From assembly GCA_019359415.1 (NCBI GenBank), contig JAHHHH010000040.1:1-61264 (forward strand): a DNA stretch of 61,264 nt, in the 5' to 3' direction. This DNA is from Iphinoe sp. HA4291-MV1. GTDB taxonomy: Bacteria; Cyanobacteriota; Cyanobacteriia; Cyanobacteriales; Nostocaceae. The notes beneath the pieces are model-generated. The model worked only from the letters and a program-made list of their open reading frames with translations. It made no database searches and was not told where the DNA came from. Position numbers and translations under genes: made by a program. Positions 1 through 61,264 of this stretch are shown one piece after another; the stretch's first letter is position 1, and each line of letters begins with the position of its first letter.

Positions 1-83
1 GGTCAAAAATTTTGATCGCACGCTTGAGCGTGCCAATGCAAAGCTCAATCTTTGTTTTATCAGATTGATGCTCAAAAGACTAA

Positions 84-848
84 CTACTACAGCTACCACC
101 TGAAAAGATATCAAATGGGTTCTATACAGCGTCTGTCATTGCAAGTATCTGCTTCAACGAAAAAGTTGCCTGTGTTGATGGTAATGTTGTGCGAGTTGTG
201 AGTCGTTTGCTCGCCTTATCTGAGGATGTGTGGAGTTCTTCCGGGAAATCAGCTATTCAAACTCATGTTGCTCAGATGATTCCTGACGAACGTCCTGGTG
301 ACTTTAACCAAGCTATGATGGAGTTGGGAGTCACTGTCTGTCGTAAATCAAAACCTCTATGCCTTTTGTGTCCGATACAGGAACAGTGCCTAGCTTTTGC
401 AAGGAATTGTATTGAAATTTGTCCGCCCAAAAAGCCACGACGTGATACGGTAGATGTGGAGTTATTTGCTTTGCTCTTTTGGAGAAAGACAACAGATACA
501 CTAGCGATCGCCAACAGAACAAAAGGATTTCTATCAAACACTGTGGGGTTTCCGTTAATTCCCGCAATTGAAATGTCGGAAGTCAAAAGGGTTCTTCAAT
601 CTCTGCAACATCTTCAACTTTTTGAACTGTCTAGCAGATTTTCACACAATATTACACATCATCGTATTTCCGGAAAAATTCTCGTCGCGCAAGAGCTTGA
701 CAACCCAAGCATTTCTACAGAGAGTGTTTCTTGGCAAAAACTTGGTTTACCACAATCTTTTGACTGGATTCCAAGAAGTGCTGTTGCTTCAAAACTCTCC
801 ACTTCATTAGACAATAAAGTTTTTAAGCTTTTTCAGAACTATCATTAG
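84..848 (+). pseudogene. mutY: mutY fragment: C-terminal part of A/G-specific adenine glycosylase
   Basis: MutY removes adenine mispaired with 8-oxoguanine in DNA repair. The frame reads from a stop at 81-83 to 848. It carries the end of the helix-hairpin-helix region (YTASVIAS), the VDGNV segment with the family's catalytic Asp (codon 177-179), the iron-sulfur loop Cys-x6-Cys-x2-Cys-x5-Cys around 345-390, and a degenerate MutT-like C-terminal domain (FSHNITHHRI). The N-terminal catalytic half with the essential Glu is absent, and the hairpin motif is eroded (SNGFYTA where family members read PGxGRYTA). A GTG at 189 could start a 219-residue product, but it would begin after the catalytic Asp. 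I read this as a decayed or 5'-truncated gene; the window edge is close, but the in-frame stop at 81 argues against a simple edge effect. Its stop lies 1 bp from the end of the convergent Uma2 gene. Confidence 0.75.
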
Positions 849-849
849 G

Positions 850-1656
850 TTAACTGCCTAATTCCTCTACTTGAGAAACATCTAAACCTGTTAACTTCGC
901 AACCTGTTCCACCGTCATCCCCGCCTGAAGTAAATTTCGTACCGTTTGCTGCAACTGCAACTGCACTTGTTCAGCACGTTGACGTTCTTGTTCAGCACGT
1001 TGACGTTCTTGTTCAGCACGTTGATGTTCCTGTTGTGCAATTTCCACGCCTGTGGGTAGCAGTTCACCGTCCAATGTTGCCCAGCGTAACCAAACAGTAT
1101 CCACTCCTCTATACTTACCTTGCCATTTCTGTAATCCTAATCCTAATGACTGACTCACCAACTGATTTCGTTCATTGGGAACCAGGGGCTGGTAAACTCC
1201 TTGTTGAATTGAGAAACCAGCCCAATCATCAGGATTAAAAGGGTCAAACCAAAAATATTCTGGTACACGCATCTGATTTTGATAAATTAGCTTTTTCTCA
1301 TTCTTGTCTGCTGCGGCGGTACTTTCCGAGAGCAACTCAATCACTACATCCGGCGCTTTCTCCTCTTCCCAAACAACCCAACTACGGCGTTCTCCTTTAG
1401 GAACATCCAACACAACAAAAAAATCTGGTCCTTTAAAATCTTTGTTCCGCACCTGCGCCATACTGTAGTAGACAAACATATTGCCACTGACAAACCCATC
1501 CTCCCGTTGTTCTAACCAAAACTCAAGGGTTTCAATCAGCAAGTCCATCTGGTATTTGTGTCGTTGAGTTTCCATTGGGATTCCATCATCGCAGGGGAGT
1601 TCTGCTTGAGTTGGCGGTAGTGTTACGTAGGGTGCAGCTAGGGTAGTTTCGGACAT
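850..1656 (-). CDS. Uma2 family (DUF820) PD-(D/E)XK endonuclease-like protein
   Basis: 268 residues, full length for the Uma2/DUF820 family, which is heavily expanded in cyanobacteria and has a restriction-endonuclease-like fold; its biological role is not established. The putative catalytic residues are present: GPDFF (Asp78), VIELL (Glu107) and the following Lys121-Lys122. After about residue 205 there is a charged coiled coil built from a repeated QRAEQER unit, then a short helical tail (NLLQAGMTVEQVAKLTGL) of the kind also seen in Rpn-type proteins. The gene converges on the mutY fragment. A second, broken Uma2 gene lies at 55159. Confidence 0.85.
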   Translation of the reverse strand: MSETTLAAPYVTLPPTQAELPCDDGIPMETQRHKYQMDLLIETLEFWLEQREDGFVSGNMFVYYSMAQVRNKDFKGPDFFVVLDVPKGERRSWVVWEEEKAPDVVIELLSESTAAADKNEKKLIYQNQMRVPEYFWFDPFNPDDWAGFSIQQGVYQPLVPNERNQLVSQSLGLGLQKWQGKYRGVDTVWLRWATLDGELLPTGVEIAQQEHQRAEQERQRAEQERQRAEQVQLQLQQTVRNLLQAGMTVEQVAKLTGLDVSQVEELGS

Positions 1657-1765
1657 AACTTATTACCTGTTACGTAGCCATTACGGACTCTTTTATGTTA
1701 ATCGATTGTAAGTTGGGAGTGCGATCAGGCAATTCATCCAAACGAGTAAACCTACTACTTCCTCC

Positions 1766-2457
1766 ATGTCAAAACCCGCCGATGTCAGTACCAAACGTTT
1801 AATCAGCCTCGCTCCCGACAATTGGGTAAAATGGGTAACACAAATCCCTGATGTGGTTGCAGGTGAAATCCTCAATTTCGAGTCATTAGTCATTAGTCCT
1901 TAGTCCTCAGTACGCTTTTCACGATTTATCGTGTTTAATAATACTAATAACTAATGACCAGTGACTAATGACTAAGACGACGTTAGCGCAGCGGAACGCA
2001 GTTCGGCGACGATTCCTCCTACCCCTAGAAGGGATGGGCTTCCTCGTCGTCTTTCGGTGAAGACGAATCTACAATTCGAGAAGCATTACGCTTATTGCAA
2101 GCGGATGAACAATTAAGCCAGCTAGAAACAGTCTTAGCATTTTTTGCTACGTTTGTATTAGATAGCGCATTAGTCCAACAAATCATGAGGTGGGATATGA
2201 CAGTATTGCGCGAATCGCCGTGGTATCAGGAAATTCTGCGTGAGGGGGAAATACGTGGCGAACAGCGAGGTGAAGAACGTGGTGAACGACGAGGAATCAT
2301 TTCTAGTATTGAAATGACTCTGGAGTTAAAATTTGATAGCAATGGGTTACAACTGATGCCACAAATTGAGCAAATTTCGGATCTAGAAAGTTTAAAAGCG
2401 ATTCTGCGGAATGTTATTGCAGCAAATACACTTGAAGAAGTACAACGATTGGTTTAA
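1766..2457 (+). pseudogene. Rpn-type nuclease/transposase-like gene with its middle lost
   Basis: The ATG at 1766 opens 45 codons that match the usual start of cyanobacterial Rpn-family (PD-(D/E)XK, recombination-promoting nuclease) proteins (MSKPADVSTKRLISLAPDNW) and end at a TAG at 1901. From about 2050 to 2457 the C-terminal part of the same kind of protein resumes (STIREALRLLQADEQLSQL and onward), including the charged GEQRGEERGERRG linker. The intervening ~150 bp is repeat sequence, so roughly 130 central residues with the catalytic core are gone. A TTG at 2095 could start a 120-residue remnant, but nothing suggests it is functional. Confidence 0.75.
1881..1980. repeat. short tandem/inverted repeat patch replacing the core of the Rpn gene
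   Basis: Heptamer-type repeats (AGTCATT, TAGTCCT) at 1881-1905 face an inverted set (ACTAATGACCAGTGACTAATGACT) at about 1950-1975, so the patch can fold back. It is followed by a GTTAGCGCAGCGG-type dispersed repeat at about 1982, which recurs at about 20065. This is the typical cyanobacterial STRR style. Confidence 0.7.
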
Positions 2458-2605
2458 CGCGGTACTGATAAGGTTTTAGTCAGCAAGTTCATCTGGTATT
2501 TACTTTCATAAATCATGAAAATAATCACTAAATGACTTGCATAAATTTAGCCATCTTGATTAATGTCGAGAACAATGGCAATGTAGAATTGAAATCATAA
2601 TTATT

Positions 2606-4057
2606 ATGAATAACAATGCCTCGCGCCGCACCGTTTTGCAAGGTGTGATTACCAGTACTGTTGTTATCGGGTTCGATATACTCAATAATTCGTGGGTAAC
2701 ATCCGCACATGCGGCATCTAAGTTTGAAAATCTGCCGCCTCTAGATGGCGTGCTTTATACTGATAATGCCACACTTATTCCTGCCGCCGATGATTTTGGT
2801 CATATTATACATCGTCAACCGACTGCCGTACTAAAACCAGGTTCAATAGAAGATATAGTCCGTATTGTCAGATTTGCTCGCACTCACAAGCTCAAAGTCG
2901 CCGCACGGGGTGAGGGTCACTCCACTTACGGTCAGCCACAGGTAGAAGCAGGCGTAGTCATTGACACGAGTACTCTTAACAAAATCCATGATATTGGTGC
3001 AGATCGAGCATTGGTTGACGCAGGAGTGCGGTGGAGCCAGCTATTGCAAGCGACACTGGAGAGACAATTGACACCACCTGTCCTTACTGATTATATCGAA
3101 CTGTCCGTTGGTGGTACCTTGTCAGTGGGTGGCATCGGCGGCGCTGCTCATCGCTACGGCGTGCAGGTTGATAATGTATTGGAAGTTCAAGTAGTTACTG
3201 GTGAAGGCAAGCTTAAAGTTTGTTCGCCCTTTCAAAAGCGTGATCTATTTGAAGCAGTACTAGCAGGGCTGGGTCAATGTGGGATCATAGTTCGGGCAAC
3301 AATTCGGCTCATACCCGCCGCCACGCATACCCGTGTGTTTCTCTTGTATTACGACAATCTGGCTACCTTTACTCGCGACCAACGCTTACTCATCGCCGAT
3401 GAAAGGTTCAACTACGTAGAAGGACAGGTAATCACCAATCCTAGCGGCGGGTGGCGCTATATGTTGGAAGCGGCTAGCTTTTATACACCACCTGCTCAAC
3501 CAGACAACATCAGCCTACTCACTGGATTAAGCTATAGTCAGGGTACAGAAACAATCGAGGATAAGTCTTACTTCGATTTTGCTAATCGGTTGGCTGACAC
3601 AGTCGCCTTGCTCAAGTCCATCGGCGTTTGGTCTAACCCGCATCCGTGGTTCGATATATTTGTGCCCGGTACAGCAGTTGATAACTATGTTGGTGAAATC
3701 CTATCAACCTTGACATTAGCTGATACAGGTGAAGGTCCAATTCTGCTATATCCTATGAAGACAGAGCGCTTGACCCTACCCCTATTCCGGGTTCCCAACG
3801 AGCCAGTCATGTTCTCTTTCAGTATTTTGCGAACTGCACCACCTGATGCTGCTACAATCGCACGTATGCTAGATGACAACCGAAGATTCTTCGAGCGTAA
3901 CCGTGACTTAGGCGGTTACCGTTACGCCATCAACGCTATTCCATTCTCCCAGGAAGACTGGAAGCAGCATTTTCGTCCGGTCTGGGGCAAACTGGTCAGT
4001 GCTAAGCGCCGCTACGACCCTGAGAATTTGCTCACCCCTGGTCAGGGCATTTTCTAG
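2606..4057 (+). CDS. Tat-exported FAD-linked oxidase, cytokinin dehydrogenase-like
   Basis: 483 residues. The N-terminus has a twin-arginine (SRRTVLQG, Arg7-Arg8), a hydrophobic stretch and an Ala-rich cleavage site near residue 36 (SAHAA), so it should be folded and exported by Tat. Next comes a PCMH-type FAD-binding domain with GEGHSTYGQ; His105 lies where cytokinin dehydrogenases carry the covalent 8-alpha-histidyl FAD (GRGHS). The C-terminus RYDPENLLTPGQGIF matches the conserved end of plant and bacterial cytokinin dehydrogenases. Family knowledge: these enzymes oxidatively remove the isoprenoid side chain of cytokinins. Substrate is inferred; other BBE/VAO-type oxidases share the fold, and the Arg-to-Glu change in GEGHS is a caution. 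It stands alone and is followed at once by a 42-bp tandem array. Confidence 0.8.
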   Translation: MNNNASRRTVLQGVITSTVVIGFDILNNSWVTSAHAASKFENLPPLDGVLYTDNATLIPAADDFGHIIHRQPTAVLKPGSIEDIVRIVRFARTHKLKVAARGEGHSTYGQPQVEAGVVIDTSTLNKIHDIGADRALVDAGVRWSQLLQATLERQLTPPVLTDYIELSVGGTLSVGGIGGAAHRYGVQVDNVLEVQVVTGEGKLKVCSPFQKRDLFEAVLAGLGQCGIIVRATIRLIPAATHTRVFLLYYDNLATFTRDQRLLIADERFNYVEGQVITNPSGGWRYMLEAASFYTPPAQPDNISLLTGLSYSQGTETIEDKSYFDFANRLADTVALLKSIGVWSNPHPWFDIFVPGTAVDNYVGEILSTLTLADTGEGPILLYPMKTERLTLPLFRVPNEPVMFSFSILRTAPPDAATIARMLDDNRRFFERNRDLGGYRYAINAIPFSQEDWKQHFRPVWGKLVSAKRRYDPENLLTPGQGIF

Positions 4058-4069
4058 TTGTCGTTACGA

Positions 4070-4205
4070 CAGCTTGTTCGTAACTACAAACAACTTGTGC
4101 ATTCCTAACGACAGCTTGTTCGTAACTACAAACAACTTGTGCATTCCTAACGACAGCTTGTTCGTAACTACAAACAACTTGTGCATTCCTAACGACAGCT
4201 TGTTG
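4070..4205. repeat. 42-bp tandem repeat, 3 copies plus a partial fourth
   Basis: Units start at 4070, 4112 and 4154, essentially identical, with a partial copy from 4196. Each begins CAGCTTGTTCGTAACTACAA, and each can form a short imperfect hairpin (TTGTTCGT paired with ACAAACAA, one mismatch, AACT loop). 42 bp is 14 codons, so one frame reads through as NDSLFVTTNNLCIP repeats, which I take as incidental. It begins 13 bp after the stop of the flavoprotein gene, so it would lie in its 3' UTR. Confidence 0.9.
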
Positions 4206-4735
4206 TGGAGCTGCGATCGCTCATCTTTATTAAACCCATATTCCGCACTTCAAAATGTATTATCTTGATTTTCAAGAATTATTTCTAATAATGCTCAAAT
4301 TATTAAGTATTAATATTGAAAATAATTGATAACTCGTGCTGTTTATTTAACCATTGTTAGCCAGATTTGGGAAATCTACGCGTATTACACGATGAAGTGC
4401 GGAAAGTGGGATTAAATATAAAATCTGTGTAGGGTACGTTAGCGCTAGCACACCCTAATACCATTTCACGATCGGGTCTGATACAAGAGGGCAATACGGA
4501 TAGATCGGTGGTGTTGCACTAACCTTATGGAGTCGTTTCAATTCGTCCGGTGTGAGAACCCAATTAAAAAGGCATCGAAACCGGCTTGAAATTCAAAGTA
4601 GCGATCGCTTCAGGTTTTATGGATGAGTTAGAGCTATGATTTTTGGCTCTAGTCTGGGAGCGGGTTTCAGCCTTTGATTTAGTAGTTCATTTGTTCGCGT
4701 TGAAAGAGCTGGTGGGCGTATGCCCACCCTCTTCA
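4206..4735. other. intergenic region, no convincing gene
   Basis: 530 bp with HIP1 octamers near 4215 and 4603. Short open stretches on the minus strand do not extend or match a family I recognise. Confidence 0.5.
4711..4728 (-). terminator. hairpin just after glgB
   Basis: A GGTGGGC / GCCCACC stem (7 bp, 4-nt loop) lies 8 bp beyond the glgB stop. There is no clear T tract on the minus strand, so it may be a dispersed palindrome rather than a true terminator. Confidence 0.35.
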
Positions 4736-7030
4736 CTAAGATTCCATCACCTCTGCAGTCTTCTCCTTATCCAACTTGAGAACCAAGACTCCCAAGGGTG
4801 GCAGACATAAATCCAGCGAGTAGGGATGACTGTGCAATGACCAATTATCTGTCCACTTACCGCCTAAGTTGCCCATATTGCTACCGCCATACTGACGAGC
4901 ATCGCTGTTGAACAACTCGGTATAAAATCCTGGCTCAGGTACACCAATGCGATAGTGCGAATGGGGTTGGGGTGTGAAGTTACAAACCGTAACAATGAAA
5001 TCATCAGAGTCTTTGTCTTGACGAATGAATGACACTACACTATGGCGGTTATCACTACAGTCAATCCACTCAAACCCTTCGCGTGCAAAATCTTGGGTGT
5101 ACAAAGCTGGTTCGGAGCGGTAAAGATGGTTTAGTTCTTTGAAAAACTCTTTGAGTTGTTGGTGCGGCTCATACTGGAATAGCTGCCATTCCAAGTCGCC
5201 CCAGACATTCCACTCACTCCACTGCCCAAACTCCATGCTCATGAACATGGTTTTTTTGCCTGGGTGGGTAAACATATAGGCAAACAAGCAGCGCACGTTG
5301 GCGAATTTCTGCCATCTATCCCCAGGCATTTTACCGATAATATTGCTCTTACCATGCACCACTTCATCGTGGGATAGTGCCAGCATGTAGTTCTCGCTGT
5401 GGTGATACCACATACTGAAGGTAATGTTGTTTTGGTGGAACTGACGGAACCAGGGGTCCATGCTAAAGTAGTCCAGCATATCGTGCATCCAGCCCATATT
5501 CCACTTCAAGTTAAAGCCTAATCCTCCAGTATAGGTGGGCCAAGATACCATTGGCCATGCGGTGGATTCTTCGGCAATGGAGACAACGCCGGGGAAATAG
5601 CTGAAAATAGTATGGTTTACCTGACGCAAAAAATCTGCGGCTTCTAGGTTTTCTCTACCGCCGTACTCGTTGGCGACCCATTCGCCATTTTCACGGCAAT
5701 AATCGAGATAGAGCATGGAGGCGACAGCATCAACACGAATGCCGTCAATGTGGAATTTGTCAAACCAGAAGAGGGCATTTGCTACCAAGAAATTTCGGAC
5801 TTCGTGGCGGGAATAGTTGAATACGAAAGTACCCCACTCTTTGTGTTCACCTTTACGGGGGTCAGCGTGTTCGTAAAGGTGGGTACCATCGAAGAATGCT
5901 AAACCATGACCATCTTTGGGGAAGTGACCAGGAACCCAATCTACAATGACTCCAATACCGTTTTTGTGGCATTGATCAACGAAGTACATAAAGTCTTCTG
6001 GACTACCAAAACGCGAAGTAGGAGCATAATACCCAGTGACTTGATAACCCCAAGAACCATCAAAAGGATGTTCCGCAATGGGTAATAATTCAATATGAGT
6101 GTATTCTAAGTCTTTGACGTAAGGAATGAGTTGGTCTGCTAGTTCCCGGTAGGTGAGGAAGCGTGCGCCTGGATTCAGTTCTGAAACAGTTACGACGGGC
6201 TGCTGTTCACCGTTGGGCAGTTTGGCTGGTTCTGCACTAGAAGCGTGTAACCATGAGCCTAAATGGACTTCGTAAACTGAAATGGGTTCAGTGAGGGGAT
6301 CGGTGTGGCGCCGTTTTTCCAACCAATCTTCGTCACCCCAGGTGTAGGCATCCAAATCGGTGACAATAGATGCTGTTTTGGGACGAGGTTCTTGCTGGAA
6401 ACCGTAGGGATCAGATTTTTCGTAAATGTGTCCTTCAAAGTTTTTGATTTCGTATTTGTAATGCTCTCCTACACCAAGTTCGGGAATGAACAATTCCCAA
6501 ATGCCAGTATGTCCTTTACGCATTTGGTGTTTGCGCCCATCCCAGTTGTTGAAATTTCCTAGGACTGAAACATTACGGGCGTTGGGTGCCCAAACAGCAA
6601 AATAAACGCCTTCAACACCATTGATTTGTGTGGGGTGCGCTCCCAGTTTCTCGTAAATCCGGTGATGGTTGCCTTCGGTAAATAGATGTAAATCAAATTC
6701 AGTTAAGCGGGGAGAAGGGAAAGCGTAAGGATCATACATCACTCGCTCGTGTTCCCCTTCTTTTATCCGTAACTGGTAGTTCGCCAGTTCTTCTGTTTCT
6801 ATCGTGCATTCAAAAAAGTGGGGATGATGCACCGTTTCCATTGGGTATTCCTTCCGTTCTTCAGGAAGGATAACCCACGCAGCACTTGCAGTTGGTAGGT
6901 AAGCTCGCACAGCCCAGATGCTTTTGCCATTCTGTTCTATGGGGTGAGCACCCAGTACTTCAAACGGATCTTGATGTTGATTCCAAACAATGCGGTTAAC
7001 TTGTTCTGGAGCTATTGTGGTCATAGACAT
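4736..7030 (-). CDS. glgB: 1,4-alpha-glucan branching enzyme GlgB
   Basis: Forms alpha-1,6 branches in glycogen by cutting and transferring alpha-1,4 chains (GH13 subfamily 9). The protein of 764 residues has an N-terminal module, a CBM48 domain ([20 protein letters not shown]), the (beta/alpha)8 catalytic barrel and a C-terminal beta domain. The GH13 triad is complete: nucleophile Asp434 in [10 protein letters not shown], acid/base Glu487 in SIAEEST, and Asp555 in [11 protein letters not shown]; spacing matches E. coli GlgB (405/458/526). I start at the ATG at 7030 ([11 protein letters not shown]), the usual cyanobacterial N-terminus; an upstream ATG at 7111 would add 27 residues not typical of the family. 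It is monocistronic, with no other glycogen gene nearby. Confidence 0.95.
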
Positions 7031-7224
7031 GGAGCTACCTACGCTGAATAAAGTGACTAAGTAAATTTGCTTTGTAAAACATCTATATATATTCTTTACA
7101 TTTATTTGCAAATTTTGTCATCGTAATCATCCTACCTCGGAGGTACTCCGTTTGGAGAGTGTGTTTCATTGGGTATGAAGCTATGAGGTTTGGGATATCG
7201 TGAATTTTTTGCTCCCCATACCCT

Positions 7225-7542
7225 TCAAATATCTAAAAATGGGAAAAGCTGAAGTAATGTCTTACGCAGTCGTATCAGGAAAACTTGATCCTGAATTCGC
7301 TTATCTAGTTTTGGTGGAGGAACTTTTTGCAACTGGGCTTGCAATTGGGCGTATTCCCCAGCAGTTAGAGGTTTACCATCAACAGGCGATCGCGCTGTTG
7401 TAATGATCTGTGTCCGCAATATTTCTTCTGGTAAATCTTCTTTTGGCGGTAATGCCATAACCGATGCTCCCCAATGAGTACTTAACTCCACCAATATGCT
7501 AGTACAGACAGTTAAAACCAGAAACCTTATCACTCTTCTCAT
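7225..7542 (-). CDS. small exported conserved cyanobacterial protein
   Basis: 105 residues. Starts MRRVIRFLVLTVCTSILVEL, a positively charged then hydrophobic signal sequence, with a probable cleavage near residue 30 (SVMALPP). The mature part contains LPPKEDLPEEILRTQII and SPVDGKPLTAGEYAQLQ, a pattern I recognise from unannotated short cyanobacterial proteins, and ends in a hydrophobic RLRKTLLQLFPFL stretch. A purine-rich AGGGGA lies just before the ATG. Function unknown; probably periplasmic or thylakoid-lumenal. Confidence 0.7.
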   Translation of the reverse strand: MRRVIRFLVLTVCTSILVELSTHWGASVMALPPKEDLPEEILRTQIITTARSPVDGKPLTAGEYAQLQAQLQKVPPPKLDKRIQDQVFLIRLRKTLLQLFPFLDI

Positions 7543-7958
7543 TTTCCCCTAAGCATTAGTTATTCTCCCTCTACTCCACGACAGTCGCCTCACCGAAAAT
7601 TGCCACTTAAGCCCAATTCCTCATTCCTCATTCCCACTCTAGCCCTCGTGCGCGACTCCGAAAGATGAGCTTATCTCCCAGTAGCGTACCTGCTAAGAAA
7701 CCCGGTTTCATAGAGAAACCGGGTTTCTTGGGGGAGTTGTTGTGAAGACCTGGCAAGCTCAAGTGCTATTACCTGGTCACTTTTCCAGAAGAGGAACGGA
7801 GTACAGGGATTGGTCAAGACAAATTGCCAGTGAGCGTGACTAACTCAATGCACTCTCAAAACTTAGCTATTTACTCTATGGAAATTTGAGAGTATCAACT
7901 CAACCAATGTAGTGAGGAGCTATGCTACAAACTGTTTTGGCTGTTTTGAGACTGCTAT
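7543..7958. other. intergenic region with one strong palindrome
   Basis: 416 bp between two minus-strand genes. Apart from the palindrome at 7695-7729 I see no gene. Confidence 0.5.
7695..7729. repeat. perfect 15-bp inverted repeat (AAACCCGGTTTC family)
   Basis: AAGAAACCCGGTTTC and its exact complement flank a 5-nt loop. Relatives in this window are 8567-8583 (AAGAAAC, CAT loop, GTTTCTT) and a degraded copy near 35310-35330 (GAGAAACCGGGCTTGG). This is a dispersed cyanobacterial palindrome; as RNA it would be a very stable hairpin. Confidence 0.85.
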
Positions 7959-8228
7959 CTAGGGGGTCTTGTATGGACTGGCAGAAGTAGTGGGGGTAGC
8001 TGTGGTGCCACCAGCGGGAGGGGTTGTTGTGGTGTCACCAGCGCCAGGGGTGCTCATGGAGCCACCAGCGCCAGGGGTGCTCATGGCGCCACCAGCGCCA
8101 TCTGCTGGTTCAGCAGGTGTAGTAGCAGTACCAGCACCACCTCCGGGTGTTTCGCCGCCCCCCTCACAAGCTCCGAGAACTGCGGCCAGACCTAGAATTA
8201 ATGCAAAACCAAGGATTTTTATTTTCAT
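7959..8228 (-). CDS. small low-complexity lipoprotein
   Basis: 89 residues from the ATG at 8228, chosen because GAGGAG lies 4 bp upstream and the protein then starts with a classic lipoprotein signal (MKIKILGFALILGLAAVLGAC; lipobox LGAC, Cys21). An in-frame ATG at 8357 would bury this signal. The mature chain is Gly/Thr/Pro/Ala-rich, with a 27-bp DNA repeat encoding two MSTPGAG units. Likely membrane-anchored by its lipidated Cys with a flexible tail. Function unknown. Confidence 0.8.
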   Translation of the reverse strand: MKIKILGFALILGLAAVLGACEGGGETPGGGAGTATTPAEPADGAGGAMSTPGAGGSMSTPGAGDTTTTPPAGGTTATPTTSASPYKTP

Positions 8229-8747
8229 AACTCCTCTTTCACCAATTGCGGCAAGTACAATTTTAGCCTGTTGAATACGATACCCTATTTGTTGCTTTTT
8301 TTTAAGTGACTTGAGATCACAGATTGAAGCAGAATTTTTTAGCTTCTTGTCAGGCAACTTTACTAATCAGGGTAGCATCACTTAATTGTTTAGGGTAGCA
8401 TTACCAAATTAAGTTGCCGAACGCGACATCATACCAAAAATTGCGATTTTTTTGCGCATACTCTTGCTTATGGTGGCAATGCGTTGCCATACTTTTAAAT
8501 GCGATACCTAAACATCTTGGCTGTTCAAGGGCAATTGGTGAAATTGCCAACAAATCTAATTTCTTTAAGAAACCATGTTTCTTAGGGATGTAAAGATTGA
8601 CGCGCCTACCTATTATACCTATCAGAATATATTGATTGGGTGTAGGGTATTATTTGTGGTTGTTGTCCAAAAGACAATAATAGCAAGAGCAAAAACAGAC
8701 AATCATCTAGAATAAAGTATTTTCTATCCAAAAAATTTCCAAAAATT
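8229..8747. other. intergenic region between divergent genes
   Basis: 519 bp separating the lipoprotein gene from the ftsL-like gene; promoters of both should be here. It contains a small hairpin at about 8471-8484 (GGCAA TGCG TTGCC) and another at 8567-8583. No gene seen. Confidence 0.5.
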
Positions 8748-9452
8748 ATGGCTGTTGCACGTAAATCAGATATTTCTGCAACGGGTAGTGGGTTCCGGAC
8801 AGCAGTAAAAAGTGGCAGAAAACGTCGCTCTGCTCAGCAACAAAAAGCGTTCACCCAACCTGAAAATGCTCCACAAACACAGCAGTTAAAAACTCCAAAA
8901 GTTGCTCTGCCTGCTTCGTCTACACGAGTATCCACTCGAAAACAAAGGTATTCGTCAAAAAATTCACCAGTCTCTGCACGGCGGCAACTTGCAAGTGAAG
9001 CTTCTAGCGCCAAGACACACACAACAGCATCTGTACCTAACTCTGGTACACAAAAAGCGTCACCTGTCCCCGTGATGCCATCTGCTGAATCCGTACCTTC
9101 TTGGTTGCTGCGTCTGTATACTTTACATCGTCATTCTTCAGTTGTGGCATTTGTATTGGTGGCTGTAGCACTTGTCGTTTATGGTTGGACTGTCTATTCC
9201 CAACAACTGTGGAGTCAGGCATATCGCAAGCTGCAAAATTTGCAACGCCATGAGCGCCAATTGATGACCACCAACGAGGTGCTAAAAAACAAAATGGCAC
9301 AAGAAGCAGAACGCCCACCTGCCAAACTAGTATCGCCATCTCCCGAAAGAATGATTTTTTGGAATCCAGCACCTGTTGAGTCTAACTCAGTACCCCCCAC
9401 AACACCGAATTCAGAAAGACAACAGCAAACCCCTAATGCAGTAGGGTATTAG
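8748..9452 (+). CDS. ftsL: FtsL-like septal membrane protein
   Basis: 234 residues with bitopic layout: a long basic, Ser/Thr/Gln-rich cytoplasmic arm (about 1-125), one membrane helix (about 130-151, VVAFVLVAVALVVYGWTVYS), then a short heptad-like coil (LWSQAYRKLQNLQRHERQLMTTNEVLKNKM) and a Pro-rich periplasmic tail. FtsL is poorly conserved in sequence; the assignment rests on topology plus position directly upstream of ftsI on the same strand, the arrangement in cyanobacteria. Family role: with FtsQ and FtsB it activates septal peptidoglycan synthesis. The cytoplasmic arm is long for FtsL. Repeats separate it from ftsI. Confidence 0.7.
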   Translation: MAVARKSDISATGSGFRTAVKSGRKRRSAQQQKAFTQPENAPQTQQLKTPKVALPASSTRVSTRKQRYSSKNSPVSARRQLASEASSAKTHTTASVPNSGTQKASPVPVMPSAESVPSWLLRLYTLHRHSSVVAFVLVAVALVVYGWTVYSQQLWSQAYRKLQNLQRHERQLMTTNEVLKNKMAQEAERPPAKLVSPSPERMIFWNPAPVESNSVPPTTPNSERQQQTPNAVGY

Positions 9453-9504
9453 TGCATTTGTCATTAGTAACAAGGAGTCAGAAGACAGCAATTCCTGATT
9501 CAGA

Positions 9505-9840
9505 ATGACCCCACGGACGCCACATCCTTCTCCCAAAGGGAGACGCATGCGAACAACGGGGGGAACCCCCAAGGGCGGAGTGGCTCATGAATCCGCTTGC
9601 TCTGATACCCCGAGTCATTCGCCCTTCTCAAGAGCACAGACGCGCTCGTCCTCCGGACACGCTGCTTTGTTGGCGCAAGCCTCCCTTAGGACTTACAAAG
9701 AAAGGGTTTACCTGTCGCACACTCGCCATTCTGGCTCCTAGCTCTTGAGGACTGAACGGCAGATGCTACAACGCGCTTAACCCCGACACCAGTCGCCAGG
9801 GCGCGGGAGATCCGCCGGAGAGCACTGCCTCTAAAAGACA
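9505..9840. repeat. GC-rich dispersed repeat block between ftsL-like gene and ftsI
   Basis: A patchwork of small palindromes unlike the flanking AT-richer sequence, for example GGGGGGAACCCCC near 9560 and GGCAGATGCTACAACG near 9758, a near match of which occurs at about 33408 (ATAGATGCTACAACGGGG). The short ORFs inside it are artefacts of repeat composition. Confidence 0.65.
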
Positions 9841-9853
9841 AAGGACTATCTTC

Positions 9854-11704
9854 ATGCAAAAGTCACCAAGCAGAAAAAAATTTAAAAACTTTAATTTTCC
9901 GAAACCAGCATTCACAAGGCGACGGCAGAAAGGTTCGAGACGAGAGTCACACAGCAAACCTGCTGACCCCACCAAAAAGCAAGCCCCCAATATAAAATCT
10001 AGACTTTTCGTTGTTTGGAGCTTTCTCATTGCGGCTGGGGTAGGGCTAGCTTTTAATTTGTACAATCTACAAATCGTGCGCGGACCAAAGCTAACAGAAA
10101 AGGCGCGAAACCAGCAAATGGTGAATTTGCGACCTTTTATACCCCGTCGCCCTGTGGTGGATCGTAATAAGGATTTGCTGGCAATTGACCGTCCTGTCTA
10201 TACTTTGTACGCACATCCCAAGCTCTTTGAAAAGTCTCATCAGCAGATAGCAGAACAGCTTTCGCCAATACTGGATCAAGACGCTGCTGGGTTAGGAAGA
10301 AAGTTTGACAGTAAAAGAAGCGGTATTACACTTGCCACCGCCTTAAGCGAAGGAATTGCCGATCGCATTTCTTCACTACATCTCAATGGCTTAGAGTTAA
10401 TTCAAAAATACTCCCGATTCTACCCACAGCAGGATTTAGTTGCAGAAGTAGTAGGCTACGTTAACGTTGACCGTCGCGGTCAGGCTGGTGTGGAGTACAG
10501 CCAAGAGAAATTGCTAGAACGTTCCATGCAAACGGTACGTCTCAGCAGAGCGGGTAACGGGGCGCTGATGCCAGATTATGCTCCAGATGGTTTTTTCAAT
10601 TCGGATGATCTGCAGCTGAAACTGACTATAGACAGCCGTCTGCAAAGAGTTGCCCGCTTTGCTCTTAAAGAACAAATGGAAAAGTATCGAGCAAAACGAG
10701 GAGCAGTCATTGTTATGGATGCGTGGGATGGTTCCCTACTCGCTTTGGTTTCTCAGCCCACCTATAACCCAAATGAATACTCTAAAGCCGACATCTCCTT
10801 ATTTAAAAACTGGACGATCGCAGATCTATATGAACCAGGTTCAACCTTCAAACCCTTGAATGTGGCTATTGCTTTGGAAGCTGGCATCATTAAACCTGAA
10901 GATGTGTTTAATGATCCGGGTTACATTCAAGTGGCTGATCGAACAATCAAGAATGCCGAAAACAAACGTTACGGGCGGATAAACATAGCTCAAATTCTGC
11001 AACACTCCAGCAATATAGGTATGGTGCAAATCATTCAAAGATTGCAGCCTTCAGTTTACTACGGTTGGCTGGAACGCTTGGGGCTAGGGCAAAGCGTTGA
11101 TACGGATTTACCATTCACTGTTAATAGTCAACTCAAAAGTCAGGAAGAATTTCTTGCTACGCCAGTTGAACCAGCAACGGCTTCTTTTGGTCAAGGCTTT
11201 TCGTTGACACCGTTGCAGTTGGTGCAAATGCACGGAGCTTTAGCCAATGGAGGGAAACTGCTTACACCTCACGTAGTCCAGGGATTGATAGATACCAAAG
11301 GACAAGTTCACTATTCACCCAATCGAGCGGCACCGCGCCAAATCTTTTCATCCACGACTGCCCAAAAGGTCGTAGAGATGATGGAGAGTGTCGTCGATGA
11401 TGGATCAGGAAAAGCATCACAAATTCCTGGGTATCGCATCGCAGGCAAAACTGGCACAGCTCAAAAAGCCAGTCGTGCTGGTGGCTACATTGTCGGAGCT
11501 AAAATCACTAGCTTTGTAGGTATCTTACCTGTGGAATCCCCCCGCTATGTGGTGCTGGCATTGCTTGATGATCCGAAAGGAGAAAATGCTTATGGTGGTA
11601 CTGTAGCCGCACCCGTTGCTAAATCAGTGATGGAAGCACTGATTACCATTGAACAAATTCCACCAAGTAAATCGATGGCTCAAACACCTGCCAGTCCGCG
11701 TTGA
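9854..11704 (+). CDS. ftsI: peptidoglycan transpeptidase FtsI / class B PBP
   Basis: 616 residues. Basic cytoplasmic N-terminus, one membrane helix at about 55-75, a class B dimerisation domain (RPFIPRRPVVDRN onward) and a penicillin-binding transpeptidase domain with all three motifs: SxxK with Ser330 (GSTFK), SxN with Ser385-Ser386-Asn387, and KTGT at Lys532. Family role: cross-links peptidoglycan at the division septum as partner of FtsW and FtsL. An elongation-type PBP2 is less likely given the length and the ftsL-like neighbour. It ends next to a heptanucleotide repeat patch. Confidence 0.92.
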   Translation: MQKSPSRKKFKNFNFPKPAFTRRRQKGSRRESHSKPADPTKKQAPNIKSRLFVVWSFLIAAGVGLAFNLYNLQIVRGPKLTEKARNQQMVNLRPFIPRRPVVDRNKDLLAIDRPVYTLYAHPKLFEKSHQQIAEQLSPILDQDAAGLGRKFDSKRSGITLATALSEGIADRISSLHLNGLELIQKYSRFYPQQDLVAEVVGYVNVDRRGQAGVEYSQEKLLERSMQTVRLSRAGNGALMPDYAPDGFFNSDDLQLKLTIDSRLQRVARFALKEQMEKYRAKRGAVIVMDAWDGSLLALVSQPTYNPNEYSKADISLFKNWTIADLYEPGSTFKPLNVAIALEAGIIKPEDVFNDPGYIQVADRTIKNAENKRYGRINIAQILQHSSNIGMVQIIQRLQPSVYYGWLERLGLGQSVDTDLPFTVNSQLKSQEEFLATPVEPATASFGQGFSLTPLQLVQMHGALANGGKLLTPHVVQGLIDTKGQVHYSPNRAAPRQIFSSTTAQKVVEMMESVVDDGSGKASQIPGYRIAGKTGTAQKASRAGGYIVGAKITSFVGILPVESPRYVVLALLDDPKGENAYGGTVAAPVAKSVMEALITIEQIPPSKSMAQTPASPR

Positions 11705-11711
11705 GGAAAAA

Positions 11712-11808
11712 GGGCAATGGGCAATGGGCATTGGGCAATGGGCAATGCTTGATTCACAGTTCTCGGTTCCCAGTTCTCGGTTCCCGGTTCCCAATTCCCA
11801 ATTCCCAT
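11712..11808. repeat. heptanucleotide tandem repeats (GGGCAAT and GGTTCCC types)
   Basis: GGGCAAT-type units (five, one as GGGCATT) are followed by alternating CAGTTCTCGGTTCCC and CAATTCC units. This is a short tandem repeated repetitive (STRR) patch in the 3' flank of ftsI; similar GGGCAAT units recur at about 47320. Confidence 0.85.
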
Positions 11809-11958
11809 CCCCCCTCTGCGCCTGTAGACTGAATCTTTTCTCAGGAACTTAATTTTTCTTTATGACTTGTGGGAGATGTACTTAAAATTTACTTAATGAG
11901 AATCTAAATAGCAGAAGCTGAAATAATTTCATGTCTGTCTTTACTAGCCAAATGTTCC

Positions 11959-13074
11959 ATGCAGAGCAATTTAGTGATGTCTCCTCTCCCCAAAGTTGAA
12001 AGAAAAAGTACGCAGATAGAAGAAAAAATAAGTATAAATTACGAGCGTGCTGAGCAGCAATTCATAGAACTGCTGGCAACAGAGAATTTAGACAAAAAAC
12101 TAGATGCAGAACCTGCATTGAAGACCGAGTTTGAACACACGCTCGCTGTAGCAATTTGTGCTGCTTATCAAAATGGTGCTAGCAATGATGCCGCTCATCG
12201 TTTTCTCCAGCGTATTCTTTATCGCATTAATCGATTAAGTTTGTTTTGGTACGATGATCTACGCTACTACATAAACGAGCGTTCTCCATACTTGCATTTC
12301 TGTCGCGACCAAATTGAGATGGCTTGGCAAGAGTGGGAAATTGGACAAATCAATGTGGCAGCATTGCAACAATTGGATGTTAAGCAAGCCCTAATTGAGC
12401 GTGCTGCTTACGATTTAGATCCACCTTTATCGAAAGACAGTCACTACATCCGGGAGGAAATGAACGAGGCTGGCTACCGTCACTTGCTGGCTATTGGCTC
12501 ATTTGAGGGCTTAGTGGAAAGCAGTCACCTTCCGCGCATTTTGGGTGGCGCTGCTAATGCAATACAGTGTGCGCTGATGCGAGTATTTCAGGAAGAGTAC
12601 GGTAACGGTCGCTTATCTCGCAAGCATTCTACGTTTTTTGCTCAAATGCTTGGCGAATTTGGGATGAACACCGAACCAGAGGGATACTTCGATTTAGTCC
12701 CGTGGGAACTTCTAGCTTGTTCCAATCATAGCTATCTAATAAGTGAATGTAAGCGCTATTTTCTGCGTTATAATGGGGGGTTAACGTATTTCGAGATATC
12801 AGTACCTGCAACTTTCAGAAACTACGTTGCAGCAGCGCAGCGCTTGGGACTCTCTAACGCAGCAATGAGTTATTGGGAAGTGCATATTAGGGAGGACGAA
12901 CGCCACGGTTGCTGGATGTTGGACGATGTGGCTTTGCCGTTAGCCCAGATGTATCCTAATGATGCATGGGAACTCGTGTTAGGGTACGACCAAGAAAAGC
13001 TTATGGGCGATCGCGCGGCTCTTGCTGTTGTGCGATCGATACGTGAAGCAGAACAAGTCGCCTCATGCATATAA
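11959..13074 (+). CDS. heme-oxygenase-like iron-containing redox enzyme
   Basis: 371 residues, mostly helical, resembling the iron-containing redox enzyme family (Haem_oxygenas_2, heme-oxygenase-like di-iron oxidases). Candidate metal ligands occur in two groups typical of this fold: Glu212/Glu213 with His223 (EEYGNGRLSRKH) and Glu307, His309, Asp313 and His316 (EVHIREDERH). Characterised relatives perform oxygen-dependent N-oxygenation, C-C cleavage or desaturation, usually on small acids or amines; the substrate here is unknown. Residues 1-45 are a poorly conserved extension, so the start could be later. A methyltransferase follows 170 bp downstream on the same strand. Confidence 0.75.
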   Translation: MQSNLVMSPLPKVERKSTQIEEKISINYERAEQQFIELLATENLDKKLDAEPALKTEFEHTLAVAICAAYQNGASNDAAHRFLQRILYRINRLSLFWYDDLRYYINERSPYLHFCRDQIEMAWQEWEIGQINVAALQQLDVKQALIERAAYDLDPPLSKDSHYIREEMNEAGYRHLLAIGSFEGLVESSHLPRILGGAANAIQCALMRVFQEEYGNGRLSRKHSTFFAQMLGEFGMNTEPEGYFDLVPWELLACSNHSYLISECKRYFLRYNGGLTYFEISVPATFRNYVAAAQRLGLSNAAMSYWEVHIREDERHGCWMLDDVALPLAQMYPNDAWELVLGYDQEKLMGDRAALAVVRSIREAEQVASCI

Positions 13075-13244
13075 AATATCTCAAAAATTATAAAATAACT
13101 GCTTTTTATCTAGCTAGCTGTAAACTATCTCTTTAATCGTCAATTGCTTAGCTTAGGAACAGTTTTTGTTTGCCTTTTTGCAAACACTTCATCATGTGGG
13201 TACTGTCTACCATCAGAACTTTAGCCTATAGATAGTATAGTCAA

Positions 13245-13940
13245 ATGAAAGACTTCTTTTCTTGTCCTGAGGAATCTAATTTTTATTCCAACTGCTTGGA
13301 AAACTTGGTTTTTAAAAATTGTCAAAAATCTGAATATGTTGTTGAATTTGGCTCAGGAGATGGCAGTCCTGTTATTAATTCACTCTTGAGAAATCGGTTT
13401 GATGGTGTGATACATGGATTTGAATTAAATACGTCTGCTTGGAAAGCCGCTAATTCAACCATAGACGAATATGATCTTGGACATAAATACATCATCTATA
13501 ATTCCTGTTTGTTTGATTCTTCTCAACCAGAAGCTGAATATTTAGTAGCTAATCCACCTTATCTTCCTGCACCAGATAATAATATTTATATGCCTTTGTT
13601 ATTTGGTGGAGAAGATGGAGCGACAATTACTAATAATCTTTTATCATTGGGTTATCCAAACGTATTACTTTTAGTATCTAGTTTCTCTAATCCAAAAAGT
13701 ACAATTCATCATGCAAGGTCTAACGGTTACTGGGTAAACAATTTTGTCGTTTTACCTTTAAAATTTGGCTACTATAGCTCTGAACCAAAAGTTAAAAAAC
13801 GCATAGAAGAATTACGAAAAAATAAAATGGCATTTTATGATGGTGATTATTACTTTTTAGCTGGTGTTTTATTTAAAAAGTCTCAAAAATCTGAGGTAGA
13901 TTTATCTAATCAGTTAGTTCAAGCCATGACAAGTTTGTAA
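13245..13940 (+). CDS. class I SAM-dependent methyltransferase with NPPY motif
   Basis: 231 residues. The SAM-binding loop is EFGSGDG (residues 34-40), the acidic end of strand 2 is FELN (about 59-62), and NPPY stands at 103-106. NPPY is the signature of methyltransferases acting on planar amide or amino nitrogens (HemK/PrmC, RsmC-like and N6-adenine enzymes). It lacks the PrmC N-terminal helical domain, so release-factor methylation is unlikely; the target is unknown. Codons are AT-rich compared with neighbours. It follows the di-iron oxidase-like gene and ends at a strong hairpin. Confidence 0.8.
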   Translation: MKDFFSCPEESNFYSNCLENLVFKNCQKSEYVVEFGSGDGSPVINSLLRNRFDGVIHGFELNTSAWKAANSTIDEYDLGHKYIIYNSCLFDSSQPEAEYLVANPPYLPAPDNNIYMPLLFGGEDGATITNNLLSLGYPNVLLLVSSFSNPKSTIHHARSNGYWVNNFVVLPLKFGYYSSEPKVKKRIEELRKNKMAFYDGDYYFLAGVLFKKSQKSEVDLSNQLVQAMTSL

Positions 13941-13993
13941 AATAGGTGGTTAACTGTTCATAAATCATAAATTAATTGCCAGGCTAACAATAA

Positions 13994-14036
13994 AAAAACT
14001 TCTTGAAGTGTTTATGTCCAGCTTCAAGAAGTTTTT
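13994..14036. terminator. bidirectional intrinsic terminator
   Basis: A perfect 15-bp inverted repeat (AAAAACTTCTTGAAG and complement, 13-nt loop) sits between two convergent methyltransferase genes; the stem ends in an A/T run on each side, so it can stop transcription from both directions. Confidence 0.85.
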
Positions 14037-14059
14037 CAACAGAAACTAAAAACCAGGGT

Positions 14060-14797
14060 TTAATCTACCGAGGGGGAGGCAATAAATGTCCAAGTTGCCA
14101 TATATGTCCCAGCGTACTTATTTGAATAGTCAGCACCGCTATCCGGAACAAACCAGTCAGGAATTGTTTTCTGCTGTCGAATCTTTTTATCCAAGCCAAT
14201 CAGCAGGGAAATATTCTCATAAACAATTTTTGCCTTTGCCGTTTCCAGCATTTTTTCTACTGAATTTTGTAGCCATTCCGCTCGGGCATACAGATTATGA
14301 GATGGATGATCGCCATAGGCAAAAGGTACAATGATGACTAGATATCCTTTGTCGCTTATTATCCTGTCCAGACAAAATTGAATGAGTTCCTGATCGTCCT
14401 TTTTTTCTAAGGTTTCCTTGTCAGTGCTATGAAATAGCAGTCCACATAAAACGACTGCATCAAATTTTTTGTTCTTTGCAGCAAGTTCAGGCAGTATAAT
14501 TGATAAATCTTTGACAACGAAGTTCCTGTTGGGGTAGAGCTTTAAACAGTATTCAATAGCCAATTCACTGTGATCGATTCCAAGGTAATCACAGGATTCA
14601 GGTATATATTTACACAATGCACCATTACCACATCCCAGATCCAATAATGAAAATGATTGTTGCTGAAAAGCGTCATCCAGAAAAGAAAATGTTGGTTTAT
14701 ATCGAGGGGCATTTTCAGGCAACTCTAGATACGAATAGTAGTCATCCTGAAAACGTTCTTCTTCAGATGTATTGCGATCCGGTGGACGCTCTTCCAT
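14060..14797 (-). CDS. class I SAM-dependent methyltransferase
   Basis: 245 residues. SAM motif I is LLDLGCGNGA (51-60), followed by GIDHS at the end of strand 2, and a later DAVVLCGLLFHS stretch fits motif IV/V of small-molecule methyltransferases (Methyltransf_11/25 type). No substrate-specific domain is visible. It is convergent with the NPPY methyltransferase at 13245 but unrelated to it in sequence. Function unknown. Confidence 0.8.
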   Translation of the reverse strand: MEERPPDRNTSEEERFQDDYYSYLELPENAPRYKPTFSFLDDAFQQQSFSLLDLGCGNGALCKYIPESCDYLGIDHSELAIEYCLKLYPNRNFVVKDLSIILPELAAKNKKFDAVVLCGLLFHSTDKETLEKKDDQELIQFCLDRIISDKGYLVIIVPFAYGDHPSHNLYARAEWLQNSVEKMLETAKAKIVYENISLLIGLDKKIRQQKTIPDWFVPDSGADYSNKYAGTYMATWTFIASPSVD

Positions 14798-15274
14798 AAG
14801 TACTGTCGCACTGTCATTGATAAAGTATGACTATCTTCAAACATTTATCCAGGAATTTCATCACCCTTCATAGTTATCTCATTTATACTTAATAAGATAG
14901 ATGTCAATATTGCCTGATAGGGCTATCGGCTAGATGCTAAAGTCCTTTGGATGAATCAGAGGAAAAGTAAATCTAAAATATTCAGTAGTTTGAGACGACA
15001 TAAAATGTATTTTATAATACAAGAGTGTTGGATACTAGATTTGGAATGAGTAATAATTGGAGCTAGTTTTTAAGAGATTAGTGTAATCTTAGCAGCAAGC
15101 AATAAGCCAGTTTTAAGGGCTTTCTCACTCGCATTGCTTTGCAGGTAGATTGAGTGTCTTTAAGTCGTTAAAGAGCACGACACTACTCAAGAAGAAGAAG
15201 AACAGCCTGTGATGAAGGTGCATTTTGATATTATTCACTCTATTAAAGCAGCTTTTGGAGGTCTACCAAAAAAA
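14798..15274. other. intergenic region between divergent genes
   Basis: AT-rich spacer upstream of two divergent genes. I see no RNA gene, repeat or recognisable operator. Confidence 0.45.
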
Positions 15275-16978
15275 ATGAACTTACAACCACCACTGCCTAA
15301 CAATGAATTGGATAGGCTCAATGCACTGCACCAGTATCAAATTCTCGACACCTCTCCCGAAAAAGTCTTCGACGACTTCACCTTCTTAGCCGCACAAATT
15401 TGTCGTACCCCAATTGCGATTATTAGCCTTCTCGATGGGAATCGACAGTGGTTTAAATCGAAGGTGGGTGTAACGGTACCTGAAACGAATCGGGATATTG
15501 CATTCTGCGCTTATACAATTTTACACCCAAAACCACTAGTCGTCAGAAATGCGTTGACAGACTCTAGGTTTGCAACAAACCCTTTGGTACTCTCTGACCC
15601 CAATATACGTTTTTACGCTGGCGCACCCCTACTTACACCTGAGGGATTTGGGATTGGAACGTTATGCGTCATTGACGTAGTACCCCGAGATTTGAGTCTG
15701 GAACAGGTGGAAGCACTGCGGGTATTGAGTAGTCAGGTGATGGCACAATTGGAGTTGCGGCGTAATGCTATAACTTTATCTCGTACTATTATCCAACGAC
15801 AGCAGACAGCAGAACAGCTTCGTGGCCAGTACGATTTTATTGAGACCTTCTATCGTCAAGGAGAAGAAAAGGCTCGAAAAGGAGACTACCAAGGAGCTAT
15901 TGCAGACTTTAACGAGTTCCTGCGGCTCAATCCCCACGGCTTTAAGGCTTACTATGACCGAGGACTTGCCCGTCAAAAGCTAGGAGACTACAAGGGTGCA
16001 ATGGTAGACTTTGATATGTATCTGCGGTTTAATCCTAACGATGTTGAAGCTCGCTATAATCGGGGGCTGCTTCGCTTTGAACTAGGAGACTACAAAGGAG
16101 CGATCGCAGATTACAGCGATGCTATGCATATCAATCCTGACTATGCCATTCCCAATGAGGTGAGGCTTATTTACTCTGAACTTGACAAAAAAGAAGCAAT
16201 TGTCGAGCACACCCACTACTTGGAGCCAAATTCCAAGGATATTGATGCTGATATCGCTGATATCAATATCAACCAGAATCACAATCACTCTAGGTTGGAA
16301 GATAACAGCAGCAAAATTGAGGATAGTACACAGTTTCTGCCGCTGATTTCTAACAATACCGAAGTCTACGTTAGCTTAGATGATGCCCAATATCAACCGG
16401 AAAATGGCACCCAATCTCTGCAATTAAGCCCTGATAATGCCAAATCATATATGATCAGAGGTAATGCTCGTCGTGAATTGGAAGATTACAGTGGTGCGAT
16501 CGAAGACTATACACAATCTTTGAAGATTAATCCCCACGATGCACAAGCATATATCAGCCGGGGTAATGCTCGCTTTCTGCGAAAAGATTACACTGGTGCC
16601 ATTGATGATTATACTCAGAGCTTGCGGATAAATCCTAATAATGCTAAGACTTACACTAGCCGAGGTAATGCCTATTGTGAGTTGGAAGATTACAGTGCCG
16701 CAATTGAAGATTATACCCAGTCTCTAGAACTGAGCTCCAATAATGCTGAAGCTTACATCAATCGAGCTAATGCTCGCTCTAGGCTAAAAGACTATAGTGG
16801 TGCAATTGAAGATTACACGCACTTTCTACAGCTTAATCCTAACGATGCTAAAGCTTACATCAGCCGGGGTAATGCCCGCTCTAAGCTAAAAGATTATAGC
16901 GGCGCAATTGAAGATTACAAAAGGGTGTGGTCAAAGGCAATTGAACAGCTGCCTAAGCTATCTAGCGAGAACAGCTGA
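15275..16978 (+). CDS. GAF domain plus TPR repeat protein
   Basis: 567 residues from the ATG at 15275, which follows GGAGGT by 12 nt; an upstream GTG at 15209 would add 22 residues. An N-terminal GAF domain (about 15-170; ILDTSPEKVFDDFTFLAAQIC, VRFYAGAPL-type core) is followed by about eight TPR units of 34 residues with strong RGNARxxLxDYSGAIEDY consensus. The middle (about 305-395) is degenerate and Asn/Asp-rich. The GAF domain is clearly related to that of the kinase at 20731. There is no kinase or output domain, so it probably senses a ligand and acts through protein contacts. The last five TPRs are nearly identical, suggesting recent duplication. Confidence 0.85.
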   Translation: MNLQPPLPNNELDRLNALHQYQILDTSPEKVFDDFTFLAAQICRTPIAIISLLDGNRQWFKSKVGVTVPETNRDIAFCAYTILHPKPLVVRNALTDSRFATNPLVLSDPNIRFYAGAPLLTPEGFGIGTLCVIDVVPRDLSLEQVEALRVLSSQVMAQLELRRNAITLSRTIIQRQQTAEQLRGQYDFIETFYRQGEEKARKGDYQGAIADFNEFLRLNPHGFKAYYDRGLARQKLGDYKGAMVDFDMYLRFNPNDVEARYNRGLLRFELGDYKGAIADYSDAMHINPDYAIPNEVRLIYSELDKKEAIVEHTHYLEPNSKDIDADIADININQNHNHSRLEDNSSKIEDSTQFLPLISNNTEVYVSLDDAQYQPENGTQSLQLSPDNAKSYMIRGNARRELEDYSGAIEDYTQSLKINPHDAQAYISRGNARFLRKDYTGAIDDYTQSLRINPNNAKTYTSRGNAYCELEDYSAAIEDYTQSLELSSNNAEAYINRANARSRLKDYSGAIEDYTHFLQLNPNDAKAYISRGNARSKLKDYSGAIEDYKRVWSKAIEQLPKLSSENS

Positions 16979-17003
16979 TTCAGAAATAGCGTTTAGGTAT
17001 TTC

Positions 17004-17040
17004 ATAGATGGACACTGAAAATTTATCTTTGTCCATCTAT
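17004..17040. terminator. bidirectional terminator hairpin
   Basis: ATAGATGGACA and its exact complement around a 15-nt loop, between the convergent GAF-TPR gene and the gene at 17045; TTGTTT follows on the plus strand. Confidence 0.65.
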
Positions 17041-17044
17041 TGTT

Positions 17045-18130
17045 TCATTTCTCAAATTGAAGTATCGCACCCAAGCGCTGACGCTTCTCAAAAAATATTT
17101 CTTGCATTGCTTGAGTGTGTGGCTGTAAAAGAGAACTTTGTTCCGGCGTCACACGGCTCATAATTTCATCTACTAATGATTGAATCCATTGTGCACACAG
17201 TTCCCATTTTACATCCACGCTTTCCATAACCATGATACATAAGGCAGCGAGTTCCTGTTCCATTGGTACAGTATTCTCCTCCAACATACACAGCCAAAGA
17301 TATGCCTGGAACATATTTAAATCACGCAAGCAAGAGTGTGTGACTCCAGGATCACTTAACCCACCTCGACGGCTACGATGGTTAGGAAACAATTCAGTGA
17401 TCCGGTGATAAACCACCTGTGCAATCTCATCAGAAACAGACAACATTTGTTCTACTAAGGCTAATGCTGGAGAATCCAATTGATGTTTAGCAGCAGCAGC
17501 ACAAACTCTTTGCCAAGGAACTGCTACTTGCTCTTCCACAAATTTAAAGTAAGGAGCAATGATGATTTGCTCAATTGGCGTTAACTGTTTCAAAAGTAAC
17601 TGATTGCAGAAGTTCAACAGTGTAGTGATAAAGCCAAGAGTGCGCCAGTCGTGTGATAGTATATGTTGCTCCTGAAATTCTAGTAGAATTGGTTGGAGCG
17701 CTGTGGCTAACTGTTCTATGTTTGGTATTCCCCACTCCGAAAGCGACAACGAATTTCCTGCGATCGCCCATAATATTGATTGTTGTGAATTGGACGATTG
17801 TTGGTAAAATTCTAATAGCTTGATATAAACTTGATGACTATACTGACTGAGTTGTCGGGTCTCGTTCAAGTCCAGAACATTCGGAATGTATTCGTAAAGC
17901 TCTTTTGCCAGTATTCCTGCCATTTGGCAAGTCACATCTAGTAAGGGCAGTTGTAATTTGGCGACAGTCTTAACTCGCCCTGCGGGTGAAGCGGCTTCAA
18001 CCAAATCGCGATGAAGCCAAGGATCTTGAAATAGAAAGCGAGAGGATAAGTCTGGTGTGTAGCGCTTTGCCCAAAGCTTCGTCAAGCGCTCAACAGAAGG
18101 TGTTTTGACTAATTGAGTGATTACAAGCAC
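17045..18130 (-). CDS. conserved hypothetical helical protein
   Basis: 361 residues, predicted almost all helical, soluble, with no signal peptide, membrane segment or catalytic motif I recognise. Composition is typical of a cyanobacterial core protein. The ATG at 18130 fits; MLVITQLVKTP is the first in-frame start. It sits between the GAF-TPR gene and a petJ pseudogene, and context gives no functional clue. Confidence 0.65.
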   Translation of the reverse strand: MLVITQLVKTPSVERLTKLWAKRYTPDLSSRFLFQDPWLHRDLVEAASPAGRVKTVAKLQLPLLDVTCQMAGILAKELYEYIPNVLDLNETRQLSQYSHQVYIKLLEFYQQSSNSQQSILWAIAGNSLSLSEWGIPNIEQLATALQPILLEFQEQHILSHDWRTLGFITTLLNFCNQLLLKQLTPIEQIIIAPYFKFVEEQVAVPWQRVCAAAAKHQLDSPALALVEQMLSVSDEIAQVVYHRITELFPNHRSRRGGLSDPGVTHSCLRDLNMFQAYLWLCMLEENTVPMEQELAALCIMVMESVDVKWELCAQWIQSLVDEIMSRVTPEQSSLLQPHTQAMQEIFFEKRQRLGAILQFEK

Positions 18131-18261
18131 GAATTTCTTGATAGTAAACTTATGTAAATTTACTGAAAGTATTTAGCAGTAGCTAGATTATCAGAGTTAT
18201 AGATCACTGCGTATCTCACCAAAGTTATAGAAGCTGTATGTAGCAGCAAATACAACACGGT

Positions 18262-18479
18262 CTACCAAGCATCTGCCGAGTACATACCATACTTTTCCAA
18301 AGCATCTTTTTTCAGGTTTTTGTTAGCTTGAACCAGATTCCTCCCACCCGCGTGACAAGAAGCACAATTGGCACTGAAACTTTTGCTCTCTTAACAACAT
18401 CTGTTGCTAGAGCTGGACGATTGAAGGCAAAGGTGAAGATTGCCATGAGCAACAATAATACTGAAAAAATCTTTTTCAT
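18262..18479 (-). pseudogene. petJ: petJ relic: frameshifted, truncated cytochrome c6
   Basis: From the ATG at 18479 the minus strand reads [19 protein letters not shown] then [10 protein letters not shown], a normal cytochrome c6 signal peptide and mature start. After GCA AAA GTT T one T is missing (near 18376). In the shifted frame it continues [19 protein letters not shown] and onward to [11 protein letters not shown], including the CxxCH heme site, then stops at TAG (18262-18264). The C-terminal third with the axial Met is absent. Cytochrome c6 carries electrons from cytochrome b6f to photosystem I; this copy cannot make a holoprotein. Identity is clear from the signal peptide plus CASCHAGG and EKYGMYS blocks. 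Confidence 0.9.
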
Positions 18480-18747
18480 CCCGTGTTCTTTCTACAAAAG
18501 GCGTATTCGTGAGAATTTCCTTCATAATTCTCTTGTTCATAAGCAGCGAAAAGTCCACATAATCAGCTTTTTGACCCTTACGGGTGTCTCCTCCAACAGA
18601 GGCTGCTTCAGTTGCCAGTTGCTGTAGCCTGACCGAACCCGTCCACCGCACTGGCTCACTTTTGACTTTTGACGAACACAAGAGGGGTACTAGTGTCTCC
18701 AACTTATTTACAATTGATCAAGTCGTTTAAATCCTAGGGGTAGAAAC

Positions 18748-19014
18748 ATGAGAGTTTGGTTTGCCTGCTTTTTGGTGCTGTTTGCCCTAGCGGAACTGTT
18801 TGACTGGGTAAAAGAATTTACTCTACCGCTTCCTATATATATATTAGGTGGAGCGTTTTTGGCTGTTGCTTCCAACTACGATAAGCTTTTTGGATCTTAC
18901 TTTGGCAATGCAACTAGCGAAGCACCATCTCAACAAATCCTGCTTGATGATTCACCTTCCTTCGAAGTTTTGCATTCTGTTGAAGAATTGCAAAAATCTG
19001 AAATAAAAAGTTAA
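18748..19014 (+). CDS. small cyanobacterial membrane protein
   Basis: 88 residues with one or two hydrophobic segments (2-16 and about 27-42, LPLPIYILGGAFLAVASNY) and an acidic, Glu/Ser-rich C-terminal tail. The N-terminal half resembles short unannotated cyanobacterial membrane proteins. GGGGT lies 6-10 bp before the ATG. Function unknown. Confidence 0.65.
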   Translation: MRVWFACFLVLFALAELFDWVKEFTLPLPIYILGGAFLAVASNYDKLFGSYFGNATSEAPSQQILLDDSPSFEVLHSVEELQKSEIKS

Positions 19015-19123
19015 CTTGTTGTCTTGTGGGACAGGAGTCTTTTCTTGTTTCGTATATGAAGAGAGGATGTCTAAACCTACCCCACAAGAGATATTTCTAA
19101 ACTGAACATATTTATTACCTCTA

Positions 19124-19699
19124 TTAAACATCTCTTTGTTGTCCCTCCAGTACAATCTGTGAGAGGAAGTATCCTGTTACATCTAATAACTGATCCAGTA
19201 GAAAACCGATAATACTTATATAGATTATCACTTGGATAATGTTATTTGAGTTACCTGAAGTATAAGCTCTCCAAATAACAACACCAAGACCTCTTCCACC
19301 TGTTAACATTTCTATGGCAATAACTGTAAACCAGGCAACCCAAAGACCAATTTTTAAAGCCTGAAATATGTGATTGATAGCGACTCGAAAGTTATTACCT
19401 TGTTGGCGAAATAGCCTTATACCTTTTGCCGTATCTATAATAATTGTCCAGAAAGCACTGATAAAAACTACGACAAAAGCAGCAGGTTCAATTTGTTTAA
19501 ACACTATCAGAGCAACAGGTAATAAGGCTATGGAAATGATACTACGTCCTAGCTGTAGTATCCGCTTGAATATTTGATAAACTATGCTACTGATACCAAT
19601 TAAAGAACCAATAAAAATACCCACAACAGCAGCTGGAATGTAACCAACAAATAACCGTTGCAAGCTAGTTAAAACATCTACAAGGATATTTTGTTCCAT
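19124..19699 (-). CDS. short NrtB/SsuC-like ABC transporter permease
   Basis: 191 residues, about five membrane helices, resembling permeases of the nitrate/sulfonate/bicarbonate class (EPAAFVVVFISAFW, IAIEMLTGGRGLGVVIWRAY, IIGFLLDQLL). It is about 80 residues shorter than NrtB: the N-terminal helix and most of the EAA loop that docks with the ATPase are missing (GIRLFRQQGNNFRVAINHIF replaces about 40 residues). No ATPase or binding-protein gene is adjacent. It is either a specialised short permease or a degrading copy; no stop or frameshift is visible. Confidence 0.7.
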   Translation of the reverse strand: MEQNILVDVLTSLQRLFVGYIPAAVVGIFIGSLIGISSIVYQIFKRILQLGRSIISIALLPVALIVFKQIEPAAFVVVFISAFWTIIIDTAKGIRLFRQQGNNFRVAINHIFQALKIGLWVAWFTVIAIEMLTGGRGLGVVIWRAYTSGNSNNIIQVIIYISIIGFLLDQLLDVTGYFLSQIVLEGQQRDV

Positions 19700-20097
19700 G
19701 CCTCATTATTGTATTTGGAACATTAGGAAAATGTTGCAGCGATAACAAAAAAATAGCACTGAGACAAGCAATTTGAATGGCACTTAGTCCTAATAAGGTA
19801 CAAGAATTAAGTTTAATAAAATTTATCAGAAAATGAAAGCCTAAATAGGAAATTCAATAAAATTTAAATAAATAACTCTCTTGTCGTCGATAACTGCTGC
19901 GAAGACGTAAAAATAGTCTCAAAATGAGAAGGAATATAATTTTATACAGTTATGTAGAATGTGGGCATTGGGAATTGTTCCCTTGTCCCTTTATCGTACA
20001 TTAAAGGGTTTAAGACCCCCAACTGGGGACAAGGGGGACAAGGGGTTCTTAATTTTGAATTTTGTTAGCGCAGCGGGACGCAGTCCATTTTGAATTG
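19700..20097. other. intergenic region with short repeats
   Basis: 398 bp. From 19960 it contains short repeats of the GGGCATT, CCCTTGTCCC and GGGGACAAGGGGGACAAGG types, and a GTTAGCGCAGCGGGACGCAG dispersed repeat near 20065 related to the one near 1982. No gene. Confidence 0.6.
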
Positions 20098-20676
20098 TTA
20101 ATATTTCCCCATATTTCGCTTCATTTGTTCTAACTCTTCCTGAGTTTCCCAACGGCGAAACTTCTCCTCCAAATCGTCATATCCACTCGAATAGCTACTA
20201 GCGGCATCCCACCAGCCACTGGTTTCTAAGCGCTGCTGCGCTTGAGCCTGAGCACGCGCTGTTTGCGCTTGCGCTGCTTTGGTTTGTACTTCCTGTCGCC
20301 GTTGTTGAATTTTACGCAATAGTTCCTTAGCTTGAGTGATGCGTTCTTTCACTCCTTGCATCTGTCCCCAAAGCTGATTTCCTTCACGCAACAGTGCAGC
20401 TTCTCGCTGTCCAGCCGCAGCAGCTAAATCCTCTCTATTAGAAGCTTTTGCCTTTTCTACACGGATATGCCACTTTTGGATTTCTTGAGCTGTGGACAGA
20501 ATTTGCTCTTGCGATCGCTTCTCCTGCAATTGTAAATCTGCAATTAGCTTTAAAGTATCTTCCTCTTGCTCGCGCAGCTGCTCCAACAGCGCTTCTAGTT
20601 CCAAATGCGGATTATTACGCAAAAATTCTTCCAAACGGTTTTCCAAAAACCGATTAAAATCGTCAAATAAGCCCAC
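20098..20676 (-). CDS. coiled-coil protein, TIGR04376 / PspA-like
   Basis: 192 residues from the GTG at 20676 (VGLFDDFNRFLENRLEEFL), with TGGAG about 8 bp upstream; this matches the usual start of the cyanobacterial TIGR04376 family, whereas the ATG at 20724 adds an atypical leader. The chain is an amphipathic N-terminal helix, then a long Gln/Glu/Lys-rich coiled coil, and an acidic WDAASSYSSGYDDLEEKFRRWE tail reduced to a loose helix. The layout resembles PspA/Vipp1 membrane-remodelling proteins, but the relation is by pattern only. It follows the GAF kinase on the same strand. Confidence 0.7.
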   Translation of the reverse strand: MGLFDDFNRFLENRLEEFLRNNPHLELEALLEQLREQEEDTLKLIADLQLQEKRSQEQILSTAQEIQKWHIRVEKAKASNREDLAAAAGQREAALLREGNQLWGQMQGVKERITQAKELLRKIQQRRQEVQTKAAQAQTARAQAQAQQRLETSGWWDAASSYSSGYDDLEEKFRRWETQEELEQMKRNMGKY

Positions 20677-20730
20677 TGCTAGAACTCCAGAGGTGAGGTG
20701 CTCTTTTATTGTAGTAATTATCAAGGAAAT

Positions 20731-22107
20731 TCAAGCACGAATCGGCATCTTGATGACGAATTTAGCACCCTGCCCTGGTGCTGAAACGCACATCAGTTGT
20801 CCGCCATGCTTCTCGATAATCTGGTAGCTAATCGACAAACCCAAACCCGTACCGTAGCCGACAGGTTTCGTGGTAAAGAACGGATCAAAAATCATTGAGC
20901 GTGTCTTCTCTGTCATACCTGATCCGTTATCAATAATTTGGATGACAACATCATCACAGTCTAAGACTTCCGTTCTAATCCAAATGCATGGATCTGGTGA
21001 TGCAAGATTGCTGTGAAGGGCATCAATTGCATTAGTCAGAATATTCATGAACACTTGGTTCAACTGTCCAACATAGCACTCTACTTCAGGCAGGTGACCG
21101 TACTCTTTTATAACTGTGATATTCGGATACCCCGATGTACCTTTTAGGCGATGTCCGAGGAGCAACAGTGTATTTTCAAGCTCCTGGTGAATATTCACCG
21201 CTGTTTTTTCGGCTTGCTCTACCCGTGAGAAGTTCCGCAACTGTAAAACAATTTGGTGAATGCGTTCGGTTCCCATTGTCATTGAGGACAGGAGTTTGGG
21301 TAGGTCTTCCTCGATAAAATTGAAGTCAATCGCCGTCATTGCAGCTTCAATTTCCACCACTGGATGGGGATAGTATTTCTGGTAAAGTTTCATTAAGCTC
21401 AGCAAATCTTCTGTGTATTGATTAGCGTGAGGCAAATTAGCATAGATAAAATTAAGTGTATTGTTAATTTCATGAGCGACCCCCATGACTAGATGACCCA
21501 AACTGACCATTTTTTCGTTTTGCATCAGTTGGGTTTGTGTGCGAGTGAGTTCTTTTAAAGCTTGCTCTAAATGCTGAGCTTTTTGAGCAATTCGACGAGT
21601 TAAAAACCGTTGCTCTAATTGCACTACCACCTGACGGCTGAGAGTTTGTAGTGCTGAAATCTGTTTTTGATTGAGTTGACGCGGTACAAAGTCAAGTACA
21701 CAGAGTGTTCCTATCGAATAATCTTCTTTTGTAATCAGAGGTATTCCTGCATAAAACCGAACGTGAGGCGGCGAGACGACGACCGAGTTCTTGACAAATT
21801 GTGCATCCGCTAAAGTATCTGGAATAATTAACTTATCACCTTTTCGAACAGTAAACGGACAGAAACCAGCGTCAAGTGGCGAAGTCGTAATTTCCGTACC
21901 AACCTTTGACTTGAACCACTGTCGGTATGCGTCCACAAAAGTAATCAACGCCACTGGGGTTTGACAAATCTGTGCTGCCAATTTAGTCAAGTCATCAAAG
22001 TCTGCTTCAGCAGGAGTGTCGAGTATTTCATACTGGTAAAGTATTTTTAGTCGTGCTGCTTGGTGCTTCACAGCAGCTAGTATCTTATCAGGTTGTCTTT
22101 GCATCAA
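20731..22107 (-). CDS. GAF-domain sensor histidine kinase
   Basis: 458 residues, soluble. GAF domain about 25-165, short linker coil, dimerisation domain with phospho-acceptor His212 (GVAHEINNTLNF), N box (NILTNAIDAL), G1 (IQIIDNGSG), F box (FDPFFTTKPVG) and G2 (GTGLGLSIS). All ATP-binding motifs are intact. No response regulator gene adjoins; it lies just upstream of the TIGR04376 gene (54 bp to its GTG). The GAF domain is related to that in the GAF-TPR protein at 15275. Confidence 0.9.
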   Translation of the reverse strand: MMQRQPDKILAAVKHQAARLKILYQYEILDTPAEADFDDLTKLAAQICQTPVALITFVDAYRQWFKSKVGTEITTSPLDAGFCPFTVRKGDKLIIPDTLADAQFVKNSVVVSPPHVRFYAGIPLITKEDYSIGTLCVLDFVPRQLNQKQISALQTLSRQVVVQLEQRFLTRRIAQKAQHLEQALKELTRTQTQLMQNEKMVSLGHLVMGVAHEINNTLNFIYANLPHANQYTEDLLSLMKLYQKYYPHPVVEIEAAMTAIDFNFIEEDLPKLLSSMTMGTERIHQIVLQLRNFSRVEQAEKTAVNIHQELENTLLLLGHRLKGTSGYPNITVIKEYGHLPEVECYVGQLNQVFMNILTNAIDALHSNLASPDPCIWIRTEVLDCDDVVIQIIDNGSGMTEKTRSMIFDPFFTTKPVGYGTGLGLSISYQIIEKHGGQLMCVSAPGQGAKFVIKMPIRA

Positions 22108-22161
22108 TTTCGGTGATGTAGCACTTTTGCACTGGGGATTTTATGAAATAACAACGCCTTA

Positions 22162-23046
22162 TTACAGTGGTGTTACCCAATAAGTAATATCTCTTACTAC
22201 TTTATTTTGAAAACCTAACTCCGTCAATTTTTCCTCCGACAAACCTACATAAGTCCAATGCGGTATATCATTCTCTACAGTTTGATACCAACCATTTTGA
22301 TTGAGAGCTTGTTTCTGCACTTCATTAGATACTCTTAAATCAACTGCTAGTCCCCAAATATGTTGTGATGCGCCTGGTGGTGCAACGACACCAAGAATTT
22401 TTATTTCCTTTCCCTGGCGCACTTGTTCCAAAGTATTATTGTTTGCATATTTTTGCCAAAATCTCAAATTTGTAGCAAAACTACGAGTACAATCACTTGT
22501 ACCATAACCTGACTTTAGGGGAATTTGTACTTGCGTTCGCGCTCTATTTAAGGCATCTGTTGCTAACTTTTGTAAATAACAGTTACTCGTACCATTCACT
22601 TTACTCAGTATTAAAGTAGATTGAAACTGTTTGGTTTCCTGCTCGTTAGTAAATACAACTTTTTGTGGGAGTTTTATCTCCGGCTTTTGATTGACAAATA
22701 CAGAACCATACGCACGTAATAGTATGTATTCAAAAGTATTAGGAGCCGGAATCATTGGTAAGTTATCTGTAATTGCTGCCAAAAATCGCTCCTTGTAAGT
22801 CAAATTTTTGTTGGGATTTAATGGGTGGCTTGGAGTGGGAGATATTGCTTTTTGAGGCACATTCATACAAGATTGCGTTAACTCTCTGTTATTCTCAAAA
22901 CAATGAATCATTATACAAGATTCAGGATTTTGAAACTTTGCCATTAACTGATAGCAAGTTATTTTATGACTAGCAACTAATGCACAAGAAATCAAAGTAA
23001 TTAGAATGTAAAAAAATGTGGTTTTTACAAAAACATTTATTGCCAT
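22162..23046 (-). CDS. M15-type D-Ala-D-Ala carboxypeptidase-like protein
   Basis: 294 residues with an N-terminal hydrophobic signal or anchor (about 10-27). The C-terminal half has the LAS-family zinc-peptidase pattern: His229 and Asp236 in SQHIWGLAVD, and His263 in PHWTYVG. Family members trim peptidoglycan stem peptides. Around 150 residues between signal and catalytic domain are unassigned, with several Cys that could form disulfides. Its stop lies 54 bp beyond the start of the GAF kinase on the same strand. Confidence 0.8.
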   Translation of the reverse strand: MAINVFVKTTFFYILITLISCALVASHKITCYQLMAKFQNPESCIMIHCFENNRELTQSCMNVPQKAISPTPSHPLNPNKNLTYKERFLAAITDNLPMIPAPNTFEYILLRAYGSVFVNQKPEIKLPQKVVFTNEQETKQFQSTLILSKVNGTSNCYLQKLATDALNRARTQVQIPLKSGYGTSDCTRSFATNLRFWQKYANNNTLEQVRQGKEIKILGVVAPPGASQHIWGLAVDLRVSNEVQKQALNQNGWYQTVENDIPHWTYVGLSEEKLTELGFQNKVVRDITYWVTPL

Positions 23047-23412
23047 GTTGACAGTAGATACATCTTTATGTTTGAATTTAGTAATTACCTTATCCTCTGA
23101 TAGACCATTACTAAATAAAGCTAAATTGTAATATATTCAATACTATTTGAGTTGTCAGAATAATTGTTATAGTTGTGTGTTTGTTCTGTAAATTATCAAA
23201 ATACACATAACTAATGATGAAGAACAGCCTAAATGCAACCTTTCACAAATTATATCAATGATTATACTCGCTCTTTATCACTCTACTAAAAAGAAAAAAG
23301 AATTTTTATGGGACGAACAGAGTGATTTCGCTGACTTTTTTAATCCTGAATTGACGGCAATGCAACTACTGGATCGGCTAAGATTGAGATTGACTATATG
23401 CTTGCTTAAAGT
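23047..23412. other. intergenic region between divergent genes
   Basis: 366 bp, AT-rich, upstream of both mnmG and the M15 peptidase gene. A 12-bp word TATACTCGCTCT at 23263-23274 recurs inverted at 25349-25360 just after mnmG. Nothing else recognised. Confidence 0.5.
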
Positions 23413-25335
23413 ATGACCATGCACAGTTCCATTGAATTCCAAGACGCTTACGATGTCATCGTCGTCGGTGCAGGTCACTCTGGTTGTGAAGCAGCCCTTG
23501 CTACCGCACGCCTCGGCTGTCGAACTCTGCTGTTGACACTCAACTTGGATAAAATTGCTTGGCAACCCTGTAACCCAGCAGTAGGAGGTCCAGCAAAATC
23601 CCAGTTAACTCACGAAGTGGATGCACTCGGCGGGGAAATTGGCAAAATGGCGGATCGCACTTATTTGCAAAAGCGCATTCTCAACTCTTCGCGAGGACCT
23701 GCAGTTTGGGCGTTGCGCGCTCAAACAGATAAAAGAGAATACGCGGCGGTGATGAAGGCTATTGTTGAGAATCAAGACAACTTAATAATCCGAGAAGGAA
23801 TGGTCACAGATTTAGTGCTGGGCGCAAATGATGAAGTCGTCGGCGTTCAAACATACTTTGGTGTGACGTTCCAGTGCAAAGCAGTTATCTTAACGACGGG
23901 TACATTCTTGGGAGGACGAATTTGGGTTGGTAACAAGTCGATGGCGGCGGGACGTGCTGGAGAATTTGCAGCTGTGGATTTGACAGAAACCCTCAATCGC
24001 TTAGGATTTGAAACAGGACGACTGAAAACGGGAACACCAGCACGGGTAGATAAGCGGTCTGTAGACTACAGCAAGATGGTACTACAGCCAGGAGACGAAG
24101 ATGTCCGCTGGTTTAGCTTTGACCCAGAGGTGTGGGTAGAACGGGAGCAACTTCCTTGTTATATCACTCGCACTACGCCCGAAACCCATCGCCTGATTCA
24201 GGAAAATCTGCACCTATCGCCAGTTTATGGTGGGTTGGTGGATGCCAAAGGACCACGTTATTGTCCCAGTATTGAAGATAAGATAGTACGCTTTGTCGAT
24301 AAAGATAGTCACCAAATTTTCATTGAACCCGAAGGACGCGATATTCCCGAACTCTATATTCAAGGGTTTTCTACAGGGTTACCTGAAAATTTACAACTAC
24401 AGATGTTACGGAGTCTTCCTGGATTGGAAAACTGCGTCATGCTCCGCCCAGCTTATGCTGTAGAGTATGATTATTTACCTGCTAACCAGTGTTATCCTAC
24501 ACTGATGACGAAGAAGATAGAAGGGCTGTTCTGTGCTGGACAGATTAACGGAACAACAGGATACGAAGAAGCTGCGGCTCAAGGCATTGTTGCTGGAATT
24601 AATGCTGCTCGCTTTGTTCGCGGTCAAGAAATGATTATTTTTGCGCGTGAGCAAAGTTACATCGGTACGCTGGTTGACGACCTATGTACGAAAGACTTAC
24701 GGGAGCCTTACCGCATGCTCACGAGTCGATCTGAATATAGATTAATACTTCGTTCCGATAATTCCGACCAGCGCTTGACACCATTAGGACGGGAAATCGG
24801 CTTAATTGATGACCGACGTTGGGAACTTTTTACTCGCAAACAAGAAAAAATTACAGCGGAAAAAGAACGGTTGTACGCTACACGGGTAAAAGAACAGTCA
24901 GGAATAGGGCGGGCGATCGCCGAAACTACCCAGCAAACTATCAAAGGCTCAATTACGCTAGCTGACTTGTTGCGGCGTCCGGGGTTTCATTACGTAGACC
25001 TTGACAGGTACGGACTGGGAGACCCCAATCTGGAGCGTGCTGAGAAAGAAGGTGCAGAAATTGACATCAAGTATTCTGGCTACCTGCAAAGACAGCAAAA
25101 TCAAATTGATCAGATTGCTCGTCAAGCACACCGACAGTTACCTGTGGATTTAAACTATGAAGCTATTGATACTCTTTCTAAAGAAGCGCGGGAAAAACTG
25201 AGCAAGGTCAGACCATTGACTATTGGTCAAGCAGCTCGTGTTGGTGGAGTGAATCCAGCGGATATCAATGCCTTATTAATTTATCTAGAATTGCGTCAAA
25301 CCAAATCTCAGAGCGAATTTTCGGTATTGGCTTGA
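23413..25335 (+). CDS. mnmG: tRNA uridine-5-carboxymethylaminomethyl synthesis enzyme MnmG
   Basis: 640 residues, the usual length. With MnmE it installs the carboxymethylaminomethyl group on wobble U34 of certain tRNAs, using FAD, methylene-THF and glycine or ammonium. The dinucleotide-binding GAGHSG is at 19-24, and conserved blocks [27 protein letters not shown] and [16 protein letters not shown] are present, as is the C-terminal helical domain (RPGFHYVDL to [14 protein letters not shown]). The ATG at 23413 is used; ATG at 23419 is possible. Housekeeping gene, formerly gidA. Confidence 0.97.
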
Positions 25336-25566
25336 AAACGATTACACAAGAGCGAGTATAGTGATAGGGTGAAATCTGAGAAGACTGGTATGATAGGTGA
25401 CATTAAATTAATAACACTGGCATCATCAAAAGTGCTCAAATTCAAGTAGAATTTCATACCAACTATCAATTTACTCGTTTATTAAGACGAGAGATTGGAT
25501 ATTTCATCCAAAGTCTTTATTCGCAGGCAAAGGGTATTTTCCCAAAAGCCAGAAGTTAAGAACGCT

Positions 25567-26658
25567 ATGTCACAAAAAGCCAATACGTATCTCATTCTTC
25601 CAGAACCATCCGAGGAATTCATCGCCAGCGAACCCAGGTCGATAGAAACCTATGCTGATGGCTTGATGGATGAACTCTTCACCGATATCAACCTAATTCT
25701 GGATGGTCGTGATAGCTTACTTTCCCAAACGGTGCTCCCTCAAGAGGACATTCGTCAAGTACAAACGGTTACGGTACCGCAAATCGTCGTCCCAGAGACA
25801 CAAATTCGCCCCATACAAAAAGTTCCGACATCAGTTCCTAAAGCTAGAAACAACCCATTGAGTCAAGTTGGAGTAGGAACTCCAAGGGTTCGCATATCAA
25901 TAAAGAAATCGTCCAGAAAATCAAAACCCACAAAAGGCAAACGCACAAAAGGCATAGTACTTTGGATGGGAGTCACTATAGGATTAGCCACAGCTAGCAT
26001 TCTTTGGGTACTGAACTCTGGACTGCTCAATCGTTTAGTTTCCAAATCGCTCCAGCAAAGCCTACTGCAGCCGCAGGTACAACCCCAAGTCCCTATAAAA
26101 GCCCAAGTTGAGGCAGATTTGGTTAACTATATGCTGGGAGCGCTAGCAGTTATTGATAAACAAGAAGCAAGAAGCCATCTTCAGTCTGTGTCAGCTCATC
26201 AATCAGCTCTTGCATATATCACCCCTCAATCCACAGATCATCTATCAGCTTCCTTGGCTGCAAAAAATCTCTCGTCAGCCTCTAGCAACTCTACAACGGT
26301 TGTTAAGCCCTACATCCCCGTATATCAAGCGCCGCAGCCTATGCACTACGCGCCTCCAACAAAACAACCTACAGCCACAGCACCAACACCAGCAGCGCCC
26401 AGTCTATTACCTGAAGAACAAAAAGTGGTTTCTACGGTAACCACTCCTCATGTTGCAGCTTCCTACACCTTAGAAAGATTATTAGAGTTAGGAAACAAAT
26501 CTGCTGCCCTATTTAAAATGAACGGGGTGACTCGCCGCGTCGAAGTGGGTGACGCTATCGGCTCAAGCGATTGGACTCTGATGGAGGTTGTCAACGACAA
26601 AGCCATCATCCGCCGCAACGGTGAAGTCCGTTCGATTTATACAGGGCAGACGTTTTAG
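25567..26658 (+). CDS. GspC/PilP-like single-pass membrane protein
   Basis: 363 residues from the ATG at 25567; an upstream in-frame TTG at 25495 is less likely. An acidic N-terminal region (ETYADGLMDELFTDINLIL) precedes a basic patch and one membrane helix (about 126-146), then a Gln/Pro/Thr-rich linker and a compact C-terminal domain (LELGNKSAALFKMNGVTRRV, VGDAIGSSDWTL, IRRNGEVRSIYTGQ). That domain resembles the PilP/GspC HR fold, which links inner-membrane parts of secretion or pilus machines to the secretin. Assignment by pattern; no pilus genes are adjacent. Confidence 0.65.
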   Translation: MSQKANTYLILPEPSEEFIASEPRSIETYADGLMDELFTDINLILDGRDSLLSQTVLPQEDIRQVQTVTVPQIVVPETQIRPIQKVPTSVPKARNNPLSQVGVGTPRVRISIKKSSRKSKPTKGKRTKGIVLWMGVTIGLATASILWVLNSGLLNRLVSKSLQQSLLQPQVQPQVPIKAQVEADLVNYMLGALAVIDKQEARSHLQSVSAHQSALAYITPQSTDHLSASLAAKNLSSASSNSTTVVKPYIPVYQAPQPMHYAPPTKQPTATAPTPAAPSLLPEEQKVVSTVTTPHVAASYTLERLLELGNKSAALFKMNGVTRRVEVGDAIGSSDWTLMEVVNDKAIIRRNGEVRSIYTGQTF

Positions 26659-26826
26659 TTATTGGTATGAGGGGCTAGTTGATGGTTAAGGATATCTTGA
26701 TTATCTTTGCAAGCCCCCAACTTCACAACCGCTTCTTAACACTAAAAATAAATAGCTGGGTTGCGTATACCCAGCAAATCATCTAGCATTTAATTAAATG
26801 CCATATAAAGTGCTTTATGAAATGCT

Positions 26827-27180
26827 ATGTCAACCAGGATTAATCTTGAAGACATCCAAACGCTTACCGACTTCAAACGAAACGCGAAAGAGTATGTAGA
26901 GCGAATAAAAGCAACGAAGTCCCCACTCGTGCTGACGGTGAACGGGAAAGCTGAAGTTGTAGTGCATGAAGCACAGGCTTTTCAGGAGATGATGGATCAG
27001 CTTGAGCGTCTCGAAGAAGAACTAAGGATGCTCAAACTTGAAGCATTGCGGCGCGAAATCGGTATTGGAATAGAGCAGCTTGAGAACGGTCAGTATACAG
27101 AATATGATGAAGAATCTCTTTCAGCCTTTCTTGAAGACATTAAGGCAAGAGGACGCAAAAGATTGGCTGAGAGAAAATAA
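26827..27180 (+). CDS. Phd/YefM-type antitoxin
   Basis: 117 residues. N-terminal Phd/YefM DNA-binding pattern (IQTLTDFKRNAKEYVERI, SPLVLTVNGKAEVVV), a helical middle and a C-terminal toxin-neutralising region (GQYTEYDEESLSAFLEDIKARGRKRL). Such antitoxins normally repress their own operon and precede a RelE/ParE-type toxin. Here the next gene overlaps by one base (TAATG) and encodes a Nudix hydrolase; no toxin ORF is present nearby. Confidence 0.85.
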   Translation: MSTRINLEDIQTLTDFKRNAKEYVERIKATKSPLVLTVNGKAEVVVHEAQAFQEMMDQLERLEEELRMLKLEALRREIGIGIEQLENGQYTEYDEESLSAFLEDIKARGRKRLAERK

Positions 27181-27797
27181 TGAGTCACAAATGGCTGGAA
27201 TGGGCACAACGATTGCAGGCTATCGCCCAAAATGGGCTAACCTACAGCGAGAACCCATTTGACATTGAGCGATACCAGCAGGTGCGGCAAATTGCGGCTG
27301 AAATGATGGCGGCTTACTCCAACACAGAACTTAGCTATATCCTTGATTTATTTAGCAAAGAGGAAGGTTACGCTACACCTAAAGTTGATGTACGAGCAGC
27401 TGTGTTTCAAGATAATAAGCTATTGCTGGTCAAAGAGCGGGAAGATGGTTGCTGGACACTACCAGGGGGATGGGTAGATATTGGAGAATCACCCAGTGAG
27501 GCGATCGCGCGGGAAGTCTACGAAGAATCGGGTTATCAAACCAAAGCTATGAAGCTGCTAGCCGTCTATGACAGAAATCGCCACGGACATCCACCGTTAC
27601 GGTACCATGTGTACAAGTTATTTTTTCTGTGTGAGTTGTTGAGTGGAAATCCCTCCGCAAGTTGTGAAACTGAGGAGGTTGCTTTTTTTAGTGAACAGGA
27701 AATACCAAAACTTTCTCTAACACGCGTAATGCCTGCTCAAATTACTCGACTGTTTGAGCATAATCGTCACCCAGATTGGTCAACTGATTTTGATTAG
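27180..27797 (+). CDS. Nudix hydrolase with Nudix_hydro_N domain
   Basis: 205 residues. Residues 1-62 match the N-terminal helical domain seen in a subset of Nudix proteins; the Nudix fold follows with a complete box at 97-119 (GGWVDIGE, then REVYEESG). Family enzymes hydrolyse nucleoside diphosphates linked to another moiety, such as NDP-sugars, ADP-ribose, CDP-choline or dinucleoside polyphosphates. The start codon overlaps the antitoxin stop, implying translational coupling. It converges on the PAS kinase with a 7-bp gap. Confidence 0.9.
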   Translation: MSHKWLEWAQRLQAIAQNGLTYSENPFDIERYQQVRQIAAEMMAAYSNTELSYILDLFSKEEGYATPKVDVRAAVFQDNKLLLVKEREDGCWTLPGGWVDIGESPSEAIAREVYEESGYQTKAMKLLAVYDRNRHGHPPLRYHVYKLFFLCELLSGNPSASCETEEVAFFSEQEIPKLSLTRVMPAQITRLFEHNRHPDWSTDFD

Positions 27798-27804
27798 GTT
27801 GGAG

Positions 27805-30069
27805 TTACGACTTTAAATCTTGTAACGGCAAAGTAAACCAGAAAGTTGCACCTGTTCCCAAATTACTTTTCACACCAATTTCACCACCGTGTGCTGTGAT
27901 AATTTGCCGACACAGATACAACCCCAATCCTAAACTCAAAGAGTTACGGACATTGCTACCCCGAAAGTAAAGGTCAAATAGATGCTCGCTCTGTTGCTGA
28001 CTCATACCAACACCGTTGTCAGAAACAGTACAACACATCTTATCACCTTCAACAGTGGCATCAAGGGTGATACTCAATTCAGGGGGATTATGTTTAACAG
28101 CATTGACAATTAAGTTAGAATACACTCGCCAAAGTTGTGTAGAATCAGCATTGACTGAGGGTAAATCTGCCGAAACTAAATTAGTCAGGAGAGCTTGATT
28201 TTCTTGCAGCATTGGCTCTAAATCTGCAATAGCAGCTTCCACCACTGTATGCAATTGCACGGCTTGGCGTTGCAAGACAACACCTTGCACTTCGCTGACA
28301 TGAGCTTCCATCAACGAGTTAATCAAATTTAGTTGGCGATCGCTACTTTGCACCATCCGCTCTAAAATCGACCGAGAAAGTAATATTTTTTCTTCTGGAC
28401 GAGAGAGCAAATTCTTCAGCACCATCAAAGTTCCCAGTACTGGGTTGCGTAAATCATGGGAAACAGCATGGAAAAAGACTCGTAGTGCTTCCTCTGTGCG
28501 CTTGCGTTGGCTAATGTCTAAAATCACTCCCACCAAACCGCCAAGCGTTCCATCTGCCTTGGAAAAGGTTGCTTTATAAAATATCACATCATGCTTTGTA
28601 CCATCTTTATAAATAACAGAGCTTTCACAAGTTTGAACTCCCCGTTGCTTAAGCAGCTCTATATTCGCTTGATGGTATTTGTCAGCCAAATCTTTTGGTG
28701 CCATTTCATACACAGTCTTACCCAGAATCTGTTCTTTACTCAAACCCAGATCTTCCTCAAAAGCCTTATTACAGCCTACATAAATACCTTGGGCATTCTG
28801 ATAAAAAACAGGAGTTGGTATTGTATTAATTAATACTTGTAAAAAATTCAACTGTTCCTGTAACGCTTCTTCCACTTGCTTGCGTTTAGTAATATCTTCA
28901 ATCAGTCCTTCATAGTAAAGAAGTTTTCCGCTTTCATCACGCACTGCATATGCTTTTTCTGAAATCCAGACAATGCTACCATCTTTGCGATATATTTGAG
29001 ATTCAAATTCCGACACACTGCCATACTCTTCAATTAAGCGCATGAACTCTGCGCGACGATTGGGATCAACATACAGTTGATGTTCGATATCGGTGAAGTT
29101 TGCCGTGACTTCTTCTGGGAAAGAGTATCCATAAATACATGCTAACGCAGGATTTGCCGTGATGTAACGTCCATCCCGTGTACTTTGGAAAATCCCTTCT
29201 ACTGCGTTTTCAAAAATACTGCGGTATTTTTCTTCTGTAGCCCCTAGTTTTTGATATGCTGTTTCCAGTTCTGTGCGGGCGAAAAATTCAGAGCTTTGCA
29301 GGCGATCATACAGGTATACGCCCAAGTTACAGATGAAACAGAACCAAAACACGGCTAAGCTCATCGTCACAGTGTATATTGGCTTATCACTATCCAGTGG
29401 TGGTAGCTTTAGTCCTAGTGCTGTATTCACGCCAAAATAGTAAATCAGTACACCCAGTTGAGACACAAGATGCAGAGAAAAGCGTACTGGTATGAGCGTG
29501 GCTTGAGAGAGGAACACCAAAAACCAAGCAATAATATCGGGTAGTGCGAAATTGTTGAGTGTTGCCCAAATTTGTTCAACAAGAGTTATTGACCAAGATA
29601 ATCCAAGGAACACAAACCCTGGATGACGACGACCAAATTGAGTTCTATGGATGGCTAAACAGCTCAGTAAACTGAGCACCATCGCACCATACAGGACAAA
29701 AAAAAGGCGTTTCACCTCCTTGGGAATTTTTGCTAACTCCTTTAGATGGAAAAAAGCATCGTAAATGTCTCGGAAGGTAAAGGTCAAGACCAAGATTATC
29801 GCAATCCACAATGCTAGATGTAATCTCTGCCATAAAAAGCGATCGCGCCAAGCTTTGTAGTCAGAAGCAATAGTATCACCTGGTAGAGAACTAGTGACAG
29901 AAAAAGCTTTTTTCAAACACTTTTGCACTGTTCTAAATACAGTCGTCGTTAGCCTTTGACCAAATCTCCCCACAGCAAGGAAAGCTTTTGCCTTCTTCAT
30001 CTTTGCCATCGCACCCTCATATTCAATTTGGATTGCAGATGATTTCTCTCCATCACCCCATGAATTCAA
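27805..30069 (-). CDS. membrane PAS sensor histidine kinase
   Basis: 754 residues. N-terminal part has about six membrane helices (about 80-265, MASE-like), then a coil, PAS/PAC units at about 280-400 and 405-520, and a kinase core: phospho-acceptor His538 (HAVSHDLRNP), N box with Asn (NLIVNAVKHNPP), G1 (VSDNGVGMS) and G2 (LGLGLYLCRQ). All motifs look functional. Start could be the ATG at 30009 or 30000. It lies directly downstream (25 bp) of a paralogous kinase on the same strand, sharing the unusual AQGxVLxRxxV stretch after the H box, so the pair arose by duplication of the core. Confidence 0.9.
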   Translation of the reverse strand: MNSWGDGEKSSAIQIEYEGAMAKMKKAKAFLAVGRFGQRLTTTVFRTVQKCLKKAFSVTSSLPGDTIASDYKAWRDRFLWQRLHLALWIAIILVLTFTFRDIYDAFFHLKELAKIPKEVKRLFFVLYGAMVLSLLSCLAIHRTQFGRRHPGFVFLGLSWSITLVEQIWATLNNFALPDIIAWFLVFLSQATLIPVRFSLHLVSQLGVLIYYFGVNTALGLKLPPLDSDKPIYTVTMSLAVFWFCFICNLGVYLYDRLQSSEFFARTELETAYQKLGATEEKYRSIFENAVEGIFQSTRDGRYITANPALACIYGYSFPEEVTANFTDIEHQLYVDPNRRAEFMRLIEEYGSVSEFESQIYRKDGSIVWISEKAYAVRDESGKLLYYEGLIEDITKRKQVEEALQEQLNFLQVLINTIPTPVFYQNAQGIYVGCNKAFEEDLGLSKEQILGKTVYEMAPKDLADKYHQANIELLKQRGVQTCESSVIYKDGTKHDVIFYKATFSKADGTLGGLVGVILDISQRKRTEEALRVFFHAVSHDLRNPVLGTLMVLKNLLSRPEEKILLSRSILERMVQSSDRQLNLINSLMEAHVSEVQGVVLQRQAVQLHTVVEAAIADLEPMLQENQALLTNLVSADLPSVNADSTQLWRVYSNLIVNAVKHNPPELSITLDATVEGDKMCCTVSDNGVGMSQQQSEHLFDLYFRGSNVRNSLSLGLGLYLCRQIITAHGGEIGVKSNLGTGATFWFTLPLQDLKS

Positions 30070-30094
30070 ACCAGTGAATCAGATACTTAACATC

Positions 30095-33040
30095 TTAAGA
30101 TGGGATGGCTAGAGGTAACGTGAAGTAGAAGGTGAAACCGCGCTTACGGTTGCAACTAACACCAATTTCACCACCGTGTGCTTTAATAATTTGCCGGCAA
30201 AGATACATTTTTAAGCCAATCCTTGTTGAAGCACTAGCTCGCGGATCGCGCACATACAAATCGAAGAGGCGATCGCACTCCAACTGACTCATGCCCAAAC
30301 CGTCATCTTGAATAGTACAACGAATCCTTCCTGCCTCAACTGTGGCTTCTAGTGTAAACTTTACTCCTGGTGGATTGTGTTGCCAGCTATGAGTCAACAA
30401 GTTGAGAAAAACTTTCTGTAGCTGAGCCGGGTCGGCAATGACTAATGGTAAATCGCCTGGAATCAAATTTTTCACAGTTGAGTGATGCTGTGTCAGCATT
30501 GGCTCCAAATCTCTAATAATTGTAACAATCAATGAGTGAAAAGAAACGACCTCACGATGAAGGACAATTCCCTGTGCTTCGCATGAATGAAGTTCCAGCA
30601 GTGATTCAATCATCTCCAATTGACGGTCATTCCCTTGAATCATGCGCTTAATAATTGAGTGAGATACAGGGAGGGGGGATAAGGGGGATGAGGGGGATGA
30701 GGGGAAAGAATTCTCCTTGTCTGGTGACACTCCCCTCAACTGAGGGAACCTCTGCACGCAAGTGTGCTCTCCTTGTCTTCTTGTCCGCTTGTCTGTTTGT
30801 CCCTGATTGAGTAAATTATTCAATACCATCAAATTGCCTATCACCGAAGTCCGCAGTTCATGGGAAATGGTGTGCAAAACAACATCTTTCACGCTATTCA
30901 ATTCTTGAAGTTCCAGCATTTTCTGCTGTAGCTGTGCAGTACGCTCTTCTACTTGACGCTCCAAATTCGTGTTAAGTTGCTCTAGTTCTTGATAAAGTTG
31001 TCCTTGCTGAATGGCGATCGCGACTTGTTCAGACATCTGTTGGAGCAAATCAATTTCTATAGTAGTCCAATGGCGTGGTTTGCTGCATTGGTTAGCAATC
31101 AACGCACCAAAGAATTCCTTGTCTTGCATGATAGGTACAGCTAAGTTAGCTCTGGTTTGGAATTGTTTATAGAGCGCTTTTAATTTCGGAGATACTGATG
31201 TATTTTTAGTATCTTGAACTACGCGTACCCGATCACTTTTAAGGATTGTTTTCAGTTCTTCTAGAAGAGTTTTATCCTCACTTCTCCAATTTAGGACTGA
31301 TGGATATTTGGGAGCTACTGATTCGGCAAGAATTCTCGACTGGGCATTACTATCATTTAAAGCAATAAAAACTCGATCCGCTTCTAAAAATTGCCGAACT
31401 TCGTTGACGGTGGTTTGTAGAATTTGGTCTAAGTTAAGCGACTGGCGAATTCGCGATAGTGTTTGAGCCAATAGGCGATCGCGTTTTGAGGAGAGGTGCA
31501 GTAATTCTTCGGCACGCTTGCGTTCTGTGATATCATTAGTGACACAAAGCATACAAGGCTCTCCACCCAAAGTAATCACCTCGGCTGAAAACAGCACTAC
31601 TCTTGGCTCACGAGACTTTGTGCGAAGTTCTGTTTCTAAATTGCGAATAAACCCCTGCTCCTGTAGCATTTGTTCTATTCTGGCGCTGTCAGAGGGATTG
31701 ACCCAAATATTCAACTCACTACGGGTACGACCAATCACTTCTTCCCGACAAAAGCCAGTGATTTGTAGAAAAGTGTCGTTGACTTCAACGTAGCGCCCAT
31801 CCTTAAGAGTCAGGATAGTAATTGGGTTAGGACTAGAACAAAAAGCTTTAGAAAACTTTTCCTCTGACTCGCGCAGAGCAAGTTCTGTTTGTTTGCGTTC
31901 GGTGATGTCGTGATTCACTGACAATAAGCAGGGAATATCATCTAAGTGAATGACTTCGGCTGAAAACACTGTAGTCCTGATCTCACCGGACTTGCGGCGG
32001 AATTGCAATTCCATGTTGCGAATAACCCCGTGTTTTTGCAATTCTTGCAACACAGTGATGCGATCGCTCTGGTTCACCCAAATATTTAAATCAAAAGCAG
32101 TACAACCAATCGCTTCCTCTCGTTCATAACCCGATTGTTGTACAAAACTATCGTTAACTTCTATGTAGCGTCCTTCTGCAAGCGTGCTGATCGAGATAGG
32201 ATTAGGGCTGGAACGAAATACTTTAGCGAACTTTTGAGCCAAATTTCCCAAAGCAACTTCCGTTTGTTTGCGTTCTGTAATATCCCTCACAATTGCCAAA
32301 ACTTCGTCTTGTCCGCTAGCAACCAACCGCGCTTCATAATCTCTCATTCCTAAAGGCGTTGACAGTTGATATTCGCATGTTTGCAAAGTTTTTGAATCCA
32401 AAGTTTTTGCAATTGCCTTTTGGCTTTTTAGGGCGACATCTGAAGGTAATAAATCCTGCAAATTTTTCCCGACAATTTCATTTCTGGGAATGTGAAGATT
32501 TGCCCCCTCACCTTTAAAGTCCAGATACTTGCCATCACGACTAATGCGAAACATCAAATCAGGTATAGCATCCAAAATCGCCGCCTCTCGTGCCTCACTT
32601 TCTCGCAATTTTTCCTCCGCTAACTTCCGGTCTGTAATATCTATGAGTAAACCATCCCAAATCATGTCTCCTGATGGTTGTTGTTCTGGGCGAGAAGTGC
32701 CTTGAATCCATTTGAGTTTACCACTGGGAGTGATGATACGACCTTCCCATTGCCAAGGTTCTCCTGTAGTACAAGAGGTGACAATAGATTCTTCAAAAGC
32801 TTTGATATCCTGGGGATGAGTCAGTTTGTTTAGTACTTGAAAGTCTGCCTGCACGACTTCTGGTTCCAATTCAAACAGTTCTCTACATCCAGAACTGGCG
32901 TATATAATAAACTGAGATCCATCTTGCCGCTTCAGGAATTGAAAAATCATCCCGGGTAAGTTAGCAGCAATTTTTTCCAGCAGAGGCAATGCTCCTTGTT
33001 GAGAATTTAGTGTATACAGCGCTTTCACATTTTCATTCAC
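30095..33040 (-). CDS. multi-PAS/GAF histidine kinase with degenerate ATP site
   Basis: 981 residues, soluble. About four PAS/PAC units (20-135, 145-260, 265-385, 390-510), a GAF domain (about 535-690), a coil, and a histidine kinase core with His727 (TISHELRTS). The N box reads NLLTHSWQHNPP: the second, Mg-binding Asn is His884, and the G2 glycines are lost (TRIGLKMYLCRQ). The dimerisation hairpin also carries about 47 extra residues (746-792) encoded by short repeats at 30664-30804. It likely senses but may not autophosphorylate; partnership with the kinase downstream is an inference. Confidence 0.88.
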   Translation of the reverse strand: MNENVKALYTLNSQQGALPLLEKIAANLPGMIFQFLKRQDGSQFIIYASSGCRELFELEPEVVQADFQVLNKLTHPQDIKAFEESIVTSCTTGEPWQWEGRIITPSGKLKWIQGTSRPEQQPSGDMIWDGLLIDITDRKLAEEKLRESEAREAAILDAIPDLMFRISRDGKYLDFKGEGANLHIPRNEIVGKNLQDLLPSDVALKSQKAIAKTLDSKTLQTCEYQLSTPLGMRDYEARLVASGQDEVLAIVRDITERKQTEVALGNLAQKFAKVFRSSPNPISISTLAEGRYIEVNDSFVQQSGYEREEAIGCTAFDLNIWVNQSDRITVLQELQKHGVIRNMELQFRRKSGEIRTTVFSAEVIHLDDIPCLLSVNHDITERKQTELALRESEEKFSKAFCSSPNPITILTLKDGRYVEVNDTFLQITGFCREEVIGRTRSELNIWVNPSDSARIEQMLQEQGFIRNLETELRTKSREPRVVLFSAEVITLGGEPCMLCVTNDITERKRAEELLHLSSKRDRLLAQTLSRIRQSLNLDQILQTTVNEVRQFLEADRVFIALNDSNAQSRILAESVAPKYPSVLNWRSEDKTLLEELKTILKSDRVRVVQDTKNTSVSPKLKALYKQFQTRANLAVPIMQDKEFFGALIANQCSKPRHWTTIEIDLLQQMSEQVAIAIQQGQLYQELEQLNTNLERQVEERTAQLQQKMLELQELNSVKDVVLHTISHELRTSVIGNLMVLNNLLNQGQTDKRTRRQGEHTCVQRFPQLRGVSPDKENSFPSSPSSPLSPLPVSHSIIKRMIQGNDRQLEMIESLLELHSCEAQGIVLHREVVSFHSLIVTIIRDLEPMLTQHHSTVKNLIPGDLPLVIADPAQLQKVFLNLLTHSWQHNPPGVKFTLEATVEAGRIRCTIQDDGLGMSQLECDRLFDLYVRDPRASASTRIGLKMYLCRQIIKAHGGEIGVSCNRKRGFTFYFTLPLAIPS

Positions 33041-33576
33041 ACTCTGACCTTTTTACCTAGAAGTAATAGATGTATGACGGAAGACAACTATTGGCGGTTT
33101 GGCAGTTTCCTGTATTTGGATACCAACCAAACAAATTTTTATAAAAGTCGTTCTTTTTTCAGATTATATTCCTCTGTTCAATTTCGCATTCACCCAATTG
33201 GATGAACCACTTATAACAAGAGCGATTTCAGTAACAACAAGTGAACTTAGTTTTCAACAAGCCATAACGTAATTTAAATGTTATGTCAAGCCAACAAATG
33301 AAATTTGCGATCACTGCAACAATTTCTATCTAAGAGGGTGTTTATGAATAAATTCTTAAGTAACGCACCGTCTTTTTTGGTGCGTTACGCTTTGCGATAA
33401 CACAACGATAGATGCTACAACGGGGACGCTAGTGCAGCACGGCAGAAATAACTAGACAGTTAGGAAAGCTTAAAACCCTGGTTCTGTAAATATTTTTCTC
33501 TCCTGACTTCTGATATCATGTCCGGTTAATCGCTTACGATTAAGCGCCAATTTGAGTCCACCAATAAAAACCTGTT
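33041..33576. other. intergenic region with hairpin and a solo MITE end
   Basis: Upstream of the kinase, plus repeat remnants: a 10-bp hairpin GTAACGCACC / GGTGCGTTAC at 33360-33388, a GATGCTACAACGGGG-type dispersed repeat at about 33410, and a lone MITE end ATATCATGTCCGGTTAA near 33513. No gene. Confidence 0.6.
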
Positions 33577-33895
33577 ATATCATGTCCGGTTGATTAGTTG
33601 TGATTCCCGCAATATCTGCACCCCACCCCTTAATCCCCTCCCGTTAGTAAGGCTACGGTGTACACACAAGTCATCGAGTTGCTCAAAAATCCTTCGGAAC
33701 CTCACCCTGCCCTTCGGGCATCCCTCTCCGAACTCGCGGAGAGGGAAAGATTTTAGCGCACCCTAAAGCGAGGGTGAGGTTAAAAGCGATCCGGTGTGTA
33801 CACCGTAGGTTAGTAAGGGGAGGGGCGGTTTTGGCGCAAGACAAAACCGGGGTGGGGTTGTGCGGGATTTATAAGCAATTAACCGGACATGATAT
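33577..33895. mobile_element. MITE-A copy 1 (153 bp), interrupted by MITE-B
   Basis: Ends are ATATCATGTCCGGTT and the exact complement; the inner ends continue as imperfect repeats to the CCCGCA block. With the 156-bp inner element and one 10-bp target copy removed, the length is 153 bp, identical to copy 2 at 37271, which lies in the opposite orientation. There is no coding capacity and no transposase in the window, so it is non-autonomous. It sits inside a GNAT-type gene. Confidence 0.88.
33653..33808. mobile_element. MITE-B (156 bp) nested in MITE-A, with 10-bp target duplication
   Basis: Perfect 14-bp terminal inverted repeats, CTACGGTGTACACA at 33653-33666 and TGTGTACACCGTAG at 33795-33808. 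The flanks GTTAGTAAGG at 33643-33652 and 33809-33818 are a direct duplication. The uninterrupted copy of MITE-A has this word once, so it gives the empty site. The interior contains a further fold-back (AACCTCACCCT / AGGGTGAGGTT) and the dispersed CCCTTCGGGCATCCCTCTCC palindrome. Confidence 0.93.
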
Positions 33896-34128
33896 AACTC
33901 CTTCGGGTTTTGCAATGGAACGACGGCAAGCTGATAATTGCAACGGGGTCGTTCACCCGCCCACTGAACGAAGAGGCGGAGGAGCTCTGTTGTATGATCA
34001 GATCCCAATTCTTCCGGATCGTAGAATTCGGCATACCGTGGATCAGCATGATAAGCGAGAAAGGCTGGCTCATCTTCCTCTGTAAATTCTCGTAGCAGAA
34101 ACCTGTTTGTGATGATCTCCATATTCAA
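33896..34128 (-). pseudogene. GNAT acetyltransferase fragment cut by MITE-A
   Basis: From the ATG at 34128 the frame gives about 78 residues typical of the N-terminus of RimJ/RimL-like GNAT acetyltransferases (ITNRFLLREFTEEDEPAFLA, then CNYQLAVV). It then runs into the MITE end (residues LYHVRLIAYK are MITE-encoded). The acetyl-CoA-binding motif A is missing, and no continuation is recognisable on the other side of the element. Confidence 0.8.
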
Positions 34129-34156
34129 GAGACGATACCGTAGCCGTCTAACATGA

Positions 34157-34189
34157 GAAAAAAAGGGGAATTAGCATCCTCTAATTCCC
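34157..34189 (-). terminator. intrinsic terminator of cphB
   Basis: On the minus strand GGGAATTAG, a 6-nt loop, CTAATTCCC, then C and a run of seven T. It lies 41 bp past the cphB stop; a textbook rho-independent terminator. Confidence 0.9.
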
Positions 34190-34229
34190 ACTTTATTTCA
34201 AAGTATTTATGAAAAGATAAGTATTTTTT

Positions 34230-35078
34230 TTAAGCAGCCGGTGCAGGGATGACAGTTGTGACAACAGTGCGAGTATCTAGGATAGGTTTGCGGGTTTTTA
34301 AGTTGAATTTGTATCCTTGTGGTAAAATATGAAGTTTTGCTCCACAAACTGCCAAAGGTTCATCCTTCAAAATGTCGTCAACATTGCTGTGCATGACCTC
34401 TGAATCATCAACAACCGTAACACAACCTTCCCCAATAACTTCAAACTGATTATCGGTCACTACTATAGCTGTATTCTCGTCAATACCAAGTCCCAAGACA
34501 ACAGGCTGCTGTGTTAAAGCTGCAATTAAGCGTCCCAAGCGCCCGCGCTGTGAGAAATGTTGGTCTATCACCACTCCGCTTAGGAAAGCTAAACCAGGAC
34601 CCAATTTCACAATTTCCATTCGAGGATTTGTTTCGGAGTCGCCTTCCACAATCATCACGTCTGGCATAACAGCGGCTCCCGCGCTTGTACCTCCTACAAC
34701 TATGCCTTCAGAAAAGCGTTTGTGAATAGCTGCATCCAGTTCGGTATCTTTGAGGACACTCGTGATACGGGCTTGGTCTCCTCCAGTAAAAAATACACCA
34801 GTTGCTTTACCAATTGCTTCTAACGCTGTAGATGAAGATGAATCTTCGCGGCGCTCAGTATCAATTATACGAACATCCTCGGCACCTAGCCGTTCAAACA
34901 CTCTAATATAATTTTCTCCTACTTCTCTTGGCAGTTCTGTCGCAGCCGTCATAATGACAATCCTGGCTTTTATACCTCCAGCGCAGCGAACAAACTCCCG
35001 AAGAATTTGGCAATCCCCTTCCTTATCTTCCGCTCCCCCAATAATGACTAATTGTCGCTTAATTTCACTAGCTACCAT
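34230..35078 (-). CDS. cphB: cyanophycinase CphB
   Basis: 282 residues. Serine peptidase (S51) that cleaves the nitrogen-storage polymer cyanophycin to beta-Asp-Arg dipeptides. The nucleophile elbow GGTSAGAA has Ser132, the same number as in the characterised Synechocystis enzyme; other conserved blocks are LVIIGGAEDK, FTGGDQ and GLGIDENTA. In most cyanobacteria cphB directly precedes cphA (cyanophycin synthetase); here it ends at a strong terminator, and only a broken GNAT gene and MITEs follow. GGAGGCTC lies just before the ATG. Confidence 0.96.
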   Translation of the reverse strand: MVASEIKRQLVIIGGAEDKEGDCQILREFVRCAGGIKARIVIMTAATELPREVGENYIRVFERLGAEDVRIIDTERREDSSSSTALEAIGKATGVFFTGGDQARITSVLKDTELDAAIHKRFSEGIVVGGTSAGAAVMPDVMIVEGDSETNPRMEIVKLGPGLAFLSGVVIDQHFSQRGRLGRLIAALTQQPVVLGLGIDENTAIVVTDNQFEVIGEGCVTVVDDSEVMHSNVDDILKDEPLAVCGAKLHILPQGYKFNLKTRKPILDTRTVVTTVIPAPAA

Positions 35079-35228
35079 AGAGCCTCCTGATATGAGTTAT
35101 TTATTTCTATAAAACATAATGATTAAAACTGAAAAAACTGCCATTTGGTAGAATAGGACACAAAAATTAAACATATATTTTAGTATATTCCAACAACTAA
35201 GTTTCTTTGTAAACAAGAATCAAATGAC

Positions 35229-35257
35229 AAGCCTCTAGAGAATGTCTCTAGAGGCTT
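35229..35257. repeat. 13-bp perfect hairpin upstream of cphB
   Basis: AAGCCTCTAGAGA and its complement with a 3-nt loop, in the 317-bp gap between cphB and the small gene at 35396. It could terminate the upstream gene, though no T tract follows. The rest of the gap is AT-rich, with a decayed AAACCGGG palindrome near 35320. Confidence 0.6.
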
Positions 35258-35395
35258 CACTATAGCAGTCTTATTTCATTTGTAAAAATCGCGCATCTCA
35301 AGAAGTTCAGTTTCTTGGAGAAACCGGGCTTGGTGATTTCTCACGAATGATTTAGGATTGCTATATCTTGACTAGTTTATAAAACAACAAGAGTG

Positions 35396-35611
35396 TTAGT
35401 TAACCGTTACTTGTTCATTCCTATCAGTCTTGCTCCACTCCGAATACAAATCTTCCTTTACTAAATTTGTTTGATCACTGCCATTTTGGTTAGAAATGAG
35501 TACTTTGAGGGTGGTTTGGTAAGCATTATTGACTAGTTCATGACCGTAGCCTATCACTACACCAGATTCGCCTGTTTTTTGATGAATTGCACAATCACCA
35601 ACAGTAAGCAT
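35396..35611 (-). CDS. small conserved hypothetical protein
   Basis: 71 residues, acidic to neutral, with a beta-rich pattern (VGDCAIHQKTGESGVVIGYGHEL) reminiscent of short SH3-like cyanobacterial proteins. No signal peptide, no metal motif. It lies between ppk2 and cphB on the same strand but with wide gaps, so co-transcription is uncertain. Function unknown. Confidence 0.6.
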   Translation of the reverse strand: MLTVGDCAIHQKTGESGVVIGYGHELVNNAYQTTLKVLISNQNGSDQTNLVKEDLYSEWSKTDRNEQVTVN

Positions 35612-35794
35612 AATTACTGCCTTATCGTTGAATTAATACGTTTGTTGTATTGTTTTCCGAGTGTTAAATTAGTTACCTCATCCTTTTGATAGATGTTTGT
35701 CAATAAATCTTAACAATTCAGATATATATAAAGATAGGTGAAAACTTTATTCTGTTATATACTTGTTGTGAATCTTTAAGATTATAGTCATTAC

Positions 35795-36667
35795 TTAATC
35801 TTCATTCTCTAGTTCTAGCATTTGCTTCGCTTGCAAAAGGTATTGTTTATGTTCCTCACTGACTGTCGGGTATTGCAGATTAAGTTCTTTTAATTTAGTG
35901 CAAATGATGTCAGCAACGGTGAGGCGTGTAAACCATTTATGGTCAGCAGGAATGATGTACCAAGGTGCCCAGAAAGTACTGGTGTGATTGAAAACGTCTT
36001 CATAAGCGTTCATGTAATCATCCCAAAAAGCTCGTTCTTGGACATCATTCATTGAAAATTTCCAATGTTTTGCTGGTAATTCAATACGTTCTAAAAAGCG
36101 TTTTTTCTGTTCTGATTTAGAGATATTAAGAAAAAACTTAAGGATGATAATGCCATTATTTACCAGATATTTCTCAAAACTATTAATTTCCTCAAAGCGC
36201 TGCTTCCATATTTGATTGCCCTTTGGAATGTGAGGAAGTTGTTGCTTTTTGAGAAGTCCAGGATGAACGCGAACCACAAGCACTTCTTCATAATACGAGC
36301 GATTAAAAATTCCAATTCGACCTCGTTCGGGCAGAGCTTTTGTGGTTCGCCAAAGGTAGTCGTGGTCTAATTCTTCAGCGCTTGGAGCCTTAAAACTGAA
36401 TACCTGACATCCTTGCGGGTTCACACCTGACATAACATGTTTGATGGTACTGTCTTTGCCAGCAGCATCCATTGCTTGAAAGATAATCAGTAAGGCACAG
36501 GTGTTTTGAGCATAAAGAACATTTTGGTATTTCTCAAGCTGCTGAATATCAGCTTGTAATTTGCCTTCTGCATCCGCCTTCTTCTGAAAATGACCTGTAT
36601 ACTTAGGATCATAATCTTTCAAAGAAATTTTGCATCCAGGTTTAACAATAAAAGGAGCGTCATTCAT
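35795..36667 (-). CDS. PPK2-family polyphosphate:nucleotide kinase
   Basis: 290 residues, single PPK2 domain. Walker A AMDAAGKDS (65-73), Walker B region GRIGIFNRSYYEEVLVVRVH (about 116-135), and the lid with KKRFLERI. Family enzymes transfer phosphate from polyphosphate to AMP, ADP or GDP; the short single-domain form with this N-terminal extension fits class I/III, which cannot be separated by eye. It starts 3 bp after the stop of the membrane-protein gene upstream, so the two form an operon. Confidence 0.9.
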   Translation of the reverse strand: MNDAPFIVKPGCKISLKDYDPKYTGHFQKKADAEGKLQADIQQLEKYQNVLYAQNTCALLIIFQAMDAAGKDSTIKHVMSGVNPQGCQVFSFKAPSAEELDHDYLWRTTKALPERGRIGIFNRSYYEEVLVVRVHPGLLKKQQLPHIPKGNQIWKQRFEEINSFEKYLVNNGIIILKFFLNISKSEQKKRFLERIELPAKHWKFSMNDVQERAFWDDYMNAYEDVFNHTSTFWAPWYIIPADHKWFTRLTVADIICTKLKELNLQYPTVSEEHKQYLLQAKQMLELENED

Positions 36668-36670
36668 AAC

Positions 36671-37153
36671 TTATCTAAACTTTTGTTGCTCTTGAGCAGA
36701 ACGCATTGCTTCTCGACCAAGCATAAACATTCCTGCTACGCCCAAACAAACAAACCAGACGTACTGATACCAATATTTCCTAATTTGCTGAACTGTGCTC
36801 AGTTCTGGATGCAACGTATTCAGGTACAGTAACAGCACAACTATCATCAAAGCCCCAAACCCTACAAAGCTTAAACCAACCTGAATGCGTGCGGGTCGAA
36901 GTTCCCAGTCACTTATTTTCTCTAGATCAATCTCTGCTAAATCTTGTAAAGAGTCATCAGCTATGGACGAAGCTGCTTCCACACGCTTAGCCACCTTTGG
37001 AGATAGAATCGGCACAATGGCTGCTACTGTGGGACGGCGCAACAAAGCTTCAGTATCTCGTAGCAATTCCAGAGGCTTACGAGAAGCTGGTGGCTGAGCA
37101 AATTCTACCTTTTGTGAAGTCGTTTGGGCGGTGGTTTGGGGTTCAAAGTCCAT
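36671..37153 (-). CDS. two-helix membrane protein upstream of ppk2
   Basis: 160 residues: a soluble N-terminal half (about 1-90) and two membrane helices (about 93-110 and 131-147), ending in a basic tail. The segment PTVAAIVPILSPKVAKRVEAA is distinctive but I do not recognise the family. Translation ends 3 bp before the PPK2 start, so a role alongside PPK2, for example membrane tethering, is possible but unproven. Confidence 0.7.
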   Translation of the reverse strand: MDFEPQTTAQTTSQKVEFAQPPASRKPLELLRDTEALLRRPTVAAIVPILSPKVAKRVEAASSIADDSLQDLAEIDLEKISDWELRPARIQVGLSFVGFGALMIVVLLLYLNTLHPELSTVQQIRKYWYQYVWFVCLGVAGMFMLGREAMRSAQEQQKFR

Positions 37154-37270
37154 AGTCGTCTTTCAAGCAGCTAGCAGCTATTGAGGCAAATCAAAAAATT
37201 TGTCCTTTTACTTCATTCTACAGAGCGCCACAAGAATAAGAAACCAGCGAGAAATATAGCTTGATGAGTA

Positions 37271-37423
37271 ATATCATGTCCGGTTAATTGCTTATAAATC
37301 CCGCACAACCCCACCCCGGTTTTGTCTTGCGCCAAAACCGCCCCACCCCTTACTAACGGGAGGGGATTAAGGGGTGGGGTGCAGATATTGCGGGAATCAC
37401 AACTAATCAACCGGACATGATAT
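37271..37423. mobile_element. MITE-A copy 2 (153 bp, uninterrupted)
   Basis: Inverted relative to copy 1 and the same length; ends ATATCATGTCCGGTT and complement. It contains the CTTACTAACGGG target of MITE-B only once, giving the empty site for comparison. A partial third end, ATATCATGTCTGGTTAA, abuts it at 37425-37441. Confidence 0.9.
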
Positions 37424-37424
37424 A

Positions 37425-37441
37425 ATATCATGTCTGGTTAA
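37425..37441. repeat. solo MITE-A end that overlaps the peroxiredoxin stop codon
   Basis: ATATCATGTCTGGTTAA, one mismatch from the MITE-A terminus. On the minus strand its TTAACC provides the TAA stop of the gene at 37438. Confidence 0.8.
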
Positions 37442-37995
37442 GTAGCTGCTTTTTGCAACTCATCGAGTCGTGCTAGAACTTCCTTACTGTGGATGGCTGG
37501 ACTGACTTTAACAAAAGTCTCACGCAGAATACCTTGCGGGTCAATAATAAAGCTGTGACGCACAGATATAAAGCTCATCCAAGAACCGTATGCTTTGCTC
37601 ACCGTGCCGGTGGTATCAGCCAACAAGGGGAATTTTAGTCCTTCTGAATCGCAAAATTCAGCATGAGAATCAACATCGTCAGCGCTAATACCAACAATTT
37701 GAGCTTTTTTTTCTATGTATTTAGGCAAATCTTGTTGAAAGCGACGAGCTTCTATAGTACAACCAGGGGTAAAGTCTTTGGGGTAAAAGTAGAGGACTAC
37801 CCATTGACCGCGCAAGTCAGAGAGGGATAGTTTACCATCGCCAGTGTTTGTTGGCAAAGTAAAGTCAGGTGCAGGTTGATTAATTGCAGGTAGTTTACCA
37901 CCAAGAGCATCAGCAGTTGGGACAAAATTTAACCAACTGATGACGGTCAAACATGTGACAAATAATATACTCAAAAAAGTGCGACGGGAAATCAT
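37438..37995 (-). CDS. exported peroxiredoxin, PrxQ/BCP type
   Basis: 185 residues from the ATG at 37995 (MISRRTFLSILFV); an ATG at 38019 would add 8. The twin-arginine-like hydrophobic N-terminus with TADALG cleavage site (about residue 30) points to export to lumen or periplasm. The thioredoxin fold has the peroxidatic site DFTPGCT with Cys79. The usual PrxQ resolving Cys five residues on is Arg84 (CTIEARR); Cys115 may take that role. It reduces peroxides with thioredoxin. The gene ends inside a MITE terminus. Confidence 0.88.
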   Translation of the reverse strand: MISRRTFLSILFVTCLTVISWLNFVPTADALGGKLPAINQPAPDFTLPTNTGDGKLSLSDLRGQWVVLYFYPKDFTPGCTIEARRFQQDLPKYIEKKAQIVGISADDVDSHAEFCDSEGLKFPLLADTTGTVSKAYGSWMSFISVRHSFIIDPQGILRETFVKVSPAIHSKEVLARLDELQKAAT

Positions 37996-38115
37996 TATGT
38001 ATGTAGACCAGAAACACAACTTAAAATAAGTTTACAATTTTTGTTTTGGTTACTTGATACTCCTCAGTCTAGAAGACTGGGCTACACATACAAAGCCCGC
38101 CTGCGCGTGGCTCAA

Positions 38116-38367
38116 TTAATCAGAACTATTTTGGTGAGATTCTGAAGTGGTTTCTACGCTTTCGATGTATTGGCTGTCAAGGAGAAAGGCTCCTCTTGCA
38201 AAGCGAATACCCCAGTATCCACCAGGACGGCGGTCAAGGACCACGCCTTCTTCACCAATATGAATGACATCAGGAGGGCGTAGCATAGGCATGGGTTCAG
38301 CAGTTTTCACGTAAGGCGGTAGCGCTACGACGCGAACTTTACTACCAATGGTAAATTCTTGAGACAT
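38116..38367 (-). CDS. sipA: NblS-interacting protein SipA (DUF3148)
   Basis: 83 residues from the ATG at 38367, preceded by AGGAG; an ATG at 38400 would add 11 atypical residues. The conserved core (IGSKVRVVALPPYVKTAEP, MLRPPDVIHIGEEGVV, RPGGYWGIRF, LLDSQYIE) is diagnostic for the SH3-like cyanobacterial SipA family. In Synechococcus SipA binds the kinase NblS and modulates high-light and nutrient signalling to RpaB. Divergent from the TamB-like gene. Confidence 0.92.
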   Translation of the reverse strand: MSQEFTIGSKVRVVALPPYVKTAEPMPMLRPPDVIHIGEEGVVLDRRPGGYWGIRFARGAFLLDSQYIESVETTSESHQNSSD

Positions 38368-38847
38368 TTTTAAGAGACTCCTAACTAGTCTAAACACCAA
38401 TAAGAAAAATCGTTCTACGTTGAATCGAATGCTGCAGAGGAGTCGAACTATGGGAGAATAAAAGCTCTTGAATAGTTCACGATATTCAATAATTTTTCAT
38501 ACTACGCACCAATTCAAAAGAATTCTTGTTTAAGTGATAACTAAACACGTATAAGTATTCCTTTTGATAGTGTCAAAATACTTCTCAAGTTAGATTTTGT
38601 ATAATTATCTAATTTTCTCTACGGAATTTACATCGTTTAGGCTTGTCTTCCCGCTATAGTCATTGTCAGTATTGATGCAATTAGCAACAGAACTTATGAG
38701 TGTAGTTTCATAAACACGACACTTTCCAGTAACATAATTTTGTATTCTTTTGGAACCAAAACTTAAAACCATAGCTTTTGACTTGCTCTTGAAAACTGTA
38801 AATCGCTTATTTCACTGCTCACTTCAGTTCACAAACTGGTAACGGCT
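38368..38847. other. divergent promoter region of sipA and the TamB-like gene
   Basis: 480 bp, AT-rich. One TTACA half-site of the HLR1 type occurs near 38627 (TTTACATC), but no second half at the right spacing. No gene. Confidence 0.4.
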
Positions 38848-41800
38848 ATGACGCGCTCTCCAAACTCAGGAAATGAACAGGAGCCTAATAATCGTCGTCT
38901 GTGGCTCCTCCTCTTAGGACGTACTAGTATTGTTCTTGGAGTGATTTTACTAGCTGGAATCGCAGGTGGTGTTTTGTGGGCTAGGAACTATGTCTATAAA
39001 GATTTAGCACCTCTGGTTGAGAAAAATCTTCAGCAACTGCTTGGAAGACCAGTTAAGGTGGGAGCAGTTGAGCGGTTTTCACTTTCTAGTCTAAGATTTG
39101 GCTCACTTTCAATACCAGCAACTCCCACTGATCCAGACCGAGTTGCAGCAAAAGCGGTGGATGTAGAGTTCTCCCCCTTGCGACTTCTCTTCAACCGAAC
39201 ATTAGCATTAAATGTCACTTTAGTTCAACCCGATGTCTATCTTGAACAGGATAAGCAAGGGCGTTGGGTGACAACTCAAATTAAAACGGGAGAGGGAAAA
39301 GGCGTTATTCAAACTGAGTTGCAGACAATAAGGGTTCAAAATGGAGATGTGGTGTTAGTGCCAAATCCTACACCAACGAAACCCAAAGGCTCAGTCACGT
39401 TAGATCAAGTGAGTGGAATTGCGCGACTTTTGCCTAAAAATCAAGGAATTAGCTATGACATTGGTGCTCAACCAACCAGAGGAGGAACAGTCAAAATAGT
39501 TGGAGAGACACGACTGAGCGCACAACAAACTAACCTTAAGCTGCAAACGCAAAATTTACAAGCATCTGATGTTAGTCGATTAATTGAGCTACCAATTGCT
39601 TTGGAAGCAGGTCGTGTGGATGGTGACTTAGCAGTACAATTACAGCCTGATCAGCAACAACCCAATAAGCAGGAAATTGCTATTAATGGAACGGCTGTTG
39701 CCAATCAAGTCACTGCTCAAATTCAAAACGTTCCCCAAAAGTTTATCAATTCCAATGGAAGATTAACCTTCCAAGGTCAGACTGTAGGTCTGGATAATCT
39801 GAGTACGAACTATGGCAAAGTTCCGGCTCTGGTCAATGGCTCTCTCAATACCCAAACAGGTTACAATATTTCAGCTCAGGTAAAGGCAGTCAGTGCGAAA
39901 AATGTACTTGATTCGCTGAAAGTAAATTTACCTGTTCCGGTTGCAGGAGTTGTACAATCAAACATTCAGTTGCAAGGACCAATTCAACAACCAATCTTGA
40001 GCGGAACAGCAAGCAACATAAAACCCGTTCAAGTTGACCGCGTTCTGTTCAAGACTATCAGCACTGGGTTTCGTCTGAGTGTATCTAAAGCTGCATCTCA
40101 ACTTGCCGTTTCTAACCTACAGTTAATCCCTGCAACAGGTGGGCAAATTACAGGTAAAGGTCAAATTCAACTCGGTGCTAAAACCCAACAAGATGGAGCG
40201 AAAATTGACCTGCAAGCTGAAGGTGTCTCAGCAGATTTACTAGCGAGTGCTTACGGCTTTACTCCTCCCACAAGTATAGGTAATGTATCAGCAAAAGCCG
40301 AAATTTCTGGCTCCCCTGGTGGTAAACAACCTTTAACTATTGATATTGCCAGCATTCAAGCGACACCACCAGCCGGAGGACAAATTACAGCAAACGGTCA
40401 AATTCAACTTGCTCCCCAAGGTAACGTTTCGTTAAATATTCAAGCTCAAGGTTTACCAGGAAATGCGATCGCACAAGGTTACGGCGTTTCAGTTCCCTTC
40501 AATATTGGTGGTATCTCCGCCAACGCTAAAATCTCTGGTGTACTTGGTAAGCAACCGTTAGAAGTTAATGTTGCCAGAGTTCAGGCGACTCCGGAAGTAG
40601 GAGGGCAAATCACGGTAAACGGTCAACTTCAGCTAGCACCTCAAGGTAGAGTTTTGTTTAATGTCCAAGCTCAAAATCTACCAGGCGATGCGATCGCTAA
40701 AGCTTACAAGAGTTCACCTAATTTTACCATTGGTAATGTATCAGCAAATGCCAAGATTTTTGGCTCACTTGGCAATCTGCAAACAGTCGCACAAGTGCAA
40801 GCACCCACAGCTACCTACCCCACGGCTGCGCAAGTTGTTGTGAATCAACAAGGGCAAGGTATTTTATTCCGAGATGCTGTTGTCAAACTGGCTGGTGGTA
40901 CAATCAGGGGGACAGGTCAGTTGGCACAAGGTCGCTGGCAGACATTTGTTAATGCCCAGCAAATTCAATTAAGCCGTTTTGCACAGGTACCACCCCAGCT
41001 TCAAGGTGCTTTAGGCAATGCTGAGTTGAATTTATCGGGAACCACTGCTTCCTTCCAACCCTCAGCCATTCAAGCTTCAGGACAAGCAAGCCTCAACAAT
41101 GTGGCGGGAGGTATGGTTAACTTAAGGAATGTTAGTCTTAATAATGGTCGTTGGCAAGCAGTTGCTAATGTTTCCCAAGTTCAACTCAACCGTTTCTCCC
41201 AACAACTGCAAGGACGACTCAATAGCAACTTGCGCTTAGCGGGAACAACTCAATCTTTTGCGCTTTCCAATATTCGAGCCGCAGGACAAGTCGGCTTATC
41301 ACAAGGGTTATCGCTGCTTGCACAACCAATCACAGCACAAGTTCAGTGGAATGGACAACAGATTATTCTTGAGCGTGCTACATCACCCGGACTGAGTGCT
41401 AACGGTGTTGTGGCTGTTCAAGTACCAGAAACTGGCGCACCTCAAGTCACAGGTTTTAATCTCAATGTCCAAGCACGGAATTACAATCTCCAAAAAGCGA
41501 GCTCGAACCTTCCTAGTAATGTAGCGCTAAAAGGGCAACTTGATTTTACTGGACAAGTCAAAGGTACTCCAACAACACCTAACGCCTTTGGAAATATCCG
41601 GCTAGAAAATTTGAATGTCAATGGCTTGGCATTTGACCCTGTATTAGCTGGGAATGTAAGATATCAGGGAGGACAAGGTGGACAGTTGCAACTTGCAGGT
41701 AGGCAAGACAGAGTTGCAGTTAATTTAAATTCCAACAATCGCCCAACTTCATTTTTATTCCGACGTGATGGAGCAGTTGCAACTGGTAGAACAGAAGGAG

Positions 41801-44547
41801 ATAACTTGCTCGTCAACGTGCGAGATTTTCCTGTAGCTATTCTTAGTGGCTTCATCCCTAACAATACGTTAAAACCTTTTGCAGGACAAGCATCGGGTAA
41901 TTTAACCGTTAATCTTAATAACTATAGTGTGGCGGGAGATGTGGCGATCGCTAAACCTCGCGCTGGTAGAGTCACAGCAGATGAATTTCGAGGTAACATT
42001 AGTTATGCCGATGGTGCTGCGAATTTAACGAATGGTCAACTACAGATAGGAGACAGCAGCATAGCCCTCAGTGGAAATGTGCAAACAGGGAACAACCCCC
42101 AATTTCAATTTCTAGCTAGCTTTGACAAAACGAAAATCCAAAGACTTTTACAAGCATTCAATGTTTTTGATTTTGGAGATTTTGGTGGCGGGTTAGAGCT
42201 TCCAGAATTGGCGAAAGCAGAAGTTCTTAAAACTCAGCCTGTGAGTTTGCCAAATGCAGATTTAAAAACACAGTTAGGGTATTTCTCAAAAATTACAAAC
42301 CAAGTTGCACAACAGCAAGCACAAGAAAAAGAACCAACAACTTTGCCAACACTTGCAGAATTACAGGGTGCTCTTAGTGGAGCGATTGAAGTAGCTGGCT
42401 CATTGAAGTCAGGGTTGAATGCTAGCTTTAATTTTCTGGGCGATAACTGGCAATGGGGTAAATACTCCATCAAAGATGTCATAGCCAGAGGCACTTTTGC
42501 AAATGGTCTTGTGACACTGTCACCCTTGAGTGTAGATTTCAATCCAGGACTCCTAGCTTTTTCAGGACAGTTAGGAACAGAACAACTGTCCGGACAGTTG
42601 CGCGTCACAAGTTTACCTTTATCACTTGCACAGCCTTTTATAGACAGATTACCAGTTGATGTCACAGGTCAGTTGAGTGCTGTTGCTAACTTAGGTGGTA
42701 ATTTAAAAGACCCCAGTGTCGCAGGGGAACTGACGCTAGTAGATGGTACTATAAATCAACAGCCAGTGCAGACCGGGCAAGTCAATTTTAACTATGACAA
42801 TGCTCGTTTGAATTTTGGTAGTACTTTGTTGTTAACTGGAACACAGCCTGTTGAAATTACAGGTAATGTACCTGTAGCATTACCCTTCGCTTCAGTTCAA
42901 TCAGATAGCAATCAAATCAGTATCAATGCCAAAGTGCAAGATGAAGGCTTAGCGCTGTTAAACTTGTTTACTAATCAACAAGTGACTTGGGTGAATGGTC
43001 AAGGACAAGTGAATGTTGATATTCAAGGGACGTTAAACCAGCCAACTATTAACGGAGTCGCCACAGTCAATAATGCCACTTTTCAGGCTCAAGCCTTAGC
43101 CGATCGCTTGACAAATGTGACAGGAACGCTCCAGTTTAACGGCGATACGCTAACAGTTGAAGGTCTTCAAGGACGATACAATCAGGGTGGAGTGACTGCG
43201 GCGGGAATCCTGCCCATTTTTGCAAATCAAGCAGCACTAGCTCAAGCCGCTACAAATCCCCTCACTGTATCGGTAAACAATTTGGATTTGAATGTTCAAG
43301 GGCTGTATCAAGGAGGTGTCACGGGTGATGTTGTTATTCGTGGAACAGCGCGATCGCCTGACATTGGTGGGAAAATTGAGTTGAGTAATGGTCAGGTTGT
43401 CATTGGACAATCTAATACAGCTAGCGCAAAATCATCAGGTACACAAAGGACAACCAATAACGCAACAAAGACTTTCAGCCTACAACGAACACAAACGGAA
43501 GAAGCTACCACACAAGATGGTATGAAAACCACTTTTGGTATAGAGTCACCAAATGCACAAGGTAACGCAGCAGCCAGCACGACTCCACCGAATTTACCTA
43601 TAACGTTTGATAATTTACAGATCATTCTAGATAAAGATGTTCGTGTCTCCACTCAGCCTGTACTCGGCGGCTTTGTACCAGGAGGCGAACTGAGTCCTTC
43701 TATACTCAGCTTTGATGCAAAAGGTGATTTGACTATCAATGGTCCATTAGCCAAACCTCGTCCTGAAGGAGTTATTCGTCTGACGGGAGGACAAATCAAC
43801 TTATTTACAACTAAGTTTACCTTAGAACGGGGCTATGAACACACTGCAGAGTTTACACCCAGTCGAGGACTCGATCCAGATTTAGATGTCCGGCTTGTGG
43901 CAATTGTACCAGAGGCAAGCGGGATAACAGCTAATCGCATTTTAGCCTCTCCTTTTTCTAGCGAAATTAGTATTAGTGATGATGATGATGTTTCTGCAAC
44001 CAGCTTTGGAACTTTACGTACCGTTCGTGTTCGCGCAAGAGCAACAGGACCAGTGAGTGAATTGTCTGATAATCTGGAATTGACCAGCGAACCTAGCCGC
44101 AGTGAGGGAGAAATTATTTCTCTGTTAGGCGGTTCTATTATTAGTGGCTTCGGTCAATCAGACGCAACAACTGGAATTGCTAGCCTAGCTGGTTCTACTA
44201 TATTCGGTAGTTTGCAAGGAAGTATTACTGCGATCGGACAGGCGATCGGCTTTAGTGAATTTCGTATCTATCCTACTACTGTTTCCAAGCAGTCTCGGTC
44301 CAACGAGGAAAATAAAAAAGGAGAAACACCAAGTTCAGCTCAATCAAGTTCAGTTCTCGGCTTGACAGCAGAAGGTGTGTTTGATTTAAGTAAGAATTTC
44401 TCCGTTTCCTTATCGCGGGTTTTCTTAACTGATGAGCCTTTCCGTTATAACGTTATCTATCGAGTGAACGACGATGTTCTTGTGCGAGGCTCAACTAGTT
44501 TCTCAGACGACAGTCGTTTGCAAGTTGATTATGAGACACGGTTTTAG
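38848..44547 (+). CDS. TamB/DUF490-domain envelope protein
   Basis: 1,899 residues. One N-terminal membrane helix (about 20-45), then about 1,600 residues of beta-rich repetitive sequence, and a C-terminal TamB domain (about 1,500-1,899; LTGGQINLFTTKFTLERGYEHTAEF, SEPSRSEGEIISLLGG). TamB-like proteins form long hydrophobic grooves across the periplasm and are linked to outer-membrane protein assembly or phospholipid transport. An ~83-residue unit (GGQITxNGQxQLAPQG and onward) is repeated three times at about residues 430-640. It stands alone; no TamA-like gene is near. Confidence 0.9.
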   Translation: MTRSPNSGNEQEPNNRRLWLLLLGRTSIVLGVILLAGIAGGVLWARNYVYKDLAPLVEKNLQQLLGRPVKVGAVERFSLSSLRFGSLSIPATPTDPDRVAAKAVDVEFSPLRLLFNRTLALNVTLVQPDVYLEQDKQGRWVTTQIKTGEGKGVIQTELQTIRVQNGDVVLVPNPTPTKPKGSVTLDQVSGIARLLPKNQGISYDIGAQPTRGGTVKIVGETRLSAQQTNLKLQTQNLQASDVSRLIELPIALEAGRVDGDLAVQLQPDQQQPNKQEIAINGTAVANQVTAQIQNVPQKFINSNGRLTFQGQTVGLDNLSTNYGKVPALVNGSLNTQTGYNISAQVKAVSAKNVLDSLKVNLPVPVAGVVQSNIQLQGPIQQPILSGTASNIKPVQVDRVLFKTISTGFRLSVSKAASQLAVSNLQLIPATGGQITGKGQIQLGAKTQQDGAKIDLQAEGVSADLLASAYGFTPPTSIGNVSAKAEISGSPGGKQPLTIDIASIQATPPAGGQITANGQIQLAPQGNVSLNIQAQGLPGNAIAQGYGVSVPFNIGGISANAKISGVLGKQPLEVNVARVQATPEVGGQITVNGQLQLAPQGRVLFNVQAQNLPGDAIAKAYKSSPNFTIGNVSANAKIFGSLGNLQTVAQVQAPTATYPTAAQVVVNQQGQGILFRDAVVKLAGGTIRGTGQLAQGRWQTFVNAQQIQLSRFAQVPPQLQGALGNAELNLSGTTASFQPSAIQASGQASLNNVAGGMVNLRNVSLNNGRWQAVANVSQVQLNRFSQQLQGRLNSNLRLAGTTQSFALSNIRAAGQVGLSQGLSLLAQPITAQVQWNGQQIILERATSPGLSANGVVAVQVPETGAPQVTGFNLNVQARNYNLQKASSNLPSNVALKGQLDFTGQVKGTPTTPNAFGNIRLENLNVNGLAFDPVLAGNVRYQGGQGGQLQLAGRQDRVAVNLNSNNRPTSFLFRRDGAVATGRTEGDNLLVNVRDFPVAILSGFIPNNTLKPFAGQASGNLTVNLNNYSVAGDVAIAKPRAGRVTADEFRGNISYADGAANLTNGQLQIGDSSIALSGNVQTGNNPQFQFLASFDKTKIQRLLQAFNVFDFGDFGGGLELPELAKAEVLKTQPVSLPNADLKTQLGYFSKITNQVAQQQAQEKEPTTLPTLAELQGALSGAIEVAGSLKSGLNASFNFLGDNWQWGKYSIKDVIARGTFANGLVTLSPLSVDFNPGLLAFSGQLGTEQLSGQLRVTSLPLSLAQPFIDRLPVDVTGQLSAVANLGGNLKDPSVAGELTLVDGTINQQPVQTGQVNFNYDNARLNFGSTLLLTGTQPVEITGNVPVALPFASVQSDSNQISINAKVQDEGLALLNLFTNQQVTWVNGQGQVNVDIQGTLNQPTINGVATVNNATFQAQALADRLTNVTGTLQFNGDTLTVEGLQGRYNQGGVTAAGILPIFANQAALAQAATNPLTVSVNNLDLNVQGLYQGGVTGDVVIRGTARSPDIGGKIELSNGQVVIGQSNTASAKSSGTQRTTNNATKTFSLQRTQTEEATTQDGMKTTFGIESPNAQGNAAASTTPPNLPITFDNLQIILDKDVRVSTQPVLGGFVPGGELSPSILSFDAKGDLTINGPLAKPRPEGVIRLTGGQINLFTTKFTLERGYEHTAEFTPSRGLDPDLDVRLVAIVPEASGITANRILASPFSSEISISDDDDVSATSFGTLRTVRVRARATGPVSELSDNLELTSEPSRSEGEIISLLGGSIISGFGQSDATTGIASLAGSTIFGSLQGSITAIGQAIGFSEFRIYPTTVSKQSRSNEENKKGETPSSAQSSSVLGLTAEGVFDLSKNFSVSLSRVFLTDEPFRYNVIYRVNDDVLVRGSTSFSDDSRLQVDYETRF

Positions 44548-44848
44548 CCGTCTTATCCGCGATGGCGTAGATACTGCTGCGAAAGTGGGTTAATCAACAT
44601 AACTGTTACGTGAAACGTAATGTCTGACGAAATATTAGGCGCTACATTTTTCCTAGACAAAAACGGACACTCCTTAATTTTGAGGCGGTTGATCCGTTGG
44701 GTTATTGGGATTGTTGTCAATAACTGTCTCAAAATGCTCCAAGATCGTCGTTTTTAGTGAGGGACTTTGTAGAAGGTTGTCCGTTTTTGTCCGGGTTCAT
44801 CCCAACCCCTACAAAGTTTGTGCAGCCTTGACTTCCACCTCACTCAAG
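44548..44848. other. intergenic region with a long-range inverted repeat
   Basis: GACAAAAACGGAC at 44656-44668 and its exact complement at 44779-44791, 110 bp apart; an ACTTTGTAG / CTACAAAGT pair also flanks 44764-44820. This could be remnants of a small element. No ORF or target duplication is evident. Confidence 0.6.
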
Positions 44849-46315
44849 CTAAGCGGTTATCTCAGATTCGATAAGTTGTGGCTGCTGTGCTTGTGGCAAC
44901 AAACGCCCCACTCCTTGCTTAACAAAGCCTTGCAAGAAACCAATTTGCTGACTTTGCTGAAACACCTTCTGCAAGGTTTGCCCTAACTTGTCGAGATTCA
45001 ACGCTGTTCCAGAATTGATGGCGACTTCCTGCTGTTGGAAATATTCAACTAGACTTAAACCTGCTATGCGAGTCAGATAAGCTGCACTGACTCCCTGCAC
45101 CAAGCCACCAGCAACAAAGGTAACAGCGTTACTCTTAAGCACTGTCCCTATTGCCTTAGAAGAAAGTTCTACCAAACCTAATTTCAGCATTAAACTTCCC
45201 ATGGTTCCAGCAACAGTTTGCGCCTGTTCTAAGGAAAATCTCTGTTGGTAGATACCACCTAAATCCATAACCATCTGTGCATTAATTGCCGCTGTTGCTA
45301 GGATATCAAGGGCTGGCACTGGGTTGACAAACGCTGCTGCTGCTGCTATCCACTGGTGTTGTTCTATGACTGGTACAGCGCGATCGCGTCTAGTTCCATT
45401 CAGCAAGTTTTTCGCCTCAGCTTTCAGCAACAAGGCTTTCCTCATTGTAGTTGCCCACACTAACTGCGGTCCTTGCTGTGTTAACATTTCACCCAACTGT
45501 TGCGTCAATTGTTGAATGTCTGGTGCTGGTACCTCCAGCCACTCTTGCACCCAACCATCTTCTTGATGCTTCCGTACTTTGATCGGACTGGGAGACGCTG
45601 TAGTCGCCACGACAAATGAAGGCATCCGATGCTTTAGCGACTCTAACACACTCACGCGTTCATCTGGCAAATACTGGTCTTGTTTGTTGAAAACCAGAAT
45701 TGTGCTTTGATTTGCTGTTTTTAGCTGTTGTAAAGTCTGAAATTCAGAATCTGTTAAATCCCCAGTTGTCAGAAACAAGACAAAATCAGATTTGTTTGCT
45801 TGTGTCAAAACATCTGCATCTGACTTTTCGCCTGCTTCTACAAACAAAGGTGGTGTTTCTTGGAATTGTACAGACGGAAAGCTTTGCGTCTCCACATTTT
45901 GGCAGCAACCAGATTCTAAGACTTGAATCAAGGTCGTTTTACCTACCGATTTGCCGCCAGTCACAGCAGCGATCATCTCTTGTCTATCTAACTCAACCGT
46001 GAGATGGGCAACTTGTTCTCGCAATGTCCCTATTGTTTCATGATTTTCTGCTTCTTGTGCAAGTTGGTTAACCACGGCTTCGGCTTTAGCAATGGTACCT
46101 TCCACTGTTGCACGATCCACAGGTGCACTGTTTAGCACCTCAGAACTATCTTGAGTTCGATTTAATTTGAATAACCACAAACCGCCGCCAAGGGCTAAGA
46201 GACTCAATAAACCAAATTCACCCATCTGCACCATTGAATGGTGCAAATTTTGTAACATCCACAGAGAAAAGGACAGTCCCAATCCTCCCACTAAAATCGG
46301 TCGCTGCAACTTCAC
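44849..46315 (-). CDS. DUF697-type membrane-associated GTPase
   Basis: 488 residues. Two N-terminal hydrophobic segments (about 5-22 and 33-50), a G domain with P-loop GGKSVGKTT (120-128) and NKQD (about residue 210), and a C-terminal DUF697-like Ala-rich hydrophobic part (about 330-450). The lack of obvious DxxG is usual in this family. Such proteins are common in cyanobacteria, with no settled function; membrane or chloroplast-like roles have been proposed for relatives. Confidence 0.8.
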   Translation of the reverse strand: MKLQRPILVGGLGLSFSLWMLQNLHHSMVQMGEFGLLSLLALGGGLWLFKLNRTQDSSEVLNSAPVDRATVEGTIAKAEAVVNQLAQEAENHETIGTLREQVAHLTVELDRQEMIAAVTGGKSVGKTTLIQVLESGCCQNVETQSFPSVQFQETPPLFVEAGEKSDADVLTQANKSDFVLFLTTGDLTDSEFQTLQQLKTANQSTILVFNKQDQYLPDERVSVLESLKHRMPSFVVATTASPSPIKVRKHQEDGWVQEWLEVPAPDIQQLTQQLGEMLTQQGPQLVWATTMRKALLLKAEAKNLLNGTRRDRAVPVIEQHQWIAAAAAFVNPVPALDILATAAINAQMVMDLGGIYQQRFSLEQAQTVAGTMGSLMLKLGLVELSSKAIGTVLKSNAVTFVAGGLVQGVSAAYLTRIAGLSLVEYFQQQEVAINSGTALNLDKLGQTLQKVFQQSQQIGFLQGFVKQGVGRLLPQAQQPQLIESEITA

Positions 46316-46417
46316 AACTTATGATTCTCCGCGCTATGCTGGTTTTTTTCAGGATATATCAAAACCCTGCCTCTGCGAATCCGACGGGCAGATGCACACA
46401 ATTTTCTTTACATAAAT

Positions 46418-46442
46418 CTCCCACGGCTTCAAGCCGTGGGAG
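46418..46442. repeat. IS200/IS605-like subterminal hairpin after devA
   Basis: CTCCCACGGCTT and its complement around one central base (12-bp arms), with GTGTCAAAAG on one side. The pattern TTGACACTCCCACGGCTT recurs in degraded form at about 51999. Such hairpins mark ends of TnpB/IS605-type elements. It may now serve as devA terminator. Confidence 0.65.
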
Positions 46443-46452
46443 TGTCAAAAGA

Positions 46453-47169
46453 TTATATATTGGTAGTTGTAGATAGGTTTGTCAAAGCAGCGTTTTCTAA
46501 CTTACCGTCTTCCATGTAGACAATGCGATCAGCTATGTCCAAGATGCGGTTGTCATGAGTCACCAACAAAATGGTACAAGCTTGCTCTTTCGCTAGATTG
46601 TACATTAGGTTCACTATGTCTCGACCTGACTTACTATCAAGGGCGGCTGTGGGTTCATCTGCGAGAACAATTTTGGGGTGACTCACCAGCGCACGAGCTA
46701 TGGCAATCCGTTGTTTTTGTCCCCCTGACAGGTCATCTGGGTAGGAATTAAGACAATGCCCTAATCCTACCAATTCTAGCATCTCGGCTGACCGTCTTTG
46801 TATTTCTTCTAGAGTAATACCCTTGTGCAGTTCTAAGCCCATTCTGACGTTCTGCTGTGCTGTTAAGCTACCATGCAGGTTGTGTGCCTGGAAAATGTAG
46901 CCGTTACTACGTCGCGTTAGCGTGAGTTGTTCTGCACTTACACCACAGAGTTCTTGCCCTAACACTCGTAAACTACCATATTGGGCAGAACGCAGCCCAC
47001 CCACCAAAGTCAGAAGTGTGGTTTTTCCAGAACCAGAGGGACCAGTCATAATGACAATATCACCGGCGTTTATCTCTAAGTTGATGTCCAATAGCACCTG
47101 TTTGCGGAGTTGTCTGTTACCAAAGTAGTGATTGAGATTTTGAACAGATATGACAGGCTCATTCATCAT
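46453..47169 (-). CDS. devA: DevA-type ABC exporter ATPase
   Basis: 238 residues from the ATG at 47169 (MMNEPVIS; 47166 equally possible); an ATG at 47208 would add 13 atypical residues. Walker A GPSGSGKTT, signature LSGGQ, Walker B IVLADEP and switch His (LVTHDNR) are all present. Closest in pattern to DevA, which powers the DevBCA exporter; in Anabaena one such set exports heterocyst glycolipids with TolC (HgdD). The heterocyst set cannot be told from its paralogues by sequence alone. Confidence 0.9.
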   Translation of the reverse strand: MMNEPVISVQNLNHYFGNRQLRKQVLLDINLEINAGDIVIMTGPSGSGKTTLLTLVGGLRSAQYGSLRVLGQELCGVSAEQLTLTRRSNGYIFQAHNLHGSLTAQQNVRMGLELHKGITLEEIQRRSAEMLELVGLGHCLNSYPDDLSGGQKQRIAIARALVSHPKIVLADEPTAALDSKSGRDIVNLMYNLAKEQACTILLVTHDNRILDIADRIVYMEDGKLENAALTNLSTTTNI

Positions 47170-47280
47170 TGTCATTAGTAAAAACTTTTGAATTTTCAGA
47201 GAAGTCACTAGCCAAAGTTTCTTAGAGAACTCACCTATTTCTTGTCAAAAGCTCCTTCTTTAGGAAACATGGAGGAGCAA

Positions 47281-47402
47281 TGCTTAAGCGGTTATCAGTT
47301 ATCAGTTATCAGTTATCAATGGGCAATGGGCAAGCTCGCTGCGGGGCAATGCTAGATAACTGTTAAGAGTTCCTTGTTCACTGTTCACTGTTCACTGTTC
47401 AC
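47281..47402. repeat. heptamer repeats between devC and devA
   Basis: Four TTATCAG-type units near 47290-47316, a GGGCAAT patch near 47320-47350, and four TTCACTG units at about 47377-47404 ending just before the devC stop. These widen the devC-devA gap to about 237 bp. Confidence 0.8.
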
Positions 47403-47406
47403 TGAT

Positions 47407-48600
47407 TTAAAACATATCAGCGGGGTCAGCAGATTGGACTTTACGAGTCGCGATCGCCCCAGAAATCATACACATGATTATGGTCAGTATTTGTATCTGA
47501 ATTGCTCGTGCTATTGTCATGAACAGCGGTAAGTTAGTAGCGTTCCGAGTCAGAGCATACAGTCCCGTGGATATAGCCACACCAGGTAGAAAACCCAATA
47601 CTGCCATAATGATTGTTTCTTCAAACACAATTCCTAGCAAGTAGGCATTTCGATACCCCATAGCTTTGAATGTGGCGTATTCTTTCATATGTGCATTCAC
47701 ATCAGTGGAAAGGACTTGATATACGATAATCACCCCCACCATGAAGCCCATTGCTGTACCCAAGTTAAAGATAAAGCCGATCGCAGTATTTTGTTGCCAG
47801 TAGTTTATCTCAGATTGGATAAATTCCTCTTTTGTAAGGACTTTGACATCATGACTACTGCCTAGATAAGATTTCAAGGTATTGGACACTTGCTGCGGGT
47901 CATAACCTGGTTGTAGCTGAATCAAACCTAGATTGATGTTACTTGCTTGTTGTCCATAAAAGAGCCGCAAATAGTTCTGGTCACTGGTTATCAGACTGCC
48001 ATCAGCAATAAAGGAAGACCCCACTTTAAATAAGCCACTAATAGTGATTGTCCGCCGTTCTACCTCAGTGGTGACAGATTTCCCTTGGTCGATTTGGGCT
48101 ATTGTTTCGGCGTAATTTCCCAGAGCATTACGATCAAATATAAATGTATCCGGTAGCTTGAGAATATTTAATTGACGGTTAACGTCTGGTAAATCAAAAA
48201 CTGGTTTATCAGGATTGATTCCGATCACGAGTATTCCAGTCTGTCTGCGTGTCTGAGGATTCTTCCAAGTGATCGCGCCAAGATACATTGCATCTGCTGA
48301 CTTTACTCCCGGTATATCCATTGCCTGGAACAGTCGCAGCCGAGGAAATGTAGACAAATATCCCAGGTTACGTGCTTGGGTACTGATTAAAAAAATGTCT
48401 GCTTGCATACTGCGATGCAGTCTGGTGTTACTGTCAAACAGGGCATTTTGAAATCCCTGTTGCATGAACATGAGAACATCGGCAAAAGCAATGCCTGCCA
48501 CTGCCACTAAAAAGCGACCTTTTTGGTGACTCAGTTGCAGCCATCCTAGTGGCATTCGTCGCCTGAGTTGCTGGATTTGCTGGTTTATCAGTCCAATCAC
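47407..48600 (-). CDS. devC: DevC-type ABC exporter permease
   Basis: 397 residues with the MacB-like layout: a membrane helix near 28-47, a long periplasmic domain, and three helices at the C-terminus (about 275-300, 325-350, 360-385). Family blocks MPLGWLQLSHQKGRFLVAVAG and YATFKAMGYRN are present. The start overlaps the devB stop by 4 bp (ATGA), showing translational coupling. Confidence 0.92.
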   Translation of the reverse strand: MIGLINQQIQQLRRRMPLGWLQLSHQKGRFLVAVAGIAFADVLMFMQQGFQNALFDSNTRLHRSMQADIFLISTQARNLGYLSTFPRLRLFQAMDIPGVKSADAMYLGAITWKNPQTRRQTGILVIGINPDKPVFDLPDVNRQLNILKLPDTFIFDRNALGNYAETIAQIDQGKSVTTEVERRTITISGLFKVGSSFIADGSLITSDQNYLRLFYGQQASNINLGLIQLQPGYDPQQVSNTLKSYLGSSHDVKVLTKEEFIQSEINYWQQNTAIGFIFNLGTAMGFMVGVIIVYQVLSTDVNAHMKEYATFKAMGYRNAYLLGIVFEETIIMAVLGFLPGVAISTGLYALTRNATNLPLFMTIARAIQIQILTIIMCMISGAIATRKVQSADPADMF

Positions 48601-49901
48601 AGTTCAATCACCGCCTTGACTTGCAAATTAGAAAATTTAGCTGCTTTGAGGCTAGATGGCTCATCAAGTCGTACATGGACTTCCACGATTCTGGAATCAG
48701 TATTGCTTGTGGGGTCAGTGTTGACAACATTCTGCCGTTGCACCTGAGAGCCAAGGCGCTCCACAGTCCCCAACAATTCACCAGTTACAGAATCACTAAC
48801 TAGCCGCACTCGTTGCCCCAAACGTACTTTGTTGATATCACTTTGGTAGACTTCTGCAACTGCATACATCTGACTGGTTTGCCCGATCTCGACAATACCG
48901 TTATCAGACACTAACTCTCCAGGATGGGTATGAACTTTGAAGATTTCACCTTCTTGAGGCGATCGCACGAAAGCAAGTCGCAGATGTGCCTCTGCGTTTT
49001 TTACGGCTGCTATGGCACGATTGACTTCTGCCTGTGCTCCTGCAATATCTACAGAACGGACTTCTGCTATTCTATCTAAGGTCGCTCTGCTTTCTTTGAG
49101 TTGTTGAGAGCCAGATGTTTGGATGCGTTTGAGGTTTGCTCTTGCTTCTGCGAGTTGTTGGTCTTTGGATGCTTGAATGCGTCTTAGGTTTGCTTTTGCT
49201 TCGGCTTGTTTCTGTTGTGCGGTAGTAAGAGTTAAGCGCTTGCTATCCAGTAACGATATAGTGATTGCTCCTTGTTGATACAGTTGTTGATAGCGTTGGT
49301 ATTCTGCCAGGGCATTGTCTATTTGTGCTTGGACTTGAGCAATAGTTGCTTGTTGTGCTTCTGTTTCCGTGTTTTTTTCTACCTCTAGGCGGTTTATGGT
49401 TGCTTGTTGTGCTTGAATTTCCGTGTCTTGTTCTGCTTGGATACGGGCAATAGCTGCTTTTTGCGCTTCTATTTCACCTTTTTTAGCACCCGCTTGGACT
49501 TTGGCAAGATTTGCTTGAGCGACTCGTACCTGCTCCTGTGCTTCTGCTAGTGTTGCGCTCAGGCGATCGCGACTATCCAAAATCGCAACTAGTTGTCCTT
49601 GCTTGACCTGAGTTCCTTCCTTGACAAGCAATTGTACAACCCGACTTCTTTCTACTGTTGCAGGCGCAGAAAGTTTAATGATTTCTCCCTTTGGCTCTAA
49701 TCGTCCCAAGGCTGTCACTGTTTTTATTTGTACGACTGAAGCAGCTTGATCTTTTGTTGCTATAGCTTTATTCTGCAATCTTTTTACCGTATATATACCA
49801 GTTCCACCTGATACTATGGTTAGCAGTATAGCCAAAAGAAAAGGTAGACGAAATGTTGGTTTTAGCGAGGATGAACTTTCTCGGTTGGAGTTTTCCGGCA
49901 T
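48597..49901 (-). CDS. devB: DevB-type membrane fusion protein
   Basis: 434 residues of the HlyD family. N-terminal membrane helix at about 17-37, lipoyl halves flanking a long Ala/Gln-rich coiled-coil hairpin (about 130-320) with repeated QQATIxRLE- and RANLKRIQ-type units, and a C-terminal beta-barrel region. It bridges DevCA to an outer-membrane TolC channel. First gene of the devBCA operon, with a palindromic site 25-39 bp before the ATG and a TetR gene divergent. Confidence 0.92.
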   Translation of the reverse strand: MPENSNRESSSSLKPTFRLPFLLAILLTIVSGGTGIYTVKRLQNKAIATKDQAASVVQIKTVTALGRLEPKGEIIKLSAPATVERSRVVQLLVKEGTQVKQGQLVAILDSRDRLSATLAEAQEQVRVAQANLAKVQAGAKKGEIEAQKAAIARIQAEQDTEIQAQQATINRLEVEKNTETEAQQATIAQVQAQIDNALAEYQRYQQLYQQGAITISLLDSKRLTLTTAQQKQAEAKANLRRIQASKDQQLAEARANLKRIQTSGSQQLKESRATLDRIAEVRSVDIAGAQAEVNRAIAAVKNAEAHLRLAFVRSPQEGEIFKVHTHPGELVSDNGIVEIGQTSQMYAVAEVYQSDINKVRLGQRVRLVSDSVTGELLGTVERLGSQVQRQNVVNTDPTSNTDSRIVEVHVRLDEPSSLKAAKFSNLQVKAVIEL

Positions 49902-49925
49902 AGCTATATTTTTATTAGATGTAAA

Positions 49926-49940
49926 ACTAAACGGTTTAGT
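49926..49940. promoter_or_regulatory. candidate TetR operator upstream of devB
   Basis: ACTAAAC G GTTTAGT, a perfect 7-bp inverted repeat with one central base, flanked by A/T on both sides. Position 25-39 bp upstream of the devB ATG and beside a divergent TetR gene is what an autoregulated efflux operon would show. No second copy is seen near the tetR start. Confidence 0.7.
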
Positions 49941-50156
49941 CTTACAATATATTTAAGCTCAACTGATTCGTTTTGCTCCTAGCAGTTTTCATTTACACAT
50001 ATCAGGGCACCATAATGTCGTGCTCCTGGTTTTCCAGATTATGAGAACGCAGAGGAGGCACCACGTTCTTCTGTCTTGCGACTAAGTCAGTCACTAATTG
50101 AAAACTGCTTGTTTTAGATACACCCTGGATGTATAGATTATTTTAGGGGGGGGATA

Positions 50157-50170
50157 GTAAAACTATATAC
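50157..50170. promoter_or_regulatory. possible NtcA box
   Basis: GTA-N8-TAC (GTAAAACTATATAC), 256 bp upstream of devB and 187 bp upstream of tetR. devBCA of Anabaena is an NtcA target, but no -10 box stands at the usual spacing in either direction, so this may be chance. Confidence 0.3.
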
Positions 50171-50356
50171 CTTTGGTAACATCTTGGGCAAATTTTGCAG
50201 ACCAACAGTTATTCAGTTGCTCACTGTTAACCGCCCTACAGCGAAAGGCAGAAGTTCAAAGGCTTTGCATCCTTTTCATTAATTAACAATCGCTAATTTT
50301 TCTTCTGGTGTGGCAAAAATCCTGAGATAATCCTTGCTTCTCAAAGTTTTTGAAAA

Positions 50357-50974
50357 ATGGTACGTGAAAAAGTTACTGAAGTTGAGCGCGACAGTTCATT
50401 AAGTAAGGTTGAACAAATCCTGCAAGGGGCAATGCATGAATTTCTAGTTCATGGCTACGCCGGTACCAGCATGGATAGAATAGCAGTGTGTGCTAGGGCT
50501 TCTAAAGCCACAGTTTATAGTCACTTTCAAGACAAACAAGAACTGTTTAAGGCGCTAGTAGAGAAACTGGCTCAAGAACGATTTCATTCTGTCTTTGGTA
50601 CAGAGTGCCTTGAGGGAGACCCGAAAATAGTACTGCGCGAATTGGCAACAGAAGCATTGAATCAGATGCTTAAAGATGAAGAGTTTCGTGCCTTTAAGCG
50701 AGTGGTGATTGGGGAGTCTGGTCGTTTTCCTGAGTTAGCCCAGCTTTATATCAGGTGCTTGATTCAACCGACGATAGAAACTCTAAAGTCTTACCTAGCT
50801 TCTCATCCTGAACTAAAGATACCCGACCCTGAGGCAACAGCACAAATTCTCGTCGGGTCATTGGTTCATTTTGCAATGAGTCAGGAGATGATGAATGGTA
50901 AGGAAATTCTTCCAATGAAGAGCGATCGCCTCATTGATGCTTTGATACACCTGATTCTAAAGTCGGCTGATTGA
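50357..50974 (+). CDS. TetR/AcrR-family transcriptional regulator
   Basis: 205 residues. The N-terminal helix-turn-helix is typical (ILQGAMHEFLVHGYAGTSMDRIA, ASKATVYSHFQDKQELF), with the C-terminal part resembling TetR_C_7/AefR-like ligand domains. It is divergent from devBCA, so it is probably the operon's ligand-responsive repressor; the palindrome at 49926 is the best candidate site. Ligand unknown. Confidence 0.9.
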   Translation: MVREKVTEVERDSSLSKVEQILQGAMHEFLVHGYAGTSMDRIAVCARASKATVYSHFQDKQELFKALVEKLAQERFHSVFGTECLEGDPKIVLRELATEALNQMLKDEEFRAFKRVVIGESGRFPELAQLYIRCLIQPTIETLKSYLASHPELKIPDPEATAQILVGSLVHFAMSQEMMNGKEILPMKSDRLIDALIHLILKSAD

Positions 50975-51255
50975 TACTCTTTCCCTGTTGACCAAAGCTA
51001 AGGGTGTAGGGGAAATGCACGACTAACCAAGCGGTGTAGACAGTTAGAGCGACACCGTTTTGCAAAAACCACGATGGACTGTAAGAGGAGTAACACATTA
51101 AGACCAAAATTTACTATAGTCTGGGTTTGACACCACAATCCTTTAATCTTAATCTTTATGTTAGATTTAAAATATTTTTTATAATCAATACAGCAATCTT
51201 TGTATCTACCAAAGGTTCTTATTTATCCTTAATAAGTAGTAATAAATTTTTAATA

Positions 51256-52002
51256 ATGCCGAGGATTCTTGTCATAGACGATGACCCCGCAATTTCAGAA
51301 CTCGTTGCCGTCAACTTAGAAATGGCTGGTTATGATGTCAGCCAGGCTGAAGACGGCATTAAAGGTCAGGCGCTTGCTCTCCAACTACAGCCAGACTTGA
51401 TTATGCTCGACTTAATGCTGCCCAAGGTAAATGGATTTACCGTTTGCCAACGCCTGCGGCGGGATGAGCGTACTGCCGAGATCCCCGTGTTGATGTTAAC
51501 GGCTTTGAGCCAAACTCAGGACAAAGTCGAGGGCTTCAACGCTGGTGCAGATGATTATCTCACTAAACCCTTTGAAGTTGAAGAAATGCTGGCACGGGTA
51601 AGGGCGCTCTTGCGACGTACCGACCGGATTCCTCAAGCTGCAAAGCACAGTGAAATTCTGAACTATGGACCGCTCACCTTGGTTCCAGAACGGTTTGAGG
51701 CGATATGGTTTAGTCAGACCGTGAAACTGACTCATCTGGAGTTTGAACTCCTGCACTGCTTGCTCCAACGCCACGGTCAGACAGTTTCCCCAAGTGAAAT
51801 CCTCAGAGAAGTCTGGGGTTATGATCCAGATGATGATATAGAAACCATTCGCGTACACATCCGCCACTTGAGAACCAAACTAGAACCAGACCCGCGCCAT
51901 CCCCGCTATATCAAAACGGTATATGGTGCGGGTTACTGCTTAGAGTTGCCCAGCTTACCTCAATCCACTGAAGGCGCTTCGACGACATCAGGAGTTAATT
52001 GA
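51256..52002 (+). CDS. rpaA: response regulator RpaA
   Basis: 248 residues from the ATG at 51256; the upstream ATG at 51127 adds 43 AT-rich, unconserved residues. The receiver domain has phospho-acceptor Asp52 (LIMLDLMLP) and Lys in YLTKPF; an OmpR-type winged helix follows ([35 protein letters not shown]). The sequence is close to RpaA of other cyanobacteria ([20 protein letters not shown]), which takes phosphate from SasA and drives circadian and dark-adaptation output. The final residues (TTSGVN) run into the repeat at 51998. Confidence 0.93.
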
Positions 52003-52313
52003 CACTCTCACGGCTCTTGTGAGTTATGCGCAATCATGCGAACGCTTACGTTGATTCCCGCTTAAAGCCGTGGGATTCTTGGGCTGAACTCGCCCTTTTT
52101 GGATTGCTCCTACTCAAGAAGGTCTTACGGTTCATGTCTCAACGGAGTTTCTTATCCTGAGTAATCACGCCCAAACGAACGCGTCTTGATGAATAGAAAA
52201 TAAACTAACTCTTGCGCTCCCGATATAGATTGTTGCCCTCAATCCGCTTACCATTTCAGTTCCTTGAAACAATTGACACTCTTCGCTACGGAAAATGAGA
52301 GAGTGTCAATTGT
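51998..52313. mobile_element. remnant of an IS200/IS605-like repeat element
   Basis: AATTGACACTCT occurs at 51998 and again at 52272, with a 13-bp inverted partner AGAGTGTCAATTG at 52301-52313. The first copy continues CACGGCTC and is answered by AGCCGTGGGATTCTTGGGC near 52060, as at 46418. No transposase or TnpB reading frame remains. The rest of the gap to 52560 holds short hairpins (AGGGGCCTAAACCCCT near 52360) and no gene. Confidence 0.55.
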
Positions 52314-52560
52314 GCGTTGTGTACTCAATTCGTTTGACTTTCCTGGGATTAATTAAGTCAGGGGCCTAAACCCCTGGCTATACTGTCAGCCCCCTAAGCT
52401 CTGAGTCCTTACGGATACACTGCTTTGCTGGCGTAGGCTACCCGCAGGACTTACGGGTACGCACTCGCATTCGGGGGAATTCAAAATTAGAAATTCACGC
52501 ATTAAGATTCTTTTTTTTGAATTTTGAACTTTGAATGTTTGAGTAGCGAGGCTCATCAGC

Positions 52561-53313
52561 CTATTCTTGTTTTGCGCTCCAAGATTTCTTGTGAGTAATA
52601 AGGTAGATGCCTAGCAGTGATAATCCAACAGTACTCACTGGCTCAGGAATTTTTTTCGGTGGTGTTACCCGAGTAATCCTAGCATAAATGCCTGCTGTAG
52701 TTTTGCTATCTTCAAGAACGCTAAACTTGTTAACACTTGTATTACCATCGTCTTGGCTAAAGCCAATTAAACTCAGTAAATATTCATTTCCATCAAACTT
52801 GAAACTGCGAGTGCCAAAGTTGTTCTTGACATACACAGTATCTGCGTCGTTCTCAGGATTTCCTGAGTTCGTTGTATTAACAAGCTGAAAGCCGAGGTTG
52901 AAAACTTCGTTGAGATTACCAGGATTGGTGAATAATAGAGTGAGATTTAAAGGTACGGAATTAACGTTCGTCGTTTCCTCAACCTTGCCATTGTAGTACT
53001 CTAAATCACCTATCTTAAACAGTGAACCAACGTCATCCGCAGAAAAAGAATTTCCAGTAAAAGTCAGTTGATTTGCAGGTGTTCCATAGTTATTCTCACG
53101 ATCATTTGGACGAGGACGTCCCCAAATAAATGTGTTAGTTCCCACACCAGAAAAAATGGGGTCGGTATTGCTCCCTGGATCAGGTGTTCCCCAGATACCA
53201 CTCGAATTACCTAAAAATGTTAGACTCTGAGCTTGACTGGAGAAACCAAGTGCTGTAATGAAAGTCACAGCAAAAGTTGACAAAGCAGTAGCGAAAACTG
53301 GACTTAGTTTCAT
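52561..53313 (-). CDS. PEP-CTERM-anchored exported protein
   Basis: 250 residues. Sec signal peptide (1-29, ending SQAQS), a beta-rich Asn/Gly/Thr-rich body (choice-of-anchor-like: FTGNSFSADDVGSLFKIGDLEYYNG), and a C-terminal PEP-CTERM signal: PEP motif near 224, a hydrophobic segment and a basic end (KKSWSAKQE). Such proteins are processed by exosortase and destined for the surface. Role unknown. Confidence 0.88.
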   Translation of the reverse strand: MKLSPVFATALSTFAVTFITALGFSSQAQSLTFLGNSSGIWGTPDPGSNTDPIFSGVGTNTFIWGRPRPNDRENNYGTPANQLTFTGNSFSADDVGSLFKIGDLEYYNGKVEETTNVNSVPLNLTLLFTNPGNLNEVFNLGFQLVNTTNSGNPENDADTVYVKNNFGTRSFKFDGNEYLLSLIGFSQDDGNTSVNKFSVLEDSKTTAGIYARITRVTPPKKIPEPVSTVGLSLLGIYLITHKKSWSAKQE

Positions 53314-53741
53314 AGCTAGGCTTTTACTCCTATCCAGGAGCTAATCTCAAGTAAGTATCCTGTCTACCTTAGTAAAATTACGGATAAATTGACAAGAAAT
53401 CAATAGATTTTTTATTAATTCTTTACACATACTTTTCAAATTTCCATCAAAGCCAACTCTCTTTTAAGACCGTTTCTAACACTATCATTATAAGGGTTTT
53501 CCAAAATAATGAGTACTAATAATAAATAATCTATATTTCAGTATATTACTTGTCTATCAGAGAAAATTAATACTAACACATATATTATAGTCATAGTGAA
53601 CAGTTATCTGTTATCTGTTAAATCTGATATCTTGCACCAATCGCAAGACTCGCCCACCAAAGGTAGAAAACCCTTCGAGTAAGTGTAGCGGCTGGGTAAG
53701 CCTGCCGCTGCACTGGTTTTATCATGTTCTGTGTGTTCCTT
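53314..53741. other. intergenic region, no gene seen
   Basis: 428 bp, AT-rich, with TTATCTG-type short repeats at about 53600-53620. It carries the PEP-CTERM promoter and chlP 3' flank. Confidence 0.45.
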
Positions 53742-54962
53742 TTAAGGAGCAAGGGCGTTACCGCGAAGTAAACTACCAATTGTCTTGGCAGTAATTTTCA
53801 TCTGAGTGATGGGATTGGCTGGCACAACTGTCTTATAGAGATAGCTATCAAAAGTGAGCCGTTGGACATCGCGATCGCCGCACATTTCTACAAAAGCTTC
53901 GCGAGTGGCGTCAGAACGGTAAAATACGCTTTGCAGGAGGTCTAGCACCTTGTAAGTGAGTCCGTATTTGCTATCCCAGCGCTTCAGATACACCTTGAGG
54001 TCAGCCTCTGTGGGAATGCGGTTACCACCGTTAGACATTTCTATGATAGTATCGGCACATATTCGTCCGGACTTAGCAGCAAAATAAATGCCTTCACCAG
54101 ACGATTTCGTCACATAGCCAGCAGCATCACCCACTAAAGCTATTCTTCCGACAACGCGACGGGGACGAGGATGTTCCGGAATAGGATGTGCTTCTACTTT
54201 GATAATTTGACCGCCAATGAGCTTGCGAGCAGCACGTGCACGGATACCAGCTTGCAATTGTTTGATTCTAGCTTTATTAACGTGCATCGTACCAGTACCT
54301 ACTGCTACGTGGTCGTATTTGGGGAACACCCAAGCGTAGAAGTCAGGAGACACATCATCGCCGACATACATTTCAGCGAGGTCTTCATAGTAGACCATTT
54401 TGTCCTTGGGTAGGCGAATGCGCTCTTGGAATGCGATCGCGTAATTATAATCCCCTGCATCCATTTCCTTAGCAATGCGGGAATTTGCCCCGTCTGCCCC
54501 AATAATCAAATCAACTTTCAGGGTTTTGGCAATGCCTTGGGCACCGCCTTCTGTATGGTCTACATAATGAATGGTATAGGGGTCTGTATTGTTGGTAGGA
54601 ATATCGAGTTTATGAACGGTGGCGTTAATTAAATTTGCGCCTAGTTTTGCTGCGCGATTCCGCAGGTAACCATCAAGTACCTCACGGCGACACATTCCTA
54701 TATATTCATCTTCGTTGTCTAGATTGATATCAACCTCACGATTGGAGGGCGAAATCATTTTCATCTTTCGCACCTGGCGATCAATGATATCCGATGGCAG
54801 ATCGAATTCACTCACCATGCACAGAGGAATTGCACCGCCACATGGCTTAGCATTATCTAGCTTGCGTTCAAAGAGGTAGGTTTCGATTCCAGCCTTAGCA
54901 AGCGTTTCTGCGGCTGACGAACCAGCTGGACCCGACCCAACAACAGCAACCCGTAGTGTCAA
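53742..54962 (-). CDS. chlP: geranylgeranyl reductase ChlP
   Basis: 406 residues. Reduces the geranylgeranyl chain to phytyl for chlorophyll, tocopherol and phylloquinone, using NADPH. FAD/NAD-binding GSGPAGSSAAE at 9-19, PCGGAIP near 41-47, and GDAAGYVTKSSGEGI with YFAAKSGR are characteristic. Length and C-terminus (LRGNALAP) are as in cyanobacterial ChlP. Monocistronic. Confidence 0.96.
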   Translation of the reverse strand: MTLRVAVVGSGPAGSSAAETLAKAGIETYLFERKLDNAKPCGGAIPLCMVSEFDLPSDIIDRQVRKMKMISPSNREVDINLDNEDEYIGMCRREVLDGYLRNRAAKLGANLINATVHKLDIPTNNTDPYTIHYVDHTEGGAQGIAKTLKVDLIIGADGANSRIAKEMDAGDYNYAIAFQERIRLPKDKMVYYEDLAEMYVGDDVSPDFYAWVFPKYDHVAVGTGTMHVNKARIKQLQAGIRARAARKLIGGQIIKVEAHPIPEHPRPRRVVGRIALVGDAAGYVTKSSGEGIYFAAKSGRICADTIIEMSNGGNRIPTEADLKVYLKRWDSKYGLTYKVLDLLQSVFYRSDATREAFVEMCGDRDVQRLTFDSYLYKTVVPANPITQMKITAKTIGSLLRGNALAP

Positions 54963-55158
54963 AGGTTTTCTCCCAATCTCGACATTTACCCAGAGAATGG
55001 TATCACGCTCTTTTGGCTAAATCTTCGCCCTAGCTTCGAGATTTGACATAAATGCAACGTTCCTTAATATTTCGCAAGAGTGTTACACTAATCGTCTTTG
55101 CCAATTGCTTATTATGGGAGACGCTACACTAGATTCATCTTCCTTTACTGAGGCAGTT

Positions 55159-55839
55159 ATGTCTGTTGCCAAAGACCAAGCCACTGCACCAGATACCCAA
55201 GAGCAAGATTGGGATGATATTATATTCCCACCTGGCGACCTTTACAGTAATGAACCGCCCTTGGAAACGGATCTCCATTGAGAACAAATTGATCTGCTCA
55301 TTAGCCTGCTTAAGAGGTGGTGGCGAAACCGTCAAGATTTTTATGTTTCCGGTAATCTCACTATTTACTTCAGTCCTAACAAACGTAAATCAGAAGATTT
55401 CCGAGGACCAGATTTTTTTGTTGTCTTGGGTACTGAACGCAAGCCTTGCAAAAGTTGGGTCATTTGGGAAGAAGAGGGAAAGTATCCGAATGTGATTGTA
55501 GAATTGCTTTCGCCATCAACTGCTGAGACTGATAAGGGTTTAAAAAAGCAAATTTACCAAGATATCTTCCGCACTTTTGACTATTTCTGGTTTGATCCCG
55601 AAACATTAGAATTTGCAGGCTTTCACTTAGTGGAAGGCAAATATCAACCGTTAGAGCCGAATTCAGAAGGTTGGCTATGGAGTCAGCAACTTGAGCTTTT
55701 CTTAGGTATTCATCAGCAACAATTGCGTTTTTTCTCAGCTGATGGACAGCTTATTCCTACTCCTGAAGAAGCAGCAGCAGAAGCCGAGGCGTTGTTAGCT
55801 CGTTATCGGGAACGCTTTGGTGAATTACCACAGAGTTAG
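55159..55839 (+). pseudogene. Uma2 family gene with an in-frame nonsense codon
   Basis: The frame from ATG 55159 (MSVAKDQATAPD; an ATG at 55114 is also in frame) to 55839 gives a full Uma2 protein except for TGA at 55279-55281 after ETDLH. The catalytic set is otherwise complete: GPDFF, VIELLSPST and the following KKQIYQ. A restart at 55426 would lose the GPD Asp. Single-base decay (CGA or similar to TGA), or a read error, are the simplest explanations. Confidence 0.85.
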
Positions 55840-55917
55840 AGGGAAAGAAAAATTTTCGATGCGATCGCCTATCCTGAATCTATAACCATTATATTTCTTG
55901 CAAAAATCTAGTTTAAA

Positions 55918-56030
55918 GGTATTGGGAACCGCAGATGCACGCAGATATAGACGCCAGAGGCGGCTACTCTTACGAGAACGCCTAAAGGCGAACCCGCAGG
56001 GTACGCAGATGAATTATCTGTGTGCTAAGG
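55918..56030. repeat. dispersed ACGCAGAT-type repeat
   Basis: GAACCGCAGATGCACGCAGAT and ACGCAGATGAATTATCTGTG blocks surround a small palindromic insert (AGACGCCAGAGGCGG, CGCCTAAAGGCG). Common cyanobacterial intergenic repeat; no coding. Confidence 0.6.
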
Positions 56031-56031
56031 A

Positions 56032-56415
56032 TTATGTAATTTCCTTAGGAAACGAACACTCAACGGTAATTTTCAAGTTACTCTTAGCAGTGCCTTTTGT
56101 AACATAGGGAATGCCTGCTTCTCCGCCCAATTCGATACCAAACTCTAAAGTCACTTTGTTGACTCCTGGAATTGGAAGTTGCTTAAATGCATTTAAGCTA
56201 CAAATCGTGTAAGCTCGAATCGTAGTGTGAATGATCTGAAAATTTTGCACCATTTGCTTTTGCACAAATTTAGGACTTATTCCTTTGTCAGTTAGTGCTT
56301 CTTCCTCTTCCTCTGTGAGTTCTTCAGCGATCGCTAAGGGAACGTTTACATCCTCCGTAGCTTCGATATAGATAATTGTGTTGTCATCTAGCTGGATGGG
56401 TGTGAGTTTGGTCAT
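56032..56415 (-). CDS. Trypco1-like (CU044_2847 family) protein
   Basis: 127 residues from the ATG at 56415 (MTKLTPIQLDDNTIIYIEA). A central acidic linker (LTEEEEEAL) is followed by a conserved amphipathic segment (ALNAFK-like LNAFKQL) and a C-terminal beta half (KVTLEFGIELGGEAGIP, KSNLKITVEC). The pattern matches trypsin-co-occurring domain 1, found next to trypsin-, caspase- and STAND-type effectors in multicellular bacteria and proposed to act in conflict or cell-death systems. Here a caspase-like gene is the next gene, divergent, across a minisatellite. Confidence 0.7.
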   Translation of the reverse strand: MTKLTPIQLDDNTIIYIEATEDVNVPLAIAEELTEEEEEALTDKGISPKFVQKQMVQNFQIIHTTIRAYTICSLNAFKQLPIPGVNKVTLEFGIELGGEAGIPYVTKGTAKSNLKITVECSFPKEIT

Positions 56416-56489
56416 AGCAGAAATTGCTAATTGAAAAGCAATCAAGAGATTATAACAGTTAGAGCTTTCTGCTTGGATGTTAGAGTGTA

Positions 56490-56783
56490 AAGCTTGACAT
56501 TCCGAGTTCTGAGCTTGACATTCCGAGTTCTGAGCTTGACATTCCGAGTTCTGAGCTTGACATTCCGAGTTCTGAGCTTGACATTCCGAGTTCTGAGCTT
56601 GACATTCCGAGTTCTGAGTTCGACATTCCGAGTTCTGAGTTCGACATTCCGAGTTCTGAGTTCGACATTCCGAGTTCTAAGCTCGACATTCCGAGTTCTA
56701 AGCTCGACATTCCGAGTTCTAAGCTCGACATTCCGAGTTCTAAGCTCGACATTCCGAGTTCTAAGCTCGACATTCCGAGTTCT
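56490..56783. repeat. 21-bp minisatellite, 14 copies
   Basis: Exactly 14 units of 21 bp ending ACATTCCGAGTTCT. Variants occur in blocks: copy 1 AAGCTTG, copies 2-6 GAGCTTG, 7-9 GAGTTCG, 10-14 AAGCTCG. Both strands stay open (7-residue periods LTFRVLS and SLELGMS) because 21 is a multiple of 3; I do not think either is translated. Copies 1-6 each contain TTGACA. It lies between the divergent Trypco1 and caspase genes. Confidence 0.97.
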
Positions 56784-56907
56784 CAGTTAAGATAGTGTGC
56801 TACAGTCAATTGCAAACCGCTATAACTCAATATTTACACTTAGAAATATTGGCTGGGATGTTGTATCCATTAAGTGAAAATGCCAACCTCAAATAAGGCT
56901 TTCTGCT

Positions 56908-57855
56908 ATGAGCCGAGACGCTTTAGTCGCTGGAATTAATACTTATAGTTATGAGCTTTTGAAGAATCTGACAGCACCCGCACAGGATGCGGAGGCGATC
57001 GCAACTCTTCTAGAAAACTACGGTGAATTTAACGTTAGGCGACTACCTGGTGTTAAGGATAAGCAGAATAACACAATTCGGGTTGGTCAGAAAACCCAGG
57101 TTACATTAACTCAGCTCGAAGAAGCGATCGCTCAACTGTTTAAGCCAGAAGGCAAAAATATTCCAGATACTGCGCTGCTGTATTTTTCTGGTCATGGATT
57201 GCGTAAAAATAAAGGAATTCAGGAAGGCTTTCTCGCTACTAGCGATGTGAACCCTGATTTGGGAAACTGGGGAATTCGTTTGAAATGGCTGCGCGAACTA
57301 CTGCAAGAAAGTCCTATCAAACAGCAGATTATCTGGTTGGATTGCTGTTACAGTGGTGAGTTGCTGAATTTCGCTGAAGCCGATCCAGGAGATAGGGGGA
57401 AAGGAAGGGATAGGTGTTTCATAGCTGCATCAAGAGAGTTTGAGGTTGCTTATGAGGGGATGAGTAGCAATCATAGCGTACTGACGGACGCCTTACTACA
57501 AGCACTTGACCCCAAACAGACTTCCGGAAAATGGGTGACAAATTACACCTTGATTGAGAACATCAATCAACGTTTACAAGCATTCCCCCAGCGTCCCTTA
57601 TTTGCTAATTCCGGTGGTGCAATTAACCTAACACGCACTTGGAAAGCGCCAAATATTGAGTCTAATCATTCAGTTGTCACGAGCATTTGTCCTTATCGGG
57701 GATTGCAATACTTTGACTGCACTCCAGAAGATGCACAGTATTTCTACGGCAGACAAGCACTGACTGACCAACTTTTAGAAAAAGTACGAGCAGGGAATTT
57801 CCTGGCGGTACTGGGAGCAGCGACAAATGCGGGAGGTTTTCCGACGCAAGATTAA
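56908..57855 (+). CDS. caspase-like (C14) protease, STAND module truncated
   Basis: 315 residues. Caspase fold about 1-245: His96 in YFSGHG and Cys147 in LDCCYSG form the dyad; such orthocaspases usually cleave after Arg or Lys. After a linker, residues 262-305 are the start of an nSTAND-type NTPase module (CPYRGLQYFDCTPEDAQYFYGRQALTD without its continuation). The P-loop that should follow FLAVLGA is replaced by ATNAGGFPTQD and stop, so NTPase and expected WD40/TPR parts are gone. Protease domain appears intact; regulation by the NTPase cannot occur. Could be expressed as a stand-alone protease. Confidence 0.85.
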   Translation: MSRDALVAGINTYSYELLKNLTAPAQDAEAIATLLENYGEFNVRRLPGVKDKQNNTIRVGQKTQVTLTQLEEAIAQLFKPEGKNIPDTALLYFSGHGLRKNKGIQEGFLATSDVNPDLGNWGIRLKWLRELLQESPIKQQIIWLDCCYSGELLNFAEADPGDRGKGRDRCFIAASREFEVAYEGMSSNHSVLTDALLQALDPKQTSGKWVTNYTLIENINQRLQAFPQRPLFANSGGAINLTRTWKAPNIESNHSVVTSICPYRGLQYFDCTPEDAQYFYGRQALTDQLLEKVRAGNFLAVLGAATNAGGFPTQD

Positions 57856-57907
57856 TGGAGAACTTTGAAAGTTAGGCTTAGTACAGCTTTGCGTAAAATC
57901 GTGGCGT

Positions 57908-58087
57908 TTTTAAACGCAGAGGAACGCGGAGTCAGCGCAGAGGAACGCAGAGTCTTTGTATAGAGAATTCGTACGAATTAATGAAATGTTGTACTTAGTA
58001 CATAATTACATAAGTTCATAGCGAAAACACGCAACGAATACTCTGCGTACCTTTGCGTTTACCTCCGCGCTCCTTAGCGTTTAAATT
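57908..58087. repeat. fold-back element (AACGCAGAGGAACGC family)
   Basis: Arms at about 57908-57958 and 58037-58087 are imperfect inverted copies (TTTAAACGCAGAGGAACGC versus ACCTCCGCGCTCCTTAGCGTTTAAA-like end), with palindromes AATTCGTACGAATT and GTACTTAGTAC between. MITE-like; no target duplication identified. GAGTTAT repeats follow to 58190. Confidence 0.6.
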
Positions 58088-58200
58088 TATTTTCTATTTG
58101 ACATTATCATCTAGCCGCATTCCTCGCAAGACGGGTGACAAGAAGGGAACAAACAGTTATGAGTTATGAGTTATATGTTATGAATGATAAATCATGATTT

Positions 58201-60015
58201 ATGAATTTCATACTTAAAACTCAAAACTCAAAACCTTGCCGTCGAGTGAAGCGAAGGGTCAAAACTCTATTACTGCTGACGATTTGGTTAATGATTGGCA
58301 TTGGCTTGCGCTTCACTAACTTGAGTGCTAAACCCCCTTGGACTGACGAGTTTTCTACTTTGGTGTTTAGCCTGGGTAATAGCTTTTTGCCAGTCCCGTT
58401 AGATCAGCCGATATCTGTTGATGTTCTATTACAACCACTACAACCACAGCCTACCGCTGGCATAAAAGACGTATGGAAACACTTATCGAGTGAAAGTAAT
58501 CATCCGCCGCTTTACTTTATCCTCACTCACTGGTGGATGCGTCTGTTTCCGACACATGAGGGTTTGGTGTCGTTGTGGGGAGCGCGATCGCTTGCTGCTC
58601 TTTTCGGTGCAGCATCTATTCCATCTGTTTATGCTTTAAGTCAGCTAGCATTTCGTTCCCGTCTTGTAAGCCATTTAGCTGCTGCAATGATGGCTACCTC
58701 ACCCTATAGCATTTTTTTAGCACAAGAAGCCCGTCACTATACTTTAGCAATCTTGTGGGTGATTGCTTCTTTTGCCTGCTTAGTCATTGCCAGCCGCCAC
58801 ATCCAAAACCATACCCAAATACCCATCTGGATAGCACTCTCGTGGGTAGGAGTGAATGCTATTGGTATTGCAACTCATTACTTTTTCACTCTCACCCTCT
58901 GCTGTGAAGCGTTGGTTTTGCTCTTTCTTGCTTGGCAACAGTGGAGAAAAGAGGACAAGGGGACAAGGGGACTGGGGGATAAGGGGAAGAACTTTCCTCT
59001 ATCTCCCCCTATCCCCCCATCCCCCCATCTCCCCATCCCTTCATCTCGCTGGTTCCGCATTTATGCTGTTGCAGCAGGTACATTTGTCGCAGGTTTAGTT
59101 TGGCTACCAGTGTTTTTACAGAATAGTTATGGAGGTAAGTTAACTGAATGGATTCAAGGTTCACCTGCTGGAATGGCTTGGGTTAACCCAATTTTTCAAG
59201 CTTTGGCAGCATGGATTACGATGATTTCTTTGCTACCAGTGGAAGCATCACAGTTAGCAGTTGTGATGGTTTCTGGAATATTGATGCTAATCTTTTTTAT
59301 TTGGGCAGTCCCAATTTTATTACGTGGGATAAAAGTTCATCTCAAACAACCACAAACTCGTTTGATGGTTCAGGTGTTTGCTGGTTTAGTTATAGGGGCT
59401 ATAGTTTTATTTTTTCTTTTTACCTATTTTTTTGGTATTGACCTGACACGAGGCGCTCGTTACAACTTTGTCTACTTTCCTGCTGTGATAGTCTTACTTG
59501 GAGCAAGTCTTGCAGTTTGTTGGCGTACTCCCATTTCGCAGAAGGGAAGATGGGGAATAAACGGCAAAAAAGCTGTGATCATAATTTGGTTGATGGGATT
59601 GGCGAGTGCGATCACTGTTGTCTGCAATCTAGGCTATCAAAAATATTATCGTCCTGACCTATTTGTACAACTTATTGAACAAACATCTTATGTCCCTGCA
59701 CTTATCACTACAACTCAGAAAACTCATGTACAAATTGGAGAAATGATGGGGATAGCGAGGGAATATAAAATACATAAAATACAAAATTCCGAATCCACAT
59801 CACCACTATTTCTCCTTGCTCATCAAGACAAAGACCCCAGTACTTCCACATCTGCCCTACAAAATACATTAAAGACGCTAGCACGTCCTTTTGATTTATG
59901 GTTAGTGAATTTTTATGCCCCTGAACCGAAGGAAGTCAGAAACTGTAGTGCTGAAACTCAATCCTTAGGCGCAGTCAACGGCTACGAATACAAACTGTAT
60001 CATTGTAATCATTAG
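58201..60015 (+). CDS. GT39-type membrane glycosyltransferase
   Basis: 604 residues with about ten membrane helices. The conserved acidic pair after the first helix (PPWTDEFST, about 45-53) and NHPPLYF loop match PMT/ArnT-type glycosyltransferases that use polyprenyl-phosphate sugars. A polar insert of about 33 residues (249-281; KEDKGTRGLGDKGKNFPLSP and onward) is encoded by tandem-repeat DNA at 58948-59045 between two membrane segments. Start at 58201 lies in AT repeats; the true start could be slightly downstream. Acceptor unknown. Confidence 0.82.
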   Translation: MNFILKTQNSKPCRRVKRRVKTLLLLTIWLMIGIGLRFTNLSAKPPWTDEFSTLVFSLGNSFLPVPLDQPISVDVLLQPLQPQPTAGIKDVWKHLSSESNHPPLYFILTHWWMRLFPTHEGLVSLWGARSLAALFGAASIPSVYALSQLAFRSRLVSHLAAAMMATSPYSIFLAQEARHYTLAILWVIASFACLVIASRHIQNHTQIPIWIALSWVGVNAIGIATHYFFTLTLCCEALVLLFLAWQQWRKEDKGTRGLGDKGKNFPLSPPIPPSPHLPIPSSRWFRIYAVAAGTFVAGLVWLPVFLQNSYGGKLTEWIQGSPAGMAWVNPIFQALAAWITMISLLPVEASQLAVVMVSGILMLIFFIWAVPILLRGIKVHLKQPQTRLMVQVFAGLVIGAIVLFFLFTYFFGIDLTRGARYNFVYFPAVIVLLGASLAVCWRTPISQKGRWGINGKKAVIIIWLMGLASAITVVCNLGYQKYYRPDLFVQLIEQTSYVPALITTTQKTHVQIGEMMGIAREYKIHKIQNSESTSPLFLLAHQDKDPSTSTSALQNTLKTLARPFDLWLVNFYAPEPKEVRNCSAETQSLGAVNGYEYKLYHCNH

Positions 60016-60067
60016 TCAAAACCTGTTGGTAAAGGAATGGACAAGGAAACAATGCCCATTGCCCATC

Positions 60068-60673
60068 TCATCTATCAAAATCTTCCGGAACCCCTACAGA
60101 TGACAAACCAGCGATCGCTCGTAAGTTTTGGCTACGAATTAACTCAGTAAAGTCTAATCCAGAACGCCCTTCAATCTTTGCTACCGCCTCAATTGCAGAT
60201 AACAGGTGTTGTGCGGCTTCAACTTCTGAGTAACCCCGTCGTTGCGCGACGCGGATAGCAGCTTTATCAGCGTTTAACTCTGTTTGCTGGGAGCGGTTAG
60301 TCCGCCAAATGCGAAGCACAGCCAGCGTAGTTAATCCACCAGCGACAACTACACCCACTGCATCTGCTTGGGCTGATTCTACAAAAGCGCCTAAAAGCCC
60401 AGCGATCGCCACACCTTGGTAAATGTCTGGTTTAAACCACTTGACTCCTGTTAAAGCGCTCACAGTCCGCAATAGTAATAAATCGCGTTGCGGTTTCGTC
60501 AAGCGACACCATAAATCAAAATTAATATAGATTGGTCGTTCTCTGTTCCAAGGTAATGGAAAAGAAGCATCAATCACTTTTGCCTGTTCGGGCTTGATAA
60601 CGATTTTTGTCATCATTCGACCAGAAGCAGGCATTACATCTAGCAAACGGCGAATTTCAACGTTTGGTTCCAT
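60068..60673 (-). CDS. DUF3318 membrane protein
   Basis: 201 residues. Cyanobacterial DUF3318 pattern: MEPNVEIRRLLDVMPASGRM, PFPLPWNRERPIYINFDLW-like SFPLPWNRERPIYINFD, KPQRDLLLLRTVS. Two hydrophobic segments (about 108-123 and 126-140) and a basic C-terminal half (AQRRGYSEVEAAQHLLSAIEA). Function unknown; may be membrane-tethered. Confidence 0.85.
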   Translation of the reverse strand: MEPNVEIRRLLDVMPASGRMMTKIVIKPEQAKVIDASFPLPWNRERPIYINFDLWCRLTKPQRDLLLLRTVSALTGVKWFKPDIYQGVAIAGLLGAFVESAQADAVGVVVAGGLTTLAVLRIWRTNRSQQTELNADKAAIRVAQRRGYSEVEAAQHLLSAIEAVAKIEGRSGLDFTELIRSQNLRAIAGLSSVGVPEDFDR

Positions 60674-60818
60674 GTTAGCTATCAGCTTTAATAAACCTTT
60701 TCATATATTCTTATGCTAAGAGTACCTGGTTTCTAGACTTTCTATGTAGTCATTTAAGTAGATAGGTAGAAATAAACAGAACTATGTTAAGAAAGGTAAA
60801 AGCCTCTCAAACCCTTAC

Positions 60819-60860
60819 CAATGACCAATGACCAATGACTAATGACTAATAACTAATGAA
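60819..60860. repeat. six heptamers (CAATGAC/TAATGAC) containing a start codon
   Basis: Units of 7 bp: three CAATGAC, TAATGAC, TAATAAC, TAATGAA. The ATG at 60856 of the next gene is inside the sixth unit. Confidence 0.9.
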
Positions 60861-61140
60861 TATAGATGCTTTTGCTCCAACTCCACCTGAATGGACAAAC
60901 ACAGCAATTCATGCTCTTGAATTTTGCTGTCCTAACTGTCACTCCAGTAGCTTAGAAGCTGCACAAGTTTGGATAAATCGTCGTTCGCCTGTGATGACGG
61001 AAAACTATCGTCGGAAATGGCAGGAGTTTTACCAGTGTCATTGTGGTTACGTATGGTGGGCTTGGAGTAGCGATCGCCCCTCTAGAACGCACCCTTCAGG
61101 CGAGCATCATCCAACAAATCTTGATGATGATGATCAATAA
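60856..61140 (+). CDS. small zinc-ribbon-like conserved protein
   Basis: 94 residues. CCPNCHSS near the N-terminus (Cys24, Cys27) and QCHCGYVWWAW (Cys65, Cys67) could form a zinc site. Between them lies the conserved RRSPVMTENYRRKWQEFY, seen in short uncharacterised cyanobacterial proteins. The acidic C-terminus is not conserved. The start codon is supplied by a heptamer repeat; a start further in is not available before the Cys pair. Function unknown. Confidence 0.7.
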   Translation: MNIDAFAPTPPEWTNTAIHALEFCCPNCHSSSLEAAQVWINRRSPVMTENYRRKWQEFYQCHCGYVWWAWSSDRPSRTHPSGEHHPTNLDDDDQ

Positions 61141-61264
61141 ACTAGAACTTACGCATTGACAATCAAGACAAAAAGTGCGTAAGGAGAATTCAGAAAAAAA
61201 CTAGCGATCGCTATTTACCAGAGGCGTGAAAAACAGATAATTTACTTGTTTGTGTTTAGGGTTC

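Follow-up and report, generated by a model that had tools for sequence, protein, structure and literature searches.

The transposase of Tn5 serves as the model for cut-and-paste transposition, is widely used in the laboratory and has only a modest preference for its target. In the portion of PMC1525189 available to us, many Tn5 targets are said to be palindromic, the repeat bearing GC at its ends, and ISRm22, a member of the IS4 family, inserts at the axis of palindromy of REP sequences in Sinorhizobium meliloti. Palindrome targeting within IS4 is therefore not new. For subgroup IS50, the accessible text of PMC2266710 gives a length of 1350–1550 bp, direct repeats of 8–9 bp and, in its Table 1, the end consensus CW------Y---CA-A--W-. 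Among cyanobacterial MITEs, those of Anabaena sp. 90 have, according to the part of PMC3542288 at hand, no evident match among the inverted repeats of that genome's insertion sequences.

We analysed a window of 61,264 nucleotides, contig C54 of the draft genome of Iphinoe sp. HA4291-MV1 (7.36 Mb, 140 contigs, 95% complete), in which two such small elements are nested. The features of the locus are as follows.

33577–33895, + strand: outer 153-bp MITE with IS630-type ends, split by the inner element (inverted repeats; 10 uninterrupted copies aligned)
33653–33808, + strand: inner MITE, 156 bp, with IS4-type (Tn5-like) ends (15-bp perfect inverted ends; ends match full-length elements)
33653–33671, + strand: left terminal repeat of the inner MITE (19 bp, 100% against both full-length elements compared)
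33794–33808, − strand: right terminal repeat of the inner MITE (15 bp)
33643–33652, + strand: target duplication GTTAGTAAGG, left copy
33809–33818, + strand: target duplication GTTAGTAAGG, right copy
37271–37423, − strand: uninterrupted sibling of the outer MITE, the empty site
33511–33577, + strand: remnant of an IS630-type element end, left of the outer MITE (67 bp, 91% identical to the end of an element in the relative G005)
33893–34128, − strand: 5′ part of an acetyltransferase-like (GNAT) gene, stopping at the outer MITE

The nested insertion is confirmed and well resolved. The first-pass annotation had placed a 156-bp element with perfect 14-bp ends inside a 153-bp element, between identical 10-bp flanks; the nesting stands and the GTTAGTAAGG repeats match at 10/10 positions, but the ends, CTACGGTGTACACAC, are perfectly complementary over 15 bp, one more than it had given. 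The outer span of 33577–33895 equals 153 + 156 + 10 bp. As that annotation had also seen, the sibling at 37271–37423, on the opposite strand, carries GTTAGTAAGG in a single copy, and the alignment of empty and filled sites it proposed is gap-free once the insert and one repeat are taken out of the window copy. The target is likewise single in nine further copies elsewhere in the host genome, two of which have small deletions away from the target; apart from these two deletions the aligned copies are near-identical. With a single target in ten empty siblings, the order of insertion and the length of the duplication are firm.

The ends of the outer element match those of a 1188-bp element in genome G004, whose transposase pieces score 130.9 bits for IS630 (cut-off 100) and also match DDE_3, which marks the outer element as a MITE whose ends are those of the IS630 family. 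A TA target duplication is usual in this family, and TNA stands on both sides of the outer element in all 15 nearest pairings, the middle base being unequal in six. In the host draft, the IS630 transposase has four partial or distant matches. Since the outer MITE abuts the 67-bp IS630-type remnant, three mobile sequences meet here. On the other side, homology to the acetyltransferase-like homologue of G003 ends at 33892, no more than four bases from the end of the MITE. GNAT-like homologues occur as open frames of 185–233 aa in 9 of 30 relatives, and the gene itself scores 23.1 bits against Pfam PF13302, below the cut-off of 25.4. Its missing 3′ part was not found at 32901–34300 of the window; because that part does not turn up across the MITE, the gene yielded no empty site for the outer element, and none was found among the pairings. 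A further IS630-type end with one core mismatch lies at 37425–37448, one base past the sibling MITE, and falls at the 3′ end of an ORF (37438–38019) that we take to encode a peroxiredoxin.

The inner element belongs to a family dispersed through the host. Its 14-bp end has 43 matches in the host at no more than one mismatch, against 1 for a reversed control pattern, so the end pattern is not a product of chance. Within the window alone, at up to three mismatches, 3 end matches were found and 3.03 expected, no excess over chance; what carries weight is that both ends are perfect and paired, that the target is duplicated and that other copies exist. Ends pair at 12 host loci, 103 to 524 bp long, which use 24 of the 43 matches; for the remaining 19, the stretches read contain no partner within two mismatches. 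Exact duplications of 9–11 bp flank five of the 12 pairings (contigs C14, C54, C68, C95 and C121), duplications with one mismatch another five (C42, C47, C67, C103 and C122), and two (C53 and C63) show none. Copies of 156 bp are found also at C42, C53, C63, C67 and C68. As RNA, the inner element is predicted to fold into a single long hairpin of −77.7 kcal/mol (z −8.5 relative to shuffled sequences).

Several details of these copies were seen in passing. In the interior palindrome of the 156-bp MITE, at 33722–33745, the loop is 8 bases long and is found in either orientation, GAACTCGC in C54, C53 and C121 and GCGAGTTC in C42, C63, C67 and C103, independently of the type of end, as if the spacer flips between the arms. 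The 257-bp copy at C103:5965-6221 (L021) corresponds to the 156-bp MITE lengthened by about 101 bases at this palindrome. In the imperfect duplications at C42 (L004) and C103 (L021), AGT against ACT in the middle is the only difference, which fits either a flipped palindrome centre or a single G/C change.

The first-pass annotation had noted that no mobilising transposase was present. This holds for an intact copy in the draft, but decayed relatives of the parent element are found at C14, C11 and C108. At C14, a 524-bp deletion derivative with a 9-bp duplication keeps both parent ends, with about 195 bp of the left end of the full-length element and 65–85 bp of the right. C11 and C108 have 347 identical bases in common, starting at a left end, and C108 continues into decayed transposase coding sequence. 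A search of the host draft with the C-terminal 321 aa of the transposase gave no match at E ≤ 1e-20. Two sub-threshold NF033590 fragments (22.6 bits; L362 and L363) lie at contig edges, C80:43772-43861 and C98:1-90, with no family ends within four mismatches; they are probably C-terminal pieces of another IS4-type transposase, from a multicopy element collapsed in assembly. As that element has apparently collapsed at assembly gaps, an intact copy of the parent may likewise sit inside a gap of the draft. The PF01609 genes of the host were considered as partners and set aside, as none of the 13 matches has family ends at two mismatches or fewer and two have chance-level ends at three. The family thus looks orphaned in its host, with only decayed parent remnants found in the draft.

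Full-length elements with the same ends, for which the first-pass annotation had proposed a search, are present in relatives. The single-contig genome G051, of the same family as the host, has a 1487-bp element in five copies, all with an open transposase frame, which is 480 aa long at locus L165. No stop interrupts the matched part of the transposase in any of the five, and the frame runs to the last base of the element, where the closing TAG of the terminal repeat serves as its stop codon. Four of the five copies are flanked by exact 11-bp duplications and the fifth by one matching at 9/11 positions. The same-genus relative G001 has two full-length elements of 1572 bp in which the transposase frame is broken. 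Both full-length types and the inner MITE share the 19-bp end CTACGGTGTACACACAAGT; the opposite end of the MITE is identical over 15 bp. Beyond these 15–19 bp per end, the interior of the 156-bp element is unrelated to the full-length elements. Short, non-coding and multicopy, with inverted ends and a duplication length similar to that of its partner, the inner element has the properties of a MITE, and the open frame of the partner suggests that it is autonomous.

The partner is distributed more widely. Part of the G001 transposase finds matches in 13 of 60 genomes, and transposases 31–36% identical, such as the 14 copies in G042, show no such end pairing in the loci read. A wider search, of named records, gave 78 loci, at 12 of which, two being the G001 copies, the ends pair at no more than two mismatches; the others are cut by contig ends or bear other ends. 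Pairings of 1487 bp with exact duplications occur in Calothrix membranacea FACHB-236 (10 bp), Nostoc sp. FACHB-152 (10 bp) and Nostoc sp. LEGE 06077 (11 bp), and contigs of Mucilaginibacter and Saprospiraceae have similar ends with exact duplications of 10 and 12 bp. Several family ends fall within a few hundred bases of one another at L189 (G051:C1:6862719-6866582), L144, L147 and L341, a clustering that suggests repeated insertion into or beside earlier copies. At L183 (G001:C11:147091-148379), an IS630-type transposase frame adjoins a damaged Tn5-like copy, and the two families meet again.

On profile, structural and motif matches, the transposase is a member of the IS4 family and Tn5-like, in keeping with the first-pass guess of an IS4-like mobiliser. 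It scores 389.5 bits against NCBIfam NF033590 (IS4 family; cut-off 160), while its Pfam DDE_Tnp_1 score of 22.3 bits is just below the cut-off of 23. Among solved structures, matches at E ≤ 0.001 are confined to the Tn5 transposase and its inhibitor protein; the alignment to the Tn5 transposase (E 2.2e-37) runs over 43–471 of the 480 aa and covers the catalytic regions. The frame contains the Y-(2)-R-(3)-E-(6)-K motif of the IS4 family as YTWRWRIEQLFAILK. As in other members, the transposase of the G051 element is encoded in one frame and the duplication is about one helix turn, 10 or 11 bp in 36 of 43 exact cases. The end, CTACGGTGTACACACAAGTG, fits all seven stated positions of the IS50 consensus, and the 1487-bp G051 element lies within the IS50 length range, the broken G001 copies being 1572 bp. 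The duplications, in contrast to the 8–9 bp of IS50, are 9 bp in only 4 of the 43 cases and 10–12 bp in 39. Because this length departs from the IS50 rule, we call the element Tn5-like, of the IS4 family, and do not file it in subgroup IS50.

These duplications recur at many of the loci where the ends are paired. The 18-bp end is found at no more than one mismatch in at least 25 of 41 genomes, the host included. Ends were sampled from these genomes (30/30 of those listed in G051, 23/36 in G013, 8/17 in G011 and a few in most others). With at most two mismatches allowed in each end, 99 pairings were obtained at 83 loci. An exact duplication of 9–12 bp flanks 43 of the loci, a duplication with one mismatch 17, and neither 23, so that further copies with the same ends and long duplications, predicted by the first-pass annotation, do exist. 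The 43 exact duplications comprise 20 of 11 bp, 16 of 10 bp, 4 of 9 bp and 3 of 12 bp, with no exact repeats of 7 or 8 bp among the paired loci. When right flanks were shuffled among the 99 pairings, a mean of 0.99 exact duplications (maximum 6) was obtained, compared with the 43 observed; with one mismatch allowed the mean was 3.4 (maximum 9), compared with 60. Full-length-size pairings, at 19 loci, show an exact duplication at 12, one with a single mismatch at two, and neither at five.

The inner element is thus very probably a non-autonomous MITE that an IS4-family, Tn5-like transposase with a symmetric target has moved, and the nesting would follow from this target. The transposase would recognise the 19-bp end CTACGGTGTACACACAAGT, and the element would be cut out and pasted into a new target, a chemistry proposed by analogy with IS4-family precedent, with the target copied over 9–12 bp, mostly 10 or 11. 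The enzyme would favour a pyrimidine tract before the duplicated bases and a purine tract after them, and many of these sites are centres of palindromic repeats. The outer MITE, with its unrelated IS630-family ends, carries such a site at its centre, where the inner element lies. What is observed directly is that the ends are shared, that duplications and empty sites exist and that relatives carry full-length elements in which the frame is open; we infer that a transposase of the Tn5-like group moved the window copy.

The target preference was read from the 43 sites with exact 9–12 bp duplications, with 4300 positions in the same loci as controls. Pyrimidines make up 92% of the six bases left of the duplication and purines 91% of the six right of it (controls, 49% and 50%), a comparison in which the sites are non-independent, many being copies of the same repeats, and represent survivors in a sample of relatives. 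Both arms reach at least 5/6 at 35 of the 43 sites and at 58 of the 4300 controls. Palindromy, with small shifts of the centre allowed, is 0.7 or more at 27 of the 43 sites and 65 of the 4300 controls; without shifts its mean is 0.57 against 0.25. The commonest core among the 11-bp duplications is CCTTNNNAAGG. The strict target, CTCCCCTTNNNAAGGGGAG, is palindromic, so that a search of the 7.36-Mb host genome at no more than one mismatch gives 44 hits for 22 places. At 14 of these 22 places the sequence is CTCCCGTTAGTAAGGGGAG, as at the centre of the outer element; eight of the 14 belong to the aligned outer-element copies. A large share of the strict targets still unoccupied thus belongs to the outer MITE, and in one of its copies the site has been hit. 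Because it carries the preferred target at its centre, the nesting finds an explanation, and this centre is likely its cause.

How the target is recognised can be read in more than one way. It is conceivable, but we think unlikely, that this cyanobacterial and Bacteroidota branch of Tn5-like elements reads its target as a hairpin or cruciform, such that any palindromic repeat is a landing pad; if so, the interior palindrome of the 156-bp MITE would mean that each insertion makes the next landing site. A target defined by structure only was tried by swapping arms among sites and rejected: true pairs have an arm complementarity of 0.669 and swapped ones 0.628 (p 0.0055), and in a 27-site subset the values are 0.639 and 0.602 (p 0.047). 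Given so small a gain from true pairing, we prefer the reading by sequence consensus. The same small gain, together with the fact that many sites are repeats and that survivors alone are visible, would also suit an account in which palindromic repeats are hit merely as tolerated, intergenic and numerous sequences, with no real preference of the transposase. We regard this as quite improbable, since the strict target CTCCCCTTNNNAAGGGGAG exists at just 22 places in the host, since the arms are still 91% pyrimidine and 90% purine at the 27 of 43 sites that a simple CTT...AAG filter does not catch, some of them near variants and the window's own site among these, and since two sites in Bacteroidota contigs fit the target in part.

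Two further explanations concern the origin of the inner element itself. The inner ends read CTAC...GTAG, recalling the GTAG-tagged REPs that PMC3733652, in the part available, reports from filamentous cyanobacteria, and the element might on that ground be a REPIN-like REP pair moved by a RAYT (Y1 tyrosine) transposase. This origin is very improbable and was dropped, because flanking duplications of 9–12 bp are present and the full-length elements with the same ends encode an IS4-family DDE transposase. RAYT transposases are not known to make a target duplication. Recombination among repeats, with the direct repeat as the leftover of a tandem duplication, could draw on the abundance of repeats and on the unlike flanks at C53, C63 and L151, as inter-copy recombination would give, yet it has next to no chance of being correct when the target is single in ten siblings and the duplications differ in sequence but are alike in length across copies.

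Transposition by a Tn5-like enzyme, the reading we favour, gives a MITE that seems orphaned in its host a partner in related genomes, and offers a mechanism for nested repeats in cyanobacterial genomes. A natural relative of Tn5 with a long target and an 11-bp duplication would also allow the determinants of target choice and of staggered-cut length to be tested by comparison. A literature search with the 13-base end string CTACGGTGTACAC gave no match, and among the matches listed for IS4, IS50, REP targets and cyanobacterial MITEs (titles and the starts of abstracts, ISfinder being outside the search) no paper describes the family; the element may already be named in ISfinder.

Set beside the systems described at the outset, the parts are of known kinds. 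The inner element resembles the MITEs of Anabaena sp. 90 and Nezha in being small, multicopy and non-coding with inverted ends, the likeness to Nezha being drawn from citations and not from a comparison of ends; unlike the Anabaena MITEs as presented in the available part of PMC3542288, it has a matching full-length element in related genomes. The outer MITE has its ends in common with the IS630-family element of 1188 bp in G004. ISRm22 is similar as an IS4-family element that lands at the palindromy axis of a repeat, but it makes six-base direct repeats and has no MITE derivatives mentioned in the accessible portion of PMC1525189, and it is placed in subgroup IS4Sa in that of PMC2266710. The closest likeness is to the IS50/Tn5 subgroup, with the YREK motif, the alignment to the Tn5 transposase, the 1487-bp length and the end consensus in common. 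The differences are duplications of 9–12 bp, mostly 10–11, where the consulted text of PMC2266710 gives 8–9; a longer, symmetric pyrimidine/purine target; and occurrence in cyanobacteria and some Bacteroidota. For a Tn5-like element it is unusual to duplicate mostly 10–11 bp or to use a long symmetric target, and a transposase of this kind that combines the two is a variant of a known theme.
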